From: Acidobacteriota bacterium
GTDB lineage: Bacteria; Acidobacteriota; Terriglobia; Acidiferrales; UBA7541
DNA: 49,040 nucleotides
Direction: 5' to 3'
Assembly: GCA_003224235.1 (NCBI GenBank)
Contig: QHYU01000147.1
Location: 1-49,040, forward strand
Positions 1 through 49,040 of the stretch are shown here, one piece after another. The position numbers and the translations under genes are program-made. Below the pieces are notes generated by a model. That model had not been told where the DNA came from, did not search any database, and worked only from the letters and a program-made list of their open reading frames with translations. The stretch's first letter is position 1. The number at the start of each line of letters is the position of its first letter.

Positions 1-226
1 TCCAACGGCCGGTTGCGCCTGACCGTTGCGTTAAGAGGATTTATCCGAGCGGTCGTTAACCTCCAAGGGCGCGCCCGCCTCCTATGTTGAGTGTGATGAG
101 ACTCGGGGTCTCCGCCGGGCCTGTGAATCTCCCGGCGTGAGGCCGGATTCGTGGCCCCACCTTCTTGGCAAAAGGCTGCATCAATCCGTCTCAAAACGGA
201 AACACGGGCAGAGATGAGAATCCGCT
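1..226. other. Non-coding left edge of window
   Basis: No recognisable gene is seen. An open plus-strand frame from base 1 ends at a TGA near base 110, but it is not recognisable and could be the tail of a gene cut by the window edge. No tRNA or integrase sequence was seen here. Confidence 0.3.
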
Positions 227-1117
227 TCAGCGCCTGGGCAGTTGAAAAACGAGACTGATGGTCGTTTCGGCCTCAATTGGATTTCCGCCTAACGTCGCAG
301 GCTTGTACCGCGACTGCAGTACTGCTTCCATTGCCGCGTCGACAAGCAGCGGATGACCTTGGACAACATCCACTTTCTTCACTTTTCCTTCCCTGTCGAC
401 AATAGCCCGAAGCACAACAACTCCTTCGATGTGCTGCACCTTCGCCGCTATGGGATACTCCGGAGAAACCTGATGAATGAGCGCGAGCGGCTGAATGAAA
501 TGCCCCTTCTCGAAAACACCAGGACCCGCCCCTTCTTCCCAGTTCCAAAAAGGCCATGCCCCCACCCCGATGAAGCGGAATGCTCCTTTTTCATAGACAA
601 ACGTCTCTTCCCAGGAACCTACATCCTTGCCCTTGAGTTGGATTGCAAATCCGAATCGGGCAAGCGACAACTCACGCAGGGGGCGAACCGCGCTGAGCTT
701 GTACACTTGCCGAATCCGCGTGGGCTCCCGCGGCTCATCCTTGTGACGGACCACAAGCCCTGAGCCTTCAGTCTTGCAGACGTCTTGGATGGTTTTCTCT
801 AGAGAACCGGCATACTTCGAGAATAGGCGGTCGTAGCGCTCAGCGAGCTTGGCAGCCTCACCCGCATCGAAGTTCTGTGCAAACCATGCCTCGGAATCGG
901 GAAGCCTGAATTGCTGGAGCAGTCGCTCTCCCGCGGCTGCGTCTCCGGAGCGATGCGCTTGGACGACCGCGTTGAGCTGCGCTCGAAAACCATCATCGGA
1001 CTCGGAGAAAGTGGACGCCGTCTGGGCATTTGCCTGCGGCGTGGGATTCTCGGCACGCCCGATGGACACCGGTGCGGCTATTAATACGCCTATAAGAATC
1101 GCGCGCAGGTTCCCCAT
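227..1117 (-). CDS. Exported protein with TonB C-terminal domain
   Basis: The last 90 or so residues form a TonB C-terminal domain, with the typical 'P-x-YP' entry (SPEYPIAAKV), the V-x-G-x-V strand region and the 'YKPA' segment near the end. The chosen start gives 296 residues: it begins MGNLRAIL, has a hydrophobic signal sequence of about 20 residues, and is preceded by GGAGG a few bases upstream. A longer frame reaches base 1246 but adds 43 residues that do not look like a protein start. There is no proline-rich linker and no membrane anchor after the signal, so it is probably a soluble periplasmic protein and not a classical energy-transducing TonB. The middle region is not recognised. 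It is divergent from the next gene. Confidence 0.75.
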   Translation of the reverse strand: MGNLRAILIGVLIAAPVSIGRAENPTPQANAQTASTFSESDDGFRAQLNAVVQAHRSGDAAAGERLLQQFRLPDSEAWFAQNFDAGEAAKLAERYDRLFSKYAGSLEKTIQDVCKTEGSGLVVRHKDEPREPTRIRQVYKLSAVRPLRELSLARFGFAIQLKGKDVGSWEETFVYEKGAFRFIGVGAWPFWNWEEGAGPGVFEKGHFIQPLALIHQVSPEYPIAAKVQHIEGVVVLRAIVDREGKVKKVDVVQGHPLLVDAAMEAVLQSRYKPATLGGNPIEAETTISLVFQLPRR

Positions 1118-1514
1118 GCGACCTCCATCACTTCCTGAGTCAACGACGAATCGTAGCAAACTCACGCTGTTCATTACATACCTTATCATTGTGAATGGCA
1201 CGCTCCCAACTAGCCGGGAACTCCACAAAGTCGTGCAATGCGCCACTGCCCATCCGGTGCGCGATATAGGATCATCAGGTACTGTGTTGTCCCTGGATCA
1301 TAGCCTTCGCGACGGGGTCAGCAATGGCCACTCGGCGGGAATCAATACGGTCGCTCCGGACGCCCCCAGACCTCTAGGCCGAAAGGCAACCTTTTCGGCT
1401 CACCTGGCCCTTGCCGCCGTTATCCGAACGCTCGCATTTCCTCGACGAGGCGTAGCTAGCGATGTTGTAGAATGCGCGAGCAGCAAAGCACACACCTAAT
1501 ACGGTAGTCAGCAG
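1118..1514. other. Intergenic region between divergent genes
   Basis: This spacer of about 400 bp separates the TonB-domain gene (minus) from the next small exported protein (plus). It should hold promoters for both, but no convincing -35/-10 pair was found. Open frames crossing it show no protein-like composition. Confidence 0.3.
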
Positions 1515-1979
1515 ATGCCAAGTTCTTCCCGAAGACTCAGCGCTGCACGATTCGTCGTCGCCGGATTAACCACAGCATTTTTGTTGGCGGCAGTCTGGCC
1601 CATTACTTCTCCTGCCACTCCGCATTGGGAAGTCTGGGTTGTGGACGAGAATGGGCATGCGCTACAAGGAATGACCGTTCGGCTAGTCTGGGAAAACTAT
1701 TCAGCAGAAAGTGAGTCCCATGAACAGGACTTGCGAACAGACGAGAACGGATATGTCGTTTTCCCCGCTCGGACGTTCAAGGCATCCGCACTGCGACGGC
1801 TCTTCGGAACAATACGGGCCGCCCGAGGTGGTGTTCATGCCAGCTTCGGGCCGCACGCATATGTATTCGCCTTTGGGCGAGGACTTGAGGGAGACGCAGT
1901 AGCGCACGGCTACATCACAGATTGGACCGGCAAACCCGACGAGATGCAGTCACGAATAGTCGCGGGGGCCAAAAGGTAA
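1515..1979 (+). CDS. Small exported protein, unknown function
   Basis: The 154-residue product has a basic N-terminus and a hydrophobic stretch (about residues 12-30) ending in small residues, which fits a signal peptide. The following part (WEVWVVDENGHALQGMTVRL, then TDENGYVVFPARTF) reads like the two strand regions of a carboxypeptidase-regulatory-like or transthyretin-like beta-sandwich. That fold is common in surface and periplasmic proteins. No catalytic motif is seen. The neighbours give no functional hint. The family assignment is tentative. Confidence 0.55.
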   Translation: MPSSSRRLSAARFVVAGLTTAFLLAAVWPITSPATPHWEVWVVDENGHALQGMTVRLVWENYSAESESHEQDLRTDENGYVVFPARTFKASALRRLFGTIRAARGGVHASFGPHAYVFAFGRGLEGDAVAHGYITDWTGKPDEMQSRIVAGAKR

Positions 1980-2506
1980 CCCTTCTGGCAGGACCTGACG
2001 GACCACTTGATTGATCCAATCGATGTAAGGCGGGCTGGGTGGTGGCCCGAGGCTACTTGTCGCGAGCACTCTTAGCTTCTGGAGGGAAAGCGGAAAACTC
2101 GGCTTGCCAGTAGATCTATCAAAACCTTCGTGACCGCTTTCCGCTGCTTCGGCTTAGGCTCAAGGTCGTCCAGCATTAGGTGGCACGCCCTGACGCACTC
2201 ATTGCAGATGTACGCACGCCCGCGTCCGCCGCAACCACGGGCGGCTTCCTTCTAACGGCTTTATCGAACGCGCGCAGAGCATCGCGCCTCCCTAAACGAC
2301 TTCGCCAAACGCGCGTCCGATAAAGCACTAGCGTGATTGTGAAATGATTCGAAATGGAATCTTTTCCGCTCAGTTTCCGGATAGCCGACTATGTGGATTG
2401 GCAGCCTGTTGACTTGACACTAGGTGTGACTTAACATCCGCGCGAATAGGGGAGGCGTGGAAGCAATTAGATTGAACTTATACTCGCTACCCTACATTTC
2501 GGGTTC
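1980..2506. other. Long intergenic region upstream of ABC exporter genes
   Basis: About 530 bp without an intact gene. On the minus strand it holds a broken zinc-finger fragment (2072-2251, listed separately). A TATACT box at 2479-2484, 23 bp before the ABC ATPase start, could be a -10 element, but no good -35 partner is seen. Confidence 0.35.
2072..2251 (-). pseudogene. Remnant of a ClpX-type C4 zinc-finger protein
   Basis: The minus-strand frame reads AYICNECVRAC followed by about 35 residues to a TAA stop at 2072-2074. YICNECV is the hallmark second half of the ClpX-type C4 zinc finger. The first Cys pair and any ATG, GTG or TTG start are missing: the frame is closed by a TAG at 2252-2254. 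The preceding bases encode residues like the expected finger (VAADAGVR) only in a neighbouring frame, so a frameshift is likely. No AAA+ ATPase part follows. The source could have been a small stand-alone zinc-finger protein or a clpX fragment. Confidence 0.45.
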
Positions 2507-3256
2507 GTGAACACCATGCGCATACGTTTAACAGGGCTCAACAAACGCTATGGCAAGGTCCATGCGCTCAAGAATGCGTCACTGACGGTTGAACCTGGGC
2601 AGATCGTTTCTGTGCTGGGTCCAAACGGAGCCGGGAAGACGACCCTGCTGCGCTGCCTTGCAGGTATTGTCGGAGCTACATCAGGAGACATTTTCTTCGA
2701 TGAGGAGCGCTTCACGCGCGGCAACATGAGTCTGCGGCGGCGAATAACTTTCCTACCCGATTTCCCCATCGCGTTTCCTCACAACACAGTCCTTCGACAC
2801 GTCGGGATGGTTCTGAGGCTGTACGAGGCGGATCAGCCAAGTGTTGAAACCCGGGTTATGGAGTTATTGCGCGGATTCGACCTGATGCCTCTCATCGACA
2901 CGCCAATGGCACAGCTTTCGCGCGGTCAAGCGTATAAGGCCGCCTTGGCAGCGTTGATTGCAACGGATTCCGAGGTCCTGCTGCTGGACGAGCCATTTGC
3001 GTCTGGCATGGACCCTAACGGCATCACGTTTCTGAAACGTGAGGCGCGCGAAGCCGCCAGGCGCGGCCACACTGTGATTTATTCCACGCAGATTCTGGAT
3101 ATAGCCGAGAAGCTTTCGGACCGTGTATGCGTGATCGACCGGGGAGAAATCCGGCACTATGCCCCGCTAGCTGAGCTCCCTGGCGTGGTTGCGGGGCATG
3201 CGAATGGAGGCGTGCTTGAAGGGTTGTTTCAGCAGTTGCGGGAGAGTGCACAGTGA
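2507..3256 (+). CDS. ABC transporter ATP-binding protein
   Basis: The 249-residue cytoplasmic ATPase subunit probably powers the membrane protein encoded directly after it. Walker A is GPNGAGKT at residues 38-45, the signature is LSRGQ at 137-141, and Walker B is VLLLDEP at 157-163 with a D-loop (SGMDP). The Q-loop position reads FLPDFP and the H-loop position reads IYSTQ, so the usual Gln and His are replaced by Asp 85 and Gln 195. The GTG at 2507 or the ATG at 2516 could be the start; neither has a clear Shine-Dalgarno site. The substrate cannot be told from sequence. Confidence 0.85.
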   Translation: MNTMRIRLTGLNKRYGKVHALKNASLTVEPGQIVSVLGPNGAGKTTLLRCLAGIVGATSGDIFFDEERFTRGNMSLRRRITFLPDFPIAFPHNTVLRHVGMVLRLYEADQPSVETRVMELLRGFDLMPLIDTPMAQLSRGQAYKAALAALIATDSEVLLLDEPFASGMDPNGITFLKREAREAARRGHTVIYSTQILDIAEKLSDRVCVIDRGEIRHYAPLAELPGVVAGHANGGVLEGLFQQLRESAQ

Positions 3257-4923
3257 TTCTCGGATCGCCAGCGCTTGAACGCCGGTTGCGGAAAGAAGCC
3301 AAGCGTGAGATGCGCTCCGACAGGGCGCTATGGAGGGACTACCGACGGCACCGCACCGTATGGCTGAGGCGCAAACTGCGCGCGAACGGTCGCGTCGCCC
3401 TGCTCTTTGTGTATTTCATCTTTCTTGAACAGATGGTTGTGCGCGGTGGCGGGCTTGCGTTGCTTGGCGTGGCGATTTACGCATCGGCCACAACGCTGTT
3501 CCGGGCTTTCACGTTTCGCGCAAACGTTCTGCAAGGTTACGATCGCACCGTCCTCCTCCATTTGCCGATATCTGATGAGGAATTCTTCACGCATGAGTGG
3601 AACGGCTTTGTTTTTTCATGGAGCCGCGCCTTTGTTTTGTTCTTCATCGCATACGAGGCAACATTGTTCGGTTCCGGGCTGACCGGGAAGCAATTGGCAG
3701 TGGCGGCCCTTGCGGCAGCACTCCAGAGCCTATGCGGGTTGTCTGTTGCCTCGTGGCTGATTGCGTACGTTCGCAAAGCCAAGGTCGGACTTGCATCAAC
3801 GGCTTTATACATTCTGATCCTCGTCTGCTTATGGGTACCGGCCGCTTCAATCCGGTATTTGTGGTCGGCTGTGCTGATTACCCCCGGGGGATGGGTTTCG
3901 CATGGCTTTGCGGGCCTGACGGGCTCCGCGCCTAGCCGTGAGACTTTCTGGCTCGTGCCCGCATTTGCAGTTGCGATCTTGTTGCCTTTTGCTTACGGAG
4001 CATTGCGACGTCGAATGCTGGTGGAACTCACATCCCAGACGTCAGGCGAATCAGTGGGGCTCGACGAATTGCTGGCGGAACGAGAACCCGATGTAGAGGA
4101 ACTGCCAGGACAAGTTAAACCGTTGGATCCTGATGCTGCGATCTGGCAGGGTCACTTTTTGCAAGGCGCCGATTGGGCTCGCTCAGGGTGGCTAGAGAAG
4201 GTTGCAGTGCGATGGTTCACTTCGCGTGAAAAGACAATCGCCGAATTTATGCTCGGTGACCAGCTTGGAGCATGGTCAAAGAGGTGGGGCACGGCAGCAT
4301 TGATTTCAGGGCTGGGCATTATCTTGACGTTCGCCTTACAACCGCTTCCATCGTGGGTTTTGTTCCTGCCGATTGTTGCGGGGGGAATGTGTGGAGCACC
4401 ACTATTCGGCGGGTTCTGGTTGGGATTCAACGGAGCTCCCGCGTCAGGACAGCTGATGCCCGCATATGCGAGTTTTCCGATCAGTTACGCAGAGATTTCC
4501 CGCGTAATGTTCAAGAGCAATGCAATTCGGATTCTGGCATGGACTCCACTCGCGTTGGCATATGCCACTGCGCTGGCCGTCCGCATGGGGCATTCGGCTG
4601 CATACGGAGTGACAATCGGAATTGAGATTGTCGTAATCGTTGTGGCCGTTCAACCGGCCATGGTTGTGGGGCATTTTTCCGTGGGGTCGAATGACACGAA
4701 ACAGATCAATTGGCCGACGCTGTCCTATTTCGGCTTAGCGCTGATTCTCTTTGTCATTGTGATAGCTGCGAGCATCGCTCTTTTCGAGGTAGAGGCTCTG
4801 GAGATGAAAGTGCTCGCTGCCCTTGCGCTCGGCGTCGTCAACGTAGTCGGGTGGGTTGGCTATAGGCTCTTGTTTAATAGCGGCGCCATGGATCTGCTGC
4901 GCCTCGAAGAAAGCGAGTTCTGA
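3253..4923 (+). CDS. Putative ABC-2-type transporter membrane subunit
   Basis: This 556-residue protein has a basic N-terminus followed by several hydrophobic segments in two clusters (about residues 45-250 and 345-550), separated by a hydrophilic acidic stretch (about 258-335). That layout suits an ABC-2-type exporter permease, although no family-specific motif was recognised. Its GTG start overlaps the stop of the ATPase gene by 4 bp (GTGA), which strongly suggests a coupled two-gene exporter. A hairpin right after the stop may end the transcript. Substrate unknown. Confidence 0.7.
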   Translation: MILGSPALERRLRKEAKREMRSDRALWRDYRRHRTVWLRRKLRANGRVALLFVYFIFLEQMVVRGGGLALLGVAIYASATTLFRAFTFRANVLQGYDRTVLLHLPISDEEFFTHEWNGFVFSWSRAFVLFFIAYEATLFGSGLTGKQLAVAALAAALQSLCGLSVASWLIAYVRKAKVGLASTALYILILVCLWVPAASIRYLWSAVLITPGGWVSHGFAGLTGSAPSRETFWLVPAFAVAILLPFAYGALRRRMLVELTSQTSGESVGLDELLAEREPDVEELPGQVKPLDPDAAIWQGHFLQGADWARSGWLEKVAVRWFTSREKTIAEFMLGDQLGAWSKRWGTAALISGLGIILTFALQPLPSWVLFLPIVAGGMCGAPLFGGFWLGFNGAPASGQLMPAYASFPISYAEISRVMFKSNAIRILAWTPLALAYATALAVRMGHSAAYGVTIGIEIVVIVVAVQPAMVVGHFSVGSNDTKQINWPTLSYFGLALILFVIVIAASIALFEVEALEMKVLAALALGVVNVVGWVGYRLLFNSGAMDLLRLEESEF

Positions 4924-4935
4924 CTGACGAGACCA

Positions 4936-4967
4936 AGGGGCACGGCTGAACCGTGCCCCTCGGATTT
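4936..4967 (+). terminator. Hairpin terminator candidate after ABC exporter operon
   Basis: A perfect 10-bp stem (AGGGGCACGG at 4936-4945 pairing with CCGTGCCCCT at 4951-4960) with a CTGAA loop lies 13 bp past the stop codon. The following T-stretch is weak (cggatttgt), so it may be an imperfect intrinsic terminator or a dispersed repeat. Confidence 0.55.
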
Positions 4968-4977
4968 GTCGGCTGTA

Positions 4978-5122
4978 GTGGTTTCGCTGCGAGCCGTCAT
5001 ACCGCCCGGTCATCATGCAGCATTTGTTGGAATTTGCGCCCGGAGCCACAGGGACACGGGTCATTCCGGCCCAGTTTCTCAAAGAGCTCTTTATCCCCGT
5101 GCACAACGCGGAAATCCGCGTT
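4978..5122 (-). pseudogene. Frameshifted SEC-C motif protein fragment
   Basis: Read on the minus strand, one frame gives [20 protein letters not shown] and then GRKFQ, the first part of a SEC-C zinc-binding motif (CxC pair). The expected continuation, KCC plus [10 protein letters not shown], lies in a different frame directly after. The Cys-rich motif is therefore split by a frameshift. No start codon with a ribosome site lies upstream; a GTG at 5102-5104 is possible. It looks like the decayed C-terminal end of a SEC-C (SecA-tail-like) protein. A sequencing error could give the same picture. Confidence 0.5.
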
Positions 5123-5136
5123 AGAAGGAGAAAGGC

Positions 5137-6246
5137 ATGAAGGCCGCAATCATCCTTTTAGTCTCGGGCCTGCTGACCGCGTTGGCATTCTACTTGGTGT
5201 GGATGAACAGGGCATCGGAGAAAATCCTCACTGCGGTCATCCCAGTTGCGGTCGCGGGCCTAGCTGGCGTCTTTATTGCGGTATTCGTGTTTGGCGGTGA
5301 ACCAGCCATCACAGCAGTATTTCCTTCCAGTTTCCAATATCGTCTCGCGAGCAAAATGCCTGCTAATCTTCCATGGCTTTTGATGAGTCGCAGGTTCACC
5401 CCATCTCAGTTTGCTCCGGCGCGGCTCTATAAGGTTCATCCGGAGTTCTTCACTGACCCCTCTGATAAGGATGGGGCAACGCTGTACCACCACTTACTAC
5501 AGCGAGCAATCATCGACTGGATGGGGATGTTGTACAGCGGAACTTGGCAGTTGGAGATCCTGCAATTCGAACTACCTAGTGGCCACGAAGGGCGCTTTCA
5601 GCCTGCAGAAGGTGCATCCAAAAAGTCAGAGACACTCTCAACTGAACAAGTAGAGAGCCTATTGAAGGGAAACAAGTTTGCCGATATGCGTGCTGGGATA
5701 CGTCCACAGATCACACTGCCCCCAGGCACCAAAATGAAGATAACTCCACCGCAGACCAGGGCTGGCGCCCTCGAAACCGGTGAGATCCTTCTCGAAAATA
5801 AGTTTTGCAGCATCTCGATTAAGACCCAAGCCTCTTCCTGGTTTGCCGGGATAGGTGCCTACAAACAGCTCGCAGGGATCAATGATGAAGAGAACAACGG
5901 GCTCGCGACCGCGAACTACATTGTCAGAATCAACGTTCGGTTCGACCGCTTGCGCAGTAGCCACCCCCAAATGGCCCTGTATAAGACTTGGGCGTCCGAG
6001 CTCTCTGTTGGGCTTAGAAAGCAATTCGACGAACAAGTGATCTGGTCGAAGACTAAGGACGATTTCGTCTTTTCGCAACTGAAGGGACAATTCGGTGAGC
6101 AGCCCCCGCTACACCAGACCACGGTATCTTCTGAGGGTATAACAGACCATACTTTGACCGGGGGCGTTGCGCCCGACAAGCCGTCCTCCCAGTCAGTGCA
6201 TGGTCACGCCAAAGTGAGTTCGCGAGAGAACAAACCCAAAGAATAG
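5137..6246 (+). CDS. Membrane-anchored protein, unknown function
   Basis: The 369-residue product starts with two hydrophobic helices (about residues 3-22 and 31-52), followed by a hydrophilic domain of about 310 residues that should lie on one side of the membrane. A clear ribosome site (AGAAGGAG) precedes the ATG. No domain was recognised in the soluble part. Codons are richer in A/T at third positions than in the core genes further right, consistent with acquired DNA. It stands alone: the next intact gene is over 600 bp away and on the other strand. Confidence 0.65.
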
Positions 6247-6862
6247 ATGGAAGTTGAGAGGGGGAATTCCCTTTCCACTCGAAATTGCTTGCCGATGGTT
6301 CCAGGCGTCCCGAGCGAATCGGAGCCGATGACACCCTAATCAGAAACTACAGCCTCGGTGCGTCGAAACCATGTGGTTTCGGCAGGCCACATGATAAACA
6401 CGCCTCACAGGTGAAATCAGAGACTTACGCGCTGAGTTTCGTAAACCCTTTAGACAATCCGCTGATCTACACAACCTAAGTCTGACCTTAGTCTGCGACT
6501 TCCGAATGGGGGCTCTAATGCTTGACACCATGCCCGCCCCGGAGTAGGTTGCGTCCAGATTCCGGTTGGACGGTCTGTCTTTCTGGTGGCGACTCGCAAT
6601 GACCATACGCTTGATCTGTTAAGACCATCCGAAACTGTTACCTGTTTGTCTGATCTCGCGAGCCAAAGTTACGATGCCTACGTCTTAAAAACGGTATCAA
6701 ATGGGCCTGGGCTGAGTATCCTGCAAGCGGCAGAAGCAGTAGGCGTTCCAGCCATCAACAACTCACGATCGATCAGTTTTGGGGTTGTCCCCTGGGGTGA
6801 GACAAACGGTTAAGATCCACAGATTCGGCTTTGCTCGCTGTAACCCTGAGCAAGATTGGGGG
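6247..6862. other. Long spacer with gene debris
   Basis: About 600 bp without an intact gene. It holds a perfect inverted repeat (CGAAACCA-TG-TGGTTTCG, 6364-6381) and a truncated ATP-grasp-like fragment at 6586-6813, listed separately. Nothing else is recognisable. Confidence 0.35.
6586..6813 (+). pseudogene. Truncated N-terminal fragment resembling ATP-grasp ligases
   Basis: The 75-residue frame contains YDAYVLKTVSNGPGLSILQA followed by AEAVGVPAINNSRSI. This resembles the pre-ATP-grasp region of RimK/LysX-like ligases and inositol-phosphate-kinase-like proteins, where a 'YVLK' strand precedes a helix and a 'GVPxxN' strand. The frame stops shortly after the point where the ATP-grasp domain should begin, and no continuation is seen in other frames. 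It is therefore probably a decayed gene. The homology is from memory of the fold and is uncertain. Confidence 0.35.
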
Positions 6863-7465
6863 TCACTTCTTGCGCGCTCGGCGCTGCGCGTAGTCTCGTC
6901 GAGATTGTCGATGGGCGGAAGGAGCAGGCTCCCGTTGCTTGAGAAATCGTGCCATCCGAACCCGCTGCGCGCACGAGTCACTACAATAAATTTGCTTCGG
7001 ACGCTGAAACAGGAAGAGTCTCCGGCATCCCTCGCGCTGGCACACGTGCAGCCAAGGCGCGACCTCGGTCAAGAGCTCAAAGACTCGCGTAAAGAAGAGA
7101 TGACGGGGGTCGCGGGATCCGGTCCGGGCAACCCGGCCATGGAGCTGATCCCAGACGATCCCGTCTTGGAACGTCTCCACGTTGGTGATGTCGATTGCGA
7201 GTGCAGGGCGAATGAATGGCTTCCTATCCCGTAAATCGTCGAGGCCTTCACGTAGCGCGTTCACAATCCGCTCCGCCCGATTCGCCTTGAGAAAGAAGCC
7301 CCAGCGAGGTACCTGCCTACCGGGTTCCCGGACCGCTAGAAACTTGTTGACGAGCTCAACCTGGGACTTAGTGTCAAGCGTCTGGCCCCTGTCGTAGAGC
7401 TCCATGAGCAAGTCGAACCCCATCTGTGCGTCGGTCTTCGGGCGGGGTGCCTTTCCTGAGGTCAT
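6863..7465 (-). CDS. CGNR-type zinc-finger protein
   Basis: The 200-residue product ends in a CGNR-like zinc finger: C142-x4-C147, then C161-x3-C165, followed by AQRVRMARFL. The CSDSCAQR sequence is a variant of the CGN-R pattern, and a basic tail follows. Such proteins are thought to bind DNA and act as transcription regulators. The N-terminal part corresponds in position to the ABATE-type region but is not clearly recognisable. The ATG is preceded by AAGGGAAGC. A promoter candidate lies just upstream (7486-7515). The target is unknown. Confidence 0.7.
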   Translation of the reverse strand: MTSGKAPRPKTDAQMGFDLLMELYDRGQTLDTKSQVELVNKFLAVREPGRQVPRWGFFLKANRAERIVNALREGLDDLRDRKPFIRPALAIDITNVETFQDGIVWDQLHGRVARTGSRDPRHLFFTRVFELLTEVAPWLHVCQREGCRRLFLFQRPKQIYCSDSCAQRVRMARFLKQREPAPSAHRQSRRDYAQRRARKK

Positions 7466-7485
7466 GCTTCCCTTGCGCTAGAGAT

Positions 7486-7515
7486 CACATATCACGGGGC
7501 TCAGAATGAAGTCAA
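7486..7515 (-). promoter_or_regulatory. Promoter candidate for the CGNR protein gene
   Basis: On the minus strand TTGACT and TATGTG are separated by 18 bp, about 20 bp before the start codon of the CGNR gene. It was matched by eye to the sigma-70 consensus. Confidence 0.35.
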
Positions 7516-7755
7516 CGCCGAAAATGGAGTTTGAGACGTTAACGGTGAAAATACATATTAAGATACTGTTTGCCGTTCGCGGGAATTGAATTGTACAGCG
7601 AAGGCGCTATCCTGCAAGATGCGCGCCGGCTGGTGAAGCGGAGGCGGGCTCTGCGGGAGCGCAACCCGCCAAGGAATAGCCAACTGGAAAATCATCAAAC
7701 CGATGAGACCCCGGGCGGTCCTCCGACGGCCGCCCCGGCACGCGCACCTGATGTT

Positions 7756-8262
7756 CTATCCGGCTCTTCTGGCCTTGGTGGGTACCAGTCCGTGGCCTCC
7801 CACGGGCTCGGTCACTGCGCTGTTGCCGAAGCTCGCGATCAGTGGTTTGCCCCGAACTATGGCCCGCTGCACAGAAGGAAGCGATAGCGAAGCCCGATGG
7901 CTCTGCTCGCTATCCCAGACTTCCGTAATCCAGATTGCGTTGGCGTCAGCTGGATCCTTTGCGACCACGTAACTTAGGCAGCCGGGCATGTCGGATATGC
8001 CCTCAAGCAAGATCGAGATCAGTGCTTCACGCTGTCCCGGCACAGCGACCATTTTGCCAATTAGTCCGTACATTTTCTTCTCTCTCGCTGTCAGTGGATT
8101 ATTGCCGGTAGTCAAGCTGGACAGCGCTGCTGAACCGGCCATCACAATGAAGTCGCGTCGCCCGATCCGAGCCTCAACACCGGAATTGCCTTTCGGTTGG
8201 GCGCAGCGGTGCGAGCAATCCCTGCTTCCTCCAATGCCATGAAACAAAAACAACATACTCAA
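7756..8262 (-). CDS. Tat-exported antibiotic biosynthesis monooxygenase (ABM) domain protein
   Basis: The C-terminal part (about residues 64-150) reads as an ABM-fold domain: MYGLIGKMVAVPGQREAL, then GCLSYVVAKDP, then an 'IWITEVWDSEQSH' strand-helix. These small dimeric alpha/beta-barrel proteins are often quinone or heme-degrading monooxygenases, but most have unknown substrates. Upstream is a twin-arginine signal (RRDFIVMAGSAA at about residues 35-46), so the protein is probably exported folded. The n-region before the twin Arg is unusually long, and the true start is uncertain (ATG at 8262 or 8256). Confidence 0.7.
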   Translation of the reverse strand: MSMLFLFHGIGGSRDCSHRCAQPKGNSGVEARIGRRDFIVMAGSAALSSLTTGNNPLTAREKKMYGLIGKMVAVPGQREALISILLEGISDMPGCLSYVVAKDPADANAIWITEVWDSEQSHRASLSLPSVQRAIVRGKPLIASFGNSAVTEPVGGHGLVPTKARRAG

Positions 8263-8380
8263 TGCTGGAAGGAAATCGCTAAGCGAAAAGTTTGCATGCC
8301 TCTTCCCGGCCCAGGCGTGTGGGGCATTGCAGAGCTGTTGTCGCGCAGTCCGCGGTTACGGAAAACCTGAGAAACGGTTG

Positions 8381-9214
8381 TTAATCGGCGCCGGCGGCCT
8401 GCGACCATTCGCGCTTGGCGGGGCGAAGTGTAAGCCAGTCGGTTCGTACTTTATCCCATCCCTGTATCAGAAAGCCGTACGACTCGAAGAACTCGCGGAT
8501 TCGGGGTCGCTCCCAGCCTACAATTTTCTCCAGGATAGGCACAAGTATGGCCAGCGAATTGGCGCTTAGCACGGTTCGTTTTGCGATCTGGGTGACATCT
8601 TTAGTCTCCGAAACCGCGATGGTGAAGCCGTCGCGCACATTCACGTGCAGCATCACGTGGATATCGGAACTGCCGTCGCCAACATAAATGATTTGGTCCG
8701 GGCCGATCTGCAAAGTTGTTTGCAGCTCATCGAGTACGGCGACCTTCCCGTAACCGGCAGTGGCCCGATCGATGGTCTCGATCTCCCCAGAAGCGGTGAA
8801 ACGAAACTGAGTTCCGTAGATATGATCGACGGGTATGATCCCTTCTAACGCCGATTGAATAACCTCGACCGGAGCAGCAGAGAGAACATAAAAATCGAAA
8901 TGATAGCCGTCGATGCCGTGGTCGAGAATCTCGTTTAGGAGTTCAATGTTCTCCTTAAGGCGAATGCGCTTTCCGACTTCGTATAGGTGTTCTCTGCGAA
9001 CCCGAGAGTGGAATTCGGGATCATGCAACAACAGGTAGGCCAGTTCAGCGCCCTGCTGGACTAGGTTGAGTCTGGCCATACCGGCCGCTTTGCGCTCAAA
9101 TTCCTCGGTCGGAATACCGAGCAATTCGCTCAAAACATAGCCCGAATCATTGAAGCTTAATGTCCGGTCAAAGTCGCTGGCGAACAGGTAGTGCTTTTGA
9201 GACTTATCGCTCAT
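8381..9214 (-). CDS. HAD-superfamily phosphatase
   Basis: The 277-residue cytoplasmic protein has all HAD motifs: DFDRTL (nucleophile Asp 14, general acid Asp 16), a Ser in the YVLSAAP strand, a later Lys in the GYGK region, and GDGSSD for Mg2+ binding. The layout, with a helical cap between motifs I and II, is like phosphoserine phosphatase-type HAD enzymes. The substrate cannot be named. A strong ribosome site (GAGGGAGG) lies 7 bp before the ATG. It is flanked by spacers and appears to be transcribed alone. Confidence 0.85.
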
Positions 9215-9600
9215 GTCTGTACCTCCCTCAGGTTGCGACCACGGATCTCTTCCTCGATCGGTTAAACCACCTTTCGAACGCCGAGGTAGAAGTCACCCCG
9301 CTTGGCCAGGAACAAAATCAAATGAACTAGCAAGCGGAGCCTTGGGACGTTGGCGGGGGGTCCGTCCTCACCCACTAGTGGCACAGGTTTCCTTTATCAG
9401 CTCGGCCAGGTTCCCGAGGCGCAAGCTCGGACTCCTGCTTCGGCGTATTTATTCTAGGTGCGTTCTGCCTTGAACGCAAATTCAAAGTTTGATTGGAACG
9501 AATCCGCAGAAACTTGAATAGATTTTGTTGACGCTGTCACTGTTATTTCGAGAGCATAAACCTCACTCGCCACGGCGATTATTCTTTCCGCAACAGCCTC
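9215..9600. other. Intergenic region between HAD gene and toxin gene
   Basis: About 390 bp with no gene recognised. The stretch 9475-9560 is clearly more A/T-rich than its surroundings. The upstream signals of the HAD gene must lie at its left side. Confidence 0.3.
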
Positions 9601-10122
9601 TTAGAGGCTTTCCTCTTGAAAATTGACTGCCCTGGAGCTCAGCACAATTGGAGGACCTGGCAGCTTGTCGAGGAAAACGACAAGGTTCTTCGACCGAGGA
9701 GCGGCAGCAGACGGCACTAATAGAGCTTGGTAGCTACGCCTCCGTGCTTCGGCCGCGATCTCGCGCGTTGCATGCACTTCGCTAGCGGTAAGAGCATCTC
9801 TTTGCATCCCAGCCTTCTGAAGGACATCCGAGTCTGTCAAATCGAGAACCGTTTCGATCTTCACTTCCAGTTCGTAAATCCACCAAGCACCTGATGGGAA
9901 TTGCGCCGGATCAACCCCGCGTTGTCTCAGGCCTCTTGCCACCTCCTTGGTGGCGGTTGCCGCGTCGAGTGAGGTATAAAGCGCGCCGAATTCGCTTGCC
10001 GGATTGAAGCGGCCAGCGGCTTTCAGGCTGGCTACTGTTGCCAAGGGGTCCAAGCCTTCACGGACAACCCGGTAAACTATGGCAGACAGACGAATCTCTG
10101 GAAGGTCTGGAGGGAGGACCAA
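9601..10122 (-). CDS. RES-domain toxin (NAD+ phosphorylase/ADP-ribosyltransferase-like)
   Basis: The 173-residue protein matches the RES family: an early 'YRVV' Arg, GRFNP, 'ALYTSLDAATATKEVAR' with the conserved Tyr and Glu, and VPSAA near the end. Characterised RES toxins paired with Xre/DUF2384 antitoxins degrade NAD+ or ADP-ribosylate metabolic enzymes. The start is a TTG that directly abuts the antitoxin's TAA (TAATTG), so translation is probably coupled to the antitoxin. It lies downstream of the antitoxin, the usual order for this class. Activity is inferred from the family. Confidence 0.85.
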   Translation of the reverse strand: MVLPPDLPEIRLSAIVYRVVREGLDPLATVASLKAAGRFNPASEFGALYTSLDAATATKEVARGLRQRGVDPAQFPSGAWWIYELEVKIETVLDLTDSDVLQKAGMQRDALTASEVHATREIAAEARRRSYQALLVPSAAAPRSKNLVVFLDKLPGPPIVLSSRAVNFQEESL

Positions 10123-10749
10123 TTAGACGTAGACTCCCTCTTGAACGGCCTGGAGGTCCGCTGTGACTCGGTCGAACTCTCCTCGGATCAGCAGATCGAT
10201 CGGCTTCTCGCCGCCGAGGTTCGGGTTGGAATGGTACAAGTAGCTTCGCATGGCCTCCGTATTTGGCAGGGCTTGCTCGAGCAACGCTGCGATCTCAAGA
10301 AGTCCATCCAATTTTGGGTTTCGCCTGGGGCGCGTACCCTTAAGCCAACGATGCGCAGTTCGGGCGGAAACATTCAAGATTCGACTGAAAACCTCTTGAG
10401 ACACTCCCAGAAGCCGGACGACTTGGGAAAGACTTGGCGAGCGGCTACGACGAGTGGCCTTAAGGGTACCCAGACTGTTCAACTGTTTGAGTAGAGTCGT
10501 GGGCTGGATTTTGGAATCGAAGCATATGACCACCGGCACTCGATGTGACTGGCGCAGCACTTCGAGCACCTCTCTCCCGTCGACACGAGGCATGCTGAGA
10601 TCCATCAACACGATATCCGGCCTCTCTTCTTTCACCTTCTCAAGATCTCTTAAGGACCGAATGGCCCGCACTTGGGCGAATCGCGCAAGGACCCCTTCCG
10701 CCGGAGGGTGCGTACCTTCTCCTTTCAGGGCGACAGCACGTACTGCCAT
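10123..10749 (-). CDS. MbcA/ParS/Xre-type antitoxin with N-terminal receiver-like domain
   Basis: The C-terminal half is a DUF2384-class antitoxin: an Xre-like helix-turn-helix (about residues 105-140, SARTAHRWLKG) and the toxin-binding tail (GGEKPIDLLIRGEFDRVTAD, about 179-198). The N-terminal 95 residues resemble a response-regulator receiver: PDIVLMDLSMPRVDG with Asp 50 at the phospho-acceptor site, then VPVVICFDS. The acidic pair at the end of strand 1 and the last strand and helix are missing. The chosen ATG has GAGGAG six bases upstream; a frame extending to 10779 is less likely. At 208 residues it is longer than usual antitoxins of this family (about 150, from general knowledge). Confidence 0.85.
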   Translation of the reverse strand: MAVRAVALKGEGTHPPAEGVLARFAQVRAIRSLRDLEKVKEERPDIVLMDLSMPRVDGREVLEVLRQSHRVPVVICFDSKIQPTTLLKQLNSLGTLKATRRSRSPSLSQVVRLLGVSQEVFSRILNVSARTAHRWLKGTRPRRNPKLDGLLEIAALLEQALPNTEAMRSYLYHSNPNLGGEKPIDLLIRGEFDRVTADLQAVQEGVYV

Positions 10750-10785
10750 GCGTCTCTCCTCGCCTAGGACTTTATGCACAAGCAG

Positions 10786-10828
10786 AATATATGCAAAGCT
10801 CCGCTTATGTCAAGACAATGTCTAGACA
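10786..10828 (-). promoter_or_regulatory. Promoter with overlapping palindromic operator candidate for the toxin-antitoxin operon
   Basis: On the minus strand a near-consensus promoter is visible: TTGACA (10808-10813) and TATATT (10786-10791) spaced by 16 bp, about 37 bp before the antitoxin ATG. Just upstream of the -35 box lie overlapping inverted repeats, AGACA-A-TGTCT (10814-10824) and the perfect palindrome TGTCTAGACA (10819-10828). Antitoxins with an Xre domain commonly repress their own operon, so these palindromes are the likely binding site. Binding is inferred. Confidence 0.65.
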
Positions 10829-10863
10829 CACTTGCTGCGCGCCAACCAGGACAAAGGAGATAC

Positions 10864-10919
10864 ACTCAGGGTCTAGTGGCCGCAAGGCCGTGGGGTTTCG
10901 AGTCCTCTCACGGGCCCCA
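10864..10919 (+). other. 3' fragment of a tRNA-Leu (CAG) gene, probable attachment-site scar
   Basis: The sequence starts at the anticodon loop (CTCAGGG, anticodon CAG), then shows the 3' anticodon stem TCTAG, a class II variable arm (GGCC-GCAA-GGCC), a T-arm with TTCGAGT, the acceptor 3' strand CACGGGC and an encoded CCA. The 5' half of the tRNA is absent: the preceding bases do not pair with it. The T-arm has an extra T and imperfect pairs. Integrative elements that enter tRNA genes leave such 3' copies at their far end. An intact tRNA-Leu in the same orientation would be expected to the left of the window. Confidence 0.55.
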
Positions 10920-11127
10920 TAGATTCCAATGGGTTTCTGCATTTTGTGGTTCGTGGCGACGTCGAAGCCAAGAGACTAACCCAACTGTTTCGCCTCGGTA
11001 GCCGCGACGGCAGCAGCGTAGGTGTTGTAACTCCTGGGGAGAGATGCTTCCACCGGCGTGCTGCGATGAATCGGCTCTACGGCTGTGGTAGAGTACACGC
11101 GCGTCACGGCCAGATCCGCACCCTAAG
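10920..11127. other. Spacer upstream of amino-acid permease gene
   Basis: This stretch lies between the tRNA fragment and the first core gene. It should contain the permease promoter, but no convincing -35/-10 pair was found. Confidence 0.3.
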
Positions 11128-12549
11128 ATGTTCTCCACCGAGAACCACACTTCCCCTCGACCCAACCCTGTCCGGCCCAGGCTGGCGCGGCAATTGGGAC
11201 TGTTCCACGCCACGATGGTGGTGATGGGGGGAATCATCGGCGCAGGCATTTTCATCAATCCTTCGGTTGTTGCGCGACAGGTGCACACCCCGACGCTGAT
11301 TCTGGGAGTTTGGGTTCTCGGCGGACTGATCGCGCTTGCGGGAGCGTTCATTTACGCCGAGCTGGCGGCCCGGCTTCCGCTGGTGGGCGGCGATTACGCT
11401 TATCTCCGCGAGGCATATCATCCGGTTGTTGCTTTCCTGAACGGCTGGGCGCTGCTGCTGGTGATGCAGACCGGGGGCATGGCGGCCGTGGCGGTAACTT
11501 TCGCGCGCTATTTTGTCGAGCTCACCGGGGCACGCTGGTCCGATCACGTGGTCGCCACAGCCGCGCTTGCCCTCCTCACCGTCGTGAACTGCATGGGCGT
11601 ACGCGCCGGAGGCACAGTACAGAGTACTCTGATGGTGATAAAAATCGGAGTGATTGCCGGGCTGGTTTTCTGCGGCTGGCTGCTGGTGCGCGCGCCGGAG
11701 CCGACAGCACACCGCATGCTGGATCGCGCGGTGTCGTTTGATCTGTGGACGGCGGTTGGCGCGGCGATGGTGCCGGTGGTGTTTGCCTACGGCGGGTGGC
11801 AAACGGCAAACTTCATTGCTGGGGAGGTGCGCGAGCCGCGGAGAAATCTGCCTCGCGGTTTGCTGATCGGCGTATGCAGCGTAGTTGCGCTCTACTTGGC
11901 GGTTAATTTCGTATGCGTGCGCGCGCTGGGTGCCGCCGGGCTGGCCGGGACCTACACTCCTGCATCGGAAGTGATGCGGTTGGCCCTGGGCCGGCGCGGG
12001 GGAACGCTGATCGCCTTCGGAATTGCCGTGTCCACGCTGGGCTTTTTGAGCCAGAACATCCTCACCGCGCCACGGGTCTATTTCGCGATGGCCGAAGATG
12101 GGTTGTTTTTCCGCAGCGTCGCCTGGCTCAGCCCGCGCACCCAGGTTCCCGTAGTGGCCATCGCGCTGCAAGGTGTGCTGGCCATCGTGATGGCGCTCTC
12201 CGGCCGCTACGAGCAGATCCTGAACTATGTGATTTCTGTGGACTGGGTTTTCTTCGGTCTCGGCGCATCGTGCCTGTTCATATTTCGCCATCGCGAAGCG
12301 CGCGGCCGCCTGGTTCGGGCAGAACAGAGAACACCGGGCTCGGATTCGGGAGGAGATTCAGTGGAGTACCTTGTCCCGGGCCATCCGGTCACCACGGCGC
12401 TATTTGTGGCCGCGTGCGCGCTAATCGTGGCCAACACCCTGTATAAGTATCCGTTGAACGCGGCGATTGGTTTGGCCATTGTCTTGGCCGGCATCCCCGT
12501 CTATTTCGTGTGGCGGCGTCGCCAGCCGCCGCAAGCAAGCGCGCCATGA
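11128..12549 (+). CDS. APC-superfamily amino acid permease
   Basis: The 473-residue inner-membrane protein has about 12 hydrophobic segments. The first one carries the APC-family motif GGIIGAGIF, which forms the substrate site in transporters such as LAT/AdiC-like exchangers, and 'YAELAARLPLVGGDYAYLREA' follows, typical of the family. It probably imports or exchanges an amino acid or polyamine; the substrate cannot be told. Its stop overlaps the ATG of the aminotransferase gene (ATGA), so transport and amino-acid breakdown may be linked. It is the first gene to the right of the probable island boundary. Confidence 0.88.
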   Translation: MFSTENHTSPRPNPVRPRLARQLGLFHATMVVMGGIIGAGIFINPSVVARQVHTPTLILGVWVLGGLIALAGAFIYAELAARLPLVGGDYAYLREAYHPVVAFLNGWALLLVMQTGGMAAVAVTFARYFVELTGARWSDHVVATAALALLTVVNCMGVRAGGTVQSTLMVIKIGVIAGLVFCGWLLVRAPEPTAHRMLDRAVSFDLWTAVGAAMVPVVFAYGGWQTANFIAGEVREPRRNLPRGLLIGVCSVVALYLAVNFVCVRALGAAGLAGTYTPASEVMRLALGRRGGTLIAFGIAVSTLGFLSQNILTAPRVYFAMAEDGLFFRSVAWLSPRTQVPVVAIALQGVLAIVMALSGRYEQILNYVISVDWVFFGLGASCLFIFRHREARGRLVRAEQRTPGSDSGGDSVEYLVPGHPVTTALFVAACALIVANTLYKYPLNAAIGLAIVLAGIPVYFVWRRRQPPQASAP

Positions 12550-13637
12550 GCCGCCCGCGGCGCGAGATTCGTTCCGCTTACATGGAATGGGCCAAGAGGC
12601 GCTCGCATGCGCGGCTCAACCTCGCCACGAGCGGGCTGGCCAATTTCCCGCTGGCGAAGCTCCCGGTCTGTTTGGAAGACCTCGAGCTCAGCGGGCCGAG
12701 CCACTACGGCTACGAACCGCTGCAGCGCCGGCTGGCTGTCCGGTGCGGCGTCAAGCCCGAGTGCGTGGTCGCAGCCACAGGAACCTCGATGGCCAATCAC
12801 CTGGCCATGGCCGTCCTGCTCAACTCCGGCGACGAAATCTTGATCGAGCACCCCACTTACGAGCTTCTTCTGAATGTGGCCGAATATCTAGGCGCACAGA
12901 TCCACAGGTTTTCGCGGCGCTTTGAGGATAACTTTGCCGTCGAACCGCGCGAGATTGAACGCGCGGTAACACCACGCACGCGGCTGATCATCCTCACCAA
13001 CTTGCACAATCCCAGCGGCGTGTTGACCGAGGACAGCGTTCTGCAGCAGGTCGGCGAAATCGCGCGAAGCGCCGGCGCGCGCGTCCTGGTGGATGAAGTG
13101 TACTTGGATGCGGCCTTTACCCGCGCGCCACGCTCGGCCTTTCATCTGGGAGAACACTTCGTCGTCACCAGCAGCCTGACCAAGGTTTACGGGCTGAGCG
13201 GCCTGCGTTGCGGGTGGGTTCTGGCCGCGCCGGATCTGGCCGAGCGGATGTGGCGGCTGAACGATCTATTTGGCGTAGCCGCGGCGCATCCGGCGGAGCG
13301 GCTGAGCGTAGTTGCCCTCGACCACCTGGATGAAATCGCCGCGCACGCGCGAGCGCTGCTGGAAACCAACCGCGCGCTGCTCAAGCGGTTTCTCGACTCG
13401 CGCGACGACCTCCGCGCCGTCTGGCCTGAAGCGGGGACCATCGTGTTTCCTCGGCTGCGGCGCGGCACCGTGGACTCCTTGTGCGCGCGGCTGCAAGAGA
13501 TTTACGAGACTTGCGTTGTACCCGGCACATTCTTCGAGATGCCCGAGCACTTCCGCATCGGCATTGGGGGCGACACCGAGATGGTCGCCGAGGGTCTCGA
13601 GCGGCTGGCCGCCGCGCTCGACGCAGGCCCGTCTTAG
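12546..13637 (+). CDS. PLP-dependent aminotransferase, class I/II
   Basis: The 363-residue fold-type I enzyme shows the expected active-site elements: NLHNPSGV (Asn contacting PLP), VDEVYLD (Asp and Tyr near the cofactor ring) and SSLTKVYGLSGLRCGW with the Schiff-base Lys. The true start is the ATG overlapping the permease stop; an upstream in-frame start at 12510 would add 12 residues inside the permease gene. The likely reaction is transfer of an amino group between an amino acid and a 2-oxo acid. The amino-acid substrate is unknown, but may be the one carried by the neighbouring permease. Confidence 0.88.
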   Translation: MSRPRREIRSAYMEWAKRRSHARLNLATSGLANFPLAKLPVCLEDLELSGPSHYGYEPLQRRLAVRCGVKPECVVAATGTSMANHLAMAVLLNSGDEILIEHPTYELLLNVAEYLGAQIHRFSRRFEDNFAVEPREIERAVTPRTRLIILTNLHNPSGVLTEDSVLQQVGEIARSAGARVLVDEVYLDAAFTRAPRSAFHLGEHFVVTSSLTKVYGLSGLRCGWVLAAPDLAERMWRLNDLFGVAAAHPAERLSVVALDHLDEIAAHARALLETNRALLKRFLDSRDDLRAVWPEAGTIVFPRLRRGTVDSLCARLQEIYETCVVPGTFFEMPEHFRIGIGGDTEMVAEGLERLAAALDAGPS

Positions 13638-13729
13638 CGGAGAACGGAGCCCCCCTCCCTGCCTTTTACAAATCTTCGTTTGCTCATCGGTGTTCATCTG
13701 TGGTTACACCTCTTGCCTTTTGCGGCCGT

Positions 13730-13758
13730 TTGCTCGGCGCGGCGCAGCGACGTATAAT
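13730..13758 (+). promoter_or_regulatory. Promoter candidate for the uvrA operon
   Basis: TTGCTC (13730-13735) and a perfect TATAAT (13753-13758) are spaced by 17 bp, 52 bp before the uvrA ATG. No LexA-type palindrome was noticed next to it. Confidence 0.6.
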
Positions 13759-13810
13759 TCTAAGTTTAAGCAGGCGACGACAAACCCACTGTCGGGGCTT
13801 TCCCTTGGCC

Positions 13811-16693
13811 ATGGATAAGCGAGCCACAGCAATCCAGGAGCAGGAAACCATCCGCGTGCGCGGGGCGCGGGTCCACAACTTGAAAGACGTGGACTTTGAC
13901 ATTCCGCACAACGCCATCACCGTGGTCACCGGCGTGAGTGGCTCGGGCAAATCCAGCCTGGCGTTTGACACCATCTATGCGGAAGGCCAACGCCGCTATA
14001 TCGAGTCGCTTTCCGCCTATGCCCGGCAGTTCCTGGAGCGCATCGAGAAGCCGGATGTAGATGAGATCTCCGGAATCGCCCCGGCAATCGCCATCAAGCA
14101 GAAAAACGCCAGCCGAAACCCCCGGTCGACCGTGGCGACGGCCACTGAAATTTACGATTACCTTCGCCTGCTTTATGCGCGCGTGGGGAGAACCCTCTGC
14201 ACAAAGTGCGGCCAGGAAGTTCGCAAGGACACCATGGACGAGATCGCCAGCCGCGTGCTGGCGCTCGAGCCCGGACGCCGCTTTTACGTTCTCTACCCGC
14301 TGTCGTTTGGCGCGCCGGGCCGCAAGGGGACCGTACGCAGAGCGGTCAAGCCGGCTGGCGAAGCGATCAAGCAGGCGCTCCTGGACCTGCAAAAGCGCGG
14401 GTTCAACCGGCTCTATCAGGCCGGGCGAGTGCATGAGTTTTCCTCGCCCGAGACACTGCTGGACTTGGATTTTGCCAAGCCGGTTTACGTGCTGGTGGAC
14501 CGCCTGGCTGTTTCGGCGGAGTCACGCTCGCGCCTGGTGGACTCGATTGAGATTTGCTATCGCGAAGGAAAGGGCGAGGCCATCCTCGAGTTTGTGCCCG
14601 ATCAGCCCGGCGGCGAGGGCGGCGATCCGGAGCGCCTGGTATTCAACGAGCGCTTTGAGTGCAAGAATTGCGCCCTGGTCTATCAGGAGCCGGAGCCGCG
14701 CCTATTCTCTTTCAACAGTCCTTACGGCGCCTGCCCGCGCTGCCAGGGCTTCGGCAATACGATTGATTTCGATCTCGACCTGGTGATTCCGGACCGTGGC
14801 AAGTCGCTCGACGAGGGCGCCATCGAGCCGTGGACCAAGCCGCGCTACCGGTCGCTCGTGCAGGAGATGAAGCGCTACGCGCGAGCCAACGGAATTTCGC
14901 TCCACACTCCCTTTCGCGACCTTTCGGCGCAGCAGCGCGCCGTGATCCTCCAGGGCGATCCCGCGGCGGGCTTCGCCGGCGTAAAGGGGTTCTTCGACTG
15001 GCTCGAGCGCAAAAAGTACAAATTGCACGTGCGCGTCTTCCTGAGCCGCTATCGCGGCTACGCCACCTGCCCGGAATGTCGCGGCAGCCGCTTGCGCGAA
15101 GAAGCGCGCGCGGTGCGGATTGAGGGCAAACCGATCACTGAGGCCTGCGCGATGACCGTGGCCGAGGCGCGCGGATTTTTCGACGGGCTGCGGCTGAATG
15201 ATGAGCAGGCCCAGATCGCCGAAAAAATTCTGGAGGAAATCCAGCAACGCCTGCGCTTTCTCGATGCCGTAGGGCTGGAGTACCTGACGCTGGACCGGTT
15301 GACCTCGACGCTTTCGGGCGGCGAGGCGCAGCGCATTCAACTGGCCACTTCGCTCGGCTCGCATCTGGTGGGGGCGCTCTACGTGCTCGATGAGCCGTCC
15401 GTCGGGCTGCATCCGCGCGACACCCACCGCTTGATTGACATCCTGAAGACCCTGCGCGACCTGGGCAACACCATCCTGGTGGTGGAACACGATCCGGACA
15501 CGATTGCCGCCGCAGACCACGTGATCGACTTGGGCCCCGGCGCCGGCGAGGGCGACGCGCGGTCGCTGACCGCGCGCTACCTGAACGGCGAGTTGCGCAT
15601 CCCCGTTCCCACGTTCCGGCACAAGCCGAACGGCAAGTTTTTGCGCATCTACGGCGCCCGCGCCCACAACCTGCAAAACATCGACCTGATGATCCCGCTG
15701 GGAGTGACCGTTGCCATCACCGGGGTCTCCGGCTCCGGCAAGTCCACGCTGCTGTACGACGTTCTGCATAAAGCGTTGCAAGCCAAAAGAGTGGGGGGCA
15801 ACTACAAAGATGCCTGCGAACGCATTGAAGGAGACACGCATCTCACCGAAGTGGTGATCGTGGACCAATCGCCGATCGGCCGAACACCCCGCTCGAACCC
15901 CGCTACTTACCTGAAAGCCTTCGACGCGATCCGCGAAGTCTTTGCCTCGACCCCGGAGGCCAGAAAGCGCGGCTATCACGCAGGGGCTTTCTCGTTCAAC
16001 ATCCCCGGCGGGCGGTGTGAGGCGTGCCAGGGAGACGGCACGGTCACCGTCGAGATGCAGTTCCTGGCTGATGTGGAGCTTATCTGTGAGGAGTGCCGTG
16101 GAACGCGCTTCAAGAGCAGCGTGCTCGAAGTGCGCTATCGCGACCGGAACATCCACGAGGTGCTTCAGCTCACGGTGCGCGAGGCCCTGGCGTTTTTCTC
16201 GAGCGCGCCCCGGGTCACCGCGAAGCTGAAGATCCTCGACGAGGTCGGATTGGGCTATCTGCGGCTGGGGCAGTCGGCCACGACTCTTTCCGGGGGTGAA
16301 GCGCAACGTCTGAAACTTGCGGCGCATCTAATCCGCCCAGCCAACGCAGGCGTCCTTTACATTCTTGACGAGCCGACCACCGGGCTGCACTTCGACGACA
16401 TCCAAAAGTTACTCACTGCCTTCCGCAAGTTGCTTGAGGGTGGCGCCTCGCTGCTGATCATCGAGCATAACTTGGACGTCATCAAAACCGCCGACTGGGT
16501 AATTGACCTGGGCCCGGAAGGGGGCGAGCAGGGCGGGCGGGTGGTGGCCACCGGAACGCCGGAGCAGGTGGCGCGCAATCCGCATTCTTACACGGGCAGA
16601 TTCCTGGCGCGCGTGCTGAACAATCATTCGGGTGGGCAGGGGAATTCGCGAGGGGATTCCCATCCGAATACACGGCCAATCCCATCGCGATGA
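13811..16693 (+). CDS. uvrA: Excinuclease ABC subunit A
   Basis: UvrA is the damage-sensing ATPase of nucleotide excision repair and hands damaged DNA to UvrB. The 960-residue protein has two ABC modules: Walker A GVSGSGKS at 41-48 and again at 638-645, each with a downstream LSGGEAQR signature and a LDEP Walker B. It carries the zinc modules C284-x2-C287-x20-C308-x2-C311 and C736-x2-C739-x19-C759-x2-C762. The chosen ATG starts just before the conserved VRGARVHNLK segment; the frame is open 330 bp further upstream but that part is not protein-like. Its stop overlaps the next gene (ATGA). uvrC lies 3.7 kb downstream. Confidence 0.97.
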   Translation: MDKRATAIQEQETIRVRGARVHNLKDVDFDIPHNAITVVTGVSGSGKSSLAFDTIYAEGQRRYIESLSAYARQFLERIEKPDVDEISGIAPAIAIKQKNASRNPRSTVATATEIYDYLRLLYARVGRTLCTKCGQEVRKDTMDEIASRVLALEPGRRFYVLYPLSFGAPGRKGTVRRAVKPAGEAIKQALLDLQKRGFNRLYQAGRVHEFSSPETLLDLDFAKPVYVLVDRLAVSAESRSRLVDSIEICYREGKGEAILEFVPDQPGGEGGDPERLVFNERFECKNCALVYQEPEPRLFSFNSPYGACPRCQGFGNTIDFDLDLVIPDRGKSLDEGAIEPWTKPRYRSLVQEMKRYARANGISLHTPFRDLSAQQRAVILQGDPAAGFAGVKGFFDWLERKKYKLHVRVFLSRYRGYATCPECRGSRLREEARAVRIEGKPITEACAMTVAEARGFFDGLRLNDEQAQIAEKILEEIQQRLRFLDAVGLEYLTLDRLTSTLSGGEAQRIQLATSLGSHLVGALYVLDEPSVGLHPRDTHRLIDILKTLRDLGNTILVVEHDPDTIAAADHVIDLGPGAGEGDARSLTARYLNGELRIPVPTFRHKPNGKFLRIYGARAHNLQNIDLMIPLGVTVAITGVSGSGKSTLLYDVLHKALQAKRVGGNYKDACERIEGDTHLTEVVIVDQSPIGRTPRSNPATYLKAFDAIREVFASTPEARKRGYHAGAFSFNIPGGRCEACQGDGTVTVEMQFLADVELICEECRGTRFKSSVLEVRYRDRNIHEVLQLTVREALAFFSSAPRVTAKLKILDEVGLGYLRLGQSATTLSGGEAQRLKLAAHLIRPANAGVLYILDEPTTGLHFDDIQKLLTAFRKLLEGGASLLIIEHNLDVIKTADWVIDLGPEGGEQGGRVVATGTPEQVARNPHSYTGRFLARVLNNHSGGQGNSRGDSHPNTRPIPSR

Positions 16694-18048
16694 AGCATCG
16701 GGGAAAACGAACCGCTTACCTGATTGTAGGCGTCACTCTCGCTGCCTGCTCCCTCGCTGCCGCTCAAAGCTCGCAAAAGGCCCCGAAGCCGGCGCCAGCG
16801 AAGGCTGCGCCGGCCAAACCCACGCAGCCGGTCACGGACCAGCGCCCTGATCCAATCACCACGCTGCTTCAGGATGCCGCCGCCGCTATGGAGAGGAAGG
16901 AGTATGCGGCCGCCATTCCGCCACTCCAGAGCTACCTCGCGCAACGCCCCGAGGATGCCACGGCGCAGTTTCAATTGGGCTACGCGTATTCGGAACTGCA
17001 ACGCTGGGAGGAAGCGATCCTCGCGTACGGCAGAGCAATCGCTCTCGACCCGAAACTTGGCGCCGCGCATCTGAACCTTGGACTGGTGTTGCTCGACCGG
17101 GAGCCCGCTGCCGCGGTCGAGCGCTTTCGCCGGGCGGCGGAGCTGATGCCGGAGCAAGCCCGCCCGCGATTCCTTCTGGCGGTGGCTCTGGAACGTACCG
17201 GCAAGCTAGCAGGCGCGATCGAAGAATATCAGGCGGCCGAGCGCCTGGACGCCAAGGAGTACGAAATTCGTTTCGCCTTGGGCCGCGCCTTACTCCGCGC
17301 CAATCGCGCGACCCAGGCAGAGGCCGAGTTCCGCGAAGCGCTGGCGCTCCGCGGCGACGCCGCTCCCGCGCGACTGGGGCTGGCGGAAAGCTTGCGGGCC
17401 CAGAACAAGCTGGAGGCCGCGGCGGCGGAATTCGCCGCTTACTTGCAGCTTCAACCGCAAGATCGCGAAAGCCGCTTGCGACGCGCTACGGTTTTGACGG
17501 ACCTCGGCCATTACGAGCAGGCGCTTGAGGAACTCGACCGCAGCGACGGCGAAGCGGCAGCTTCGCTGGAAAGCTACAAGCTGCGCGCGGAAATTCGCCT
17601 CCAGCAAAAGCAATGGGCGCAGGCCGGCGAAATGCTGCAGAAAGCGCTCGAGCTGGCGCCGCGGGACGCCGAATTGCACGCGCGATTGGGCCGCGTGTGC
17701 CTCGAGAAGAGGGATTTCCCTGCCGCCGAGCGCGAACTGCGGCAGGCCTTGCAGCTCGATCGCAACTGGACCGACGCATTGCGCGACCTGGTGGCGGTGT
17801 ACTATCTCGGCGAGCGCTATCAGGCCACGCTCCAGATACTCGACGAGCTCGACCGGCGTGAAACGCCCGGCGCAGGTTCTTGGTTCATCCGCGCCACCTG
17901 CTACGATAAACTGGGGAGGAAGGCGGAGGCGGTGGCCGCATACGAAAAGTTTCTGGGCCTGGACCAGGGTCACAGCGAAAACCAAGGGTTTCAAGCGCGG
18001 CAGCGCATCCGCATTCTGGCGCGCGAGCTGGAGCATAAGAAGAGATAG
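16690..18048 (+). CDS. Exported TPR-repeat protein, lipoprotein-like
   Basis: The 452-residue product begins with a basic and hydrophobic signal containing a lipobox-like LAAC (about residues 17-20), then an Ala/Pro/Lys-rich linker. After that come tandem tetratricopeptide repeats covering most of the protein (for example AQFQLGYAYSELQRWEEAIL and AHLNLGLVLLDREPAAAVERF). TPR arrays bind proteins, so it is probably a periplasmic or outer-membrane-anchored scaffold. Its ATG overlaps the uvrA stop and the next gene starts 1 bp after its own stop, so the genes are very likely co-transcribed. No partner can be named. Confidence 0.82.
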   Translation: MKHRGKRTAYLIVGVTLAACSLAAAQSSQKAPKPAPAKAAPAKPTQPVTDQRPDPITTLLQDAAAAMERKEYAAAIPPLQSYLAQRPEDATAQFQLGYAYSELQRWEEAILAYGRAIALDPKLGAAHLNLGLVLLDREPAAAVERFRRAAELMPEQARPRFLLAVALERTGKLAGAIEEYQAAERLDAKEYEIRFALGRALLRANRATQAEAEFREALALRGDAAPARLGLAESLRAQNKLEAAAAEFAAYLQLQPQDRESRLRRATVLTDLGHYEQALEELDRSDGEAAASLESYKLRAEIRLQQKQWAQAGEMLQKALELAPRDAELHARLGRVCLEKRDFPAAERELRQALQLDRNWTDALRDLVAVYYLGERYQATLQILDELDRRETPGAGSWFIRATCYDKLGRKAEAVAAYEKFLGLDQGHSENQGFQARQRIRILARELEHKKR

Positions 18049-18049
18049 G

Positions 18050-18559
18050 ATGGCTGTGCTCGGTCCCACTTCGCGCTGGTTGATTCTAGCGGCGGGGCTC
18101 TGCGGGCTGCTGTGCGCCGCGGCGCGGGCGGAGGACCGCATTGCGGTGCTCCTATCCCAGTTCACCCAGGAGACAGACCCCGTTCGCAAAGCGAAAGCCC
18201 TGCCCAAGCTCGGCGACGCGCAATTCGAGCTGATGCGCAAGGAAACTGCTGCGGGCAACTACGCCCAGGCGTTACACATCGCGCAGGAATATCGCGACGA
18301 AGTCCGCACCGCCACCACCGCGCTCAAGTCGAGCGGAGTGGATGCGGAACGCCATCCCAACGGCTTCAAGCAGGTCCAGATTCACCTGCGCAAGAGCCTG
18401 CGCGAAATCGACCAGGCGATTCTCGCCGCGGCGGAAGAGCAGCGCGAGGGTCTCGAGGCCGTTCACAAGGATCTCGTCAGCCTGGAAAAGGAGCTGATCG
18501 ACATGCTCTTCCCGCGGCAACCGGGAAAGAATCCGGAAAAGGACAAACCGAAAGAGTGA
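18050..18559 (+). CDS. Small exported helical protein, unknown function
   Basis: The 169-residue protein has a signal peptide (hydrophobic core LILAAGLCGLLCAAARA), followed by a highly charged, apparently all-helical region ending in a Lys/Glu/Pro-rich tail. The ATG at 18050 follows the TPR gene stop by one base. The helical pattern (KLGDAQFELMRKETAAGNYA) is slightly TPR-like. No family was recognised. It sits between two other exported-protein genes and probably works with them in the cell envelope; that is inference from spacing only. Confidence 0.7.
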   Translation: MAVLGPTSRWLILAAGLCGLLCAAARAEDRIAVLLSQFTQETDPVRKAKALPKLGDAQFELMRKETAAGNYAQALHIAQEYRDEVRTATTALKSSGVDAERHPNGFKQVQIHLRKSLREIDQAILAAAEEQREGLEAVHKDLVSLEKELIDMLFPRQPGKNPEKDKPKE

Positions 18560-18565
18560 GGTCCC

Positions 18566-19090
18566 ATGCGAGCAAAGACCAAAGGATGCGCTTTGCTGGT
18601 GGCGGCTTTTCTGCTCGCCGGCACCGGTGCTGCCGGCAGCCCGCAAAAGAAGGATTATCTGAGCGGAATCGAAGCCGATAAGATTCGCGACGCGGAAGGC
18701 CCCTCGAAGCGAATCAAACTGTTCCTTGAGTTTGCCGGCGACCGGCTCAAGAAGCTCCAGTACGAGCTGGCCCGGCCGTCCGCGGACCAACGCCGGCCCG
18801 AGCGGCTCAACGGCCTGCTGAACGCCTACGCTGGCTGCCTGGACGATGCCGCGGAGTTGATCGAACTCGGCCGCGAGAAACAGCAAGATGTTCACGCCGG
18901 CATCAAGGAAATGCAGGCCAAGGCGAAAGAATTCCTCACTTATCTCCAGGAAGTCTCCACCAACGGCCCGGAGCGGGATTCCTACAAAGAGACCCTGGAC
19001 GACGCGATCGAGGCGACAAAAGACGCGCTCGCGGAGGCCTCCAAAGCCGCCAAAGAAGTCGCGCCACCGCCGGTGCGGAGAAAGAATTGA
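18566..19090 (+). CDS. Small exported helical protein, unknown function (second of a pair)
   Basis: The 174-residue protein has a signal peptide (ALLVAAFLLAGTGAAGS), then a charged helical domain rich in Lys, Glu and Ala with coiled-coil character near the C-terminus. It starts 6 bp after the previous gene. Size, export signal and helical composition resemble the neighbour, so the two may be distant paralogues. Its stop overlaps the TTG start of the metallopeptidase gene. No known domain was recognised. Confidence 0.7.
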   Translation: MRAKTKGCALLVAAFLLAGTGAAGSPQKKDYLSGIEADKIRDAEGPSKRIKLFLEFAGDRLKKLQYELARPSADQRRPERLNGLLNAYAGCLDDAAELIELGREKQQDVHAGIKEMQAKAKEFLTYLQEVSTNGPERDSYKETLDDAIEATKDALAEASKAAKEVAPPPVRRKN

Positions 19091-19803
19091 AGCCGCGCAC
19101 GACACGGGGAACCGCCCTGCCTGGGGGAGCGCGAGTCTTCCACCGGATGTACACTCGCCTCGGCTGCCAGGGGCGACCGCCGCACTTCGTTGTCGAACTC
19201 TATCCCTACGCTAACCTGGCACACACGATCCGGCTGCGCGAAGACGTAGCCCACGTGCGCCTGTCAGATGTGTTGCGGGAGGCGCCCCTGGAAGTGCTCG
19301 AAGCCGCGGCTACCATCCTGCTCGCGCGGCTCTACCGCCGGCGGCCGCCTCGCGACCAACTCGAGGCCTATCGCAACTTCGCGCTGGCGCGGGGCACACG
19401 CCGCCGCGTGCTGCGGGTGCGCCGCAAAAGAGCACGGCGTGGCGCGACAGGAGAGCGCGGGAAATTCCATGATCTTGCGCACCTGTTTGCGCGATTGAAT
19501 CGGCAGTATTTTTCCGGGCGATTGCACCGGCCGCTCCTGGGCTGGAGCACGCGAGCGTGGCGCGCGCAACTCGGCTGCTTCGACCCGGGCCTCGATCAAA
19601 TCCTCATCAATCCGCGCCTGGACCGCGCCGAGGTGCCGGCGTTTGTGGTGGAATATGTCCTGTTCCACGAAATGCTGCACGTGAAGCATCCCCTCCGGGC
19701 GGCGAGTTGCGGCTTGCAGGCGCATTCGGCGGAGTTCCGTCGCGAGGAGAAGCGCTTTTTGGAATGCGAGCGGGCGCGGCGGTTTCTCATGCGACTCAGG
19801 TAG
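19087..19803 (+). CDS. SprT-like zinc metallopeptidase family protein
   Basis: The 238-residue protein contains the zinc-binding HEMLH motif (HExxH) in YVLFHEMLHVKHP, preceded by 'LNRQYFSGRL' and 'GCFDPGLDQILINPRLD' and followed by a downstream His (HSAEFR). This is the layout of SprT-like peptidase domains. No export signal is seen, so it is probably cytoplasmic. The TTG start overlaps the previous stop (TTGA); an in-frame ATG at 19147 is an alternative start. SprT-type proteins in other organisms act on DNA-bound proteins, which would fit a uvrA operon, but that role is not shown here. Confidence 0.75.
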   Translation: MKPRTTRGTALPGGARVFHRMYTRLGCQGRPPHFVVELYPYANLAHTIRLREDVAHVRLSDVLREAPLEVLEAAATILLARLYRRRPPRDQLEAYRNFALARGTRRRVLRVRRKRARRGATGERGKFHDLAHLFARLNRQYFSGRLHRPLLGWSTRAWRAQLGCFDPGLDQILINPRLDRAEVPAFVVEYVLFHEMLHVKHPLRAASCGLQAHSAEFRREEKRFLECERARRFLMRLR

Positions 19804-19847
19804 ACGTGAACCTTGCGGCGGGAAACCACCCCGACAGGTCGTGGGCG

Positions 19848-20261
19848 CTACCGGCGGTGCGCCGCAGCACGCTCCAGTGCACGGTTGAGCTGGGCGATGC
19901 GCTTGCGAACTTTTCCCGCGTCTTCGGCTGCCGGCAAAATCTCCAGATACTTCTTATAGGCCTTCACCGCCTCGGCCTTCGCGCCCTTTTTCTCGTAGGC
20001 TTCTCCCAGCAAGCGATAAGGCTGGGCAAAATTGGGTTTGGACCGCGCGGCGTCCTCGAACCGTTCGATGGCCGCGTCGTAATTCCCTTTCTTCATATAA
20101 AACATGCCGATTTCGAGGCTCTTGTGGGCGCGGTAAGGGTCAAAGATCGGTTCCTGCTTGGCGGGTTCCCCCGCCGCTTGGCGCTCGGGGGGTGGAGGAG
20201 GGTGCTGCTGAGCCTGTGCCGAGAATGCTGCCGGCCAGGCCAGCAAGATGAGCGCGTTCAT
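19848..20261 (-). CDS. Exported TPR protein
   Basis: The likely start is the ATG at 20261, giving 137 residues: a signal peptide (MNALILLAWPAAFSAQAQ), a Pro-rich linker, and then about two TPR units (EIGMFYMKKGNYDAAIERFE and PYRLLGEAYEKKGAKAEAV). A GTG start at 20282 is also possible. It probably works in the periplasm as a small binding module. It is divergent from uvrC and shares the spacer with it. Confidence 0.72.
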   Translation of the reverse strand: MNALILLAWPAAFSAQAQQHPPPPPERQAAGEPAKQEPIFDPYRAHKSLEIGMFYMKKGNYDAAIERFEDAARSKPNFAQPYRLLGEAYEKKGAKAEAVKAYKKYLEILPAAEDAGKVRKRIAQLNRALERAAAHRR

Positions 20262-20401
20262 TGCAGACGTTTGCAATTTCACTGTTGACTCACCAAAGCT
20301 GCATCCCTTCCCCAGGGGACCTGTCTCGGTGGGATTCGCTTTGCTATGATGAGAGTTGCCCCAGTGCGTGTCGCACCGCACCGGACAATTCTACTCGCGC
20401 G

Positions 20402-22210
20402 ATGGAACTGGAGCAAAAAGTCGCCAGCCTGCCCTCTGAAGCCGGCGTCTATCTGTTCAAGGACGCGCTGGGCACGATTCTGTACGTCGGAAAAGCGAGG
20501 TCCCTGCGCAGCCGGGTAAAGTCCTACTTCCTGGAATCGAAGTGGATAGACGCAAAGACCGGCTCGCTGGTGCGGGAGATCGCCGACCTCGACTACATCG
20601 TGGTGGACAACGAAAAAGAGGCGCTGGCCCTCGAGAACAGCCTGATCAAGCAGCACAAGCCCAAGTTCAACGTGCTGCTGCGCGACGACAAGACCTATCC
20701 CTATATCCGCTACACGGCGTTTGAGAAGTATCCGCGCGTGTATGTGACACGGCGGCTGAAGAAAGACGGCTCGCTCTATTTCGGCCCGTATTTCCCGCAC
20801 AGCCTGGCGCATCGGATCGTGCATTTCATCCACAAGCGCTTCCTGGTGCCTTCCTGCACCGTGGACCTGACCCGCGCGCACCCGCGGCCCTGCCTGCAAT
20901 ATTACATCAAGCGGTGTCTGGGCCCCTGCGTCCCTGGCCTGACCACCGACGAGCGCTATGCCGAAGCTGCCCGCGACGCGCGGATGTTTCTGGAAGGCCG
21001 GCGCGGCGACTTGCTGAAGAGTCTCGAAAAAAGAATGCAAAAGGCGTCCGACGAAGAACGCTTCGAGCAGGCCGCAGCGTATCGCGACCTGATTCGCACG
21101 CTGGAAGAAATCGAGGAGAGGCAAAAGATCGCCGCCGCGCAGGGTGATGATACGGACGTGCTGGCCTGGTACGCGGAGCCGCCGCAAGTGGCCGTCAACC
21201 TGTTTCACCTGCGCGGCGGGCGCGTCGTAGACCGCCGCGATTTCTACTGGGAGGAGCTCGACGAGTTCGACCCCGCCGAATTCCTTCCCTCCCTGCTCAA
21301 GCAGCTCTATCTGGATGCGGCCTACCTGCCTCGGGCGATCCACGTGCCGATAGATTTTGAAGATCGCGCGCTGCTGGAAGAAACCTTGACCGAGCGCGCA
21401 GGTCGCAGAGTGGAGATTCTGACGCCACAACGCGGAACCAAGCGCGCGTTCCTCGACCTGGTGGAAAAAAATGCCAAGCACTCCTTCGAGCAGAGGTTCC
21501 GCGTTCTAAAACCGACTTCCAAGGCAATCGCTGAAGCGCTGCAAAACACCTTGAACCTGGCCGAGACACCCAAGCGAATCGAAAGCTTCGATATCTCGCA
21601 CATCCAGGGATCGGACACGGTCGCGTCCATGGTGGTGTGGGAAGACGGGCGGATGAAGAAGGGCGACTACCGCAAGTTCATCATTCGCGGGGAGCACGGC
21701 AACGACGACTTTGCCAGCATGCGCGAAGCGCTCGAGCGGCGATACCGCCGCCTGCAGGAAGAGCGCAGGCCGCTGCCGAGTCTGATCCTGATCGACGGCG
21801 GCATCGGGCAACTGCACGCGGCCGCTGCGGCGCTCGAAAAACTCGAGATCATCAATCAGCCGCTTACCAGCATCGCGAAAAAAGAGGAAGTAATCTATGC
21901 CTTTGGGCAGGAGGACGAGCCGATCGTGCTCGAGCGCCACTCGCCCATCCTGCACTTGATCCAGCAGATCCGCGACGAAACCCACCGGTTTGCGGTCACC
22001 TTTCACCGCCAGCGCCGCTCGAGCCGCACGTTGCACTCGGCGCTGGTGGATATCCCCGGGATAGGCGAGCGCACCGCCGAGAAGCTGCTGCGGCGGTTCG
22101 GCAGCCTCGCCCGCCTGCGCGAGGCCAGCCTCGAGGAGCTTTCCCGCGTAGTCACGCGGCCCCAAGCCCAGCACATCGTCCAACACCTGCGCAGCCAAAC
22201 TCCGACCTGA
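20402..22210 (+). CDS. uvrC: Excinuclease ABC subunit C
   Basis: UvrC makes the two incisions in nucleotide excision repair. The 602-residue product has an N-terminal GIY-YIG nuclease domain (AGVYLFKD, YVGKARSLRSRV; about residues 12-95), a UVR helix for UvrB contact (about 204-238), an RNase H-like C-terminal nuclease domain starting with DISHIQGSD (Asp 397), and tandem helix-hairpin-helix motifs at the end (DIPGIGERTAEKLL). The frame is open upstream, but residues before the ATG at 20402 are not conserved-looking. A TATGAT box at 20345-20350 could be a -10 element. Confidence 0.97.
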   Translation: MELEQKVASLPSEAGVYLFKDALGTILYVGKARSLRSRVKSYFLESKWIDAKTGSLVREIADLDYIVVDNEKEALALENSLIKQHKPKFNVLLRDDKTYPYIRYTAFEKYPRVYVTRRLKKDGSLYFGPYFPHSLAHRIVHFIHKRFLVPSCTVDLTRAHPRPCLQYYIKRCLGPCVPGLTTDERYAEAARDARMFLEGRRGDLLKSLEKRMQKASDEERFEQAAAYRDLIRTLEEIEERQKIAAAQGDDTDVLAWYAEPPQVAVNLFHLRGGRVVDRRDFYWEELDEFDPAEFLPSLLKQLYLDAAYLPRAIHVPIDFEDRALLEETLTERAGRRVEILTPQRGTKRAFLDLVEKNAKHSFEQRFRVLKPTSKAIAEALQNTLNLAETPKRIESFDISHIQGSDTVASMVVWEDGRMKKGDYRKFIIRGEHGNDDFASMREALERRYRRLQEERRPLPSLILIDGGIGQLHAAAAALEKLEIINQPLTSIAKKEEVIYAFGQEDEPIVLERHSPILHLIQQIRDETHRFAVTFHRQRRSSRTLHSALVDIPGIGERTAEKLLRRFGSLARLREASLEELSRVVTRPQAQHIVQHLRSQTPT

Positions 22211-22341
22211 GCTCGGATTCGATCGACGCGGCCGGATAAACGAGCTGAGGAGCCAGGGGCGATATCGTTACACGCCTGTCGCGGGATTCCTTGCAAGCAA
22301 TCGGCGGGTATGCTAGCTTGGCAATGGAGGTAAGCTAAGCT

Positions 22342-22608
22342 ATGGGCGATAACTTCGGATCGAAAGTGACTTACTTCGTCGTTGGGCTGGGCCTCGGCGC
22401 GCTGGTCGGCATCCTGTTCGCGCCGAAGTCGGGCGAGGAAACCCGCGAATTTCTGGTGGAGAAGGCTGACGAGGGAAGCAAATACGCGCAGAGGAAAGCG
22501 CGGGAACTGAAAGAGCGCGCCGAAGACTTGATCGAGAAGAGCAAAGAAGTCGCCGCCCGGCAGAAGGAATCGATCACCGCGGCGGTTGCTGGCTTTGCAG
22601 GGAGGTAA
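22342..22608 (+). CDS. YtxH-family protein, tandem copy 1
   Basis: This 88-residue protein has a short N-terminus, one Gly-rich transmembrane segment (about residues 9-26) and the family signature FAPKSGEETRE, followed by a charged amphipathic helix. YtxH-type proteins are small membrane-linked proteins connected with stress in Bacillus; their biochemical role is not settled. It is the first of three almost identical genes spaced exactly 270 bp apart. Its last residues (AVAGFAGR) are encoded by sequence related to the leader of the array, not to the tail of copy 3. Ribosome site ATGGAGG. Confidence 0.85.
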   Translation: MGDNFGSKVTYFVVGLGLGALVGILFAPKSGEETREFLVEKADEGSKYAQRKARELKERAEDLIEKSKEVAARQKESITAAVAGFAGR

Positions 22609-22611
22609 GGT

Positions 22612-22878
22612 ATGGGCGAGAACGGCGGATCGAAAGTGAGTTACCTCATCGTGGGGCTGGGCCTCGGCGCGCTGGTCGGCATCCTGTTCGCGCCGAAGTC
22701 GGGCGAGGAAACCCGCGAATTTCTGGCGGAGAAGACTGGCGAGGGAAGCAAATACGCGCAGAGGAAAGCGCGGGAACTGAAAGAGCGCGCCGAAGACTTG
22801 GTCGAGAAGAGCAAAGAAGTCGCCGCCCGTCAGAAGGAATCGATCACCGGGGCGGTTGCTAGCTTGGCAGGGAGGTAA
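22612..22878 (+). CDS. YtxH-family protein, tandem copy 2
   Basis: Nearly identical to copy 1 over its whole length (88 residues), with scattered changes at the N-terminus (GENGG for GDNFG) and in the middle (AEKTGE for VEKADE). It starts 3 bp after the copy 1 stop, and its ribosome site GGGAGG overlaps the end of copy 1. The C-terminus ends in ASLAGR, as expected if the repeat junction fused the reading frame to an old leader sequence. Confidence 0.85.
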   Translation: MGENGGSKVSYLIVGLGLGALVGILFAPKSGEETREFLAEKTGEGSKYAQRKARELKERAEDLVEKSKEVAARQKESITGAVASLAGR

Positions 22879-22881
22879 GGT

Positions 22882-23181
22882 ATGGGCGAGAACGGCGGAT
22901 CGAAAGTGAGTTACTTCATCGTGGGGCTGGGCCTCGGCGCGCTGGTCGGCATCCTGTTCGCGCCGAAGTCGGGCGAGGAAACCCGCGAATTTCTGGTGGA
23001 GAAGGCTGACGAGGGAAGCAAATACGCGCAGAGGAAAGCGCGGGAACTGAAAGAGCGCGCCGAAGACTTGATCGAGAAGAGCAAGGAAGTCGCCGCCCGT
23101 CAGAAGGAATCGATCACCGCGGCGGTTGATGCGGGCCGAGAAGCCTACCAGCGGGAAAAGGCGGAAAAGGCGAAGGCATAG
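22882..23181 (+). CDS. YtxH-family protein, tandem copy 3 (full-length tail)
   Basis: This 99-residue copy matches copies 1 and 2 up to about residue 81. It then continues with a different tail (DAGREAYQREKAEKAKA), probably the ancestral C-terminus. It is followed after 22 bp by the DUF948-like gene, the usual partner of YtxH-type genes in many genomes. The repeat unit is 270 bp and the three genes are likely one transcript ending at 23756. Confidence 0.85.
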   Translation: MGENGGSKVSYFIVGLGLGALVGILFAPKSGEETREFLVEKADEGSKYAQRKARELKERAEDLIEKSKEVAARQKESITAAVDAGREAYQREKAEKAKA

Positions 23182-23203
23182 TAATAGTAAAGGAGGCGGC
23201 TCG

Positions 23204-23710
23204 ATGGAGCACTGGCTTCCTTTCTTTGTAGCGGTCACCGCGCTGGCGGTGGTGCTGCAAACGGCGATACTTGTGGGGATGTATCTACAGGTTCGCCAGT
23301 TGAGCGAACGCCTGACGCGCATGGCCACCGATCTAGAAGCGCGCGCGCACCCCATTCTGTCTCGGCTGCAAGTTCTGCTGGAGGATATCCAGCCGCGAAT
23401 CAGCAGCCTTGTCGCCGATACCACTGAGATCGTGCACCTAGCTCGCGGGCAGGCGCAGAAAGTGGACCGGGTGTTCTCTGAGGCAGCGGACCGGCTGCGG
23501 CTGCAAGTAATCCGCGTCGATCAGATTCTGACCGGAGCACTCGAGGCAATCGAGCAGGCCGGCGCCCAGATCCGCAGGACGATCTGGAGTCCGCTGAACC
23601 AGGCCTCTGCGTTCATCAAGGGCGTCAAGACCGGACTGTACGTCCTCCGCTCGCAAAACCGCCCGAGGGGCCGCAGCGTCGAACACCAGGACGAGGAGCT
23701 TTTCATCTAA
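23204..23710 (+). CDS. DUF948-like membrane-anchored coiled-coil protein
   Basis: The 168-residue protein starts with a single hydrophobic helix (WLPFFVAVTALAVVLQTAIL) followed by a long heptad-like helical region with few aromatic residues, the pattern of DUF948 proteins. A strong AGGAGG site precedes the ATG; the open frame extends 78 bp upstream inside the third YtxH gene, but that is not the start. It probably forms a membrane complex with the YtxH proteins. It closes the transcript, with a terminator 16 bp after the stop. Confidence 0.72.
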   Translation: MEHWLPFFVAVTALAVVLQTAILVGMYLQVRQLSERLTRMATDLEARAHPILSRLQVLLEDIQPRISSLVADTTEIVHLARGQAQKVDRVFSEAADRLRLQVIRVDQILTGALEAIEQAGAQIRRTIWSPLNQASAFIKGVKTGLYVLRSQNRPRGRSVEHQDEELFI

Positions 23711-23725
23711 GGCCAAGGAATCGAG

Positions 23726-23756
23726 GGTGGAATCCACCGGATTCCACCCTTTTTTG
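23726..23756 (+). terminator. Strong intrinsic terminator
   Basis: A perfect 11-bp stem (GGGTGGAATCC at 23726-23736 with GGATTCCACCC at 23740-23750, loop ACC) is followed at once by six T residues. It ends the YtxH/DUF948 transcript. Confidence 0.95.
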
Positions 23757-23799
23757 TGTCCGCGAGGTTCATGTCCCCATCCACCAGGGACGGAGCGCA

Positions 23800-24507
23800 A
23801 TGGGAATGTCGCGCAACGCTCTGCTGGTTTTCGCCAAATTACCAGAGCCGGGCCGCGTGAAGACACGCCTGCTGGCTGCCCTCACTCCGCAGCAGGCTGC
23901 GGATATTTATGGCGCCTGTCTGGAGGATACAGTTCGCCAAGTCGCCCGCGTGCCGGGTTGCCGGCCAAGGCTGCACGTTGCCGCGCCTCGCGACCGCGCG
24001 CAGCAGCTCGCTACGACATTGCAGTTGGACCGCCGATGGCGGATTGGCTTGCAGCGCGGGCGCGACCTGGGCGAGCGATTTCACCTGGCGTTTGAAGGAC
24101 TTTTCCGCGAAGGCTACGAAAAGGTAGTGATCGTGGGCACCGACACACCATGGATGGGCAGCGAACGAATCAGCCGCGCCGTGGAGTTGCTCAACGCCGC
24201 GGACGTTGTGCTGGGCCCCAGTGCGGACGGGGGCTACTATCTGATCGGGTCGCGCCGGCTGGTGCCGCAGATGTTTCGCGCCATTGCCTGGGGTACCTCG
24301 CAGGTTTTCGGGATGACCATCGGCGCGCTCAAAAAAGCGCGCGCCAGTTATTGCCTGCTGCCGCGCGACTTCGATCTGGACCGGCCGGAAGATCTCGAGC
24401 GCGCGGGTGACCTTCTGCGCCGCAGCCCGCACCGCGCCCCGGCACTGGCACGATTACTCGCTAATCTGCGCGATAGCAGACTGAAGTACGCAGTCACCGG
24501 TCTATGA
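23800..24507 (+). CDS. TIGR04282-family transferase (DUF2064, GT-A fold)
   Basis: The 235-residue protein matches the family by its FAKLPEPGRVKTRL N-terminal motif, the GTDTPWM strand and GPSADGGYYLIG. The fold is like nucleotide-sugar transferases, and homologues are often annotated as glycosyltransferases linked to radical-SAM or selenium gene sets. The actual substrate is not known, and no such partner lies nearby. The start is the ATG at 23800 or 23806. It is separated from the previous operon by a terminator. Confidence 0.82.
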   Translation: MGMSRNALLVFAKLPEPGRVKTRLLAALTPQQAADIYGACLEDTVRQVARVPGCRPRLHVAAPRDRAQQLATTLQLDRRWRIGLQRGRDLGERFHLAFEGLFREGYEKVVIVGTDTPWMGSERISRAVELLNAADVVLGPSADGGYYLIGSRRLVPQMFRAIAWGTSQVFGMTIGALKKARASYCLLPRDFDLDRPEDLERAGDLLRRSPHRAPALARLLANLRDSRLKYAVTGL

Positions 24508-24565
24508 AGCAGCTTCCAGTCTCCTGAGTCAGAAGTTCTAGAACAACAGACAGTGGAGTCAGGGG

Positions 24566-24682
24566 GTCGGAGCTTCAGCTCCGACTTGTTGCCGATGCCA
24601 AGATTATGGGCTTCAGCCCCTGAAGCTTCAGGGCTCAAGAGCCCCTCGCTCGACCAGCATCTGTTGTCGGACCTAAAGGTCC
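24566..24682. repeat. Cluster of intergenic hairpins between convergent genes
   Basis: Five inverted repeats follow each other: GTCGGAGCT/AGCTCCGAC (24566-24585), GGGCTTCAGCCC (24608-24619), the perfect 16-bp palindrome CCCTGAAGCTTCAGGG (24618-24633), GGGCTC/GAGCCC (24631-24644) and GGACCT/AGGTCC (24669-24682). They overlap in part and cannot all fold together. The flanking genes converge here, so the cluster may also stop transcription from both sides. The style suggests a dispersed REP-like element family. Confidence 0.55.
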
Positions 24683-24706
24683 AACCCCCATTAAGTTGGA
24701 ACGGCA

Positions 24707-25828
24707 CTAGCAGATCCAGCCGCCGCCGAGGACGCGCTGGCCGGAATAAAACACGGCGGCCTGGCCGGGCGTAACGGCCCGCTGAGGGACGTCGAAGCAC
24801 ACGCGCGCGGTGCGGGCGTCGAGGCTTTCGATGGTGGCGGCGGCCGGCTCGTGGCGGTGACGAATCCTCACCATAACTGCAGTGGGCTGCTCCAGAGAGC
24901 CGACTGAAATCCAGTTGACCTCGCAGACGTTGCAGACGGCAGTGCGGAGTTCGTCGTCTTCGCCGACGATCACGCGGTTGTTCGCGCGGTCGAGCCCTAC
25001 CACGTAGAGCGGGCGCCCGGCGGCCACGCCCAGACCGCGCCGCTGGCCCACCGTATAGCGGTGGAGGCCCTGATGCCGGCCGACCACCTCTCCGTTGGTG
25101 GCTACAATCTCGCCGTCCTCTTCGGGCAGCGTACTTCCCTGCTCCTCGAGATACGCTTGGATGAAACGGACGTAGTTGCCCGAGGGTACGAAGCAAATCT
25201 CCTGGCTCTCAGGCTTTTCGGCGACCGGGAGTGCGGCGCGCCGGGCAATGGCGCGCACCTCCTCCTTGGTCAACTCGCCGAGCGGGAAGACGGTGCGAGC
25301 CATCTGCTCCTGAGTCAGGCCGAAGAGGAAATAGGACTGGTCCTTGGCGGCGTCGCGAGCACGCAGCAACTCGTAGCGGCTGGTCGCAGGATTCTGCTGG
25401 ATGCGGGCGTAATGCCCAGTGGCCAGGCGGTCAGCGCCAATTTGCCGCGCCATCACCAGCAATTGGTCAAACTTGACGTGGTTATTGCACAGCGTGCACG
25501 GAATCGGCGTGCGCCCGGCCAGGTATTCGTTGACGAACGGGCGAACAACAGTTTCCTCAAACTTGTTCTCGAAGTTGACGACGTAGTGCGGGAAGCCCAG
25601 GTGCTGGGCCACACGCCGCGCGTCGTACACATCGTCGAGCGAGCAGCAGCGGTGGTGCACCGGACCGTCGCCATGCATCTGCGGCAGGCGCCGCTGGTTC
25701 CAGAGCTGCATGGTTAGGCCAACGATAGGCTGCCCTGCCTCGCGCAAGATCGCCGCGACGGTTGAGCTATCCACGCCGCCGCTCATGGCCACAGCGGTGA
25801 CTGCCGAGTTGTTCTTCTCCAAGCTCAT
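24707..25828 (-). CDS. mnmA: tRNA-specific 2-thiouridylase MnmA
   Basis: MnmA puts sulfur on U34 of tRNAs for Lys, Glu and Gln, using a persulfide from a cysteine desulfurase and ATP. The 373-residue protein has the PP-loop SGGVDSS (16-22), a catalytic Cys in PIPCTLCN (Cys 111) and the second one in ESQEICF (Cys 212), with the usual AKDQSYFL segment. A cysteine desulfurase gene lies just upstream on the same strand, about 200 bp away, and is the natural sulfur donor. The gene's last codons lie against a repeat motif shared with the permease gene ending at 31997. Confidence 0.96.
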
Positions 25829-25843
25829 CCTGCGAGAAATGGT

Positions 25844-25913
25844 GTCATCCCGAGCCCGCCGCGCGGCGGCCGAGGGATCTCTCTGAAAGATCCCTCACTG
25901 CGTTCGGAATGAC
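25844..25913. repeat. 70-bp cruciform-type inverted repeat
   Basis: The ends match as an inverted repeat (GTCATCCCGA at one end, TCGGAATGAC at the other, one mismatch), and inside is GAGGGATCT...AGATCCCTC. This is the structure of a small non-autonomous or REP-type element. It sits between mnmA and the cysteine desulfurase gene, and a further hairpin (GCCGGCC-AGA-GGCCGGC, 25963-25979) follows. Confidence 0.55.
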
Positions 25914-26028
25914 AGCAATGTCAGATTCGCTTCGCGGCGACCTTCAGGCCGCGGGCTAAAGCGCCGGCCAGAGGCCGGCTTTACAGGGCTGTAGCACACC
26001 GTCTCGGTGGCGGTGTACCCGATTTGTT

Positions 26029-27216
26029 TCATTGGGCAGCGACTGGCTTTTTGTAGACGGGCGAAAGCTCGCGCAGGTGCTCAACCACAGCGGGGACTGT
26101 TGCCAGCGCGAACTCGACGTCTTCCTCCGAGGTGTCGCGGCCGAGGCTAAAGCGCAAGCTGGCGCGCGCATCTTCCGGCGCGAGGCCGATAGCGGTCAGC
26201 ACGTGCGACGGCTCGATGGCGCCCGAAGAGCACGCCGCGCCGGTCGAGCAGGCCAGACCCTTCAGATCAAGCGCAATCACCAGCGCCTCGCCCTCCACAA
26301 ACGGAAACGTGATGTTAGCCGTGTTCGGCGTTCGATGGTCGCGACTCCCGTTCACCCACGCCTGCGGCACCTGCTCGAGCAGGGCTTGCTCGAGCCGATC
26401 GCGCTGCGCCGCAACGCGGGTGGCGCCGTCAGACAACTCCTCCCTTGCGAGCTCGGCGGCCTTGCCCAGGCCCACGATGCCAGCCACGTTTTCGGTGCCT
26501 GGGCGGCGGTCGCGTTCATGATGACCGCCATAAAGCAGCGGTTCGAGCCGGGTGCCCTTGCGGATGTAAAGCGCACCGACGCCCTTCGGCGCATAGAGCT
26601 TATGGCCAGAGATGGAAAGCAAGTCCACACCAAGCCGGTTCACGTCAAGGGGAAGCTTGCCGGCAGACTGCACAGCGTCGGAGTGAAAATAGACATCGGC
26701 CTCGGCAGCGATGCGGCCGATCTCTTCAATGGGTTGCAAGGTGCCCAGTTCGTTGTTGGCGTGCATCACGGTAATCAACACTGTCTCGGGCCGGATGGCG
26801 TGGCGGATGTCTTCCGGGTCCACGCGACCCTGCTGACTGACCGGGACGTAAGTGACCTCGACGCCGCGGCGCTCGAGCGCCTGACACGCATTGAGGACCG
26901 CGTGGTGTTCAATGGCGGTGGTAATCACGTGCTTGCGCCCTGCCCCGGCCCTGCCGGGAGCAGCCGCAACCACCCCGAAAATCGCCTGGTTGTCCGACTC
27001 GGTGCCGCCGCTGGTGAAGACGATTTCCGCGGGCCGCGCGCCCACCAGCGCCGCCACCGACTCGCGCGCGCGCTCCACCGCGGCTCGGGTACGCTGGCCG
27101 AACGAATGAATCGAGCTGGCGTTGCCGAATTCATCGGCAAAAAACGGCAGCATGGCCTCGAGCACCCGGCGGTCCACCGGCGTAGTGGCGTTGTGGTCAA
27201 AATAGACGCGATGCAT
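26029..27216 (-). CDS. Cysteine desulfurase (NifS/IscS family)
   Basis: The enzyme takes sulfur from cysteine and forms a protein-bound persulfide for tRNA thiolation and Fe-S clusters. With the start at 27216 (MHRVYFDHNATTP) it has 395 residues, normal for the family. PLP is bound by Lys 206 in SISGHKLYAP, His 104/105 stack in AIEHHAV, and the catalytic loop Cys is Cys 329 in GAACSSGAIEPSH. The frame is open for 146 more codons upstream, but that part is repeat DNA and not a protein. It is next to mnmA on the same strand and likely serves it. No iscU or iscR is in the window. Confidence 0.95.
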   Translation of the reverse strand: MHRVYFDHNATTPVDRRVLEAMLPFFADEFGNASSIHSFGQRTRAAVERARESVAALVGARPAEIVFTSGGTESDNQAIFGVVAAAPGRAGAGRKHVITTAIEHHAVLNACQALERRGVEVTYVPVSQQGRVDPEDIRHAIRPETVLITVMHANNELGTLQPIEEIGRIAAEADVYFHSDAVQSAGKLPLDVNRLGVDLLSISGHKLYAPKGVGALYIRKGTRLEPLLYGGHHERDRRPGTENVAGIVGLGKAAELAREELSDGATRVAAQRDRLEQALLEQVPQAWVNGSRDHRTPNTANITFPFVEGEALVIALDLKGLACSTGAACSSGAIEPSHVLTAIGLAPEDARASLRFSLGRDTSEEDVEFALATVPAVVEHLRELSPVYKKPVAAQ

Positions 27217-27737
27217 GGCCTGGCTCGCAGCAGAAGGGGTTACTTCGCAGGCTCTTCCGCTCAACTCTCCAGCTTCCAGAATAGCCTCTGCTGCAAGGTG
27301 GGTCAAGGCGCGACGCTTCCGGGCAGCCTTGAGCGAGGCAGGGCAACAGGTGGACAGAGAGAATGGGGGAAGGCGGCTCACCCCCACCCCTACCTTTTTC
27401 TGTAAGTGTTGATTCCAGGGAATTTTAAGTCCAATGACTTTGTAAGTGCGGATTCCAGAGGATTTACAGCGCCGTTTTTCGCAAGTGCGGATTCTAAAAG
27501 GCTTGCGAGCGTGGAGATGAGAGAGCGCCACCGTGTAAGAGTCAGTCCCTTCTGCAAAGCTCTTAGCGTGAGCTTTACACCTCATGCTACCTCGGCAGTA
27601 ATAGTCGTCAACGCGAAAATGAGCTGCGAAAAAGAAAATGCGCAAAACTCGCAACGAGGTTGCGAAACAACTGGTAAAGTCTCGAGCAGCTGGCCCGAGT
27701 GTGGATTGCAGTAGAGGAAGGAGAGCAAAATTCTACT
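27217..27737. other. Spacer between Ku and cysteine desulfurase genes
   Basis: About 520 bp without a gene. It contains the three direct repeats at 27401-27503 and should contain the promoter of the cysteine desulfurase gene. The right part (27540-27720) is more A/T-rich and nothing is recognised in it. Confidence 0.35.
27401..27503. repeat. Three direct repeats of about 24 bp at 40-bp spacing
   Basis: The units start at 27401, 27441 and 27480 and share the core (T/C)G(T/C)AAGTG(C/T)(G/T)GATTC. The spacing is 40 and 39 bp, with unlike DNA between them. They lie about 185-290 bp upstream of the cysteine desulfurase start. Only three degenerate units exist, so this is not a CRISPR array. Either a dispersed repeat family or a multi-site operator is possible. 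Confidence 0.55.
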
Positions 27738-28589
27738 TCAGCGACCAGCAGCGGACCTCTTGCCCGCCTTCTTCATCTCCGCGACGGCTGGAACGGAGGC
27801 TGCTGCCGGTTTCTTGGCGAGAGCCTGCCGCTCACCCAGACTTTTCTTCAGAGCCTCCATCAGGTCGATCACTGGCGCGAGCTTAGGCTGGGGCACAGTC
27901 GCCACTTCTTGTCCTTGCAGCTTCGCTTCGATCAAAGCCTTCTGCCTTTCCTGGAACCCATCGTAATACTTCTTGAGGTCAAAGGGCGCGGCAAGACTGT
28001 CGATCAACTGTCGGGCCAACATTTTCTCCTGTTCTTTCAGCTCGATCTTGTCGGTCTGGCCGTACTCGGCCACCTGCCGGATCTCGTTCACGTAGAACAT
28101 CGTGTGCAGGGTGAGGCCGTTGGCGCGAGGCCGGATGATCACCGTGTGCTCGCGCTGGTGCATACAGACCTTGGCTATCGCCGCGTAGCCAGATTCTTCC
28201 ATCGCGTCGAACAGGAGCCGGTAGGCCTTCTTTCCGGCCTCTTCCGGCGTAGCAAAATAGGAAGCATCAAAAACCAACGGATCGACCTCCTCCAGCTTCA
28301 CGAACTCCAGGATTTCCATGGTGCGGGCCGAAGGCGGCGCAATCTTCTCCAGCTCCTCATCGGTGAACAGCACGTACTGATCCTTTTCGTGTTCGTAGCC
28401 CTTCATGACTTCTGAGCGCTCGACCATACGATTGCAGTTAGGACAGAACAAAGGTTGGCGCAGGCGCGTATGGCACTCTTTGTGGAGCTGGTTAAAGCTG
28501 ATGCGCTCGCTGCGGGCAGCCGAAAACAGATCGATCGGTATGGAAATCAGCCCGAACGTGAGATGTCCCTTCCAGACAGTAGAAGCCAT
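27738..28589 (-). CDS. ku: Ku protein, non-homologous end joining
   Basis: Bacterial Ku forms a homodimeric ring on DNA double-strand ends and recruits ligase LigD. The 283-residue protein starts with the typical ASTVWKGHLTFGLISIPI, has the Cys pair CPNC in the early part (RQPLFCPNCNRMVERSEVMKGYE in segments), the central 'GYAAIAKVCMHQREH' and 'ARQLIDSLAAPFD' segments, and a Lys/Ala-rich tail that may bind DNA. The ribosome site is AAAGGA. No ligD is in the window; the surrounding genes are short unknown ones. Confidence 0.95.
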   Translation of the reverse strand: MASTVWKGHLTFGLISIPIDLFSAARSERISFNQLHKECHTRLRQPLFCPNCNRMVERSEVMKGYEHEKDQYVLFTDEELEKIAPPSARTMEILEFVKLEEVDPLVFDASYFATPEEAGKKAYRLLFDAMEESGYAAIAKVCMHQREHTVIIRPRANGLTLHTMFYVNEIRQVAEYGQTDKIELKEQEKMLARQLIDSLAAPFDLKKYYDGFQERQKALIEAKLQGQEVATVPQPKLAPVIDLMEALKKSLGERQALAKKPAAASVPAVAEMKKAGKRSAAGR

Positions 28590-28984
28590 GATGAATTCCT
28601 TTCACTAGAAAATGCCCGCACTGGGAATCAGTAGCTTAACGGAGGTGGGACGATGATGCAAGGCAACCGATTCGGTGCTGCAGCACGAGGTGCATTGCGC
28701 TGTTTCCAGGGCTCCGGCGGTGACCGCCGTCGCGAGCCCAACGCTTCTTAGCCTACTGGGTTTGCTCCCCTCCCTCGTCTCCAAGTGCAAGAGCCAGCAT
28801 TTTGAGTAGCTTTGACGAGTCTCTCTTCTCCCAATTTTGCGGGAGTTCGACAAAGGCCAGCTTTCCGGGTCCCAGCGCTATTGGACCTTTCGACACCACG
28901 GTCGTAGTATCCCAGTGGAGCAGAGCGTTGCTTGGGCGAAACCGGCACAGCGCCGGAAAGCGGAAAGTGCAAAGGAAGACCCAG
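28590..28984. other. Spacer to the right of the Ku gene
   Basis: It holds the upstream region of ku and the possible minus-strand remnant at 28753-28930. No clear promoter was picked out by eye. Confidence 0.3.
28753..28930 (-). pseudogene. Possible remnant or short gene, unrecognised
   Basis: The minus-strand frame ends in a protein-like stretch (LLHWDTTTVVSKGPIALG, then ELPQNWEKRDSSKLLKMLAL and an acidic tail) before its stop at 28753. No good start codon lies directly before it; the next ATGs (29019, 29037) would run antisense through the start of the next gene. It may be the tail of a small gene whose beginning has decayed. This is a weak call based on residue pattern only. Confidence 0.3.
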
Positions 28985-29236
28985 ATGGCCGCAGATGACA
29001 AGCAGGACCTGCACGACATCCTGATCGAAGAGACCACTCGGGGTCAAAAGCACCCAAAGAAAGCCTTATCGTTGGCCCGACAGCGCATGATCCGCCGCGT
29101 GGGCCGATTGCTTGCGGATCCCAATTGCGACAAGACAACTTTTCTGGAAGCTATTAGGGCGTTCGGGCTGCCAGACGAATCTGCTGAGTTTCGGCAGCTC
29201 CTCGTGTTGTGGCGGAGGCGCCACGGGAACGGGTAG
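28985..29236 (+). CDS. Small conserved-looking protein, unknown function
   Basis: The ATG at 28985 gives 83 residues: a charged N-terminus, then ARQRMIRRVGRLLADPNCDK and TFLEAIRAFGLPDESAEF, which reads like a compact helical protein. The frame is open to 28802, but the earlier residues do not look like protein. It has no membrane segment, so it is probably cytoplasmic. Its last 83 bp overlap the tail of a convergent small gene. Confidence 0.5.
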   Translation: MAADDKQDLHDILIEETTRGQKHPKKALSLARQRMIRRVGRLLADPNCDKTTFLEAIRAFGLPDESAEFRQLLVLWRRRHGNG

Positions 29237-29390
29237 TGGCTACCCGTTCGGCTGCCCGGATGCGTCTGTCTTGCTCTTCAGGAGACAGAGTCGAAAGATG
29301 TCCCGCTATGATCTTTGTGAACTTCTTATTGAACTCTCGGGCGGAAATCTTCCGTTTCTTTTTCTTTGGCTTCTTCGATTTTTTCGGCAA
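29154..29390 (-). CDS. Small basic protein, unknown function
   Basis: The 78-residue product starts with a very Lys-rich stretch (PKKSKKPKKKKRK), followed by ISAREFNKKFTKIIAGHLST and PEEQDRRIRAAERVA. The second part looks like a real helical domain; the last 25 residues overlap the gene on the other strand and may be a read-through extension. The basic N-terminus suggests nucleic-acid binding. No family recognised. Confidence 0.45.
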   Translation of the reverse strand: MPKKSKKPKKKKRKISAREFNKKFTKIIAGHLSTLSPEEQDRRIRAAERVATTRSRGASATTRGAAETQQIRLAARTP

Positions 29391-29708
29391 GGTGGCCTCC
29401 GATGCGTCGCGCTAGTTAAATCGTATTATAGGCTTGCCGCAGAGGCAACGCCACCTATATCCCGCGTTTCTGGATGTAGACTACGCCCAATGGATTCCAC
29501 TCCATGGCCTCCCTCGGGAGTGGCAGCTTGGGGACCGCGCCATAGGGCGATCGCCAGCGGGATGCCGGCGCTACAAAGCGCGGGGCGAGTTCGTCCCCAC
29601 GGATAAAAGAGCGCTGGGTAGGACAGGCATTCCTGCCTGTCCAGGATTGCACTGGCAAGGGGCGATACGACTGTGCGAACAAGAAACGGGTCGGCACGGA
29701 TACAGGTC
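29391..29708. other. Spacer with hairpin repeats downstream of msrP
   Basis: About 320 bp without a gene. It contains a copy of a dispersed motif (29553-29580) and a perfect 8-bp stem hairpin (GGACAGGC-ATTCCT-GCCTGTCC, 29621-29642), which is a common type of repeat and could also end msrP transcription. Confidence 0.45.
29553..29580. repeat. Dispersed REP-like motif, copy A
   Basis: Carries the core GCGGGATGCCGGCGCTACAA. Two related copies lie at 31932-31963 and 39994-40024 in the same orientation, all in spacers. Confidence 0.5.
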
Positions 29709-30659
29709 CTAGCGATAAAGTTGGGCGACGAACTCGCCGTAGCCGTTATAGGGCAACGTGGGGATCCGCTTCTGCGAGGGCACGTCGATTTCGCTGGCCT
29801 GCGACCAGCGGGGATGCGGTTTGGCGGGATTCACGTTAGAGAGGAAATCGTATTCGGCCGGCACGAGCTTATTCCAGAACGTAGGCGGCTGCTTATCGGT
29901 GAACTCAAACAGGGTGATGCCCTTGATGCTCTTGTAGCCGTACTTCCAGGGCACGGCCAGGCGCAGCGGCGAGCCGTTCTGATTGGGAAGAACGTGGCCG
30001 AAGCTGCCGACGACCAAAAACGCGACTTCATTCGTGGCCTCGTCCAAGCGCAAACCCTCGAAGTACGGCCAGGGGTACCAGGTCTGCTCGCGCTGGCCGG
30101 GGCATTCTGCGGGGCGCAGGAAGCTCACCATGCGGACATGCTTGGCTTTGGCCGTGGGTTTGGCCCACTCGACAAACTTGGCCATCGGGAAGCCGATCCA
30201 GGGCACCACAATGGACCACGCCTCGACACATCGCAAGCGATACACGCGCTCTTCGAGCGGAAAGCGCTTCAGCAGATCATCCACGTCGAACTTCAGCGGC
30301 TTTTCCACCAGGCCGCGGACTTCGATTTGCCACGGGCGCGAGTGGAACCCAGCGGCCAGCTCGGCCACGCGGCGCTTGTCGGTAAGGAATTCGTAGTAGT
30401 TGTTGAAGCCCGCGGTAATCGCTTCCGGAGAGATTTCCCTGCCCTCCACTTTGAATTTGGGGTTGCGCTGGGCGGTGAGGGAGCGAAGCTCGGCCGAACG
30501 CGGCGTGGTGCCGGCGGTGAAGACTGCTCCCAACCTCGAAGCGAGGCCGCTGACGCCGAGTCCCGCCGCCTGCAAGAACCGCCGCCGAGCGTGATAGATG
30601 GGTTCGGAGGAGACTTCGCGCTCGGGCAATTGCCCAGGCTTGGGTTTGCGGATATTCAT
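29709..30659 (-). CDS. msrP: Protein-methionine-sulfoxide reductase catalytic subunit MsrP
   Basis: MsrP (YedY) is a periplasmic molybdopterin enzyme that repairs oxidised methionines. The 316-residue precursor has a Tat signal (RRRFLQAAG at 25-33) and the oxidoreductase molybdopterin fold; Cys 144 in RLRCVEAWS is the expected Mo ligand. Segments such as LKFDVDDLLKRFPLEERVYR and PWKYGYKSIKGI are typical of the family. Its usual membrane partner MsrQ (YedZ) is not next to it: the gene is flanked by spacers on both sides. Confidence 0.93.
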   Translation of the reverse strand: MNIRKPKPGQLPEREVSSEPIYHARRRFLQAAGLGVSGLASRLGAVFTAGTTPRSAELRSLTAQRNPKFKVEGREISPEAITAGFNNYYEFLTDKRRVAELAAGFHSRPWQIEVRGLVEKPLKFDVDDLLKRFPLEERVYRLRCVEAWSIVVPWIGFPMAKFVEWAKPTAKAKHVRMVSFLRPAECPGQREQTWYPWPYFEGLRLDEATNEVAFLVVGSFGHVLPNQNGSPLRLAVPWKYGYKSIKGITLFEFTDKQPPTFWNKLVPAEYDFLSNVNPAKPHPRWSQASEIDVPSQKRIPTLPYNGYGEFVAQLYR

Positions 30660-31067
30660 GGCGCCTCATTAGATGCCAGCACTAGGTGATCCGCAACAAC
30701 TATCTACCGCGAAAGCCCGGCTGCGGATTGCGCTGGTGCGCGGTTCTGCGGCCCCGCCGCGGCGATGGCGATGATGTCAGGGCGGGGGGCGGGGGATTCA
30801 ACAGGGTGCTAAAAAAACGCAGCAACTCGTCATTTTCGGCGAAGAGAGATTCCTCGGCCCGACATCCCGCAAGGCGGGATCGGCCCTCGGCATGGCAGGC
30901 AAAGGCGCTTTTTCCCCGGCCTGTTAAGGTCCAGGCGGCAGGAAGCACCTCCCGCCGTACGTTACCTTGACAAGTACCAGAACGTTAGATACTTTGCGAT
31001 TCTGCTCCGTCGCCCCGACGGTAACCCCGACCGAGCGGAGTCGAAAGGTATCACGGGGAGAGAGACC
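30660..31067. other. Spacer between divergent msrP and SAM hydrolase genes
   Basis: About 400 bp without a gene. A small GC-rich hairpin (ATCCCGC-AAG-GCGGGAT, near 30863-30880) belongs to the dispersed hairpin repeats. A promoter candidate for the plus-strand gene is listed at 30967-30995. Confidence 0.35.
30967..30995 (+). promoter_or_regulatory. Promoter candidate for the SAM hydrolase gene
   Basis: A perfect TTGACA (30967-30972) is followed after 17 bp by TACTTT (30990-30995), with a GATACT alternative at 30988. It lies about 70 bp before the start codon. Confidence 0.4.
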
Positions 31068-31862
31068 TTGACGGCACGGATAATTACCCTCGTCACTGAC
31101 TACGGCACGAGCGACCACCTTGTGGGCACGCTCAAGGGCGTAATCCTGAACATCAATCCGGAAGCGAAGATCGTGGACATCAACCACCACGTTGCGCCCT
31201 ATGACGTGCTGGATGGCGCTCTCACGATCGGCGCGGCTTACCGCTATTTTCCGCCGCGCACGATCCACGTAGTGGTGGTGGACCCGGGCGTGGGGACGCA
31301 ACGGCGCCCGCTGCTGGTCGCCGGAGAGACGCAATACTTCATCGCGCCGGACAACGGCGTACTCTCGATGGTGTACGAGAAGGAAGCTAGCGTGAGCGTC
31401 AGGCATATCACCGCGGACCACTACTTCCTCAACCCAATCAGCTCGACTTTTCATGGCCGCGACATCTTCGCACCAGCGGCGGGGTGGCTCTCGAAGGGCT
31501 CCCAGACAGCAAGCTTCGGCGAGGAGGTGACGGACTACGTGCGCTTCGCTCTGCCCAAACCCAAAGCGTCGGGCAATGCCCTCAAGGGCGTAGTGCTGCG
31601 CGTGGACAACTTCGGGAACTTGATGACCAACTTGACCATGGAAGACCTGCCCCCAGCAATGACCGCAGAGGGAAAGATCAAACTTCATATCGACGGCAAA
31701 GAGATTCATCAACTCGCCCAGACTTACGCGCAGGGCGCGCCCGGAGAACCGTTTGCCATCCCGGGGTCAAGCGGGTTTTTGGAAATTTCGGTGCACAGGG
31801 GCAATGCGGCGCGGGCGCTCGGCGTGCACCGCGGCGCGGAAGTTACCTTAGACCTGGCGTAG
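31068..31862 (+). CDS. SAM hydrolase / hydroxide adenosyltransferase (DUF62 family)
   Basis: The 264-residue protein belongs to the SAM chlorinase/fluorinase fold. The N-terminal TLVTDYGTSDHLVGTLKG, the HHVAPYDVLDGA stretch, VVDPGVGTQRRP and HGRDIFAPAA are hallmark segments. Most members without a halogenating role split S-adenosylmethionine with water into adenosine and methionine; this is the likely reaction here. The start is a TTG with GGGGAGAG upstream. It is a single-gene unit; its physiological role is not known. Confidence 0.88.
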   Translation: MTARIITLVTDYGTSDHLVGTLKGVILNINPEAKIVDINHHVAPYDVLDGALTIGAAYRYFPPRTIHVVVVDPGVGTQRRPLLVAGETQYFIAPDNGVLSMVYEKEASVSVRHITADHYFLNPISSTFHGRDIFAPAAGWLSKGSQTASFGEEVTDYVRFALPKPKASGNALKGVVLRVDNFGNLMTNLTMEDLPPAMTAEGKIKLHIDGKEIHQLAQTYAQGAPGEPFAIPGSSGFLEISVHRGNAARALGVHRGAEVTLDLA

Positions 31863-31931
31863 GTCCTCCTAGCCCCGACCCGCGAGCGCATTTTCCACCT
31901 TTGCGACAGCGTGGGTAGCCGTATATCGCAA

Positions 31932-31963
31932 ACCGTCAGCGGGACGCTGGCACTACAAGGCGG
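31932..31963. repeat. Dispersed REP-like motif, copy B
   Basis: Carries GTCAGCGGGACGCTGGCACT followed by ACAAGGCGG, the same pattern as copies A (29553-29580) and C (39994-40024). It lies between convergent genes. Confidence 0.5.
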
Positions 31964-31996
31964 CGCGGACTGTAGGCGAATCAAGTTGGAACGACG

Positions 31997-32866
31997 CTAG
32001 CGAGTCAGCTCAAGTGTGACCAGGTAGGCGCGAGTGCGCGGGTCGAGCCAGTCGCGGAACGCGTCGCCCAGTAGGTTGAAGGCCAGAACCGCAGCCATGA
32101 CAGCCAGCGCGGGAGATACAACCATATGGGGCGCGTCGAACAGATGACTGCGGGCGTCGTTGAGCATCGCTCCCCAACTCGGCACCGGCGTGAGCACCCC
32201 GAGCCCCAGGAAGCTGAGCGTTGATTCCGCGAGGACGGCGCTGGCCATGCCAATGGTCGCCTGGATGAGCACCGGCTGGAGGATGTTTGGCAGCAAGTGC
32301 CGCAGCAGTATGCGCGCATGAGACGCCCCGAGCGAGCGGGCGGCGAGGACGTATTCCATCTCTTTCGTTTTTAGGACCTGGGCGCGTGCCAGTCGCGCAT
32401 AGCCAGCCCAGCCAGTTATGATCAGCGCAAGGATCACTTTCCCGAGGCCGGGGCCCAAGAACGCGGCAAAGCCAATCGCCAGCAAGATGCCGGGAAAGGA
32501 TAGAAAAGCGTTGATGAGGACGACGTTCACAAGGCGATCGAGCCAGCCCCCGAAGTAGCCTCCGAGTGAACCCAGAATCAGGCCGACCAGGCCGCTGCCA
32601 AAGACCACCGAGGCGCCAACCAGCATCGAAACACGCGCGCCATAGAAGATGCGCGAGAGGATGTCGCGACCCAGTTCGTCAGTCCCCAGCCAGTGCCCGC
32701 CGCTGGGAGGGACGAGGCGCTCGGGGAGGTTCTGGGCCGCCGGGTCGTAGGGCGCCAGCCACGGCGCCCCCACAGCGAGCAATGCCAGCAGCAGAGTCAC
32801 GGCCAGGCCCCAGCGCCCCAAGCCGCTCTGGTGAAGGAATTGCCCGACTTGCGAGAAGCCGGTCAT
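31997..32866 (-). CDS. Peptide/nickel-type ABC transporter permease (DppC/OppC family)
   Basis: The 289-residue inner-membrane protein has an N-terminal helix, then HWLGTDELGRDILSRIFYGA (the DppC/OppC entry motif), five further helices and the EAA loop (EYVLAARSLGASHARILLRH). It forms the membrane channel with the DppB-like protein encoded just upstream, with which it overlaps by 4 bp. No substrate-binding protein or ATPase gene is next to it. Its stop lies against a repeat motif shared with the end of mnmA. Confidence 0.92.
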   Translation of the reverse strand: MTGFSQVGQFLHQSGLGRWGLAVTLLLALLAVGAPWLAPYDPAAQNLPERLVPPSGGHWLGTDELGRDILSRIFYGARVSMLVGASVVFGSGLVGLILGSLGGYFGGWLDRLVNVVLINAFLSFPGILLAIGFAAFLGPGLGKVILALIITGWAGYARLARAQVLKTKEMEYVLAARSLGASHARILLRHLLPNILQPVLIQATIGMASAVLAESTLSFLGLGVLTPVPSWGAMLNDARSHLFDAPHMVVSPALAVMAAVLAFNLLGDAFRDWLDPRTRAYLVTLELTR

Positions 32867-33783
32867 TGCAGCCGGATTCTGGGGTCCGCCAGAGCGTAGA
32901 TGAAATCGGTCAGCAAATTAACGACGACATAAGAGAAAGCAATCACCAGGATGCAGCCCTGGAGCAGCGGATAGTCTCGCGCCTGGATGGCCTGCACGGT
33001 GAGCCGTCCGATGCCCGGCCAGGAGAAGATTGTCTCGGTGACGATGGTGCCGGCGAGCAGGGTGCCAAACTGCAAGCCGAGAATCGTGACGATGGGAATC
33101 AGGGCGTTGCGAAAGGCGTGGCGGAACAGCACAGCCGACTCCGGTAGACCCTTCGCGCGCGCCGTGCGCACGTAGTCGCTCGAAAGCTCTTCAATCATCG
33201 AGCTGCGCACCGTGCGGGTAAGGATGGCCGCCAAGGCGGCGCCCAGGGTGATGCCGGGCAGAACCAAACTGGCCCCGCCTTCCTTGCCCGAGACGGGAAG
33301 CCAGCCCAATTGAATCGAGAAGAGAAGAATCAATACAGGACCCAAGGCAAAGTTGGGCACCGAAAGGCCTAGCAGGGTAAAGAATCCCACTGCGCGGTCT
33401 GCAGCATGGCCGCGGCGATGTGCAGCGAGAACACCCGCGGGGATGCCAATTGCGGCGCAAATTAGCAAGCCGGTCAGGGCCAGCGTAATGGTCGCCGGGT
33501 AGCGTTCGAGGACAACCCGCAATACTGGCGTCTGGAAGCGGAATGACTGTCCCCAATTCCCACGCAGCAGACCGGCTAGGTAGCGGCCATACTGCACATG
33601 CAGGGGCAAATCAAGACCCAGGGCGCGGTGAAGCCGCTCCATATCCTCGGCGCGAGCGCCTTCGCCGAGCATCTGCTGCACAGGATCGCCGGGAACGATG
33701 TGCACCAAGAGAAAAACCATGGTGAGAATTAGCCAGAGCGCGGGAAGAGTGAAGAGAAAGCGGAGAAGGAGATGACGGATCAT
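32863..33783 (-). CDS. Peptide/nickel-type ABC transporter permease (DppB/OppB family)
   Basis: The 306-residue protein starts with a membrane helix and FLLVHIVPGDPVQQMLGEGA, typical of DppB/OppB, and has the EAA loop (SSDYVRTARAKGLPESAVLF) and about six helices. It pairs with the DppC-like protein encoded downstream. Its start overlaps the stop of the preceding CorC/HlyC-type gene by 4 bp, so all three are probably translated from one message. Confidence 0.92.
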   Translation of the reverse strand: MIRHLLLRFLFTLPALWLILTMVFLLVHIVPGDPVQQMLGEGARAEDMERLHRALGLDLPLHVQYGRYLAGLLRGNWGQSFRFQTPVLRVVLERYPATITLALTGLLICAAIGIPAGVLAAHRRGHAADRAVGFFTLLGLSVPNFALGPVLILLFSIQLGWLPVSGKEGGASLVLPGITLGAALAAILTRTVRSSMIEELSSDYVRTARAKGLPESAVLFRHAFRNALIPIVTILGLQFGTLLAGTIVTETIFSWPGIGRLTVQAIQARDYPLLQGCILVIAFSYVVVNLLTDFIYALADPRIRLQ

Positions 33784-35228
33784 TTGTTCGGGGTTTTCGG
33801 CGTTTCCGGAGGATTCGACGCCTCGGCGGGCGCGGGCGTTCCCGCCGGCAGGGCGGTAGTGCCCTCCGGTCCGTTTCCCGCGAGGCCCGAGGCGCGCGGC
33901 TCGGCCGGCTTCACCCTCTGAATCTTGAGCCGAGCCACGCGCCGGCGGTCCATTTCCGCGACGGTGAAACGATAGCCGTTGTACTCAAAGCTTTCTCCTC
34001 CTCGCGGGATGAAACCCAACTGGCTCAGCACGAATCCTCCCACGGTGGCGTAAGCCGGGTCTTCAGGCAGCGAAATGTTGTACTGGGTCTCCAGATCGCG
34101 CACGTTCAGCGAGGCGTCAAAGATCATCGCACCGTCGGACAGGGTGAGGGGCCGCTCGACAACATCAAACTCGTCATGAATCTCTCCGACCACCTGTTCG
34201 ACGATATCTTCGAGCGTAACCAGGCCCAGGATACTGCCAAATTCGTCCACCACCAGGGCGAGGCCAGTGTGCCGCGCGCGCAATTCCACCAACAGCTCGG
34301 CGGCCGACTTGGTTTCCGGCACGATGAGGACCTCGCGCAGCACGCGGCGCAGGTTGAACTCCGGCGTGGGCAAACCTTCCTCGGCACGGCGTTCGCGGTC
34401 CAACAAAACCCAGAGCATGTCCTTGATGTGGATGAACCCCAGGACGTGGTCCAGCGAGTCCTGGTAAATCGGAATGCGGGAACGCTGCGTGGTGGCGAAG
34501 ACCGATAGGACATCTTCCAGGCTGGCCTCGACTGGCAGCACGTGCATATCCGGCCGCGGTACCATGATTTCGCGCACCTGCAAACGCTCCAGCTCGAGAG
34601 CGCGCTGAATAAACGTTTCCTGGCCGGGAGCCAGCAGGCCGCGCTCGCCCGCCTGCTGGATCTGAATCTGCAACTCCTCCGAGGAGTGCACCAGTGTATG
34701 GCTGTGCGGCGCGACCACGCCCAAGGCGCGGACGATCCGCCTGGCCATACTATCCAGCAGGAGGATAGCCCAGCGGAAGGTGTGGAGGTACCAGCGGAAC
34801 GGGCGGGCCACCAGCAGAGCCACGCGCTCGGCGCGCTGCAGGCTCAAACTCTTGGGCACCAGTTCGCCCAGCACCACGTGCATCATGCTGAGTAGCATGA
34901 ACGCCAGCGCGATGGAGAAGCTGTGCGCGATCACCGCTGCCTTCGGCCCCTGCACCCACCACAGCGCCTGCTGGATGATCCCCACCAGCGTGATCTGGCC
35001 AAGGAAGCCCAGGCCCAAGCTGGTCAGCGTGATCCCCACCTGCACGCCGGAGACAACGCGGTCCAGATCGTCAATCAATTCCTGGATCACGCGCGCCCGC
35101 GGATTGCCCTGCTCGACTAATTGTCGGACGCGCGAGAGGCGGATGGCCACCAGCGAGAATTCGGTCGCGGCAAAGAAGGCGTTGACGCCGACCAGCGCGA
35201 ACACCGCAACGAGGCGCAACGCAATCAT
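33780..35228 (-). CDS. CNNM/CBS-domain protein of the HlyC/CorC family
   Basis: The 482-residue protein has an N-terminal DUF21/CNNM membrane domain (about residues 1-185), a pair of CBS domains (about 205-340; MVPRPDMHVLP, IPIYQDSLDHVLGFIHIKDM) and a C-terminal CorC_HlyC domain (GGFVLSQLGFIPRGGESFEY). A Pro/Ala-rich tail follows. Related proteins move or sense Mg2+ or Na+ ions; older annotations as hemolysin are misleading. It is the first gene of an overlapping unit with two peptide-type permeases, an unusual partner set. Confidence 0.9.
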   Translation of the reverse strand: MIALRLVAVFALVGVNAFFAATEFSLVAIRLSRVRQLVEQGNPRARVIQELIDDLDRVVSGVQVGITLTSLGLGFLGQITLVGIIQQALWWVQGPKAAVIAHSFSIALAFMLLSMMHVVLGELVPKSLSLQRAERVALLVARPFRWYLHTFRWAILLLDSMARRIVRALGVVAPHSHTLVHSSEELQIQIQQAGERGLLAPGQETFIQRALELERLQVREIMVPRPDMHVLPVEASLEDVLSVFATTQRSRIPIYQDSLDHVLGFIHIKDMLWVLLDRERRAEEGLPTPEFNLRRVLREVLIVPETKSAAELLVELRARHTGLALVVDEFGSILGLVTLEDIVEQVVGEIHDEFDVVERPLTLSDGAMIFDASLNVRDLETQYNISLPEDPAYATVGGFVLSQLGFIPRGGESFEYNGYRFTVAEMDRRRVARLKIQRVKPAEPRASGLAGNGPEGTTALPAGTPAPAEASNPPETPKTPNK

Positions 35229-35474
35229 GGCTGCACCGATCGGGCCTCCATGGTGCGCTGATTCTAACAGCCTGCCCGAGGTAAGGGTAGCGGCGGGCCA
35301 AGAGCGTGTGTGGAAACCTCGAAAAATCGATTTCGAAATCCGTGGGCATCTTTTGAGTCCTTGCGTTCCGACTCAGTCGCCGCAGGGCTTTACCAACCGG
35401 CAAGACCCTGCTGGAGGAGCGTTGCGCTGCGGCGGGCGAGTGGTTTACACTCCGCGTCGATTCCGCAATCAGAG

Positions 35475-37925
35475 GTGAAGATCCTGCTACGAGCGCTTCG
35501 CTACCTCCTGGTTTTCATTTTCCTGGTGGCAATTCTGGGTTCCCTGGCAGGCTGGTGGTTGCTTCGCCGCACCCTGCCGCAGGTAGACGGCACGGCTGTT
35601 CTGCCCGAACTCCAACACGAAGTCACGGTGGACCGCGACGCGTGGGGCGTGCCCCACATTCGGGCCGGCTCTCTTGATGACCTCCTCACTGCACAGGGCT
35701 ACGTCATCGCGCAGGACCGGCTCTGGCAGATGGACATCCTGCGACGGTTGGCGGCGGGAGAGCTTTCCGAGATCTTTGGGCCGGGGACGCTCGAGTTGGA
35801 CCGCCAGTATCGCATCCTGGGCCTGCACGTCGCAGCGGAGCGCGAGGCCGAGAACCTCAACCCGGAAGTGCGCGGGATCCTTGAGGCTTATGCGCGCGGC
35901 GTGAACCGCTACATCGATGAGCGCCAGGGCGCACTGCCGTGGGAGTTCACCCACCTGCGATGCAACCCGCGGCCGTGGAAGCCCTCCGATTCGCTTCTCA
36001 TCGCCGGCTACATGTACCAGACGCTGACCAACACCTGGGGCGCAGAGCTGAAGCGAGCCCGGGTGACCGAACTGGCTGGCCCTGACCGGGCCCGGGAGCT
36101 CTTCCTAACCGACTCCGCATTCGATCACGTAATCGTCGACAACACAGCGCCTGAAACGCCCAGCCGGGCAAAGAAAGCCAAGCCCAAAAAGCGAACGGCA
36201 CCACACGCACAGATCCCGCAGCTCCCAAGAAGACGAGTCACATTCGACGAGACCCAGCGCGCATGGAATGCCGCGGAGACATTTCTCGAGCAGTTTGATG
36301 AGGAAGTGCGCGCAGCGATTGGAAGCAACAACTGGGTGGTGGATGGTAAGCACACAGCCTCCGGAAAACCGCTGCTGGCCAACGACACTCACCTCCAGCT
36401 CAGCGCGCCTTCCATCTGGTACATCCTCCACCTAACCGGGCCGGGCTGGAACGTCAAAGGGTTTGCGCTACCCGGCGCCCCGGGGATCATCATCGGGCAC
36501 AACGACCGAATCGCCTGGGGATTTACCAACAACGGCGCCGACGTAGAGGACCTCTACATCGAAACGTTTCACCCCGAGCGGCCGCTCGACTACCTGGTAA
36601 ACGGCAAATACGTGCAGGCCGAAGTCCGCACCGAAAGGATTCATGTCCTGGGTCAGGAAGACACCGTGCTGGACGTGTACATCACACGCCACGGGCCTGT
36701 AGTGCGAAGCGAGGGAACTCGCAAGTACGCGCTGAAGTGGACAGCTCTGGAACCAGGCGGGCTGGCCGGGCTTTACTCCTTGTTGGGGCGCGCACAGAAC
36801 TGGGGGGAGTTTCGCGAGGCCTTGCGGCAGATTCCCGGGCCGGCGCAGAACATCGTCTATGCGGATGTGGACGGGAACATCGGCTTCATCGTGGCGGCGC
36901 GCATCCCGGTGAGAAAAAAAGGTGATGGCGCCCTGCCCGTGCCGGGGGACACCGATGACTACGAATGGACAGGCTACATCCCTTTTGACGAACTGCCGCA
37001 GGTGCTCAACCCCCCCGGGGGCGTGATTGCCACGGCTAATGCGCGCGTCGTGGGGCCTGGCTACCCCCACTATCTGACCGACCGCTGGGCGTCGCCGTGG
37101 CGCACGGCGCGCATCTATGACTTGCTGGCGCAGAAGAAAAAACTTCAGCCCGCCGACTGCTTGGCCATCCAGGACGACATTGTCAGCCTGCCGCATCGCT
37201 TTCTGGCCGAGCAGATGGTCCGGGCGAGTCACAGCACCAACAGCCCCGCCCACGCGAAAGACCCGCGGGCCCGGGAGTTGCTCGCGCGGCTGGTGCACTG
37301 GGACGGGCGCGCAAAGGCAGAATCGATCGAGACGGCGTTCGTCGAGTACACGCGGCGCTTCTTTATGGCAAGCCTGCTCCGGCCGGTCCTGGGGCGAGAA
37401 ATAACACTGTATGAGTGGCGCGACTCCATTTTCCTCGATAAAGTGCTGCGCGAGCGGCCTGCGCATTGGCTGCCGCCAGAGTTCCATAGCTACGAGGAAA
37501 TGCTGATGGCTGCCGCTGACGAGGCGGTGAAGCATCTGGCGAGCGACACCAAGCAGCCCAAGCCCGCCGGCTGGCGTTGGGGCCAACTCAACGCCTTGCA
37601 AATACTGCATCCGCTGGGACGCACTGGCTGGATGCAACGCTTGCTGAGTATCGGGCCCACCGACCAGGCCGGCACGATCTACACCGTAAAGGTAGCACAG
37701 CCGTCGCACGGCCCGGCCATGCGCTACGTGGCCGATCTGTCTAATTTCGACAACTCACTGATGAACGTAACCCTGGGGCAATCCGGCCAGTTCGGCAGCC
37801 CGCACTATCGCGACCAGTTCCGCGCGTGGTTCGAGGGCCGCGGCATCCCCGCTCCCTTCAGCGAAGCGGCAGAAGAAAAGGCCCGCAAGCACCGTCTGCA
37901 CCTGCTGCCGGAGCCAAACCACTAG
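35475..37925 (+). CDS. Penicillin acylase family protein (Ntn hydrolase)
   Basis: The 816-residue precursor has an N-terminal membrane helix or signal anchor (LLVFIFLVAILGSLAGWWLL), an alpha chain, a Lys-rich spacer (near residues 230-255) and a beta chain starting at Ser 284 in AAIGSNNWVV. In this family the precursor cuts itself before that Ser, which then acts as the nucleophile on amide bonds. GIIIGHNDRIAWGFTN is the expected next motif. Natural substrates may be N-acyl-homoserine lactones or other amides; unknown here. The chosen GTG is at the membrane helix; the open frame further upstream is not protein-like. Confidence 0.9.
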   Translation: MKILLRALRYLLVFIFLVAILGSLAGWWLLRRTLPQVDGTAVLPELQHEVTVDRDAWGVPHIRAGSLDDLLTAQGYVIAQDRLWQMDILRRLAAGELSEIFGPGTLELDRQYRILGLHVAAEREAENLNPEVRGILEAYARGVNRYIDERQGALPWEFTHLRCNPRPWKPSDSLLIAGYMYQTLTNTWGAELKRARVTELAGPDRARELFLTDSAFDHVIVDNTAPETPSRAKKAKPKKRTAPHAQIPQLPRRRVTFDETQRAWNAAETFLEQFDEEVRAAIGSNNWVVDGKHTASGKPLLANDTHLQLSAPSIWYILHLTGPGWNVKGFALPGAPGIIIGHNDRIAWGFTNNGADVEDLYIETFHPERPLDYLVNGKYVQAEVRTERIHVLGQEDTVLDVYITRHGPVVRSEGTRKYALKWTALEPGGLAGLYSLLGRAQNWGEFREALRQIPGPAQNIVYADVDGNIGFIVAARIPVRKKGDGALPVPGDTDDYEWTGYIPFDELPQVLNPPGGVIATANARVVGPGYPHYLTDRWASPWRTARIYDLLAQKKKLQPADCLAIQDDIVSLPHRFLAEQMVRASHSTNSPAHAKDPRARELLARLVHWDGRAKAESIETAFVEYTRRFFMASLLRPVLGREITLYEWRDSIFLDKVLRERPAHWLPPEFHSYEEMLMAAADEAVKHLASDTKQPKPAGWRWGQLNALQILHPLGRTGWMQRLLSIGPTDQAGTIYTVKVAQPSHGPAMRYVADLSNFDNSLMNVTLGQSGQFGSPHYRDQFRAWFEGRGIPAPFSEAAEEKARKHRLHLLPEPNH

Positions 37926-37935
37926 CCTCACATCC

Positions 37936-38745
37936 ATGCCGGAACTCCCCGAGGTCGAGGCTATCGCGCGCACCCTGCGGCCGCTGGTCCGGGGACAGAC
38001 GATCCGCCGCTGCCAGGTGCTGCACTCCATTGCGGTGCGCCCGCAAAGCCCGGCCGAGCTGCGCCGCGGCGCTGAGGGCCAGCGCATCGAAGGGGTCGAG
38101 CGGCGAGGCAAATATCTCTTGTGGCGTCTGGGCCGTGGCTGTTTGTTGATGCATTTCAAGCTGGATGGGCAACTTATCTGGTTCGACAAGCCCGAGACGC
38201 AGGGCCACATTGACGTCGCGCTGCAACTCAATGCCGGCACGCTGGGCTTCGTCGACCGGCGTCACTTCGGCCGGGTACGCTGGCGCGCCCATCCTGATGA
38301 ATCCCCCGAAATCCGCGCGCTCGGTGTGGATCCGATCTCGCCGAGATTCACACCGGCACAACTGCAGGCGCTGCTCAGTGCCGCCCGGCGTCCGGTGAAG
38401 CTTTTGCTGATGGATCAAACGCGCATCGCCGGCCTCGGAAATATCTACTCCAACGAAGTGCTGTGGCACGCGCGGCTTGACCCGCGGCGCCGAGCCGATC
38501 GCCTTACATCTCGCGAGGCCCGCCGCCTGCACAAAGCCATTGTGAACGTTCTCCGCCGTGCATTAAAATACTGCCTTCATCCGGCCCCAAACTTTCGCGA
38601 CCCGGCATGGTGGTTTCAGGGACTGGAGAAAATCCTTCGCGTGTATGGCCGCGAAGGAGAAGCCTGCCGGCGGTGTGCCGGCCGCATCCGGCGAATCGAG
38701 CAAGGTGGACGAACCAGCTATTTTTGTCCGGGGTGCCAGAGGTAA
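37936..38745 (+). CDS. mutM: Formamidopyrimidine-DNA glycosylase MutM
   Basis: MutM removes 8-oxoguanine and ring-opened purines and cuts the abasic site. The 269-residue protein begins PELPEVEAIARTL (Pro 2 nucleophile, Glu 3), has the Lys in RRGKYLLW, the GLGNIYSNEVL helix-two-turn-helix region and a C-terminal zinc finger C-x2-C ... C-x2-C (CRRC, CPGC). The beta-clamp loop reads HFKLDGQL instead of the more common HLGMSG/L form. It lies 10 bp after the acylase gene and 13 bp before xseB. Confidence 0.95.
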   Translation: MPELPEVEAIARTLRPLVRGQTIRRCQVLHSIAVRPQSPAELRRGAEGQRIEGVERRGKYLLWRLGRGCLLMHFKLDGQLIWFDKPETQGHIDVALQLNAGTLGFVDRRHFGRVRWRAHPDESPEIRALGVDPISPRFTPAQLQALLSAARRPVKLLLMDQTRIAGLGNIYSNEVLWHARLDPRRRADRLTSREARRLHKAIVNVLRRALKYCLHPAPNFRDPAWWFQGLEKILRVYGREGEACRRCAGRIRRIEQGGRTSYFCPGCQR

Positions 38746-38758
38746 GGACAGCAACCCA

Positions 38759-39031
38759 GTGAACCCAACAACCGGCAAAAAACCAGAGCCGCCCAAAAAG
38801 CCGGAGTTTGAACGCTCCCTGGCGCGCTTGGAAGAGGTGGCGAAAAAGCTGGAGAATGCCAATCTTTCGCTCGATGAAGCCATGAAGCTGTTTGAAGAAG
38901 GAGTCCAACTCTCCCGCGACTGCCAGAAGCAACTTGAGGAGGCCGAAGGCCGCGTCGAGATTCTGCTGAAGATGGCCGACGGAAAAATGGCCGCCGAGCC
39001 CTTCGAGCCCGAAGCTGAAGAAGAGTCTTGA
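38759..39031 (+). CDS. xseB: Exodeoxyribonuclease VII small subunit
   Basis: The 90-residue protein has the XseB core: FERSLARLEEVAKKLENANL, LSLDEAMKLFEEGVQLSRDC and the CQKQLEEAEGRVEIL helix. It binds XseA to form the single-strand exonuclease. A GTG at 38759 with AGAGGTAAGGA upstream is chosen; the longer frame starting at 38645 would overlap mutM by 101 bp and adds residues outside the family. No xseA is in the window. Its stop overlaps the TTG start of the prenyl synthase (TTGA). Confidence 0.93.
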   Translation: MNPTTGKKPEPPKKPEFERSLARLEEVAKKLENANLSLDEAMKLFEEGVQLSRDCQKQLEEAEGRVEILLKMADGKMAAEPFEPEAEEES

Positions 39032-39975
39032 GCCCGCCCGCACCCCAGCCAAAGGGCATGCCCAAGGGAAACACTCCCGAGCAAGTCACCGGCATGAAAT
39101 TCCCTTCCTTCTTCGAGGAAGACCGGCAGGAGGTGGAGGCGGCGCTCGAGCCGCTCTTGCCGCGCGAAGATACGCCGCCAGCTTCCATCCATCGCGCCAT
39201 CCGCTACAGTGTGTTTGCCGGCGGCAAACGCATCCGGCCGATCCTCTGCCTGGAGGCGGCGCGCATCTTCGACCCGAAGTCGCAGGCCGCCCTGCGAGCG
39301 GGCTGCGCGCTCGAGTTCATCCACACCTACTCGCTGATTCACGACGATCTGCCCGCGCTCGACAACGACGACCTGCGGCGCGGCAAGCCCACGTGTCACA
39401 AGAAATTTGGCGAGGCCACTGCCATCTTGGCCGGCGATGCCCTGCTGACCTTAGCCTTTGCCACCCTGGCGGAGGCGCAGGTCGAGCCGGCACGACGCGT
39501 GGCGGTCATCCGCGAAGTGGCAGCGGCGGCGGGCACGGTGGACGGCATGGTGGGCGGGCAGGTGGCCGACCTGGAAGCCCAGGGCAAGGACATTGCTCCG
39601 GAAATGCTGGAGTACATCCACCGGTCGAAGACCGCGGCGTTGATCCGCGCGTCGGTGGTGGCAGGCGCGCTGTGCGGCGGCGCGGCCGAGGCCGACGTAG
39701 CACAACTCGGCCGCTTTGGCGGAAACATCGGCTGGGCGTTTCAGGTAGTGGACGACATCCTCGACGTCGAGGAGTCCTCGGCAGCGCTGGGAAAGACCGC
39801 TGGAAAGGATCAGGCGCAGAGGAAGGCCACCTATCCGGCACTCTATGGCCTGGAGAAATCTCACCAGATGGCCACGGAACTTGCAACACGCGCCATCAAG
39901 GAACTTGAGCCTTACGGCGAGCGCGCCCAGCGGTTGAGAGAGCTTGCGGAATTCCTCGTCCTCCGGCGCGCCTAG
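39028..39975 (+). CDS. ispA: Polyprenyl diphosphate synthase (farnesyl type)
   Basis: The 315-residue enzyme joins isopentenyl diphosphate to allylic diphosphates. It has both Asp-rich motifs: DDLPALDNDD (first) and DDILD (second), plus GGKRIRP and the KTAALI segment. Size, the small loop of the first motif and the xseB neighbour fit bacterial farnesyl diphosphate synthase, but chain length cannot be proven by sight. The TTG at 39028 overlaps the xseB stop; an ATG at 39058 is an alternative. No dxs follows, unlike many other genomes. Confidence 0.9.
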   Translation: MSPPAPQPKGMPKGNTPEQVTGMKFPSFFEEDRQEVEAALEPLLPREDTPPASIHRAIRYSVFAGGKRIRPILCLEAARIFDPKSQAALRAGCALEFIHTYSLIHDDLPALDNDDLRRGKPTCHKKFGEATAILAGDALLTLAFATLAEAQVEPARRVAVIREVAAAAGTVDGMVGGQVADLEAQGKDIAPEMLEYIHRSKTAALIRASVVAGALCGGAAEADVAQLGRFGGNIGWAFQVVDDILDVEESSAALGKTAGKDQAQRKATYPALYGLEKSHQMATELATRAIKELEPYGERAQRLRELAEFLVLRRA

Positions 39976-39993
39976 CCACGTCGCGAAAGGTGC

Positions 39994-40024
39994 GGACCGT
40001 CAGCGCGAGACGCCGGCGCTACAG
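39994..40024. repeat. Dispersed REP-like motif, copy C
   Basis: Carries CCGTCAGCGCGAGACGCCGG then CGCTACAG, matching copies A and B. It is in the short spacer between the prenyl synthase and tlyA. Confidence 0.5.
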
Positions 40025-40094
40025 ATTGGCGGCCGGAAGGCCCTGCAGAAGCTATCAAACCGGCTCGAATGCGCAATCAAGTCTCTCCACTGCG

Positions 40095-40862
40095 GTGAAA
40101 TCCAAAGCTCATTCGAAGCAGAAGCCCGAGAAGAAGCGCCTGGACGTGCTTCTCGTCGAGCGCGGCTTGGCGGAGACGCGCCAGAAGGCTCAGGGGCTGA
40201 TCTTGGCCGGACAAGTGCTCGTTGATCAACAAAAGGTCACAAAGGCCGGGGCGCTAGTGGTGAGGGATGCAGGCATCGAAATCAGCGGCAGGAGGCTCCG
40301 CTACGCGAGCCGGGGCGGGCTGAAGCTAGAGGGCGCGCTGGAGGATTTTCACGTGAGCGCCTCGGACAAAGTCTGCCTGGATGCCGGTTCGTCAACTGGC
40401 GGGTTCACCGACTGCCTGCTACAGCATGGGGCGCGGCGCGTGTATGCCGTGGACGTCACTGTGAACCAGTTGGCGTGGAAGTTGCAGCAGGACCAGCGCG
40501 TGATCCTCGTGGAGCGCAATGCGCGGGAGCTCGGGCCGGACGACTTGGGTGAGGCTGTGGATCTGGTCACCATCGACCTCTCGTTCATCTCCGTGTCCAA
40601 AGTCCTTCGGGCGGTGGCGGCGGTTGCCAAACCTGGCGCGGAGTTCCTGATTCTGGTGAAGCCGCAGTTTGAGCTCGAGCGCGGCGAAATCGCCAAAGGC
40701 GGCATCGTGCGCGACCCCCAATTACACCAGCGCGCCGTCGAGCGGGTGAAGGCCGCTGCAGTGGAGACGGGCCTCCTCGTCGAGGCAGTGCGGCCGAGCC
40801 GCCTGCCGGGCGCTGAGGGAAACCTGGAGTTTTTCCTCCACGCCCGGCGGGGAGCGAAGTAA
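40095..40862 (+). CDS. tlyA: TlyA-family rRNA (cytidine-2'-O)-methyltransferase
   Basis: The 255-residue protein has an N-terminal S4 RNA-binding domain (RLDVLLVERGLAETRQKAQG) and a FtsJ-like SAM methyltransferase domain with the glycine loop CLDAGSSTGGFTDCLL. TlyA proteins methylate rRNA cytidines and set sensitivity to capreomycin in mycobacteria; the hemolysin label is historical. A GTG at 40095 is chosen because the upstream open frame runs through repeat DNA. It is followed by nadK after 33 bp. Confidence 0.9.
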   Translation: MKSKAHSKQKPEKKRLDVLLVERGLAETRQKAQGLILAGQVLVDQQKVTKAGALVVRDAGIEISGRRLRYASRGGLKLEGALEDFHVSASDKVCLDAGSSTGGFTDCLLQHGARRVYAVDVTVNQLAWKLQQDQRVILVERNARELGPDDLGEAVDLVTIDLSFISVSKVLRAVAAVAKPGAEFLILVKPQFELERGEIAKGGIVRDPQLHQRAVERVKAAAVETGLLVEAVRPSRLPGAEGNLEFFLHARRGAK

Positions 40863-40895
40863 AATGCGGCCGCAGCGGAGAGAAATGGGGACTCC

Positions 40896-41756
40896 ATGAT
40901 CCGAACAGTTGGCATCATCTCCAAGCCCCGGCCCGAGGAAGTCGAAAGGGTGGTGCCGCAGCTCCTCGAACGGCTCGCTGCATTCAACCTGGAGGTTTTC
41001 TACGACTCCCAAACGGCGGCCTGCCTCCCTCCGGACGGGCGTGAGCGACCCCGGGAGCAGTTGCCCGCTTTGGTAGACCTGCTCATCGTGCTGGGCGGCG
41101 ACGGCACGCTGCTGGCGGCGGCGCGGCTATTGGGCGAGCACACCGTGCCGATTCTGCCGGTGAACCTGGGCGGCCTGGGTTTTCTCACCAGCGTCACACT
41201 TGACGAACTCTATCCCATCCTTCAGCAGGTAATCGAGGGTAAACATCGCATCAGCGAGCGCGTCCTGCTTCAGGCGGAAGTGATTCGCGACGGCAACGTG
41301 GTCGCGCGGCAGCGGGCCTTAAACGATGCCGTGCTGAACAAAGGCCCCCTGGCACGCATGGTCGACCTCAATTTGCAAATTGATGGCTCCTACGTGTGCA
41401 GTTACAAAGCCGATGGGTTAATCATCTCGACGCCCACGGGTTCAACAGCGTATTCCATGGCCGCCGGGGGGCCGATCATTTATCCGACGGTCGAAGCATT
41501 CTTGATTACCCCGATTTGCTCACACACACTAACCAACCGGCCGCTGGTCGTCCCCAACACCAACAGAATCGAGTTGGATTTCGAGTCTCGCGAGGAGGCC
41601 GTTTTCCTGACGCTGGACGGGCAAGTGGGCGTCGATCTGAAACGCGGCGACCTGGTGGTGATTTCCAAAGTGCCTAACAAGCTGCGGCTGGTTCGCCCGG
41701 CGCGGAAGACCTACTTCGAGATCCTCCGCAGCAAACTCAAGTGGGAAGAACGCTGA
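40896..41756 (+). CDS. nadK: NAD kinase
   Basis: NAD kinase makes NADP from NAD and ATP. The 286-residue protein contains the GGDGTLLAAAR motif with the catalytic Asp, NLGGLGFLT, NDAVLNKG and the Gly-rich TPTGSTAYSMAAGGPI loop. The length is normal for the family. The ATG is preceded by GGGGAC. The tlyA-nadK order is widespread in bacteria. Confidence 0.96.
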   Translation: MIRTVGIISKPRPEEVERVVPQLLERLAAFNLEVFYDSQTAACLPPDGRERPREQLPALVDLLIVLGGDGTLLAAARLLGEHTVPILPVNLGGLGFLTSVTLDELYPILQQVIEGKHRISERVLLQAEVIRDGNVVARQRALNDAVLNKGPLARMVDLNLQIDGSYVCSYKADGLIISTPTGSTAYSMAAGGPIIYPTVEAFLITPICSHTLTNRPLVVPNTNRIELDFESREEAVFLTLDGQVGVDLKRGDLVVISKVPNKLRLVRPARKTYFEILRSKLKWEER

Positions 41757-41815
41757 TCGGGCGCTCACCATGGTGCGCGAGCACGGCTCCAGCGCCGTAG
41801 AAGGGGAAGCGTCTA

Positions 41816-43552
41816 ATGGCACAAAGCCGCGCGTTCCTCCTGCTACCGATCCTGAGTCTATTGCTGCCAATTAAAATGCCTGCGGCAGAAAAAGAGCATA
41901 AGGGCACTGCGCGTCCAGGTCCGGCGGCAGATATCGTGGTGCTCAACGGCAAGGTTTGGACGGTGGACCCGGAACAACCACGTGCTGAGGCCATCGCAGT
42001 CCTGGGCGAGCGGATTGCCGCGGTGGGCACAAACGCCCAGATCAAGCAATGGATCGGGCCGAAGACACGAAGCATCGATGCGCGCGGCAAAACTGTGCTC
42101 CCCGGCTTTATTGATGCGCACGTCCACTTCAGCAGCGGAGGCGCGGAACTCAGCGGGGTGCAACTCCGCCAAGCCGCCACACCCGCCGAGTTTGCTCAAC
42201 GCATCGGCGAGTACGCTCGCAAGCTGCCCAGAGGGGAGTGGATCCTCGGCGGCGAATGGGACCACGAAATGTGGGGCGGAACGCTCCCCAACCGCGAGTG
42301 GATCGACGCGCTGACACCGGACCATCCCGTCCTGGTCAGTCGCTATGACGGCCACATGGCGCTGGCCAACAGCTTGGCGCTTCGCCTGGCTGGGGTCACT
42401 CGCGACACCCCGACCCCGGCGGGCGGGACAATCGTCAAGGATGCGAGAGGTGAGCCGATCGGGTTGCTGAAAGACGCGGCAATGGACCTGGTATTTCGCG
42501 TCGTCCCGCCGCCGACCGAAGAGCAGCGGATGCACGCCATCCGTGCGGCCCTGGACGAGGCGCGGCGTCTGGGCGTCACCGGGATTCACGACATCAGCAG
42601 CACCGAAGACGTGCGCGCCTATCAAAAGCTGGCGGCTCGGGGTGAGCTGACGTTGCGCATCTACTGCATGACGCCGATCCAGCAATGGAAAGCACCAGCG
42701 CAGGCGGGCATCCTCGCCGGGTTCGGCAACAACTGGATTCGCCTGGGCGCGCTCAAGGGCTTTGCGGATGGCTCGCTCGGTTCCACCACTGCACTTTTCT
42801 TCGCGCCTTACAGAGACGCTCCCGAAACCTCTGGCCTGCTGAACGAAATGATGTTCCCGGAAGGCAATATGCTGAAGATGGCGCTGGGCGGCGACCGAGC
42901 CGGACTGCAACTGGCCGTACACGCCATCGGTGACAAGGCCAACCGGATCGTGCTGGAGATCTTCGAGGAAGTGCAAAAGCAGAACGGCCCGCGTGTGGTG
43001 AACCCCGTCGAGCCGCGCGCCGATCGCCGCTTCCGGATCGAACATGCGCAGCACGTTCATCCGGACGACTTCGAGCGGTTTGCGCGGCTGGGCGTAATCG
43101 CCTCCGTGCAGCCCTACCACACCATCGACGACGGGCGCTGGGCCGAAAAGCGCATTGGGCACGAACGTTGCAAGACCTCGTACGCGTTTCGCAGCTTCCT
43201 AGACCACGGCGTGCGGCTGGCGTTCGGCTCGGACTGGACGGTGGCTCCACTCAACCCACTGCTGGGCATCTATGCGGCAGTGACCCGGCGGACGCTCGAT
43301 GGGAAAAACCCCGGCGGGTGGTTCCCGGAGCAGAAGATCACCCTCGCCGAGGCCATCCAGGCGTATACCATGGGCTCGGCCTATTCCGAGTACGGCGAAA
43401 AAGAAAAAGGCTCGATCACAGTCGGCAAACTAGCTGACATGGTGATTCTCGACGCTGATCTGTTCGCGATCCCACCGGAGAAAATTGGCAACGTAAAAGT
43501 GCGCGTGACCCTCATCGGCGGCAAGATTGTCTACGAGGCAAGCTGGCAGTAG
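41816..43552 (+). CDS. Exported amidohydrolase (amidohydrolase 3, YtcJ-like)
   Basis: The 578-residue protein starts with a signal peptide ([18 protein letters not shown]), then the amidohydrolase entry strand, [13 protein letters not shown] (metal-binding HxH) and later [16 protein letters not shown] and AFGSDWTV segments with the metal-ligand His and Asp residues. It is a large Zn-dependent TIM-barrel hydrolase of C-N bonds. The substrate is unknown for most members. It starts 59 bp after nadK and may be transcribed with it. Confidence 0.9.
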
Positions 43553-43608
43553 GCATCGGGCGCCAGGGGCTGAAGCCACTGAAGAGGTATTTGAACTGGC
43601 CCCACTGC

Positions 43609-43628
43609 GGCACGCCTGAAGGCGTGCC
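43609..43628. terminator. Hairpin between convergent genes
   Basis: A perfect 8-bp stem, GGCACGCC-TGAA-GGCGTGCC, lies between the amidohydrolase stop and the lysA stop. It has no T-run, so it may be a bidirectional termination aid or a dispersed repeat. Confidence 0.4.
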
Positions 43629-43716
43629 TGACGAGAAACTCGAGTTTTCTTACAGACTGTTCAGCCCGGCACAATCCATGCGACATACCCTGAAGTGCGG
43701 CGCCACAGATATGGCG

Positions 43717-45105
43717 TCACTCGCCACGGACAAGATCCGCGCGGGATTCCCGGCGGCGGATAATGCGGAAGCGGTTGCCTTCGACGAGCACCTCCGCGGG
43801 GCGAGGCCGCGAGTTGTAGTTGGAGGCGGCCACAAATCCGTAGGCTCCTGTGCCCCACACCACAAGCAGGTCACCGGGGCTAACCTCGTCGAGCGGCCAA
43901 TCTTGCACGAAGAAATCACCAGTTTCGCAGACGGGTCCCACGACGTCAGCGCGCATTCCATGCCCGGATGGGTTGTGTGGCGCTTTACTAGACCCAGACG
44001 ATTCGACAGGACGCACCGCACTCGTCACAGGGTGCGTGGCACCATACAGCGCAGGGCGGAGGAAATCGTTCATCGCGGCATCGACTACAACAAAGTTCTT
44101 GCCGCGATTGTGCTTGGTATAGAGCGCACGAGTGAGCAGGACGCCGGCCGGGCCGACCAGCGCGCGTCCCGGCTCGAGGAGCAGGTGGCAACCCAGCGGT
44201 CGCACCGCCGCGGCGACTGCGCGAGCATAGGCGGTAATGTCCGGCGGCTGCTCGGCCGCGTACCGCACGCCCAAGCCGCCGCCGAAATCGAGAAACTTGA
44301 GGGCCACGCCCGCACGGGCAAGCTCGCGCACAAATCCCGCCAGACGCCCGAGCGCCCGGCGAAACGGGGATAGGGTAAGAATCTGCGACCCGATGTGCGC
44401 GCTGAGGCCCTGCCAGGCAATCCAGCGCGAGTCACGGTGCGCCAGATACAGCCGCCGCGCATCCTCCCAATCCATACCGAACTTATGGCGGCGATGCCCG
44501 GTGGAAATGTGCGGGTGGCCGCCGGCCTCGACATCGGGATTGACGCGAATAGCGACGGGAACGCGACGGCCTCCTGTCGCGACGCCGCGGGCGGCTTCGG
44601 AGACAAGCAGGTCGAGTTCCGCGGGAGATTCGACGTTGAAGAGCAGGATGCCTGCGGGGGTGTCGCGGCGCCTGCGGGTGCCGCCGGTGGCTGTGTAGTG
44701 GAGCGCCTCGCGAATTTCTTCGCGCGTCTTGCCGACGCCGGAAAAAACAATTCGCCAGCCGGGCACCCCAATGCGCTGCAAGCGATAGAGCTCACCGCCG
44801 CTCACCACATCGAAACCGCTGCCAAGGCGCGCCAGGAGTTGCAGAATCGCCAGATTCGAGTTGGCTTTGACCGCGTAACATAGGGTGTGGGGCAGTGAAG
44901 CCAGCGAATGATTGAGGCGCCGGTAAGCAGCTTCGATACTGGCGCGGCTATAGAGATACGCGGGAGTACCGACGCGCTTCGCCACGCGCTCGAACGGGAC
45001 GCGCTCGCAGAACAGGCGACCACGGCGATAGGCAAAATTCGGCGTATAGAGCGTCGGATCGGGGGGCCGCGAGAGACGCGGGCGAAAGGCCACCGGCACC
45101 CTCAC
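43717..45105 (-). CDS. lysA: Diaminopimelate decarboxylase
   Basis: LysA removes CO2 from meso-diaminopimelate, the last step to lysine. The 462-residue PLP enzyme has Lys 80 in CYAVKANSN (Schiff base), HIGSQI, the EPGRALVGPAG loop and GPVCETGDFF with the active-site Cys. Two things are odd: an extra basic stretch at about residues 138-151 (TATGGTRRRRDTPAG), and a long Ser/Pro/His-rich loop before the GPVCETGD motif. The GTG start overlaps the stop of the upstream phosphatase gene (GTGA). Confidence 0.93.
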   Translation of the reverse strand: MRVPVAFRPRLSRPPDPTLYTPNFAYRRGRLFCERVPFERVAKRVGTPAYLYSRASIEAAYRRLNHSLASLPHTLCYAVKANSNLAILQLLARLGSGFDVVSGGELYRLQRIGVPGWRIVFSGVGKTREEIREALHYTATGGTRRRRDTPAGILLFNVESPAELDLLVSEAARGVATGGRRVPVAIRVNPDVEAGGHPHISTGHRRHKFGMDWEDARRLYLAHRDSRWIAWQGLSAHIGSQILTLSPFRRALGRLAGFVRELARAGVALKFLDFGGGLGVRYAAEQPPDITAYARAVAAAVRPLGCHLLLEPGRALVGPAGVLLTRALYTKHNRGKNFVVVDAAMNDFLRPALYGATHPVTSAVRPVESSGSSKAPHNPSGHGMRADVVGPVCETGDFFVQDWPLDEVSPGDLLVVWGTGAYGFVAASNYNSRPRPAEVLVEGNRFRIIRRRESRADLVRGE

Positions 45106-46895
45106 TTGACCTTCATTACCACCAGCGTGCGATCATCGGAGATCGGAAGACCCTGAGAGAACTGCGCGACTTCGGCGAGCAGGCGGTCGGCCAACTCGGC
45201 GGCAGTAAGCTTGGCGTTGGCTTCGATTACTTCCCGTAAACGATCGGTCCCGTAGAGTTGACCTTCAGCGTTGGCACTTTCGGCCAAGCCGTCGGAGTGA
45301 AATACCAGCACGTCGCTGGGATCGAGCACAACTCCCCACTCCTCGTAGCTAACGTCGTCGTAAATGCCGAGGGGAAACCCGACCAGGTTCACCTTTTCGC
45401 AGCGGCCGCTCTTCCAGAGCAGCGGCTGCGACTGGCCGGCGTTGGCGATGCGCAGCTTGCGCCGGCCATTCTGCCAGGTGGCGAAGCACAGCGTCATGAA
45501 GCGGCCTTCAATGCGGCGCTCGCAGATCAATTTGTTCATCTGGCGGAGCATCTCGGCGGGTTGCAACTTCTGCGGGGCCAAGCTGCGGAGAATTCCAATG
45601 GCCACCGCACCGTAGAGCGCCGCGGCGCTGCCTTTGCCGCTGACGTCGCCCAGGGTCACGCCGAGCTGCTGCGGGCCGTAACGCAGGAAGTCGTAAAGGT
45701 CGCCGCAGACTTCGCGAGCCGAGAGGACGCGCGCCGCGATGTCCAAGCCGTAGTCTTCGGCCGGCACAGGACGGAGTAACGCGCCCTGCATGCGTTGCGC
45801 GGCGTGGAGCTCGCGGTCCATGCGGGCTTCGTCCCGCGCCACCTGCTCATAGAGCCGAGCGTTTTCCAGCGAAACCGCCAATTGTGCCGCCAAAACCGAC
45901 AGCGTCTGGACGTGCTCCTCGGTGAAGTAGTGCAATTTCGGGCTCTCCAGGTCCAGCACGCCTATCACGCGATTCTTGTGGATCATCGGAATGGCGAGCT
46001 CCGAGCGCGTTTCCGGATTCACCATGACGTAGCGCGGGTCCGCGGTGACGTCCGGCACCAGCACCGGCTGGCGCAAACCCGCCGCAGCGCCCACGATGCC
46101 CTCGCTCGCGGGGCTGCGCAGCCTACCCTGAATTCTCTCACCGTATTTCACGTCGAGGCGGTGGCGAAACACCTTTTGCTGGTCGTCGTACAGCAGGATG
46201 CTCAGAATCTGATAGTCAATGACGCGCTTAACCAGTTCGGCAGCGCGGCGCAACAGCTCTTCGACGTCCAGGATGGAGCTGGCCTCGCGTCCAACCTCAT
46301 TGAGCACTCGTAGTGTGTCGGCCTGGGACCGCACCCGCTCAAACAGACGCGCATTTTCGATGGCGATGGCAATACGGCTGGCGACGATGGTGAGAATGTT
46401 CTGCTGGTCCCGAGTGAAGTAGTCGAGCTGCCGGCTCTGAATATCGAGCACGCCGATGCTCTTACCCTTGACCAGCAGCGGCACGGCGAGCTCCGAGCGT
46501 ACTGCGCCGAGAGCATTGAGGTACCCGGGGTATTTGCTCACATCGGAGACGCGCACTGCCTGCTTGGTGGCCGCGGCGGTGCCAGTCACGCCCTGCCCGA
46601 GCGGGATACGCCAGGTCTCAACGACCTCCTTCCTGTGGCCAATCGCAAAATGGATATAGAGCTGCTCGGTTTTTTCCTCCAGCAGCAGGACGGCAAAAAT
46701 CTCGCAGTCGAGCAGGCGCTTGACGAGCGCCGCTGTCTTGGCCAGCACCTCGTCGAGATCAAGCGAGGCATTGATTTCCTCGCCGATTTCCACCAGCGTG
46801 GGCAGAATTTCAGCCGGATATTTCTCCACCGCTGCGCCTTCGGCGGCTGCCGCAGCGGACAGCGTAAGCGTCTCAGGCTCAGTCTCAGGATGCAA
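45102..46895 (-). CDS. GAF-GAF-PP2C (SpoIIE/RsbU-type) serine phosphatase
   Basis: The 597-residue cytoplasmic protein has two GAF sensor domains (about residues 45-185 and 205-345), a short coiled helix (RELHAAQRMQGALLR) and a PP2C-type phosphatase domain (about 375-597). The phosphatase shows VCGDLYDFL, VTLGDVSGKGSAAALY and VFHSDGLAE with metal-binding Asp residues. Such proteins control anti-sigma factor antagonists or similar switches in response to a small molecule. No switch partner is encoded nearby. It probably shares a transcript with lysA. Confidence 0.92.
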   Translation of the reverse strand: MHPETEPETLTLSAAAAAEGAAVEKYPAEILPTLVEIGEEINASLDLDEVLAKTAALVKRLLDCEIFAVLLLEEKTEQLYIHFAIGHRKEVVETWRIPLGQGVTGTAAATKQAVRVSDVSKYPGYLNALGAVRSELAVPLLVKGKSIGVLDIQSRQLDYFTRDQQNILTIVASRIAIAIENARLFERVRSQADTLRVLNEVGREASSILDVEELLRRAAELVKRVIDYQILSILLYDDQQKVFRHRLDVKYGERIQGRLRSPASEGIVGAAAGLRQPVLVPDVTADPRYVMVNPETRSELAIPMIHKNRVIGVLDLESPKLHYFTEEHVQTLSVLAAQLAVSLENARLYEQVARDEARMDRELHAAQRMQGALLRPVPAEDYGLDIAARVLSAREVCGDLYDFLRYGPQQLGVTLGDVSGKGSAAALYGAVAIGILRSLAPQKLQPAEMLRQMNKLICERRIEGRFMTLCFATWQNGRRKLRIANAGQSQPLLWKSGRCEKVNLVGFPLGIYDDVSYEEWGVVLDPSDVLVFHSDGLAESANAEGQLYGTDRLREVIEANAKLTAAELADRLLAEVAQFSQGLPISDDRTLVVMKVK

Positions 46896-47089
46896 TTTGG
46901 CTCCTAAAGGATCCAGGTTGAGTTAGAGCTATCTCCGGCTCGCGAAATGTGCTTGGCACAGATCGCGTTCTAAAATTCAAGGCAGCATTATAGCAGGCGG
47001 TCCGGCGGCTTGCGCAAAACGGCTCCCCAAAAAGTGGGCGAGAGACAGTCCGAATTGGCTGGCAAGAACGACATCGCAGCTTGCACCGA

Positions 47090-48043
47090 TCAATTGGCGG
47101 AGACCCCCCGGGCCTGTTCGAGGATGCGGACACTGGCGCTGGCGCCGATACGAGTTGCGCCAGCACTGACCATGTTTTTCAAGTCTTCCAGGCTGCGAAT
47201 GCCTCCGGCTGCCTTGACCCCGACATCCTTCCCCACCACCGCGCGCATCAGCGCGACATCTTCGGCCGTGGCCCCAGCAGGGCCGAAGCCGGTCGAGGTC
47301 TTCACAAAATCCGCCCCGGCGTTCTTGCTGGCCACACAGGCGCGGACTTTTTCCTCGAGGGTAAGCAGCACTGTCTCCAGGATCACCTTGGTGATGGCGC
47401 CGCCGCGGTGGCTGGCTTCAACCACGCCGCGGATATCGAGCTCGACCACATCATCCTGGCCGGACTTGAGCGCGCCGATATTGATGACCATATCGATTTC
47501 CTGCGCCCCGAGCTTGATAGCTTCTTCGGCCTCGTAGATCTTCACCTGCGGCAGTGTGGCGCCCAGGGGAAAGCCTGCTACCGTGCAGACCTTCACCGGC
47601 GAGCCACGCACTAATTCAGCGGCCAGCGGCACATACCACGGATTGATGCAAACCGAGGCGAAGGAGAAGCGCACGGCTTCGTAGCACAGTTTGCGGATAT
47701 CGGCGCGTGAGGCCTCGGGCTTCAGCAGCGTGTGGTCAATCAGGCCGGCGATGTCGGCCGCCACCTCGGAGACAGCCGGACCGGCGGAGATGCGGTCGGC
47801 GCCAGCGTCGATGACCTTGCGCGTCTTCCGGGCGCATTTCTCAACGCAGTTCTGATCGCAGCCGGGACACACCATATCGTCCAGTTGGAGTCCGGCCAGA
47901 GACGGCGCTTCGGGACCGCCCAAGTAGCCCAGGATCTCCTGGGTAACGGCCTGGACGAGTTGCTCGAGTTGCTGCTGTTCCAAGACGAGCGCTCCCGCTG
48001 ACAGCAAGAGAGAAAACCCCCGGTCTGAAGACCCGAGCTGCAC
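47090..48043 (-). CDS. deoC: Deoxyribose-phosphate aldolase with Cys-rich N-terminal extension
   Basis: DeoC splits 2-deoxyribose 5-phosphate into glyceraldehyde 3-phosphate and acetaldehyde. The core (about residues 97-317) has [23 protein letters not shown], the Schiff-base Lys 248 in FVKTSTGF and Lys 277 in [10 protein letters not shown]. Before it is an extension of about 95 residues: an amphipathic helix ([18 protein letters not shown]) like cargo-targeting peptides of microcompartments, and a cluster C59-x2-C62-x3-C66-x3-C70. The frame starts at a GTG (48043); a TTG at 47983 would place the helix at the extreme N-terminus. It lies 14 bp after rpiB. Confidence 0.93.
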
Positions 48044-48057
48044 AAAGATCCGCGAAG

Positions 48058-48696
48058 TCAGCCGGTACGCAGAAAGCGCGCTTCGATAGCGCGGATTTTG
48101 TCCACCCGCCGCTGGTGACGTCCCCCCGCGAAGGGGGTCTGCAGCCAGACAGCCAGGATTTCGCGCGCCGCTTCCGCAGCGATCATGCGCGCGCCGAGCG
48201 CAAGCAGATTCGCGTCGTTGTGCTCGCGGCTGTTGCGCGCCGTGGCCCGATCATAACACAGCGCCGCGCGCACCCCCGGCACCTTGTTGGCGGCGATTGA
48301 ACTGCCAATGCCGGCACTGTCGATCACCACGCCGCGCCAGGCGTCGCCGCGCACGAGCGCGGTGGCCACAGCTTCGGCAAAATCAGGATAATCGACGGCA
48401 GCGGCGCTATCTGTGCCAAGGTCCAGAACGGCGTAGCCCCACTCGCGCAGGTAACTCTTGAATTGCTCTTTGAGCTCGTAGCCACCATGGTCCGCGGCGA
48501 TGGCCACAACATGACGCGGGACTGCAGTTCCCGCGGGCTGGCCCTCGCTCGGGGCTTGTTCAACGACTCGCAGGGTAATGCGTCGGCGCTCGGCCTCCTC
48601 ACGAGCCAGCGGGGTAATCAGCGTGTCCGAGGTGATGGTGACTTCACCGCCTGCAGGAACGCCTTCCAAATCTCCCAAGGTGAGAACGGGCTTCAT
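48058..48696 (-). CDS. rpiB: RpiB/LacAB-family sugar-phosphate isomerase with N-terminal extension
   Basis: The domain from about residue 61 is RpiB-like: [48 protein letters not shown] and [13 protein letters not shown]. The usual enzyme interconverts ribose 5-phosphate and ribulose 5-phosphate. The position of the catalytic Cys is Asp 126 ([10 protein letters not shown]), and the Glu used by mycobacterial RpiB is also missing (Ser 132). The first 60 residues contain [20 protein letters not shown], a pattern found in several microcompartment-linked proteins. It is upstream of deoC and downstream of hpt on the same strand. Confidence 0.85.
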
Positions 48697-48761
48697 CTGT
48701 GTCGCCGCCTCAGTGTGCGGATGATCGACTCTTCAACCCCGCAACTCCTCGGCTCCGACTC

Positions 48762-49040
48762 CTATTCCGGGGGCAGCGAAAGCACGCAGACGTCCCTTAG
48801 ATTGCGGTAGCGCTCGGCATAGTCGAGCCCGTAGCCGACCACAAACTCGTTGGGGATCTGGAAACCCACATAGTCGGCCTTGACTTCTTTGATGCGGCGC
48901 TCAGGCTTATCCAGCAGCGCGGCGATGCGCAGCGCCTTGGGCTTGCGTTGCTGAAGGATGCGGACCAGATAATTGAGTGTCAGGCCGGTGTCGAGGATGT
49001 CTTCAACGAGAACGACGTTGAGGCCTTCGATGCTGGTATC
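48762..49040 (-). CDS. hpt: Hypoxanthine phosphoribosyltransferase, C-terminal part
   Basis: The gene runs off the right end of the window; the last 92 residues are visible. VVLVEDILDTGLTL is the PRPP-binding loop of purine salvage phosphoribosyltransferases, and DYVGFQIPNEFVVGYGLDYA and ERYRNLRDV complete the HGPRT C-terminus. The enzyme makes IMP or GMP from hypoxanthine or guanine. It lies 65 bp upstream of rpiB on the same strand and may form an operon with rpiB and deoC. Confidence 0.93.
   Translation of the reverse strand, partial: DTSIEGLNVVLVEDILDTGLTLNYLVRILQQRKPKALRIAALLDKPERRIKEVKADYVGFQIPNEFVVGYGLDYAERYRNLRDVCVLSLPPE

Follow-up and report, generated by a model that had tools for sequence, protein, structure and literature searches.

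A decayed 3' half of tRNA-Leu(CAG) in a soil acidobacterium, best explained as the orphaned scar of an old integration

The window analysed here, which is the whole of contig C139 (49,040 nucleotides) in the 237-contig, 4.57-Mb draft genome of a soil acidobacterium, carries at 10866-10919 of its forward strand the 3' half of a tRNA-Leu(CAG) gene whose 5' half is missing from this locus. The best-supported explanation, and a somewhat probable one, is that this half is a decayed attR-type scar, which an old integration at the anticodon loop left behind and a later rearrangement orphaned.

The half matches nucleotides 34-87 of the intact tRNA-Leu(CAG) of its own genome at 47 of 54 positions without gaps, whereas the best ungapped match to these 54 nucleotides in 60 shuffled windows was 31/54. 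The intact gene (contig C170, 11206-11292) was recovered with an E-value of 5e-12 in a genome-wide search; it is the only intact copy that we found in the genome, and no further tRNA-Leu halves rose above background on C170 or C139. Homology begins at T33, the base before the anticodon in the anticodon loop, and ends in the encoded CCA at 10919. A reading of the sequence alone had described a tRNA-Leu(CAG) from the anticodon loop to the CCA without its 5' half, and this identification is borne out by the match; of the span it gave (10864-10919), the right end stands, and the left end lies two bases outside the homology. Slightly better agreement (48/54) was found with the intact tRNA-Leu(CAG) of G037, G025, G013 and other genomes. 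No tRNA-Leu(CAG) match was found in the congener G001, whose assembly is about 80% complete.

Several features indicate that the half has decayed. The G53-C61 pair is nearly universal in tRNAs, and in the half a T replaces G at position 53, so that the pair reads as broken; the discriminator base is C. For both reasons the fragment could hardly function even if a 5' half were supplied, and its sequence is that of a dead fragment, lacking a complete cloverleaf both as a half gene and through the broken pair. Neither ARAGORN nor Rfam called a tRNA in the window, as is expected of a half gene. The variable arm reads GGCC..GGCC, compared with GCCC..GGGC in the intact gene of the same genome, and is closer to that of other tRNAs in the family; the half is therefore no recent duplicate of that intact gene.

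Elements integrated at the same tRNA gene are present in relatives. In G057, of the same family, the intact tRNA-Leu(CAG) is accompanied by a tyrosine integrase gene (135243-135650, N-terminus missing) and a second 3' half 2.2 kb on (54/54), and in G079, of the same class, by an integrase gene (33273-33731) and a 3' half 6.5 kb on (51/54). In G020 two 3' halves are separated by 4.7 kb, and integrase remnants lie next to the first; the sequence that follows this first half recurs unchanged behind the intact tRNA of another contig, an arrangement as expected of tandem elements. The half in the window is likewise a terminal 3' piece from this crossover region, its start at T33 falling within about 5 bases of the points in the anticodon stem-loop at which the matches of the second halves in G057, G079 and G020 begin. 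It thus has the tRNA and the crossover region in common with the G057 and G079 elements, but these keep an integrase gene (truncated in G057) and near-perfect halves, and it has neither. One of the two large Islander classes is marked by an anticodon-loop crossover that displaces a 3' fragment; 2083 of 3919 islands are anticodon-centred and 3760 of 3919 have a 3' fragment (PMC4383910). The remnant on C139 resembles Islander class A (PMC4383910) in its 3' tDNA fragment running from the anticodon loop to the CCA and in its composition boundary, and differs in having no integrase, in that no cognate intact tRNA is shown at the other end, in its decay and in its rearranged neighbours. When the tyrosine recombinases of its own genome were compared with the G079 and G057 integrases, only distant ones were found; some lie beside tRNA-Pro, tRNA-Ala, tRNA-Ser and tRNA-Asp/Val, and none beside tRNA-Leu(CAG). 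Viral contigs searched with a 28-mer of the fragment and with the G079 integrase gave no match, and no literature was found on tRNA-Leu with an integrase in Acidobacteria.

Table 1. Coordinates of the half and its surroundings in the window
Feature	Position	Strand	Basis or remark
GC-poor accessory block: TonB-C protein, ABC ATPase and putative permease, CGNR zinc finger, ABM, HAD, RES/Xre pair	1..10860	.	55.6% GC
RES-domain toxin	9601..10122	-	Pfam RES 2.3e-18
Antitoxin with receiver-like N-terminus and Xre/MbcA/ParS C-terminus; conserved start near 10749	10123..10779	-	
Operator/-35-like motif of the toxin-antitoxin operon, conserved (TGTCTAGACATTGTCTTGACA); the conserved cassette reaches upstream to here	10808..10828	-	8-operon alignment
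Decayed 3' half of tRNA-Leu(CAG), T33 to CCA, att-like remnant	10866..10919	+	47/54 to the C170 copy
APC amino-acid permease, relocated in comparison with relatives; GC like that of the host	11128..12549	+	
PLP aminotransferase-like partner of the permease	12510..13637	+	conserved pair in relatives; function inferred
Synteny break between aminotransferase and uvrA	13660..13730	.	G001 alignment begins at 13728
uvrA, first gene of a conserved chromosomal segment	13730..16693	+	NCBIfam UvrA; synteny in relatives

The half marks a step in composition, a feature that supports but does not define a tDNA-integrated island. GC content is 55.6% over 1-10860, 63.4% over 10920-13660 and 62.4% over 13730-49040, and a maximum-likelihood fit over the first 20 kb puts the change point at 10990, with a 3-log-unit interval (10817-11441) that takes in the half. 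A simple ORF count gives a coding density of 75% on the left and 92% on the right. Because the left side is both less dense and GC-poor, the edge at the half is real. The sequence-only reading had placed accessory DNA on the left and core genes on the right; the step in GC and density agrees with this, whereas the right side is not undisturbed core, as synteny is kept only from about 13.7 kb. The left block (1-10860) contains no integrase or phage structural genes, and a DNA search found none of its genes in G001; no tandem repeats were found in the left part of the window.

The sequence-only reading had also put broken genes and a toxin-antitoxin pair on the left, and in one detail this does not hold: the pair is intact, and the fused antitoxin is full-length elsewhere too; seven other genomes have full-length homologues of both toxin and antitoxin, and in five of the seven, one of them from another family of the class, antitoxin identity is 72-78%. 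The pair is like RES/Xre type II systems in joining a RES toxin to an Xre/ParS-type antitoxin, and differs from them in the N-terminal half of the antitoxin, which resembles a response-regulator receiver (motif PDIVLMDLSMPRVDG); this fusion is conserved and patchily distributed, with an operator-like motif in common. In all eight aligned operons a motif close to TGTCYRGACANTRTCTTGACA stands ahead of the antitoxin, and similarity ends there. The half begins about 37 bp past the operator, a proximity that could suggest that it belongs to the cassette as a transfer scar or an operator, but the eight operons share the operator and nothing beyond it, and a tRNA half is present at none of the seven homologous loci, making this origin very improbable. 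The cassette was rejected as the carrier of the half on these grounds; judged from the alignment, it is a separate unit of which the tRNA half is no part.

The intact tRNA-Leu(CAG) has kept its old neighbours. About 30 genomes of the family share the block upstream of it on C170, and in eight relatives (G006, G014, G018, G028, G034, G040, G044 and G052) the RNase R gene lies 0.9-5.8 kb downstream; in the genome studied here RNase R is at C170:38240-40876, 26.9 kb downstream of the tRNA. The intervening DNA (L104/L105, C170:11293-38000) is about 27 kb of lower-GC sequence (about 58%) with a polysaccharide export and synthesis cluster. GC-poor DNA at the end of C170 (L106, 3372-5460) encodes an Eco29kI-like restriction endonuclease and a DNA methylase.

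This locus bears directly on the proposal that the half is the right end of a present-day island with an intact tRNA-Leu and an integrase left of base 1 of the window. A half on the same strand at a GC boundary is in keeping with such an island, and the right end of C170, which is likewise poor in GC and has a restriction-modification pair, would in principle allow C170 to lie before C139. However, a simple integration would have moved RNase R to the right of the half, whereas RNase R is found on C170, after the intact tRNA and before the contig end; the half is therefore unlikely to be the far end of such an integration. The intact gene, for which a position 2-200 kb upstream in the same orientation would be expected, sits on another contig with its conserved upstream block and with RNase R kept downstream, and the ends of C170, C114 and C139 share no overlap, nor does the start of C139 occur elsewhere in the genome. 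The expectation of an integrase beside the intact tRNA was not borne out: no PF00589 match was found on C139 or C170, although an unsequenced gap remains, and none of the genes between tRNA-Leu(CAG) and RNase R is an integrase. For the window itself, this agrees with the earlier remark that no integrase is visible. Nor did comparison with a relative lacking the island succeed: in none of the relatives examined does tRNA-Leu(CAG) adjoin the APC permease, as it would at an empty site. A present-day island is improbable.

The right flank, taken on its gene order, is disturbed by relocation of the permease-aminotransferase pair. A divergent metalloenzyme-superfamily gene precedes uvrA at 13 of the 19 relatives' loci examined, that of G001 included (at the remaining six it was not seen, in some since the contig ends), whereas here uvrA is preceded by the aminotransferase and the APC permease (11128-13637). 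The start of the metalloenzyme gene in this genome forms the end of contig C114, beside a tRNA-Thr and housekeeping-type genes. Synteny running through the junction in relatives had been named as evidence against an island edge; the G001 alignment starts only at 13728, past the half. Within the synteny break, 38 bases (13684-13721) have a 92% match in G101 and may be a dispersed repeat involved in rearrangement.

In several relatives the pair clusters with genes for a LysR-type regulator and an HMGL-like synthase, which in this genome are on C233 without the pair. G014 has the pair in the interval from tRNA-Leu(CAG) to RNase R, 2.3 kb from the intact tRNA and in the opposite orientation. The G014 arrangement makes an ancestral link with the tRNA-Leu locus plausible, and in an ancestor tRNA-Leu(CAG) and the pair were probably neighbours. 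The half next to the pair may accordingly derive from that locus. That the scar and the native permease-aminotransferase genes moved as one unit away from the tRNA locus is a tentative suggestion, on the doubtful side.

If the half is indeed a scar, a tyrosine-integrase element would have entered tRNA-Leu(CAG) at the anticodon loop. The 3' half that it carried would have restored the tRNA, and the host's original half would have been displaced to the far end. The scar would have stayed at the border between accessory DNA on the left and the permease-aminotransferase DNA of host composition on the right, and the integrase would have been lost. A later rearrangement would then have parted the junction from the tRNA locus and set it before uvrA, the displaced half decaying afterwards. 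We infer both that the half arose by integration, as opposed to a second tRNA copy having been truncated, and that the later rearrangements took this order. A truncated second tRNA gene would appear nearly alike.

Such a gene is the main rival: on this view an entire second tRNA-Leu(CAG) once stood next to the permease-aminotransferase pair, or was carried along with it, and lost its 5' half on arrival of the GC-poor block. The intact tRNA-Leu(CAG) near the pair in G014 fits this account, as does a variable arm that agrees better with other tRNAs of the family than with the genome's own copy. Points against a scar are that no integrase, att partner or empty site was found for the C139 junction, that the orientation of the pair relative to the tRNA is unlike that in G014, and that the genome is a draft in 237 contigs. 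On the other hand, the half is cut off at the anticodon loop, where the att sites of relatives have their crossover edge, and only one intact tRNA-Leu(CAG) was found in the genome. We consider a truncated second gene unlikely, and prefer an integration scar.

An artefact of assembly or binning, in which unrelated DNA was joined at a tRNA-like sequence, also deserves consideration, given a draft of 237 contigs and the behaviour of the left permease. A 495-base piece of this gene (4405-4899) has 98% identity with one end of QHYQ01000462.1, a 3-kb contig of an acidobacterial gp2 genome (G101, probably the same as G029, of another genus in the family, as their contig numbers and positions agree), whose uvrA region is only about 72% identical to that of the window. 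This disparity fits a recent transfer, and a mis-binned contig is a possible source of the match. However, with 7 of its 54 positions unlike the intact copy, the half is no collapsed repeat; neither of its flanks has a second copy in the DNA examined, and the 181-base stretch around it matches elsewhere in the genome only the tRNA itself. Such a join is quite improbable. Two further features concern G101: the 98% match stops abruptly about 24 bases short of the stop codon, and a 117-base sequence at 2218-2334, possibly a small dispersed repeat, has about seven copies there at 76-86% identity.

In summary, the half is ordinary in kind, belongs to a well-known class and is a useful boundary marker. 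A tRNA half and a GC step are insufficient to infer a present-day island; here, comparison with relatives shifted the synteny break 2.8 kb from the half and placed the intact tRNA in a locus with its old neighbours. If the scar and its neighbour genes did move as one unit, tRNA-half scars can travel, misleading island finders that pair every fragment with an intact tRNA. In these soil acidobacteria, tRNA-Leu(CAG) is a recurrent target of integration.
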